A DNA stretch of 24,147 bases. Source: a virus. The position numbers were made by a program, and so were the translations under genes. Of this stretch, positions 1 to 24,147 are shown in pieces. The stretch is from positions 1 through 24,147 of the IMG/VR virus record IMGVR_UViG_3300018410_000047; one strand, 5' to 3'. Below the pieces are notes generated by a model that worked only from the letters and a program-made list of their open reading frames with translations, did not search any database and was not told the DNA's origin. How positions within the stretch are numbered: the first letter of the stretch is position 1; each line of letters begins with the position of its first letter.

Positions 1-293
1 CATTTAATCGCTGCATTTTTGAAGACGAAATCGTAAATACGAAGGATGGCCCTAAAATGATTAAAGACATACTCTCTGGAGATTCCGTATATTCATGGGA
101 CATTGAAGCTCAAAGACGCAAAAAAACTACCGTAAAAAACACTTATCAAAATAAGGTAGAAATCTTTGAGGTCGAACTGGAAAATGGATCAAAGATTCGC
201 GTGTCCAGCGAGCATAAGTTTGTATGCAGTGACGGGATAAAGCGATGCTTCAATGAGGTTATCCGAGATAAAGCTTCGGTAGTTGTCTGGTAA
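1..293 (+). CDS. dnaE: DNA polymerase III alpha subunit, N-terminal fragment fused to an N-intein half (5' end outside window)
   Basis: Only the end of this gene is visible; the frame starts at base 3. The first three residues, Phe-Asn-Arg, are the last of the polymerase part (N-extein). Cys at bases 12-14 then starts a 93-residue N-intein half that ends at the TAA at 291-293. Intein block A is seen in CIFEDEIVN and in LSGDSVYSWD (intein residues 21-30). Block B is GSKIRVSSEHKF (59-70) with the conserved His68; Ser65 stands where Thr is usual. The C-terminal strand, ending SVVVW, stops where known short split N-inteins such as gp41-1 stop (88 residues there). FNR joined to SHAVAYA of the downstream fragment rebuilds the FNKSHA-type motif of bacterial DnaE. 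The product should be inactive until it trans-splices with the fragment at 1143-2324. The ATG at 57 is internal and is not the start. Confidence 0.9.
   Translation, partial: FNRCIFEDEIVNTKDGPKMIKDILSGDSVYSWDIEAQRRKKTTVKNTYQNKVEIFEVELENGSKIRVSSEHKFVCSDGIKRCFNEVIRDKASVVVW
12..290 (+). other. split intein N-half (IntN, 93 aa)
   Basis: This is the coding span from the catalytic Cys1 to the last residue before the stop. The nucleophile Cys1 and the block B His68 are both present. No endonuclease or linker domain is fused to it. Its partner is the C-half at 1143-1256. Confidence 0.87.
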
Positions 294-1127
294 ATGATTG
301 AATTTTTTGCTATTTTCAATTTTACAAAGCGGCCTCAAATTTTTATAATAACAACACATTCTCTGATGGTCTTCAATAGACAAATCGAAAAACGAACAGG
401 GGATAATATGATCAATGGTCCAAACTTTAGCGTAGTTATTCCAAGACATACCATCTATAAATTGACTTTCGATATGATTTCTTAAAAAATCCATCGAACA
501 TCCCATTAAATCAAGTATGGAACCGCTCTTCGTTTCTCCAATCAAAGCCATCCTTAATCGAGCACGAAGGTTCATCCTCACTCTGAAAGAAATATCTTTC
601 TCTCGTCGGGAAAGAGTATAGGTATTATTATACTTCCTCATATGAGCGCGATTCCGATCTTTCCATTCCTGCATTTTCTTTTTATCTCTTTCAATATTTT
701 TTGCGCGGTTTTCCTTTTGATTTGCCCTTCGACTCTCTGTGTTGTATTTATCTAAATAAGATTGAACTTTAACTGGATTGGTATTAAGATTTTTAAATTT
801 TATTCCTCCTATTGTCGCCATATAAGCACGATTATTTTTTAAAGTGCAAAACGCAAGCATATCTTTTCTTGTTGGCTTGAACCCAGCAGAAATGCCCAAT
901 GTTTTAGAATTAAGTGTTTTGTAAATTTTTCCAGTTGACAAATCCTTTAATACGGTTAAGATTTCATCTCTACCGTCAATAACAAATCGACTATCAATAT
1001 GACTAAATTTACGTTCAAATAGATTTTTTATCCTTGATGGGGAGAAACCAATAGCTTTGGCAGCTTCTTTAAAAGAAGAAAAGGATTTAGATTCATTCTT
1101 TAGAAAATCGTATAAGGTAATTTGCAC
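189..1127 (-). CDS. free-standing HNH homing endonuclease nested antisense between the split-intein halves
   Basis: The predicted enzyme cuts DNA at an intein-free dnaE allele so that the cassette can spread. The C-terminal third shows the common phage HNH family pattern. There is a basic helix (RVRMNLRARLRMAL), then LMGCS, HIESQFIDGMSW, WTIDHIIP carrying the catalytic Asp-His, YKNLRPL carrying the Asn, and ENSKK. The N-terminus (FSSFKEAAKAIGFSPSRI) looks like a NUMOD-type helix-turn-helix for DNA recognition, followed by a lysine/arginine-rich linker. No in-frame ATG occurs before about codon 95. I chose GTG at 1127 because a TATTAT box lies 5 bases upstream of it; TTG at 1142 would add 5 residues. 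The last 37 codons run antisense into the N-intein coding region, past the usual end of this family. The gene's upstream edge touches the ATG of the C-intein fragment. Confidence 0.88.
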   Translation of the reverse strand: MQITLYDFLKNESKSFSSFKEAAKAIGFSPSRIKNLFERKFSHIDSRFVIDGRDEILTVLKDLSTGKIYKTLNSKTLGISAGFKPTRKDMLAFCTLKNNRAYMATIGGIKFKNLNTNPVKVQSYLDKYNTESRRANQKENRAKNIERDKKKMQEWKDRNRAHMRKYNNTYTLSRREKDISFRVRMNLRARLRMALIGETKSGSILDLMGCSMDFLRNHIESQFIDGMSWNNYAKVWTIDHIIPCSFFDLSIEDHQRMCCYYKNLRPLCKIENSKKFNHLPDNYRSFISDNLIEASLYPVTAYKLMLAGHANL

Positions 1128-1131
1128 GCAG

Positions 1132-1138
1132 TATAATA
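1132..1138. promoter_or_regulatory. bidirectional -10-like box serving the endonuclease and the C-terminal dnaE fragment
   Basis: The + strand reads TATAATA. TATAAT (1132-1137) is followed by 5 bases and then ATG (1143). The - strand reads TATTATA; TATTAT (1138-1133) is followed by 5 bases and then GTG (1127). I see no good -35 on either side. The geometry would give leaderless or nearly leaderless mRNAs in both directions. This is inference from spacing. Confidence 0.4.
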
Positions 1139-1142
1139 TCAA

Positions 1143-1256
1143 ATGAAGGCATTCAAAATAAAAAAAATCACACCTATCGGAATTAAAAACACCATTGATT
1201 TAGAAATTGACGACCCAGATCATAATTTCTTCTGCAATGATATTTGCGTCAGTAAT
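1143..1256 (+). other. split intein C-half (IntC, 38 aa)
   Basis: This is the coding span from Met1 to the terminal Asn38, followed by Ser as the +1 extein residue. The terminal Asn needed for cyclisation is present. The penultimate residue is Ser instead of the usual His. The length is close to that of gp41-1-type C-inteins (about 37 residues). Confidence 0.87.
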
Positions 1257-2324
1257 TCTCATGCCGTCGCCTATGCCTCAACTGCCGAAATTTGCACGTA
1301 TCTTAAATTCAATTACCCTAAAGAGTTTTTCCTATCACTGCTCATAATGTCTAAATATGAGCCAGATTCTCTCGCCGAAGTGTTTAAAATCACCCAAGAG
1401 CTAGGTCTGTTTAATATTAAACTTCTCCCGCCCGACCTATCAAAATCAAAGGAAAGCTTCTCTATTGAGGGGAACAACTTAAGATTTGGCATGGATGCAA
1501 TCAAAGGAATCTCAGAAAAGAGCATCCAAAACCTCCTAACATTTCGCGGCCACGAATTTAAAAACAAGTACGAAGTATTTCAAACCGCCAAAGACTGCGG
1601 GCTTAATATTGGCGTTCTCTGTACTCTTATTCAGGCTGGATGTTTGGATTCCTTTGGGGAAAATCGCTGCAAAACGGTCTTAGAAGCTCAGATGTTTAAT
1701 AAGCTCACAGAGAACGAAAAATTCGCTGTTCTTGAGCTTGGTGAGCATCATAATTACGACGTTTTCGCCGCTCTAAAAGATGGCGCGGAAGGAAAAATCA
1801 TTAATGCAAAAAACAAAAGCGCGTTCACTGAAAAGCGTATTCAAAAGTTGAGAGATGAGCATGGTAAATACAAAGCCATTTATGACCAGAACATTCGCCA
1901 CCAAAAATTCTGCAACTGGTATTTCGAGCGCGAAATGCTTGGGTATTCATACAGTTATACCTTACGAGAAGTGTTTGAAGAGTCAAAACACTCTTTTACC
2001 CCCATTCTAGAGTTTAATTCTCTTGACGATAATGAAACTGTGCGTATTGTTGGAGTAGTGACTGAAGTAAAAAAGACAACCTCCAAAAAAGGCAATAAAT
2101 ACATGATGCTTTCTATCTCTGATGAAAGTGGCAAACTATCTGGAATGTTTGGTGATAATGCCAAAGACAACAAATGGTCCCGCCACCTTGAAGAAAAACT
2201 ACCAGTGCCAGAAGAAGATTCTGTGGTAACGGTGGTAGGGAAGAAGTTTGGCGATCTTTTGATGATTGACAAGTTCTCAATTGTCGAAGAAACTATTTAT
2301 ACCCGCCTTTCACAAGTGAAGTAA
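1143..2324 (+). CDS. dnaE: DNA polymerase III alpha subunit, C-terminal fragment led by a C-intein half
   Basis: Residues 1-38 are a C-intein half with block F DLEIDDPDHNFFCND and end VSN, with Ser39 as the +1 splice residue. Residues 39 onward are the polymerase. SHAVAYASTAEICTYLKFNYP matches the DnaE segment after FNK. A helix-hairpin-helix region follows (about 92-175, AIKGISEKSIQNLL, then AGCLDSFG), then FEREMLGYSYSY (261-272, the KEALGLYLSGHP-like segment), and an OB-fold (about 299-385, VRIVGVVTEVKKT). The tau-binding tail of cellular DnaE seems to be missing or very short. Trans-splicing with the upstream fragment should restore the replicative polymerase. The start at 1143 is set by the intein half and by a TATAAT box 5 bases upstream; there is no Shine-Dalgarno sequence. 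A hypothetical gene follows 8 bases after the stop. Confidence 0.93.
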   Translation: MKAFKIKKITPIGIKNTIDLEIDDPDHNFFCNDICVSNSHAVAYASTAEICTYLKFNYPKEFFLSLLIMSKYEPDSLAEVFKITQELGLFNIKLLPPDLSKSKESFSIEGNNLRFGMDAIKGISEKSIQNLLTFRGHEFKNKYEVFQTAKDCGLNIGVLCTLIQAGCLDSFGENRCKTVLEAQMFNKLTENEKFAVLELGEHHNYDVFAALKDGAEGKIINAKNKSAFTEKRIQKLRDEHGKYKAIYDQNIRHQKFCNWYFEREMLGYSYSYTLREVFEESKHSFTPILEFNSLDDNETVRIVGVVTEVKKTTSKKGNKYMMLSISDESGKLSGMFGDNAKDNKWSRHLEEKLPVPEEDSVVTVVGKKFGDLLMIDKFSIVEETIYTRLSQVK

Positions 2325-2332
2325 TTAAAAAT

Positions 2333-2596
2333 ATGACAACATACAGAATCTACGAAACAGGCAACGACACTGGCAAATGGTTTTATGCAAAACAAAGGTT
2401 TGGATGTATTTATCTTACGCCATCACTAGAAGAGTTAAGAAAACCTTACGATATAAACGGTACGCCGAAACGTTTTGACTCAAAAGAACAACTCATTAGC
2501 ACCATCAAGGAGGCTCATGAAAAAAAGTCTCGGCACGAAAAGTCTATTAAATCTATCTACCATAAAGTAATTGACGAAATCACTATCCCAGATTAA
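2333..2596 (+). CDS. hypothetical protein, 87 aa
   Basis: I do not recognise this protein. The N-terminal half is rich in aromatic residues and looks like beta strands (TYRIYETGNDTGKWFYAKQ). The C-terminal half is a charged helix (EQLISTIKEAHEKKSRHEKS). No signal peptide or membrane segment is seen. It starts 8 bases after the dnaE stop and ends 9 bases before the Clp-like gene, so it is probably co-transcribed with both. The upstream sequence (gtaattaaaaat) has no Shine-Dalgarno element. Confidence 0.7.
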   Translation: MTTYRIYETGNDTGKWFYAKQRFGCIYLTPSLEELRKPYDINGTPKRFDSKEQLISTIKEAHEKKSRHEKSIKSIYHKVIDEITIPD

Positions 2597-2605
2597 CCTT
2601 CTCAT

Positions 2606-4930
2606 ATGCAAAAAACCCCCAGCCTTCTTTACCATCTTGAACAATCCGAAAAATCAGCAAAAAAGAATAGCCGCCCAAACAATGTTGTCGATTTGTTCGC
2701 GCAACTCTTAAAGGAGAGTAAGTTTAAATTTTTATTGGCCACATTTGGAATTGACGCTGATGCTGTTAGCGCCAGTTTACTCGACAAGTTGCCAGAAGTG
2801 TTTCCAAAGATTTTTGAAGATTGCGAAGAAGAATATAATTCAGTCCTAAAAGAAGCCCAAGATTCCGCCGAAACTCTTGGTTTTGGGTTCTTTGATACAG
2901 AGCATGTTTTTCACGAAATTCTTAATTCTTCGCCAACTATTAGGAGTTATTTCGGGATTTACGATTATCCTATCGAAAGTATCTTAGAGAAAACATCTGA
3001 CATGCTTACCCTCAAAGGAAACTCAGAAAGTGACGACGAAGAAAGCGGCAAAGAAACTTTTCCAACAATCGAAAGATTCTGCAAAAACTTATCATTTGAA
3101 TACGGAACTGAGCCTCAGAAAATTTATGGCCGCGCCGAAGAAATTTCCAATATCCTAGATATTCTTTGCCGACATAAAAAGGGCAACGCTGTTTTGATTG
3201 GTGATGCGGGCGTTGGCCGTAAGAGTATTATTCGCGGCGTTATTGAAAAAATTAACAGCGGCAAAAGCTCAGAAGTATTGCGGGCCAAAACATTTTTTGA
3301 ACTAGATGTTACGGCTGTTGTAGCTGGCACAGCAATGATGGGCTCTATCGAAAGTCGATTCCGAAACTTGTCAGAAGAATTAGCGAGCCATGGTAATGCT
3401 GTATTGGTTATCCCAGATTTCCAAGTAGTGTCTGGTAGCGGATTTAAAGAAGGTCCAAGTGATGTGTCCAACTTTTTGAAAAGTATTTTGGCCCGCCCAA
3501 ATGTTTCTTGCCTTGCGACGGTTACTCAGGCTGATTATAAAAAGAGCATTGAAAAAGACCAGTCAATGGCAAACCTTTTTGAGATCATTAGAGTCAAAGA
3601 GCCAACAAAAGAAGAAACGCGGCAAATTCTAATCAATTCCATTCACGAACTAGAAGAATGTCACTTTGCAGAGTTCCCGCCCGAAACAATCGACATGGTT
3701 TTAGACCTTTGCGAAAAGTTCGTTCCATATCGCCGTTTTCCAGAAAAGGCATTTGACACTCTAGATTTTCTTGGGGCGCGTTCAAAAAATGAGCATTTTA
3801 CTCATCCGCCGAAACTACACGAAGAGTGGCAAAACATTATAGATAAAGTCAGCCCAAACATGAAGGAAAACTCTCCTGAGTTTGAGAAATTTAATCGCAA
3901 GCTAGAAAAGTGGGCCAAAAAACTCAACAAATGGATGGAACAAATCGAACAAAACGTTCCTCTGATTACTCCTCAAAAAGCCTTAGCAACTTTCGCCGAA
4001 AAACACAAAATCACTGAAAACCAACTAAAACAACTGCAAACGTCTGGAATTGATGGGTTGGCGGATAAACTAAAGGTCGCAATCTTTGGTCAAGATCACG
4101 CGATTGACAAAGTATGCGATGTATTGCTATGTTCAAAAGTGGGACTCAGAGATAAGAACAAACCACTCGGAAAGTTTATGTTTGTTGGAGGAACTGGCCT
4201 CGGCAAAACACAACTCTCAAAAGATTTGGCCGCTCATTATTTTGGAGACGAAAAAGCTATCCTAAAACTAGACATGAGCGAGTTCTCAGAGCGTTTTTCT
4301 AGCTCTTCACTCATTGGAACAACGGCTGGATACGTGGGATATGAAAATGGCGGGCGATTAACTGAGTTTGTAAAGCATAATCCATCGTGCGTCGTCCTAT
4401 TCGATGAAATTGAAAAAGCAGACAGAAGCATTCACAACCTCCTACTCCAAATCATGGATGACGGTTATCTCACTGATGGTCAAGGGTTCAGGGTTGATTT
4501 CACCAACACAATCGTTATCCTCACGACAAACAGTGGAAGCGAGCCGCCAAAAAGTCTTGGGTTTAACGTTCAGCCTTCAACAGATCATCACGAAAAAGCG
4601 GCGCAAAAAGATTTCGCGCCCGAATTTCGAGCCCGAGTAGATGAGATTGTTGTGTTTAAGGATATGAGTGACGAAATGATGACTAATATCCTAAACAAGT
4701 TCATTAACCAAACAGTTGAAAAACTAAGAGACTCTGGCGTGTCAGTGGTTATTGACTCTAGTGTGGCCCCGATGCTCCTAAAAGAAATTAAAGCCCAAAA
4801 CTCCCACTCGCGAGAAATTCAAACAACAGTGCGGCGAAAATTAGATGTGCCGCTGGCAAAGTTTATTCTTGACAAGAGGCCAAAAACCATTAATGTAAAG
4901 GCTGAAAATAATAAAATCGAACTGTCGTGA
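2606..4930 (+). CDS. ClpA/ClpC-like AAA+ unfoldase with a degenerate first ATPase domain
   Basis: This is a Hsp100/Clp ATPase that would unfold proteins, possibly feeding a ClpP protease. A Clp_N-type domain lies at about 30-130 (DTEHVFHEIL matches the EHLLLAL helix). NBD1 (about 170-400) has the right layout, but its Walker A is GDAGVGRKS (199-207, no GKT/S), its Walker B is VLVIPD with no Asp-Glu pair, and its pore loop is GTAMMG with no aromatic residue. A short charged helical region sits at about 405-450. NBD2 is intact: GGTGLGKT (528-535), pore loop GYVG (575-578), VVLFDE (596-601), arginine finger in FRARVDE (R677), and sensor-2 Arg736. SLGFNVQ (650-656) closely matches the VGF ClpP-docking loop of ClpC. 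No clpP lies in the window, so it may borrow the host protease. The ATG at 2606 has no Shine-Dalgarno sequence. Confidence 0.92.
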   Translation: MQKTPSLLYHLEQSEKSAKKNSRPNNVVDLFAQLLKESKFKFLLATFGIDADAVSASLLDKLPEVFPKIFEDCEEEYNSVLKEAQDSAETLGFGFFDTEHVFHEILNSSPTIRSYFGIYDYPIESILEKTSDMLTLKGNSESDDEESGKETFPTIERFCKNLSFEYGTEPQKIYGRAEEISNILDILCRHKKGNAVLIGDAGVGRKSIIRGVIEKINSGKSSEVLRAKTFFELDVTAVVAGTAMMGSIESRFRNLSEELASHGNAVLVIPDFQVVSGSGFKEGPSDVSNFLKSILARPNVSCLATVTQADYKKSIEKDQSMANLFEIIRVKEPTKEETRQILINSIHELEECHFAEFPPETIDMVLDLCEKFVPYRRFPEKAFDTLDFLGARSKNEHFTHPPKLHEEWQNIIDKVSPNMKENSPEFEKFNRKLEKWAKKLNKWMEQIEQNVPLITPQKALATFAEKHKITENQLKQLQTSGIDGLADKLKVAIFGQDHAIDKVCDVLLCSKVGLRDKNKPLGKFMFVGGTGLGKTQLSKDLAAHYFGDEKAILKLDMSEFSERFSSSSLIGTTAGYVGYENGGRLTEFVKHNPSCVVLFDEIEKADRSIHNLLLQIMDDGYLTDGQGFRVDFTNTIVILTTNSGSEPPKSLGFNVQPSTDHHEKAAQKDFAPEFRARVDEIVVFKDMSDEMMTNILNKFINQTVEKLRDSGVSVVIDSSVAPMLLKEIKAQNSHSREIQTTVRRKLDVPLAKFILDKRPKTINVKAENNKIELS

Positions 4931-5184
4931 ATAAAAATAGCCCATTAATGAAAATCCCAGAGAACGCAAGAGAACATATTAAAACGATCATTGAAAAGCC
5001 AAAATTTTTGGCGCGACTCTTGACTGAAGAAGCTGAGAAACTGGAGGAATACGCTAGATTGACAGTCAATACCGTTTCGTTTTCAGAAAAATACGACGCA
5101 TGGGGAAACTGCGTTACAATTTCAGATGACTGCAAGGGAAAAGCTAAGCTGTACAGGCGAGTCATAAAAGAACTATCTTATTAA
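4927..5184 (+). CDS. hypothetical protein, 85 aa
   Basis: I do not recognise this protein. It is mostly helical and charged (KFLARLLTEEAEKLEEYARL), with no membrane segment. The GTG start at 4927 overlaps the TGA of the Clp-like gene in a GTGA junction, which favours coupled translation. An in-frame ATG at 4948 would give a 78-residue product that begins MKIPENAREH. Neither start has a Shine-Dalgarno sequence. The next gene begins 6 bases after its stop. Confidence 0.65.
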   Translation: MNKNSPLMKIPENAREHIKTIIEKPKFLARLLTEEAEKLEEYARLTVNTVSFSEKYDAWGNCVTISDDCKGKAKLYRRVIKELSY

Positions 5185-5189
5185 ACAAC

Positions 5190-5402
5190 ATGAACCTACA
5201 ACTAAAACCATTTCAGGCTCCTAACTTCGTAATACCAATTCTTCCACCTGTTGCAAGACAGCAAGGGATCTCGTTTGAGAGCGGATTCCCACTGTCAGAA
5301 GTTGACGCAGAAGAGTTATCGAAAATGTGTGATGATTTTAGAGAGACAATTTTTAAGAAGGCTGGCAAAAAAGACCCAAAATTAATTGAAAACCCAAAAT
5401 AA
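5190..5402 (+). CDS. hypothetical protein, 70 aa
   Basis: I do not recognise this protein. A proline-rich N-terminus (FQAPNFVIPILPPVARQQG) is followed by an acidic helix (SEVDAEELSKMCDDFRETI) and a lysine-rich tail. It is accepted mainly because it fits tightly between neighbours: 5 bases after the previous stop and 1 base before the next ATG. No Shine-Dalgarno sequence is visible. Confidence 0.6.
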   Translation: MNLQLKPFQAPNFVIPILPPVARQQGISFESGFPLSEVDAEELSKMCDDFRETIFKKAGKKDPKLIENPK

Positions 5403-5403
5403 T

Positions 5404-5709
5404 ATGCCCAAGAAAAAACCACGATTTACTGAAAAGAAATTTAGACAACTATTGCAAAAGTCATTACAAAGAGGAAGCGAAGGAGGCTTAAAAGACCCTT
5501 TGCCACTAGGATACCTTTTAAAAAGGGTTCATCTTTTTTCTATTGCCTGCGAACATATGACGCTAATTAACGCAGCACTTAGATCAAATGAAGACTTTGG
5601 TAGCGCCGCTTTTTTGGCTGTTAAAAAAATCAAGAACGATTGTGATGCTGAAATGGAAAAATTCAACGAAACAATCGACTACGAAAATCCAGAAAACAAT
5701 CAGATTTAG
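5404..5709 (+). CDS. hypothetical basic protein, 101 aa
   Basis: I do not recognise this protein. The N-terminus is strongly basic (MPKKKPRFTEKKFRQLLQKS). A helical middle (LKRVHLFSIACEHMTLINAAL) and an acidic tail follow, with no membrane segment. ATG at 5404 is preferred over TTG at 5386, which lies inside the previous gene. It is probably the last gene of the run that starts at dnaE, because 52 bases of leader-like DNA follow its stop. Confidence 0.65.
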   Translation: MPKKKPRFTEKKFRQLLQKSLQRGSEGGLKDPLPLGYLLKRVHLFSIACEHMTLINAALRSNEDFGSAAFLAVKKIKNDCDAEMEKFNETIDYENPENNQI

Positions 5710-5731
5710 AGATAAAACTCTCCGCCTAACA

Positions 5732-5738
5732 CGTTAAT
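5732..5738 (+). promoter_or_regulatory. CGTTAAT motif upstream of the 80-aa gene
   Basis: This is a partial copy of the CGTTAATATA motif found three other times just upstream of genes. The match stops after CGTTAAT. The start codon at 5762 is 23 bases downstream. Seven bases alone could occur by chance. Confidence 0.25.
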
Positions 5739-5761
5739 TCACCACATACCAAAGTAAAAAC

Positions 5762-6004
5762 ATGAGCCACACACTAGCCGTTAAATCTATAAAACTAACT
5801 CCAGAACAAGAAATTGTCGCGAGCCAAAATGAAAATAATTTCAAATTAATCCTTGAAACAAGTGCAGATGAAAATGGACACGCAATTAAAACAGAAGGGT
5901 TTGAAATTGAAGATGGAGTTATTATTAGAGGAACTTATACTACCCTCAAAAACAAGGCCGTTATCCTTTCATTCGCAAAAGGAGCGACTCTTAAAAAAGT
6001 ATAA
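5762..6004 (+). CDS. hypothetical protein, 80 aa
   Basis: I do not recognise this protein. Its composition suggests a small beta-rich fold with alternating strands (FKLILETSADENG, GFEIEDGVIIRGTY, KAVILSFAKGATL). It has no Cys, no signal peptide and no membrane segment. It sits alone, with a 52-base leader and a CGTTAAT motif upstream and a 55-base gap downstream, so it may have its own promoter. The leader ends AAAAAC-ATG with no Shine-Dalgarno sequence. Confidence 0.65.
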   Translation: MSHTLAVKSIKLTPEQEIVASQNENNFKLILETSADENGHAIKTEGFEIEDGVIIRGTYTTLKNKAVILSFAKGATLKKV

Positions 6005-6032
6005 AATAAACGACAGACCTCGCTAATTTAAC

Positions 6033-6042
6033 CGTTAATATA
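6033..6042 (+). promoter_or_regulatory. CGTTAATATA motif, candidate phage promoter
   Basis: This is an exact 10-base match to the copies at 6306-6315 and 21990-21981 (-). It contains a TAATAT -10-like core with the start codon at 6060, 18 bases beyond the core. No clear -35 is seen. A phage-specific promoter is inferred from recurrence and position. Confidence 0.4.
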
Positions 6043-6059
6043 TCACACCCCTAAAACAC

Positions 6060-6242
6060 ATGGAAAACATCGAACATACTCTAAAGCTAACCAAAGGCCG
6101 CTTCTTCACTCTTTCTACTAAGCAAGGAGAGCGGTTTAACGCTCAAGCTCGCAGCATGACACGCTGTTATCTCACGGTCTTTGATCGAAACAAAAATCGC
6201 CTTCGCAAGCTAGCTAAGACTAGCGTAATTGGTGTCAACTAA
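6060..6242 (+). CDS. small basic protein, 60 aa
   Basis: It is very basic and beta-rich (GRFFTLSTKQGERFNAQARS, then CYLTVFDRNKNRLRKLAKTS). The spacing of G-K-F-F, R-x-M, a hydrophobic VFD strand and a final R-x-x-x-T-V strand recalls small phage proteins annotated as SH3-barrel-like. This is an impression, not an identification. A nucleic-acid-binding role would fit the charge. It has its own CGTTAATATA motif 17 bases upstream of the start and a terminator hairpin right after its stop, so it is likely a single-gene transcript. Confidence 0.65.
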   Translation: MENIEHTLKLTKGRFFTLSTKQGERFNAQARSMTRCYLTVFDRNKNRLRKLAKTSVIGVN

Positions 6243-6269
6243 TCAAATGCCTTAGAACGAGATGTTCTG

Positions 6270-6304
6270 AAACCCTGAACTATCGAAAGGTGGTTCGGGG
6301 TTTT
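6270..6304 (+). terminator. Rho-independent-type terminator
   Basis: AAACCCTGAAC (6270-6280) pairs with GTTCGGGGTTT (6293-6303) in an 11-bp stem with one T-G wobble, and a TTTT run ends at 6304. A smaller perfect hairpin (AGAAC/GTTCT, 6254-6268) precedes it. It follows the stop codon at 6240-6242 and stands directly before the next promoter-like motif. Confidence 0.8.
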
Positions 6305-6305
6305 C

Positions 6306-6315
6306 CGTTAATATA
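6306..6315 (+). promoter_or_regulatory. CGTTAATATA motif, candidate leaderless promoter
   Basis: This is an exact copy of the 10-base motif, placed 2 bases after the terminator T-run. Its TAATAT core ends 4 bases before the ATG at 6319, so transcription would begin at or near the start codon. Confidence 0.4.
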
Positions 6316-6318
6316 AAC

Positions 6319-7359
6319 ATGCGAATCGAAAACATTCTCCGAGATAAAGTTTACATTTTTGCCAGTTCTCCTCAAACAACTGACACAGAAAAAAACATCT
6401 TAAAAACTATCGCGGCCAAAAATAATCTTGGTGAAATTTCTCAAACTTTTGTTGTTGACAATAACGATGACTACGATTCCTACAGGATAGTCTCAAATAA
6501 AGGCCAATTCTTGGCAAAAATATCTTTGGACGCTTTAAATAAATCCTTGCAAAAAGATTTCGCGGCTCTGGAAGAATTAAAATTTGGCGGCGGATTTCCA
6601 ATTCCAATTCGCCTTGGAGAAATTAAAGATTATGGCGCAAATTATTCTTTGTCCACTTGGATCAACAAGGACAACTGCGCGTCTTTTGGGAAATCAACGC
6701 TATCTCAAAACGAACAGGGTTTTTTGTCGTTCTTAAACTCTCTGCAAGAAAATTGTCAAAGTCTTCCTTCGTTCAGCGAAAAACTAGCAGATAATTATTT
6801 TGGGGCCGAAAGTTTTTTATACTCAGAGTTGCGCAAAGCAGATTTCGGCGAAGATCAGGAAATCATTGATTTATGTTTCAAGGAAACAGGGGAAACCAAA
6901 AACATCATCAAAAACCTATACGACGCTTCAATGGAGGGCTCTAATTTTTGTCACGGCGAAATCTCTCCTTCAAGGTTACTTTTTCACGAAGGAAGTTTTT
7001 CCATGATTAATTTTGAAAATTCTTTTCGCGGCAATCGGTTGTTGGACATTCTTTCTCTCAAATACGAGTTCTTTCTAAGTGAGCAAATGGAAAACCACTT
7101 GCTTCAAGAATACAAGAAAACCAACAACTTTTCGCCCGCTGAATTTCAGAAATGTTCTCAAATAGTTCGCGCCATGAAGTTTTTGGCGTTAATCGAGGAG
7201 CTTATCAAACAAGTTTATCTTTATAAAGGATTGCGCCAGAGAAAACTGCTAGAGCTTACTGAAAAAATGAGCCGCTCGTTTGGATATTTTTATGGATTTC
7301 CACCTTTTGAGCGACATAGAGACAAGATTGGTGAACTATTCAGCCACAGTGTCATTTAA
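6319..7359 (+). CDS. aminoglycoside-phosphotransferase (APH)-fold protein, probable pseudokinase
   Basis: The order of motifs follows the APH/choline-kinase fold. A strand carries a candidate ATP-binding Lys (FLAKIS, K67). The catalytic-loop equivalent is HGEISPSRLLF (212-222), where the family has HGDxxxxN. The metal-site equivalent is INFENS (230-235), where the family has IDWE or IDFE. A following RLLDILSL matches the usual YDLA segment. The catalytic Asp is thus Glu214, the Asn is Arg219 and the metal Asp is Asn231, so ordinary kinase activity is doubtful. The match is by eye and the family call is moderate. It starts right after a terminator with its own promoter-like motif. Its stop overlaps by 3 bases that of the converging tail operon. 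There is no Shine-Dalgarno sequence, signal peptide or membrane segment. Confidence 0.6.
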   Translation: MRIENILRDKVYIFASSPQTTDTEKNILKTIAAKNNLGEISQTFVVDNNDDYDSYRIVSNKGQFLAKISLDALNKSLQKDFAALEELKFGGGFPIPIRLGEIKDYGANYSLSTWINKDNCASFGKSTLSQNEQGFLSFLNSLQENCQSLPSFSEKLADNYFGAESFLYSELRKADFGEDQEIIDLCFKETGETKNIIKNLYDASMEGSNFCHGEISPSRLLFHEGSFSMINFENSFRGNRLLDILSLKYEFFLSEQMENHLLQEYKKTNNFSPAEFQKCSQIVRAMKFLALIEELIKQVYLYKGLRQRKLLELTEKMSRSFGYFYGFPPFERHRDKIGELFSHSVI

Positions 7360-8747
7360 AGACGTGGATGCCAAACGCCAGAACCGTTTCTCATTCCAGC
7401 GCAGGTAAGAGTAATAACTCTTCCGTACGTGCCAGTTGGTAAGTCATTGTTATGAGCAGCGCTTGTGCTACAGCCAGTCAAAAGTAAAGCCTGCTCTCCT
7501 ATTCTTCCAGAATAAGCCGTGATCCAAATACCTGTTCCTGGAGCAACAGCGATTCCGCCATTCCAAAAATTACTCATTGTCAAGGTGTCGATTCTAGAGG
7601 TTCCAATACCGCTAGCAACAACATAAGGCTTAACAAAAGTTTCAAAAGATACAGAATTTCCAGTATTGCCAACAACAGTTAGGTTGCCACTGATTCTAGT
7701 GGAGCCACTAATATTAGCATTACCAACGACAGTAGAGTTTCCAGTGACAGTTTGAGTTCCTGTAAATGTGGATGAACCACTTTGAAATAAATCGCCCGAA
7801 ATTCTCTGGGTTTCAAAGAAAGATGTTCCTTTGAAAGTCGCACCGCCAGTAAAATATGCTTGACTGGAAACTCTAAGAGAGCCTGTTAAATTGTAGTCGC
7901 CAGTTTGATCAACGTTCTGGTTAATTCCGAGACGGTCAGCAGGGCTGGAACCAGTCGTGAAAAAAGTAGAACCTTTAACTAAAACTGCGCCGCCATTTAC
8001 TGTAAAATCGCCAGTAAGATTAGTGCTTCCACCAACACTAAGATTCCCAATTAAAAAAGAATTTCCTGTTTGACGAATTGTTCCGTCGTGAAAGAAATCA
8101 CCCGTAAGAGTTGCCCGACCTTCGTGAGAAAAAGCTCCTGTAGCTGTAACTCCAGAATGAGCGATTAAGCCACCTCTAAAATTAGCTGCGCCAGAAACAT
8201 TTTGGCCCGCTTCAAAAAATACAGAAGATTTGAATGAAACAGTTGACCCGAAAACATTTTGGCCGCTAAAATTATTGTTCCCAGAAAAATTGCTAGCGCC
8301 CGAAAAAGTTGATGTACCGCCAAAAGAGCTTTCGCCAGTTACTCTAATGTTTTCAAAGAACCCTGTTCCTGTAACAGTTATGGCTGATAAACCAGTAGCG
8401 GCAATGTTAATGTTAGCGTTTAGCGAACCAAGAATCGTAACATTGCCATTGAAATGGGCGTTGTCACCAGAAAACCCCGTCGCATAAGCCATGCCGAAAC
8501 GCTTCGTTGGGGAGCCAAGAGGAACCAACCCATTAGAATGCGGCGAAAGCTCGCCAGAAACGCTGCCAGAAGCCTTGAAAAGACCATCTGCTACTAATTG
8601 GCTAGCAAAAGTCTTGTTTCCAGTGACGGTTTGATTTCCTGTAGAGTAAATAACTCCAGAAGAGTTGGGGAAAAGTCCGCTGTGAACTGCATTGATCGCT
8701 TGATCAAGTCTTGCAGAAGAGTTTGTAAGTGAAAAAACGCCAGCCAT
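7356..8747 (-). CDS. repeat-rich tail fibre or tail appendage protein
   Basis: The N-terminus (MAGVFSLTNSSARLDQAINA) resembles a short attachment segment. GNQTVTGNKTFAS (38-50) is a repeat type common in phage fibres. A long Gly/Ser/Thr-rich part (about 90-365) follows, made of short strands with alternating phrases such as STFSGASNFSGNNNFSG and GNANISGSTRISGNLTVVG, likely a trimeric beta-helix or beta-prism shaft. The last 90 residues are less repetitive and end GSGVWHPRL; they may be the tip. It is the last gene of the tail operon and follows the 551-aa tail protein after 21 bases, with AAGGA before the ATG. Receptor binding is inferred from position and type only. No enzymatic motif is seen. 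Confidence 0.8.
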   Translation of the reverse strand: MAGVFSLTNSSARLDQAINAVHSGLFPNSSGVIYSTGNQTVTGNKTFASQLVADGLFKASGSVSGELSPHSNGLVPLGSPTKRFGMAYATGFSGDNAHFNGNVTILGSLNANINIAATGLSAITVTGTGFFENIRVTGESSFGGTSTFSGASNFSGNNNFSGQNVFGSTVSFKSSVFFEAGQNVSGAANFRGGLIAHSGVTATGAFSHEGRATLTGDFFHDGTIRQTGNSFLIGNLSVGGSTNLTGDFTVNGGAVLVKGSTFFTTGSSPADRLGINQNVDQTGDYNLTGSLRVSSQAYFTGGATFKGTSFFETQRISGDLFQSGSSTFTGTQTVTGNSTVVGNANISGSTRISGNLTVVGNTGNSVSFETFVKPYVVASGIGTSRIDTLTMSNFWNGGIAVAPGTGIWITAYSGRIGEQALLLTGCSTSAAHNNDLPTGTYGRVITLTCAGMRNGSGVWHPRL

Positions 8748-8768
8748 ATTCCTTAGATAGATTTACAC

Positions 8769-10424
8769 TTAGGGAATATATACTGATAACGGCGCTCCAA
8801 TTGTCACGTTGCCAAAATAATGAGCCTTCACCCTATACCAAAGAGTAATTCCGAAAGCTGGAAGATTTTCATCGAAATACTGGGTATCTGAAGTATAAAT
8901 TCTCTGCAATTCTTGATAATTAGTTCCGTCAGTTGATCTTTCTAGTGCGTGGTAATCGAAAACGTCAGAAAGTTGCCACTCGACAATAACAGATTCGTTC
9001 ACTCCTTGATAAGCAGCAGACAAAATATCTGGCGCTGGACTTGGAGGGGAAACATATAAGCAAGCATTCATATCCTCTTCTGTCCAGTTATCAGCAAGAA
9101 TTAAATTATTTTCGCCATCAAGTAAGTAATTTTTCTCACAGTTTTCGTCGTAAATATACAAGAATGGGTCAATAGTCAGCAAATTTCCACTTGGGTCGTA
9201 GATTTTTCTAGAATCAGATGAGTATAAATGAGGAGGTTGAGCGCCGTCAGATAAGACTCCAAATTTCTGCATCAGTCCGCCGCTTTCGCTGCATTGGAAG
9301 GAAAAGGAAAACTCAGAAGTTACCAACTCATTAATCGGAAAACTCTGGGAGTAAGAATTTAATTTAGCCGCTTCTAATTTTAAACTTCTGCTTTCCGTGA
9401 AAAATCCAGTTGGCCCGAGCGTTCCAGTAGTCAAGAATCCAGATAATTCAGCAAAACTTTTGCCCGATAAATAAACTTCTTGGGGGTCTAAAAAGTTCAA
9501 AACCACATTTTGTTTTTGCATTCCGCCCATGATTCCAGAAAAACTTCCAGTTGAATACTGAGAAACGATGGACGAAACATTGAGTTGCCCTTGAACAGGA
9601 TATTTAATTTTGCGCCCGCAAGGAAAATTACTGCCAAAACGATAACTCGTTTCGCGAGGAATAGAAAGTCCAAAGTCTAATGACTGAATCTTGGCATCTT
9701 TTAGCGGCGAAATAATTGCAGACGGCGTTTCTAAATTTTCCGCGCCCATATAGAATTTTACCTCAGTTGTGGGCAAAATCGGTTGAGCCTCTTTGGTTAG
9801 TTCGTCAAGCGCTACTCTAATTTGCGGCCAATCAAGAGATAAATAATGAAGCGGCGAATCTCCTGAGTTTAAATCTACGTTGGGCATTTTTACCCTGTCG
9901 CCAGAAACTATGCTTGCCTCAATGTTTGACGAAACAAAAGATGCTGTAGCTCTTGCCAAATCACTCACGCGCATAGAGAATCCATACTGAGTGATAAAAC
10001 AATTTCCCAAGGCCAAGCACTCAACGCCATTTAAACTTTCGGCGTTTCTAATTTGATTAATGAAGTCATACGACTGTTTTTCAGAGGTAAACAAATAAAC
10101 ATTAAAGCTAGACTCAGAGCGGCCATTTAAAACACTAAGAAACTCATTATTGTATCCAAAATTGAGCCCTAAAACATTTTCATTAGCAAAAGTCCGAGTA
10201 GGAATGAAAGACAAGTCAAAAGAAATCTCTGGCGCAAAACTAGGTTCTTCGTAAGCTAGTTTTTGTGAACCAACTTGACCCGCTGAAACTTTCGGAATCT
10301 CCACGCTAAAGCCAAAAGAATCTTGAAGACCCAAGAACGACAAGCCTCTTTGATCGCCGTTGCCTGAATCGTAAGAATCTACAGCGACAAGAATAGAGTT
10401 GCTTTTAATGTAATGTCTGCTCAT
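8769..10424 (-). CDS. tail-tube-like structural protein with a C-terminal FN3-like domain, 551 aa
   Basis: Two beta-rich tail-tube-like units can be seen (about 1-170 and 215-395). Both resemble the two halves of the 263-aa protein encoded upstream. SFGFSVEIPKVSAG and GNCFITQYGFSMRVSDLARA line up with similar strand patterns there. The last 90 residues have the fibronectin type III pattern (APDILSAAYQG, VIVEWQLSDVFDY, LERSTDGTNYQEL, LWYRVKAHY). It is probably a distal tail or tail-tip component. The ATG at 10424 overlaps the previous TGA as ATGA, with GGAGA placed 5 bases upstream, so translation is likely coupled. The exact tail role is inferred. Confidence 0.7.
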   Translation of the reverse strand: MSRHYIKSNSILVAVDSYDSGNGDQRGLSFLGLQDSFGFSVEIPKVSAGQVGSQKLAYEEPSFAPEISFDLSFIPTRTFANENVLGLNFGYNNEFLSVLNGRSESSFNVYLFTSEKQSYDFINQIRNAESLNGVECLALGNCFITQYGFSMRVSDLARATASFVSSNIEASIVSGDRVKMPNVDLNSGDSPLHYLSLDWPQIRVALDELTKEAQPILPTTEVKFYMGAENLETPSAIISPLKDAKIQSLDFGLSIPRETSYRFGSNFPCGRKIKYPVQGQLNVSSIVSQYSTGSFSGIMGGMQKQNVVLNFLDPQEVYLSGKSFAELSGFLTTGTLGPTGFFTESRSLKLEAAKLNSYSQSFPINELVTSEFSFSFQCSESGGLMQKFGVLSDGAQPPHLYSSDSRKIYDPSGNLLTIDPFLYIYDENCEKNYLLDGENNLILADNWTEEDMNACLYVSPPSPAPDILSAAYQGVNESVIVEWQLSDVFDYHALERSTDGTNYQELQRIYTSDTQYFDENLPAFGITLWYRVKAHYFGNVTIGAPLSVYIP

Positions 10425-12682
10425 AAAATCTCCAATCCGTGTTTTGCGCCCAAGTCTCTCATTACTTTACCAAAGTTCACGTCGCCAGTGAACAAAGCAA
10501 TCTCAGAAATCTCTCCAACAAAACCATTTTGCCCGCTTAAAATTCCGCTAGCGCCGTATCTTGGAAGACCAATCGACCCTGGCAAAACAATATTCGATGT
10601 TCCAAGTCTTGGAGCGCCAGTAATTGGTGTTTGAGAGTTAATTGAACCAGAAACAACAACGCCGCTCGTATAAATACCAACAACATTATAGCCAGTAGAA
10701 AGTTCCCCAAGCTGAGTGCTTCCCATGTTTGTTTTTGACAAGAGCTTGTTGCCAGAAACGTACATGCCACGATTCCAGTAATCTGAAAACACACACATCA
10801 TTCCACTACTCGCTGGCTTTACCACGGCAAAAATAGAATAATGAATCGGCGAATTTAAAGAATTAACCTGCGCCAAGCAAGATTCCCCATTAAATCTCAA
10901 AGCACTTCTGCCGCCAGCAAATTCATCTTTTATAATTTCTGGCTTAAGGCTATCAGATACAACGATCCTAGAAGCATCAAAATTTCTAATAGAATCATCC
11001 CAAGTGAATATATGTTCTCCATTTTGCTTGTCTTTTAGCGAGTCTTGATTAAAATACAAAACTGGCTTACCGTAACCAGAAACATCTAGCGGCGTTTTCG
11101 CGTTATCGAAAGAAAGATTCCATCCTCTCCATCCAAGAACGGCGAAATCATTTAATGAACTGGCTGGCAGAGGAGAATTAGAGGCAAAATCCACATAATT
11201 AGAATCTGCCGCTAAAAATTCCCCAGAAAAGTTCTCGTAGTTCACTAAAGCATCAAGGGCCGAAGAAAAAGAAGCGCCGCTAATCTTATTTCCGCCGCAT
11301 TTAATCCCAGTGATTCCAGAACACCTTGTTAAATCCAAGGATGAGATTCTGTTGTTGGAAATGTTCAAACTCTTCAAAGATTTCATTAAGCCTAAGTCAA
11401 GCTCCTTTAATGAGTTATTTGATAAATCGACGTAAGAAAGTTTCTTGTTATTGGAGAAATTAATTGTCTCAAGATTGCAAGAACTTAAATCCAGTTCTCT
11501 CAACGAGCTAGATTCTGCAACATTGAACGACCACAAAAACTGATTGTGCGCCTCAATTTTCTCTGGAGCGCCGAAAATTGAAACTGTTTGGGGCGAGTTT
11601 TGCCAATTAATTTTAATTTCCCCGTCACTGAAAACATTTTGAATATCTCCTGACTTGATAACCGTTGCGCCGTTCTGGCTTTCGAGAGAGAACTCTAAAT
11701 GGTCAGTGGAATCTCTTTGAGAAAAAGAAACGCTTGGAGAATTATTCTTGGGCAAAATGCCTAGCGAATCTTCCACTAAATCCAACTCAACAGTGTTCGA
11801 GTTTTGAAAAATCCATGTATGCCTCCACGTTGGGCAATAAAAAACTTTCGGGCGATTGTAGATTTTTGGAATCTGATATTGAAATTTTAATTCGCCGAAT
11901 TTACTTTCCGCAAAATGAAGAATAGCTTTTGTTTGAACGTCGCTAAGACCTTCAAATTTCAGCGTTAAGTTTTCAATAGAGTGAATGTTTTTCTTTGTCT
12001 TTATTCGAGAATAGAAAGAGTTGTTGAACTCCATCTTTGAAACATCAGGCTTTGATGAAATTGAATAATCAAGAGACTCGTTTAAGAAAAGATTTTGCGT
12101 CCACAAACTTCCAGAGGAGAATGGGCCGTTTTCGTAAGTTGAAAAATGTTCGCCCGTGCAATAAAAGTAATTGTTGAATTTATTTTGGCCGTCATAGTCA
12201 AAATATCTAATCTCATAAGGCTGAACAAGTTCCCCAGTTTTCCAAATTTTAAAAGTGTTATCGACAAAAGCTAATCCACTCCAATTTAATTGCGGCGAAC
12301 GATTGTCAACAACTGCTTTTAAGGATATGTCGTTTTCAAGATTTCCTTTTGTGGCCCAAGAAAATTCATCAGCAAAACCTGTGATGGGCTTATAGATGCT
12401 AGAAGAGTCAGAAAGAGAAACGGGCAAAACGCCGCTTCTAGATTCTAAGTAGTTGATTAACTTTTGAGCGTTAGCGTCATTAAGCTGAAAAGATAAATCA
12501 TACTCTGCGATTACAGAGTTTAAGGATTGGCCCATTCTTCTGTTGACTCTGTTTGGATAAGTCAGAGAATTAGCTCTCGTAGAAAACGTGACGCTTGATC
12601 CAAAAATTGGCTGATATTCAATAGTCTCTAAATCAGAGATGCCTGAAATGTTTCTATCCCTATCGTAAAATAAGTCGCTCAC
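10421..12682 (-). CDS. minor tail protein with gpM-like domains, leucine-rich repeats and a lectin-like C-terminus
   Basis: Two regions resemble the lambda gpM minor-tail fold. The first is about 30-127 (EYDLSFQLNDANAQKLINYL). The second is about 216-305 (LTLKFEGLSDVQTKAILHFA, FQYQIPKIYNRPKVFYCPTW, TVELDLVED). Residues 393-470 hold three to four leucine-rich repeats (LRELDLSSCNLETINF, LSYVDLSNNSLKELDL, LKSLNISNNRISSLDL). The last 150 residues (YSIFAVVKPASSGMMCVFSD to GFVGEISEIALFTGD) look like a LamG/concanavalin-type lectin jelly roll. This suggests a tail-tip protein that touches the cell surface. The start is GTG at 12682, fixed by the GTGA overlap with the previous gene and a strong GGAGG 9 bases upstream. 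Confidence 0.75.
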   Translation of the reverse strand: MSDLFYDRDRNISGISDLETIEYQPIFGSSVTFSTRANSLTYPNRVNRRMGQSLNSVIAEYDLSFQLNDANAQKLINYLESRSGVLPVSLSDSSSIYKPITGFADEFSWATKGNLENDISLKAVVDNRSPQLNWSGLAFVDNTFKIWKTGELVQPYEIRYFDYDGQNKFNNYFYCTGEHFSTYENGPFSSGSLWTQNLFLNESLDYSISSKPDVSKMEFNNSFYSRIKTKKNIHSIENLTLKFEGLSDVQTKAILHFAESKFGELKFQYQIPKIYNRPKVFYCPTWRHTWIFQNSNTVELDLVEDSLGILPKNNSPSVSFSQRDSTDHLEFSLESQNGATVIKSGDIQNVFSDGEIKINWQNSPQTVSIFGAPEKIEAHNQFLWSFNVAESSSLRELDLSSCNLETINFSNNKKLSYVDLSNNSLKELDLGLMKSLKSLNISNNRISSLDLTRCSGITGIKCGGNKISGASFSSALDALVNYENFSGEFLAADSNYVDFASNSPLPASSLNDFAVLGWRGWNLSFDNAKTPLDVSGYGKPVLYFNQDSLKDKQNGEHIFTWDDSIRNFDASRIVVSDSLKPEIIKDEFAGGRSALRFNGESCLAQVNSLNSPIHYSIFAVVKPASSGMMCVFSDYWNRGMYVSGNKLLSKTNMGSTQLGELSTGYNVVGIYTSGVVVSGSINSQTPITGAPRLGTSNIVLPGSIGLPRYGASGILSGQNGFVGEISEIALFTGDVNFGKVMRDLGAKHGLEIL

Positions 12683-13470
12683 TCTAAAAATCCTCCAAAA
12701 GTTAAGGATTTTACAGGTTGACCATCGCTAGAAACTTGGACGCTTTCACCAAGAAGAGTAGAGTTTGGAACTTCAAACGAAGATATAGAATTGTTAAGCG
12801 TTCGATCATTTATAGTTATAATAACAGAATCATCAGCCTTCTTTTCGCAGTAAGAGAAAGAATCCCTGATAGCTGAATTGGCCATTTCAATTTCCACGGA
12901 CAAAGAAACATTAATGGGCGAAATAAAATTAACTGATTGGGCCGTTCTGCCACCTTCTAAAGAGAAGATTGGCTGCTTCTGAACTTCTAAAGAATAGTTG
13001 AACGAGCGAACTCTGTTTGACGAGAAATCCAATCCAGAAACAGAGATTGTTCTTGGGGATGGGATAAACAAACCATCATTAACTTGTTCCGACAAAAAGT
13101 TTTCGCCGCTTTTAAATTCCCCTAAAATAGAAATTCTTGAAGAAACTTGCGGAATTTCTCCTACAGAACAACTCACGGAATAATTGGTCAAATAGCCGCT
13201 TTGAAAAGAATAGCTTTTGCCTCCATAAGAAAAGTTCCCAGAGAAAAAAGAATCGCCCGTAAAAGCTAACAACGGGTCAGAATAAATCAACGAACGACTA
13301 ATCTCTAAGGATGACTCGATAGGCCCATTCAAAAAATAACCAAAATTCTTTGCGCCCAAAGTTAAATAATTCTCAAGTGGGTTAGTGTACCCAAGAGATA
13401 AATTAGAAACGCCCGAAAGTTTTTGGCCGTTCAGGTAAAAAATGTTGTCTTGGTTTAGTAACTGGGTCAT
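12679..13470 (-). CDS. tail-tube-like structural protein, 263 aa
   Basis: It is all-beta, with two similar halves. The first (LNGQKLSGVSNLSLGYTNP, SLEISRSLIYSDPLLAF, GYLTNYSVSCSVGEIPQVSS) has the strand order and the long loop typical of phage tail-tube proteins. The second (VRSFNYSLEVQKQPIFSLEG, INVSLSVEIEMANS) repeats the pattern. It is a likely paralogue of the 551-aa protein two genes downstream. Because it lies directly after the tape measure, a distal-tail or tail-tip ring is as likely as the main tube. Its ATG overlaps the tape-measure TGA (ATGA). The upstream Shine-Dalgarno is weak, so re-initiation is probable. Confidence 0.65.
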   Translation of the reverse strand: MTQLLNQDNIFYLNGQKLSGVSNLSLGYTNPLENYLTLGAKNFGYFLNGPIESSLEISRSLIYSDPLLAFTGDSFFSGNFSYGGKSYSFQSGYLTNYSVSCSVGEIPQVSSRISILGEFKSGENFLSEQVNDGLFIPSPRTISVSGLDFSSNRVRSFNYSLEVQKQPIFSLEGGRTAQSVNFISPINVSLSVEIEMANSAIRDSFSYCEKKADDSVIITINDRTLNNSISSFEVPNSTLLGESVQVSSDGQPVKSLTFGGFLE

Positions 13471-16400
13471 TTTCTAAGAACTCCCCCAAGTCTTTGCTCC
13501 TTTTTCAAGATTCCAACAACAGCTTCTTCGATCATTCTGTTTAAGCGCTTAGAGTCATTAGACTGGTCGCCTTCAGTTGAAGATTTGGTATTGCCTTGTT
13601 TATCCATAGACACATTAACAACGACACTGCTTTGAGAACCCATTTTCTGAGAGAGTTCATCAAGCTTCGCGACAAGCCTTTCGTTAAGTTCCTCGGACTT
13701 CTCTTCGGAAACGCCGATGGTTGCGCCCGAATTAATTTTATTTAAATTATCCGCGCCAAGATATTTCATAGCGCGACGCTGAACAACACCTTCTCCGCCA
13801 GTGGCTAGGATTTTTGTCTCGTCTTTGTAGCCATTTCCTGGGACAACTCCACCAGCATTTCTATAAAATTCTTGATTAAGGTCTATCTTGTTGTGATATG
13901 GGTTTAATGGAAGAAGTTCGGTTGGAAAAATTGTGTTGTACAATGGTTTAGCGTTATCAACAGTAGGCAAAGGCATTGTATTTGCTCTCCACGGAGAAAC
14001 ATTAGCCGCCGACGATGAAGACCTGATAACGCTTCTAGAACCTGTATAAACAGTTGGTGATTGACGAAGATATGCCAATTCGGAAGGTAATTGGCTAACT
14101 GGATTTCCGCCAGTCATATCCGTACTTCCTAAAGTAGATGCTCCAGAACCGCCTGTGTAATAACTCAACCCCGCGCCAGCAACACTAATCGCAGACGAAA
14201 TCAACAACTGAGTCAACTGAGCTTTACGAGCTTCGTCCTGCGCCTTCTCAGCTTCAGCTATAGCTTTGAGCTGTTCTTTATATTGTTTTCTTAGATTCTG
14301 ATCTTCAAAAATAAGAGCGAGCGCTTGGTCCTTTGTTTCGGAAATCGCCGCATTCATTGGATTATCCGCTTGACGAGCAAACGTTGACAAACGAAGGCTT
14401 TCGGGTTCTAAAAACGCGCCAGCGGCACTTCCAAAGTTTCCAATTAAATCTGTGTTTCCGTTTGTATAGGCTTGGCCAGCAAAATTACGAAGATTTTTAT
14501 TGCCCTTGATCTTTCCTTGGCCGCGAGTCCCAGGAATGAATTGACCACCTGTAGCCATTCCACGAATAGAGCCATTATTCAACGCTTCAAAGAATTGCGG
14601 GCCGTATTTTTGGACGGATTTTTTGTTAATGATGTATTCGCCGCCCATCAAAAGAGTGGGAACGTCGTCCTTTGTTCCTGTGCCGCCTGTTACTTTGCCG
14701 CCAGCAGCCTTAGCTTGAACTCCGCCACTGAATAACCCACTAAGGAATTTCAAAGCGCCAGAAACAGCTCCACCTTCTCCTGTTGTGCCAGTTGTCAAGA
14801 TGTTCGCAAGATTATCAAGAGCCGCATCGCGAAGTTTATTGGCAAAAGTTAAAGCTACGTCAAGAAGAGCATCGCGAAGATTTCCAGTATTGTCTGCCGC
14901 CGCTTTCATAGCATCAGAAAGAGCATCTCTAAAACCTGTTGTGGCCGTTTCTCCGAAAGTAGAGCCAAACTGATTCATTTCGTCCTGCATTTGAGCCCGA
15001 GCATTCGCTACTCCGCCGCTAATTGAGCGCTGCTCTTTTAGTCGGGCGTTTTGAGCTTCAATTAGTTTGGAGATTTGTTTTTCAGTTGAGCCGCCTTCTT
15101 TTCTGATTCTGAAAATATCCTTCAACAAGGCCATCTCTTGGGAAAGTTGGACTTTTTGGACTTCTGTTTGGGCCGAAGAAATTTCCGACTCTTTTTCGCG
15201 TAAAGCTATTCTTTCGCTCAAGAAAGCGATTGCCTCTTCGCCAGACAATCCAGATTGAGATAAATCATCTAAAGCAGCCCTTTCAGAAAGGTTGTTCATT
15301 AATGAAGACAAGTCATTAGCCTGCAAGCGACCAACTCTATTGTCTGCCGAACGCTGGCCCAACCCGCGAGTGATTTGATCAATAGAGTCTGCATAGGCAG
15401 TTGATTCGCCAACAATCGCACCAATTAACCCCTTCTGAATTTCAAGAGCGGCGATTTGATCGTTAAGAGACTTGGTTGTATTGTTATACTCAGCATTGAC
15501 TTTTTTAATTTCTTCTTCAAGAACGTCTATGCTTGTTATCCGACCTTTTGCGAATTGATCTTGAAGGTTTATTAATTGCTCTTCCTTTTTAAGCCTCTCA
15601 TCTTCCAAGCTAAGCTGAAGAACGGAAAGTCTTAATTCGGACTCCTTGATTTTAGAAGAATCTTGTTGACGAGTAGTAAGATTTGGGTTAGAACTTTGAG
15701 CGCCAATTAATCCTATCTGGCCCTCAAGGTTAGTTTTTTGTGTTTCGATTCCAATTCTTCTTAAAGAGAAGGTTAAATCCATTAACTGCTGACGCTCACG
15801 AATCTGCGTTAGAATTTTCGCTTCGGCCTCCGCTTGCTTTCCAGAAATATCAACTTGTCTAAGCTGTTCGGCAGAAATTTGTTTTAATCCGTCTAGTCTC
15901 TCAAAAATGCGAGTCTTTAAATTGTCAGTTTCAGTGCTGCTAACAAAACTTTCTGCTGAAAATAATTGCTGAATCTTAGCTTTTGCATCATCAGCAGAAC
16001 CGCCAAGAGTTTTGATTTCAGTTAAAATTTTCTGAATATCCGTCGTTAATAGGTCAGAATCCTTGATTGTGTCAAGAGAAAGAAGTTCATTTAACCCGCT
16101 TTCGGCTTCGGAAAGAATAGATGAGCGAATCTCTCTCTGTTTAGCAAGAAGATCAAGTTGAGCCTGAAGATTAGCCTTGGAAACATCATCAATTTCAGAC
16201 GTACGAAGTCTAGTTTGAAGAATTCTCTCTTCCTCCGAAGAGAAGTCCAACTGAAGCTTCCTTAATTCAAGAGCGGCTTTAACTTGTGCCTGAGCTTGTT
16301 GAAGGTCGGAGGTTGGTCTTAACTTTCCTTTTTTTTCTTCGGGTAATGCGGCTTTCACCCCGCTTGGAGAAAATTTTGCGACAGTTTGAGTTAAGAAATT

Positions 16401-19400
16401 AAGACTGCTTTCCGAATCAACTGGAATATCCCTTCCAATCGGAATGTCTTTAATGGCGGCAAAAACATCTGCCGCAGCTTTTTCTAAAAGTAGCTTTCTA
16501 ATCCCAGTTAAACCAAGCTCATTGATTTTTTGAGGAGTTAGACCCAACTGAGACTCAGCAACCTTACTAAGGTCTTTAAATGGCTGCAACGCGATTTGCC
16601 CAAGCGTTTTTTGAATAGCTTGCTTAGTGTTATTGTCAAGATTAGAGAAAGACTCCTCTCTCGTTACTTCTGCAAATCTCCCAATAAATCCGCCTTGAAG
16701 TTCTCTCTGTTTAGATGTTCTGCCAGTTTTTAGCGGATTAAGAACATTTTCAATCTCTTTTGAAAGGGCTTCTTTTCTGATTTCTGGCTGAGTCTTTCCT
16801 TTGGTGACTACTCCAAGTCTTTCCGCCTCAATTCTCTCCTTAATCTCGGAAAGTTGATTCTTCAAACTTCTTGAAAAGTCTGCCGCTCCAATACCAATAA
16901 ACTCGCTACCTTTAAAAGCGCTCTGAGATAGTTCTTTAAAATTCTCTTGTAATTTTTCAGTTTCTTCAGAAACGCCGCCAAAAGATTTTCTCAAATTACC
17001 AACAACATCTATACCAAAAGAATCAAGAATACTAACAGTCGCAACCAGTCCAGCGGCGAATTGGCCTACAACAGGCAAAAGTCCCACAACCTTTGATCCA
17101 AAAGCGGAAACACTTTGAAGCGCCCCTTGAACTTTAAATCCGCGAGAAGCTCCTTTGCTTTGAGAGAGAAAATCCATTTCGACGCCAGAAAGAGGTCCAG
17201 ACCTTTTTCCAAGTTTGCGGCCTCTTTTAAAATCTTCGCCTAAAACTTTATCAAGAAAACCAGAAGAAGACGAAACAAGTCCGCCGCCGCTTTTTAATTC
17301 GCCAAGTTTCTTAATCGCCAAGAAAGCAATAGTCGCATCGCGAACAACATTAACCATGTTGCCAACTTCGTAGCCTAGTCCTTTTAAGCCGTTTTCAACA
17401 ACGCTTGCGCCGAAAAATACACCAGAAACTTGAGCGCCAAGTTCGATACTCGCTTCGCTGAATGTTTTTTTTGCCCGAATAAATTCTGGAGCTAAATCAG
17501 AAAGAGCGCGAGAAACATCGTTTATGCTTTGGATACTCTTTTCTCCAAGTCTATCTGTCAGAGAAAGTTTTCCTTCAGCAGGGCCAGCTAAAAAGCGAGG
17601 ACCAGCGGCTATCCTTTCTCTCTGTTGCCTTAACCTTTCTGAGATAGGCGGATTTTGAGACGCTTCTATTCCAGCTACAAGTTCTTGTCTTTTTCTGAAA
17701 GATTCGCCACTAAGAACAGTTGGAGCTTGAGCTAATCCTGAAAACTGAGTTTTGTTCTGCGGATAAAGCGATGATCCAAATAAATCAATAAACTGCCCCC
17801 CAAGAGATTTCCTAGCTTTCTCAAGCTGAGCGCTAGAAATTAATCTAGAAACATCTTCTTGGGTTGATCTTCCAAATGCTCCAAATCCGCCAGAAATTGG
17901 CGGCAACAATTTTCCGCTCACACGAAGTTGTTGATCGCGCTGAAGTTGGGCGGTTACTGGGAATTTCTTTTTGAAATCCTCCTCCTTGGCTTTTGCTGCT
18001 TTTAGTTCTGCCTCAGCGGATTTACGAGCAGTCTCTTGAGCAATTTTATCAGCCCGCTCCCTTTCTTTATTTGCTTTTTCAAGAGCTTTTTGGCGCTTTT
18101 TAGCTTCAGCAATTTCTTGATTAGCGAGCTTTTCTTGCTCTCTCTGCGCGGCTTTAGCCTGCTTTTCGGCAGCTTTTGCGGCATCAAGTTCGGCTTTCTG
18201 TTTGGCTTTAAGGGCATCACTAGCTTCTTTTTCAAGTTTTTTTAGCTCGTCTTGACGTTTTTTCTGTAACTCTGCTCGAACAGAGTTCTCCGCTTTTGAT
18301 AAGTACGGAACATCGCCCCTTGCCGCCCTTTTTCCATAGCCCATCCGATCAAGCATATCTTGATTAAGAACAGCCGCGCCTTTGCTTCCCATTGGCATGA
18401 TAGCCTCTGAGGAGTTCATTACCATTGGGCCTTTTTTGCCTCCGCCCATTGGAAAATCATCTAGGACAATAATTCCCGAATTACTTTTCGCGCCGCCAAC
18501 ACCTCTTTTTACATCATTAAATTCAGCTTGAACAAGGTCAGGAACAAAGCCCCTTGAAGCGCCTCTCGCCTTGCCCTTTTGGACTGGAACGCCGCTTGAT
18601 CCAACAACAAAAGCGCCAGACATGTTTTTGGCAACAGCATTGGAAATCGACAAGTTGCGAGCGTTCTCATCAGCAATTCTCTTGTAAAGATTCGCTAACA
18701 CTTGAGTCTGAGCAACTTCATTGCCAGAAAGATTATAAATCTGCTGCGCAATATCTTGCCTAGAGCGAAGAACATTTAAGATGCTTAGCTGAATGTTCTC
18801 TTGGTTTTTTTGGGCGGCATTTAAACCCAAAACTGTAGAGATGCTATCCTTTGCAAAAATCGCAAACTTTTTAACAAAAAGAACAATCGCCGCCGCACCA
18901 GCAGTTCCAGCAACAAGAAAAGCGTCCTGAAGAACCTCAAAAGCGGCCTTTGTTAAATTTGGACCAGAAGCCCTGAGTTCCTTGATTAAAAAATCTCCTA
19001 CGCCAGAAACCTTAGATAACCCTTCGGAAAGAAGCGGCGCAATGGAAATATTTCCAATTAAAGACCCAAGCTCAGTTCCAGTAGCGAGAAGAGCTTTTAA
19101 TTGAGAGTCAAGGGATTCGTTAAGTTTTCTGTTTGCTACATCAGCTTCATTGGTAGCTTCTTTTGTTGTCGATAAAGCATCTCTATAGCGACTTGCGCCA
19201 GTTTCAAGTTCAGCAAGAATATCAATAAGAGCAGTGCCAGTATTCAACTGGTAAACGCCAGCCAAATCGCTAATAGCCTGATTCTTTTGAAGCTGCGGAA
19301 GATTCTTTATCTTAGAAGAGAAGTCTGTAAGCAGTTCAATAGATGGGCGCAAGTTGCCATTAATATCTTGAACCTCAACCTTTAAATTTCTAAACGCCTG

Positions 19401-20225
19401 AATTGTTTCGCTTCTACCAGAGCGGGCTAAAATACTTTTGATGGCGTTACCGATAACGGGACCACCGCGAGCCGTGACTTCTTGGAGCGCCGTAGTTGTT
19501 GCAATAAGCTCGTCAAGACTAACATTAGAAGACTGAGCAACAGAGGCGCTTCTTTTGAGAGACTCGATCAAGTCGGCGCTGGAAACAGCAAACTTATTAT
19601 CAACAGCAATCAGCTTATTGAGAACGTCTGTTGTTGTGACGCCTTCCTTTTTGAAAGCATTAACAGTAGCAGTTAAACCTTCAACTGAACTAGCAGCATC
19701 AATTCCAGACAATCGAGTCAAAACAAGAGCATCTTTTACTCTAGTAAGAGTTTCGGAAGCGCTCAAACCTTGACGAGCAAATTCAAGAGCAGCCTCAGAA
19801 GTCACATCAAAAGCCTGACCTGTTTGACGGGCAATATCAAAAATACCACGGCCAAATCTCTCTAAATCGCCAGAAGTTTTTGCAAATTGATCGCCGACAA
19901 CAGAAATTTTCTTGAATGCCGCTTCTACATCAATGGTAGATTTAATTAAATTCGAGAAACTTCTCTGAATCGCCGCAATAATAGAAACAGAAGCGCCGAA
20001 AGCTAGCACGCGAGCGTTGGATGCTTCTAAGCTCTTTGTAAATTCATCTGCGCGGCCCGAAAGTTTTCCAAGTCCAGAGTCAAGCTCTTTAAGGGATTTC
20101 GTGTCAGTAGAAAAGGCAACTTTAATTGGACGCTTGTCCGCAATGCTCTGAACTCTCGAAAGAGCGTTAATAGCGCTTCTTTCGCTAGGTGTAAAACCGA
20201 TTTCTACTGTGGGTATGTTCGCCAT
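13467..20225 (-). CDS. tail tape-measure protein, 2252 aa
   Basis: It sets tail length and forms the core thread of the tail. Residues about 60-330 are the TP901-type tape-measure core (ASNARVLAFGASVSIIAAIQ, DVTSEAALEFARQGLSASET, GPVIGNAIKSILARSGRSET). Hydrophobic segments lie at about 425-458, 1043-1065 and 1998-2020. A long Lys/Ala/Glu coiled coil spans about 640-765, and further coiled coil covers 1330-1790. The typical C-terminal motif GGTGTKDDVPTLLMGGEYII lies at about 1847-1866, with looser copies near 574-629 and 2123-2165. The ATG at 20225 has GAAGGAAAAGGA upstream. The gene is uninterrupted over 6.7 kb, so it is under selection. It follows the two likely chaperones, the standard order in long-tailed phages. 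Confidence 0.95.
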   Translation of the reverse strand: MANIPTVEIGFTPSERSAINALSRVQSIADKRPIKVAFSTDTKSLKELDSGLGKLSGRADEFTKSLEASNARVLAFGASVSIIAAIQRSFSNLIKSTIDVEAAFKKISVVGDQFAKTSGDLERFGRGIFDIARQTGQAFDVTSEAALEFARQGLSASETLTRVKDALVLTRLSGIDAASSVEGLTATVNAFKKEGVTTTDVLNKLIAVDNKFAVSSADLIESLKRSASVAQSSNVSLDELIATTTALQEVTARGGPVIGNAIKSILARSGRSETIQAFRNLKVEVQDINGNLRPSIELLTDFSSKIKNLPQLQKNQAISDLAGVYQLNTGTALIDILAELETGASRYRDALSTTKEATNEADVANRKLNESLDSQLKALLATGTELGSLIGNISIAPLLSEGLSKVSGVGDFLIKELRASGPNLTKAAFEVLQDAFLVAGTAGAAAIVLFVKKFAIFAKDSISTVLGLNAAQKNQENIQLSILNVLRSRQDIAQQIYNLSGNEVAQTQVLANLYKRIADENARNLSISNAVAKNMSGAFVVGSSGVPVQKGKARGASRGFVPDLVQAEFNDVKRGVGGAKSNSGIIVLDDFPMGGGKKGPMVMNSSEAIMPMGSKGAAVLNQDMLDRMGYGKRAARGDVPYLSKAENSVRAELQKKRQDELKKLEKEASDALKAKQKAELDAAKAAEKQAKAAQREQEKLANQEIAEAKKRQKALEKANKERERADKIAQETARKSAEAELKAAKAKEEDFKKKFPVTAQLQRDQQLRVSGKLLPPISGGFGAFGRSTQEDVSRLISSAQLEKARKSLGGQFIDLFGSSLYPQNKTQFSGLAQAPTVLSGESFRKRQELVAGIEASQNPPISERLRQQRERIAAGPRFLAGPAEGKLSLTDRLGEKSIQSINDVSRALSDLAPEFIRAKKTFSEASIELGAQVSGVFFGASVVENGLKGLGYEVGNMVNVVRDATIAFLAIKKLGELKSGGGLVSSSSGFLDKVLGEDFKRGRKLGKRSGPLSGVEMDFLSQSKGASRGFKVQGALQSVSAFGSKVVGLLPVVGQFAAGLVATVSILDSFGIDVVGNLRKSFGGVSEETEKLQENFKELSQSAFKGSEFIGIGAADFSRSLKNQLSEIKERIEAERLGVVTKGKTQPEIRKEALSKEIENVLNPLKTGRTSKQRELQGGFIGRFAEVTREESFSNLDNNTKQAIQKTLGQIALQPFKDLSKVAESQLGLTPQKINELGLTGIRKLLLEKAAADVFAAIKDIPIGRDIPVDSESSLNFLTQTVAKFSPSGVKAALPEEKKGKLRPTSDLQQAQAQVKAALELRKLQLDFSSEEERILQTRLRTSEIDDVSKANLQAQLDLLAKQREIRSSILSEAESGLNELLSLDTIKDSDLLTTDIQKILTEIKTLGGSADDAKAKIQQLFSAESFVSSTETDNLKTRIFERLDGLKQISAEQLRQVDISGKQAEAEAKILTQIRERQQLMDLTFSLRRIGIETQKTNLEGQIGLIGAQSSNPNLTTRQQDSSKIKESELRLSVLQLSLEDERLKKEEQLINLQDQFAKGRITSIDVLEEEIKKVNAEYNNTTKSLNDQIAALEIQKGLIGAIVGESTAYADSIDQITRGLGQRSADNRVGRLQANDLSSLMNNLSERAALDDLSQSGLSGEEAIAFLSERIALREKESEISSAQTEVQKVQLSQEMALLKDIFRIRKEGGSTEKQISKLIEAQNARLKEQRSISGGVANARAQMQDEMNQFGSTFGETATTGFRDALSDAMKAAADNTGNLRDALLDVALTFANKLRDAALDNLANILTTGTTGEGGAVSGALKFLSGLFSGGVQAKAAGGKVTGGTGTKDDVPTLLMGGEYIINKKSVQKYGPQFFEALNNGSIRGMATGGQFIPGTRGQGKIKGNKNLRNFAGQAYTNGNTDLIGNFGSAAGAFLEPESLRLSTFARQADNPMNAAISETKDQALALIFEDQNLRKQYKEQLKAIAEAEKAQDEARKAQLTQLLISSAISVAGAGLSYYTGGSGASTLGSTDMTGGNPVSQLPSELAYLRQSPTVYTGSRSVIRSSSSAANVSPWRANTMPLPTVDNAKPLYNTIFPTELLPLNPYHNKIDLNQEFYRNAGGVVPGNGYKDETKILATGGEGVVQRRAMKYLGADNLNKINSGATIGVSEEKSEELNERLVAKLDELSQKMGSQSSVVVNVSMDKQGNTKSSTEGDQSNDSKRLNRMIEEAVVGILKKEQRLGGVLRK

Positions 20226-20244
20226 TCCTTTTCCTTCTAAGGAA

Positions 20245-21231
20245 TTACACGCGCACGCCAGCTCTTTTTAGAAGATCATTCTGAGATAAGAATCCGCCCG
20301 AACTTTTTAATTCGTCGGCTAAATTACCAATAGTTGCGCCGTCAGAAAGAGCTTCGGCGTCTTCTTTTGTTCCCATCACAAATGATGTTGAGCCTTCTTT
20401 GCCCTTGGAATTATTTTTAACTTTTTCTCTGTTTCGAGAATTGTCGGCAAAATCAAGCAAGGCTTTAGGGTCTTTTCGGATAGAGTCAGGAATTTTTTCT
20501 ACATTCTGGAAAATATTCAAGAAACAGCGACCCCAAATCAACAAACTTCTTTGGGCCGAAGAACAATTAATTATCGGCTTACCAAAAAAATCCATTGACT
20601 TATCGCAAAAACCAATATAAGAACTAAAGAAATCCTGAAGAACGGCCTTTTGAATGTTTTCGTCACTCAAACGCTCCATTGTTCGCTGATATTGATTATA
20701 AACATCGAAAAGTTCTTCATCGCTAAGCTCATCAAAATCATTTTGCGAAAAAGCTAACTCACTGAAAGATGGGGAAGTATATAAAACGCTGCGAATAAAT
20801 TTCTCGTTAGCCTCTTTGGCCGCAAAATCTTCTGCTGTCATTGGGCCGATTAATTCTCTTTTTTTTGCCCGCAAAAGATTTAATTTGGCCGTTTCTTCGT
20901 CTATTTCCTTTTGAATAGCTTTTTGCTGAGAAGGAAGCGCGACTTTTTTCTTTGTCTGAGACAGGTTTGAAACATAGTTTTCCTTTTCAACAATCTCCAA
21001 ATCATCATTTTCGCCCCAAAGTTTTTCTTTCTTTAGAAACTCTAGTCGGTCCTTTTCGGAAGACATTCCTAGTGCGATTTTCTCTTCAGTGAGTTTTTCA
21101 ATTAAGGCAGAGAGCTTCGCTTGATCTTGGAGCGAGACATGACGCAAGAAAACCGAGCGACCTTTTACAATCAACTCGGTGTAACCTTGAAAAATTTCAG
21201 AGACTAGCTCAATGTAATCACTGTTCTCCAT
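20245..21231 (-). CDS. probable tail assembly chaperone or pre-tape-measure protein, 328 aa
   Basis: Residues about 20-60 (YTELIVKGRSVFLRHVSLQD, AKLSALIEKLTEEKI) recall the start of many phage tail-assembly chaperones. A charged helix (about 115-150), an aromatic acidic middle and a low-complexity tail ending LLKRAGVRV follow. Its position directly upstream of the tape measure supports the call; no diagnostic motif is present. I chose ATG at 21231, with AGGAAAAAG just upstream, instead of TTG at 21243. It overlaps the 252-aa gene by 14 bases in another frame. A gap of 19 bases separates its stop from the tape-measure start. Confidence 0.6.
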   Translation of the reverse strand: MENSDYIELVSEIFQGYTELIVKGRSVFLRHVSLQDQAKLSALIEKLTEEKIALGMSSEKDRLEFLKKEKLWGENDDLEIVEKENYVSNLSQTKKKVALPSQQKAIQKEIDEETAKLNLLRAKKRELIGPMTAEDFAAKEANEKFIRSVLYTSPSFSELAFSQNDFDELSDEELFDVYNQYQRTMERLSDENIQKAVLQDFFSSYIGFCDKSMDFFGKPIINCSSAQRSLLIWGRCFLNIFQNVEKIPDSIRKDPKALLDFADNSRNREKVKNNSKGKEGSTSFVMGTKEDAEALSDGATIGNLADELKSSGGFLSQNDLLKRAGVRV

Positions 21232-21976
21232 CTTTTTCCTCAAGCATTTTCAGGAAATTTTCGAGGTCTTCAGTGGAGATTGCGCGATTGTTCTGCCAAA
21301 TTGCAAAAACAAACCAGAGTTTGCGAATGATTTGGGAGTAAACTTCGTCGGCGCTCTCTTCTTTTTTGTAATAGTCTTCGCGCTTTTCTTCAATGTCGGC
21401 CCCATTAAAAACTGGAATTAGTTTGCCGTCTTCCTCCATGAAAGATAGGTTCATCAAATACCATTCGAGCCTCTTTGTTTCAGCCTTTGTTTCGGCAGTG
21501 AGAGAAAAGAGATTTTGGTAGCGATTCTCAATTCTGAGAAGAGTTTGGCTCAATTCAATAATTTTTTCGCCGAGTTCGTCTAGTTCTTTGTTTTTTTTCT
21601 TTCCATCCTTAGCGAAAGCAGACTTTTTAACATGCTCATCTTTTAAGCCTTCAAGCTCTTTGAGAAGTCGGGCGTATTCTTTTGAATCTGTTTCACTCAT
21701 TAATCCGCCGTTGTCGCTATACTTGTTGGAAAGCATAGCTTTGGTCATCAAACCTTTTTTTAGAAACTTTGAAAACTGTACAGCGTATTCTTCTTCAGCC
21801 AAATCATCTTGGCGGCGATTTGGGCGATAAGTGACAACTTTTACAGGTTCGTCAACAATTTCTTTGATTGTTTTAACAATTTCAGCGCCAGATTCGTCTG
21901 TTGAGACTTCTTTCTTTGACTTCTCCACTTTGCGATTAACGAAGAAGGAGTAGAGAGTTTTGTCGGGGTTGGTCAT
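21218..21976 (-). CDS. probable tail assembly chaperone, 252 aa
   Basis: It is highly charged and helical: coiled-coil-like from about 94 to 185 (YARLLKELEGLKDEHVKK, IIELSQTLLRIENRYQNLFS), then an acidic C-terminus (EDLENFLKMLEEKDGEQ). No enzyme motif is seen. Its place two genes before the tape measure, and its overlap with the next gene, fit the paired tail-chaperone arrangement. The ATG at 21976 has no Shine-Dalgarno sequence, unlike most genes in this operon. Instead a CGTTAATATA motif ends 4 bases before the start codon, so it may be transcribed separately. Confidence 0.6.
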   Translation of the reverse strand: MTNPDKTLYSFFVNRKVEKSKKEVSTDESGAEIVKTIKEIVDEPVKVVTYRPNRRQDDLAEEEYAVQFSKFLKKGLMTKAMLSNKYSDNGGLMSETDSKEYARLLKELEGLKDEHVKKSAFAKDGKKKNKELDELGEKIIELSQTLLRIENRYQNLFSLTAETKAETKRLEWYLMNLSFMEEDGKLIPVFNGADIEEKREDYYKKEESADEVYSQIIRKLWFVFAIWQNNRAISTEDLENFLKMLEEKDGEQ

Positions 21977-21980
21977 AATT

Positions 21981-21990
21981 TATATTAACG
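21981..21990 (-). promoter_or_regulatory. CGTTAATATA motif, candidate leaderless promoter in the tail operon
   Basis: This is an exact match on the - strand to the copies at 6033 and 6306. The TAATAT core is followed by 5 bases and the ATG at 21976. It sits in the short gap (21977-21995) between the 96-aa gene and the 252-aa gene, so it could be an internal operon promoter. Confidence 0.4.
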
Positions 21991-21995
21991 AAAAA

Positions 21996-22286
21996 CTAAT
22001 TTTTAAAAACAAAAGAAACGCTATACCTTTCAGACTCGCCAACCAGCGCACGTTCAACATCGTTGCCTGAATCTAAAATTCTTTTGCGCAAACGAAAAAA
22101 TCGGTCCTCAGTAAAAGGATTCGCCGCAATTAACATTTTTAAATATTCTGGCGGCAGTTGATCTTGAAAAAGTCGAAAACGCTCGTCAAACTCTTCTTTC
22201 AAGTCTTCGATTTCTCTGAGTAGGCTCTTGTATAGAGTTTTGATTTGGGCGTGTTGAGCCGCCAAAAGTTGGTCCTTTGCTGTCAT
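21996..22286 (-). CDS. hypothetical helical protein, 96 aa, first gene of the tail operon
   Basis: I do not recognise this protein. It is almost all helix with a heptad-like stretch (KTLYKSLLREIEDLKEEFDERF). A basic patch (FFRLRKRILDSGN) and a short beta-like end (ERYSVSFVFKN) follow. It has no membrane segment. The ATG at 22286 has AGGA and AGGAAAAA upstream. It is the promoter-proximal gene of the - strand tail module and faces the noncoding region at 22287-22817. A role in tail assembly or head-tail joining is possible by position only. Confidence 0.65.
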   Translation of the reverse strand: MTAKDQLLAAQHAQIKTLYKSLLREIEDLKEEFDERFRLFQDQLPPEYLKMLIAANPFTEDRFFRLRKRILDSGNDVERALVGESERYSVSFVFKN

Positions 22287-22307
22287 TTTTCCTGTTCCTT
22301 GTTTTTC

Positions 22308-22337
22308 TTTACACGAAAGCGCGAATAAGTGTAATAT
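22308..22337 (+). promoter_or_regulatory. sigma70-like promoter overlapped by an inverted repeat
   Basis: TTTACA (22308-22313), an 18-base spacer and TAATAT (22332-22337) form a good promoter read rightward. The expected transcription start is about 22343-22346, which is exactly where the structured RNA begins. TTACAC (22309-22314) and GTGTAA (22329-22334) form a perfect 6-bp dyad with a 14-base centre, covering both promoter boxes. The half-sites lie two helical turns apart, as for a dimeric regulator. The site could control the ncRNA, the leftward tail operon, or both. Confidence 0.55.
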
Positions 22338-22343
22338 ATAGAG

Positions 22344-22804
22344 ACATAACCAAAGGCCAGTCGTAGGCTTTTTTACGACCAGTTGACAAGGATGAATGCA
22401 ACCGCAACGCTGTTTTTAGGGCAGTTTTCAGCAGTTGCCGACATTTAACATGATGGGTAAAATCAGAGTTAAGTGTTTGCCGTGGGGAGAACCCAGTTAA
22501 GATTCCATCGTATCGCATTAGGAGAAATCCGAAGGGGCGAGAAACCAACTTGAGGCACAACGTCTGTTCGATTCGTCAGCTAACCCAGCGGTTTCAACAG
22601 TGCCCAAGTGTTCTATGAGTTTAACCTAGCATAGAATTAAGGCGAGGAAGACAGATAGGCGCAAGCCGAACTATACCGACAAAGCATTCTAAACCTTCAA
22701 TGGCTGAAATAGTATCTCCTCACAAAGGCAGACAAAAAACTGCCCGACTGCCCTAAAGGGTAAGAAACTTAGAGAGTAAAGAGTACTTAGAATATAGAGT
22801 TATG
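22344..22804 (+). ncRNA. large structured noncoding RNA, about 460 nt, family unknown
   Basis: This 530-base gap holds no credible protein gene but many helices. The ends can pair: CATAAC (22345-22350) with GTTATG (22799-22804). Local helices are GTCGTA/TACGAC (22360-22379), GCAACGCTG with CAGC-A-GTTGC (22404-22438), CTTG-A-GGCAC with GTGCCCAAG (22549-22608, extended by TGTT/AACA), TTCTATG/CATAGAA (22611-22636), AGCATT/AAT-G-GCT (22683-22705), GGCAG/CTGCC (22727-22744) and CCC-TAAA-GGG (22751-22760). GNRA tetraloops close GGC-GCAA-GCC (22658-22667) and GGA-GAAA-TCC (22521-22530), which favours the + strand. GAAACC (22541-22546) could pair with GGTTTC (22590-22595) as a pseudoknot. It resembles ornate phage RNAs such as ROOL or GOLLD only in size and setting. 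No U-tract terminator is seen, so it may be processed from a transcript that runs into RNase HI. Confidence 0.65.
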
Positions 22805-22805
22805 C

Positions 22806-22811
22806 TATTAT
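22806..22811 (+). promoter_or_regulatory. -10-like TATTAT box before RNase HI
   Basis: TATTAT is followed by 6 bases (AACTAG) and the ATG at 22818. This is the same tight spacing as at dnaE-C, the endonuclease, the APH-like gene and the 252-aa gene. There is no Shine-Dalgarno sequence. Confidence 0.3.
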
Positions 22812-22817
22812 AACTAG

Positions 22818-23225
22818 ATGGTTTACATAAATACAGATGGTTCTTATGATCTTTCCTCTGGACAAGGAGGATGGTCTTATGTAATAAATGGGAAAAGCTT
22901 CTCTGGAATGGAGTTCTCGGAAACAACATCGAATAGAATGGAATTGACTGCCGCGATTAAAGCCTTGTCTCACTTCTTAGACCCTCAAGAGATAATTATC
23001 CTGTCGGATTCCCAGTATGTAGTAAGTGGAGCCACTAAGTATATTCATAAATGGTTAAAGAACGGGTGGAAAAACTACAATAATAAACCCGTAAAAAACC
23101 AAGACTTATGGGAAAAACTTTTGGCCGCGAAAAATAATCACAACCAAGTTGTATTTAAATGGGTGCCGCGAAAAAATAATTCAGCCGCAGATTTATCCGC
23201 CAGAAAAGCAAGGCGTGTAAATTAA
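22818..23225 (+). CDS. rnhA: ribonuclease HI
   Basis: It degrades the RNA strand of RNA-DNA hybrids, for example primers in phage replication. All four metal-binding acids are present: Asp7 in INTDGSY, Glu42 in NRMELTAA, Asp64 in ILSDSQYV and Asp125 in NSAADLSARKA. The basic handle region is recognisable (HKWLKNGWKNYNNKPVKNQD). The 135-residue length is slightly short of the E. coli enzyme (155). The loop between the last strand and the last helix (WVPRKNNSAAD) is shortened and lacks the His of the GHAGH loop, as in some viral and retroviral enzymes. No Shine-Dalgarno sequence precedes the ATG; a TATTAT box lies 6 bases upstream. The next gene starts 3 bases after its stop. Confidence 0.93.
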   Translation: MVYINTDGSYDLSSGQGGWSYVINGKSFSGMEFSETTSNRMELTAAIKALSHFLDPQEIIILSDSQYVVSGATKYIHKWLKNGWKNYNNKPVKNQDLWEKLLAAKNNHNQVVFKWVPRKNNSAADLSARKARRVN

Positions 23226-23228
23226 AGT

Positions 23229-23693
23229 ATGGCCATTTCCTATTTAAGTAGCGCCCAAAAAACCAGCATCAGCGACGTGATTAATAACATCCACGAAACA
23301 TTCGCCCGCGAAGTTGTTGCTTATAAAGACGGCGAAATGGTTTCTATCTCTACAGATTCGGGCTACAATTCTTTTTACGGCCAAACAAATCTTGAATACA
23401 CCCCAGTATCGCTAACTTTCAAGGCCCGCATCAGATACCTAAAAGGAGACGAAGAACTATTCTCTTTTAGTGACGGCTCATCTTCTACGGGCGGACAAAA
23501 CAAAGTTGCCCTACCAGCAGGCTCAGTAAAAATCAAAGTAGATAGTGCGGCCAATGAATTTTTAAAAGATGCCCGCAGAATAGAGCTAGACGGCAAAAGA
23601 TTCGCTATCGTTTCAAATGCTCGGCAAATTGCAATGTTTGGCCCCGAATATTCTCCATATTACGAGTATCTTTTAACGCCAACGGACGAGTAA
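23229..23693 (+). CDS. probable head-tail connector (head closure/neck) protein, 154 aa
   Basis: It is a small mixed alpha/beta protein. An N-terminal helix (ISDVINNIHETFAREVVAYK) is followed by strands and the end segment VKIKVDSAANEFLKDARRIE, LDGKRFAIVSNARQIA, YYEYLLTPTDE. The pattern (a fixed Asp-Gly turn in LDGKRFAIV, then a final Tyr-rich strand) is what head-closure or stopper proteins of long-tailed phages often show. The place, with tail genes on one side and another neck-like gene after it, agrees. This is inference from pattern and context, not a family match. The leader has no clear Shine-Dalgarno sequence. Confidence 0.5.
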   Translation: MAISYLSSAQKTSISDVINNIHETFAREVVAYKDGEMVSISTDSGYNSFYGQTNLEYTPVSLTFKARIRYLKGDEELFSFSDGSSSTGGQNKVALPAGSVKIKVDSAANEFLKDARRIELDGKRFAIVSNARQIAMFGPEYSPYYEYLLTPTDE

Positions 23694-23694
23694 C

Positions 23695-24147
23695 ATGGGC
23701 AAATCGCGCATAGGGAATTTAATTTCCCAACTAAAAAACCAAATAGACCTCCCGCTTGTTAAAAAAACAGTCGGGGAATTTTTAGAGCGCCCCACTCAAA
23801 AAGTTTTCCAAATGAGAAAGAATGAAATGCTCGCAGAGTTTAGAAACTTGCCAGTGATTGAAGCTCTTGAATATGGGCCAGGGTTTGGAAGTAATGATTT
23901 CGCAGATATTCTTGGCGGGAAGGGTGATTTGTTTTCCTTCTTAGGTTTTAGGCGAAAAGTTAAACCAACTAATGCCCTATACGCTGTAATCAAAAAAATG
24001 AAAATAACCCGCAGCCTAAACATTTTCGGCGGCAAGTTTTTAAAATGGCAGGTAGTAGATTTTCCTTCTGTGGAATCTTTTGAAGAAGCAACGGCGGACC
24101 AATTAGAGTGGGTCGATGGATATAGTTGGGTTACTGGATTAGAAAGG
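23695..24147 (+). CDS. probable phage neck or connector protein, 3' end outside window
   Basis: The frame from ATG at 23695 stays open for 151 codons to the last base, so the gene is cut by the window. It starts 1 base after the previous stop. The N-terminal 45 residues are a basic amphipathic helix region (GNLISQLKNQIDLPLVKK, RKNEMLAEFRNLPVIEALE). A glycine-rich part (YGPGFGSNDFADILGGKGD) and strands (RSLNIFGGKFLKWQVVDFPS, WVDGYSWVTGLE) follow. I do not recognise the family. Its tight coupling to the preceding connector-like gene suggests a virion neck or tail-terminator role, with low certainty. Confidence 0.6.
   Translation, partial: MGKSRIGNLISQLKNQIDLPLVKKTVGEFLERPTQKVFQMRKNEMLAEFRNLPVIEALEYGPGFGSNDFADILGGKGDLFSFLGFRRKVKPTNALYAVIKKMKITRSLNIFGGKFLKWQVVDFPSVESFEEATADQLEWVDGYSWVTGLER

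Follow-up and report, generated by a model that had tools for sequence, protein, structure and literature searches.

The DNA analyzed here, called the window throughout, is an IMG/VR fragment of 24,147 bases and belongs to an uncultured phage. A gene-free gap (22287-22817) is flanked by a gene for a 96-aa protein on the minus strand and by an RNase HI gene on the plus strand. The preliminary description of this DNA had already claimed such a gap, and on its plus strand we indeed found no frame of at least 40 aa. A tRNA search of the window yielded none. Elsewhere in the window, positions 10421-12682 (minus strand) encode a protein of the tail region that has a minor-tail match and contains leucine-rich repeats. 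The features in and around the gap were:

22309-22314, minus strand: late-promoter-like GTGTAA (TTACAC on the plus strand) of the divergent 96-aa gene; the motif occurs upstream of the group's structural genes
22329-22336, plus strand: late-promoter-like GTGTAATA of the RNA, conserved in L002 and L003; predicted start at about 22343-22344
22344-22765 (3' end approximate), plus strand: conserved noncoding RNA, delimited by an identity plateau and a conserved-structure test
22818-23225, plus strand: RNase HI gene, 135 aa (PF00075, E=1e-31; nearest PDB relatives are E. coli RNase HI)
23215-23222, plus strand: late-promoter-like GTGTAAAT of the next gene, within the final codons of RNase HI; a similar motif precedes the homologous gene at empty sites

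Two relatives were reached by searching with the RNase HI: G001 (148,420 bases; L002 and other loci) and G002 (28,412 bases; L003). In both, the element lies at the same place and is 87-88% identical to the window copy. The three known members of the RNA represent about two lineages, L002 and L003 being 98% alike in the RNA, and the phage contigs compared are incomplete. By blastn against the INPHARED phages and plasmids, no match to the element was obtained, and a DNA pattern scan with GCCGTGGGGAGAACCCNNTTAA retrieved the two known relatives and nothing further. The sole extra match to AACTATACCGACAAAGC (L040) and a match to GTGGGGAGAACCCNNTTAAGA in GTDB genomes (L041) were both rejected as homologues, each being a chance match within a coding gene. 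Divergent homologues may have escaped the pattern scans, which register only exact short matches in the viral and genome collections. Several other features of G001 were recorded. Its two tRNAs are located at about 90.6 kb, some 36 kb away from the RNA. The terminase large subunit (L013:9407-12556) is interrupted by an intein carrying a LAGLIDADG domain, a TnpB-like transposase gene lies at L013:5219-6388, and L008:14075-15427, near sugar/LPS-type genes, encodes a phosphoribulokinase/uridine kinase domain fused to a class II aldolase domain. Parts resembling polymerase III alpha occur as separate genes, the HHH/OB part in the window (1143-2324) and the PHP part in G001 (L008:863-1618).

Comparison of the window with L002 disclosed a sharp plateau of 89% DNA identity at positions 22344-22760, as against 62-68% in the neighbouring genes and 71% in the RNase HI gene. 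Directly outside the plateau, identity was 77% (22287-22343) and 57% (22761-22817). Its 5' edge coincides with the predicted transcription start, while its 3' edge lies about 50 bases ahead of RNase HI, giving a conserved RNA of approximately 400-420 nt that ends at about 22750-22765. The start at about 22344 given in the preliminary description agrees with both the plateau edge and the spacing of GTGTAATA; its proposed extension of the RNA to 22804 went beyond the conserved part. The RNA region is constrained more strongly than the surrounding proteins. The gap sequences of the window and the relatives differ by several one-base insertions or deletions and a long frame common to them was not found in the RNA region, which disfavours a protein-coding function. 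An 83-aa frame on the minus strand (22309-22560) was rejected because it is not kept in L002. In G002 only, GGGTAAGAG-type repeats are expanded at the RNA's 3' end (L003, about 5905-5960).

Folding of the single sequence proved little and could reflect chance, since the z-score against shuffles was modest (about -1.8) and alike on both strands. For comparative testing, the window and L002 were brought into a curated alignment of 407 columns with 35 substitutions, which had been adjusted by hand at 22516-22532 beforehand. Its RNAalifold consensus comprised 98 pairs, of which four were supported by compensatory and three by G-U-compatible changes, and none was broken. In a permutation test, the same substitutions were redistributed 300 times, with sites treated as independent, and each sequence pair was refolded. 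The structure conservation index of the plus strand amounted to 0.959 (null 0.79 +/- 0.04) and its energy to -97.5 (null -81.3 +/- 5.1), values which were not reached in any of the 300 permutations. The four compensatory pairs likewise exceeded the null mean of 0.88 (P=0.003), whereas the number of broken pairs carried no information here, as refolding brought it to zero in the null alignments too. On the reverse strand, the index (0.81) was at the level of its null (0.80). An earlier substitution test using the uncurated alignment had given a mixed result, the L002 fold showing an excess of broken pairs over expectation. Since the permutation signal was confined to the plus strand, we concluded that the structure is conserved there. 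With about two lineages at hand, the fold as a whole is strongly supported and single helices are weakly tested.

The element is almost certainly a conserved structured RNA, as its conservation surpasses that of its coding neighbours, compensatory changes occur, the structure signal belongs to one strand and a frame is lacking. A large noncoding structured RNA on the plus strand had been proposed from the letters of the window, together with covariation as a check; the comparison with relatives and the strand-specific signal confirmed this proposal, and the compensatory pairs between the window and L002 amount to thin covariation per helix. In the model of the RNA, a long-range stem encloses a multibranch structure, with the following predicted elements:

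22355-22399 (22355-22358, 22382-22391, 22394-22399), plus strand: 5' side of the closing stem P1-P3 (RNAalifold), with compensatory pair 22397/22686
22360-22379, plus strand: hairpin between the 5' segments of the closing stem (RNAalifold)
22404-22438, plus strand: hairpin P4 with GGGCAGUUUU in its loop (RNAalifold); a G-C/G-U change is kept
22419-22428, plus strand: 5' side of a candidate pseudoknot, GGGCAGUUUU in the P4 loop, complementary over 10 bp to 22736-22745
22441-22476, plus strand: hairpin P5/P5a, with compensatory pair 22449/22468 (C-G to U-A)
22477-22645, plus strand: multibranch domain closed by P6 (22477-22481/22641-22645; RNAalifold), matched by model R1
22521-22530, plus strand: GNRA hairpin GGA-GAAA-UCC (GGAGAAAUCC), conserved in all three phages
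22548-22609, plus strand: long hairpin P8-P10, with compensatory pairs 22557/22601 and 22566/22598
22610-22637, plus strand: hairpin P11 of 8 bp, invariant
22658-22667, plus strand: GNRA hairpin GGC-GCAA-GCC (GGCGCAAGCC), conserved, with a GAAA loop in the relatives
22684-22705, plus strand: 3' side of the closing stem P1-P3 (RNAalifold consensus)
22736-22745, plus strand: 3' side of the candidate pseudoknot, AAAACUGCCC, competing with a local hairpin at 22728-22743

The many helices and the two GNRA loops noticed beforehand were thus recovered, and both loops are conserved in the relatives. The possible pseudoknot stands as a candidate whose 10-bp complementarity was read directly from the sequence; as both of its sides are invariant apart from loop length, covariation has no bearing on it. 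Another outcome was obtained for the pairing suggested between the two ends of the RNA (CAUAAC at 22345-22350 with GUUAUG at 22799-22804). Its 3' side falls into the stretch of 57% identity and the relatives read CAUAUC on the 5' side. A closing stem at the extreme ends was therefore rejected as not conserved, the stem being predicted instead between 22355-22399 and 22684-22705.

The motif GTGTA was strongly enriched at positions -12 to -17 of gene starts, with eight occurrences in G001 (0.28 expected) and four in L023 (0.05 expected). In the window, GTGTAA(A/T) was seen 12-30 nt ahead of structural-gene starts at 22329 and 23215 and, on the minus strand, at 22314, 20250 and 8768; genes of G001 and L023 are preceded by it as well. 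GTGTAA is probably the late promoter of this phage group, and the predicted RNA start lies 14-15 nt downstream of it. The promoter TTTACA-18-TAATAT of the preliminary description had led to the same predicted start position, but it overlaps the phage-specific GTGTAA, which is the better-supported signal and had been missed. A Shine-Dalgarno signal was not seen in G001 (10% of the upstream regions versus 6% of shuffled ones). Together with the spacing of GTGTAA, this suggests that late mRNAs of the group lack leaders, and many late genes may thus be leaderless. For RNase HI, a GTGTAA-type motif of its own was not found, nor was a terminator-like site on the plus strand between the RNA and this gene; the two are therefore probably co-transcribed. 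From these signals we infer late expression of the RNA and its co-transcription with RNase HI.

The product of the RNase HI gene contains the Pfam RNase_H domain, and its catalytic acidic residues D7, E42, D64 and D125 are invariant in the three copies. Beyond the two relatives, a scan for this protein revealed L044 only (39%), whose DNA did not resemble the RNA. With covariance models R1 (the multibranch domain, 22477-22645) and R2, 14 records were searched, resulting in one copy in each of the three phages and none in the 11 relatives. Most of the latter records are fragments and some are near-duplicates (e.g., L032 and L033); the more distant ones had been retrieved with p283, a neighbouring structural protein, as the query of a scan. 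RNase HI was not found in G003-G013 either. At the empty sites, seen in G003 (L023), which is a closer relative, and in every p283 relative whose sequence spans this position, the flanking genes are adjacent with starts usually about 50 bases apart, and a GTGTA motif precedes the right-hand gene at those inspected. In L038, where the 96-aa gene escaped detection, there is likewise no room for the RNA and RNase HI. While the phages carrying the RNA exhibit GTGTAA at both edges of the insert, empty sites contain one forward GTGTAA-like motif. In some distant relatives, the tube-like protein (384-aa family) is encoded by two tandem copies (L029:7067-9400, L032:8923-11250).

According to this distribution, the RNA and RNase HI form an accessory cassette of about 1 kb between two structural-gene operons. 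In a protein tree, G003 grouped with G001 and G002 while the window remained outside, with weak support (75/71); the cassette may either have been gained once and lost in G003 or have been gained twice. Because its structural genes are shared with relatives in which the RNA was not found, the RNA is not needed for building heads or tails in general, and a role as core packaging or virion RNA was excluded.

The element was also compared with known RNA families. Rfam 15 gave nothing at the gathering score in the window and only meaningless matches at E<=10, and at this threshold there was no match in L002. The Rfam models of GOLLD, ROOL (at E<=10 too), OLE and HEARO did not match, and neither did those of group I and group II introns; the RNA also resides between intact genes. 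ARAGORN and Rfam gave no indication of a tmRNA or a tRNA-like RNA. The suggestion of a new family made from the window alone was thus upheld by the Rfam search, also in the relative. A likeness to ROOL and GOLLD had been suggested too, of which the large phage RNA remained, while a family match, a tRNA cluster and a comparable size did not, the element being smaller. As a whole, the earlier interpretation was accurate as to a large structured RNA, which matched no Rfam family; the end stem and a membership in ROOL or GOLLD were not supported, and the accessory cassette with RNase HI had been overlooked. We class the RNA with the large structured phage RNAs, as a new family that has a new gene partner.

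Taking these data together, we consider it somewhat probable that the whole of the following statement applies: the element is a late-expressed, trans-acting structured RNA of a new family that is co-transcribed with RNase HI. The late-type phage promoter GTGTAATA would drive transcription of the plus strand and the transcript would fold into the multibranch structure with its long-range closing stem. Late in infection, the folded RNA may act in trans as a scaffold, in an RNA-protein particle or by binding a factor of the host or the phage; RNase HI mRNA would be supplied by this transcript as well. Action in trans is what we infer; the main rival is a cis-acting RNA, namely a large 5' leader controlling RNase HI as a riboswitch, a protein-binding leader or by translation control. 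Such a leader would be compatible with the position directly 5' of RNase HI, which is devoid of an own late-promoter motif and of a preceding terminator-like site, with an RNA 3' end no more than about 55 nt away from the start of this gene, and with the joint absence of the RNA and the gene from relatives. However, compared with the gene under its presumed control, the RNA is far larger and better conserved (89% versus 71%). The final 50 nt or so by the start codon are unconserved and contain no conserved switching helix. As many late genes of the phage are seemingly leaderless, judging from spacing, we regard control of RNase HI by a leader as possible though unlikely. It is quite doubtful that the RNA and RNase HI constitute one functional unit, the RNA working via RNA-DNA hybrids which its RNase HI processes or removes, for instance in R-loop-based priming or in an action against host DNA or a defence system. 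If true, this would be a two-part system of an undescribed kind.

Less likely than a leader are a primer-type and a mobile-element RNA. A structured RNA of similar size to ColE1 RNA II beside an RNase HI with catalytic acidic residues could point to a hybrid that is trimmed by the enzyme to yield a replication primer. This function is improbable, as relatives without the cassette must replicate otherwise, G001 encodes DnaG-like and DnaB-like proteins, a clear skew switch marking an origin is missing at the RNA and the promoter is of the late type. The clean presence or absence at one site and the GTGTAA at both insert edges, compared to one motif at empty sites, would fit a selfish unit of RNA and RNase HI, in which the RNA serves as guide or mobile agent like that of OMEGA/HEARO. 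Yet what is repeated at the edges is the promoter motif of the phage itself, and ordinary recombination between promoters therefore explains the repeats. Moreover, HEARO and intron models were unmatched, each genome contains one copy always at the same site and RNase HI is not known as a transposition enzyme, which makes a mobile element distinctly improbable. The location in a divergent promoter region between operons might also suit a conserved DNA element with only incidental folding, namely a site for packaging, partition or recombination. We deem this extremely improbable, since the conserved-structure signal and the G-U-compatible changes pertain to one strand only, about 400 bases are long for a DNA site and close relatives do not possess it.

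Among known systems, phi29 packaging RNA is a structured phage RNA as well, and the RNA described here lies near structural genes, but relatives whose head and tail genes are the same do not contain it. ColE1 RNA II, also structured, requires RNase HI for its action, in that case the enzyme of the host; in contrast, the phage studied here has primase-like and DnaB-like proteins of its own, and its RNA is accessory. HEARO/OMEGA RNAs resemble it in being inserted along with a nuclease gene, and the RuvC fold is related to that of RNase H. They differ in that the neighbour found here is an ordinary 135-aa RNase HI (PF00075, RNase_H) rather than an IsrB/TnpB or HNH-type protein, and in the fixed single site. 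OLE, a bacterial RNA with protein partners of its own (PMC12286853, PMC9723947), is likewise a long structured RNA of unsettled biochemical function, whereas the present RNA is encoded by a phage and has no Rfam match.

Large structured phage RNAs are few. ROOL and GOLLD, which occur in phages and prophages and form RNA-only cages, are among them and are without settled function; ROOL is often found near tRNA islands. Both have been described as large phage RNAs of unknown role, and many GOLLD members exceed 800 nt (PMC12286853). The RNA of the window shares with them its large size, the predicted multibranch fold, the phage origin and possibly late expression. It differs by its length of about 400 nt, the missing family match, the missing tRNA cluster nearby and the pairing with RNase HI. 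It is smaller and comes with a natural set of relatives lacking the cassette. The example illustrates that comparing uncultured phages can uncover RNA families outside Rfam. Unlike ROOL and GOLLD, this RNA offers a functional handle in its linked RNase HI, the biochemistry of which is known.
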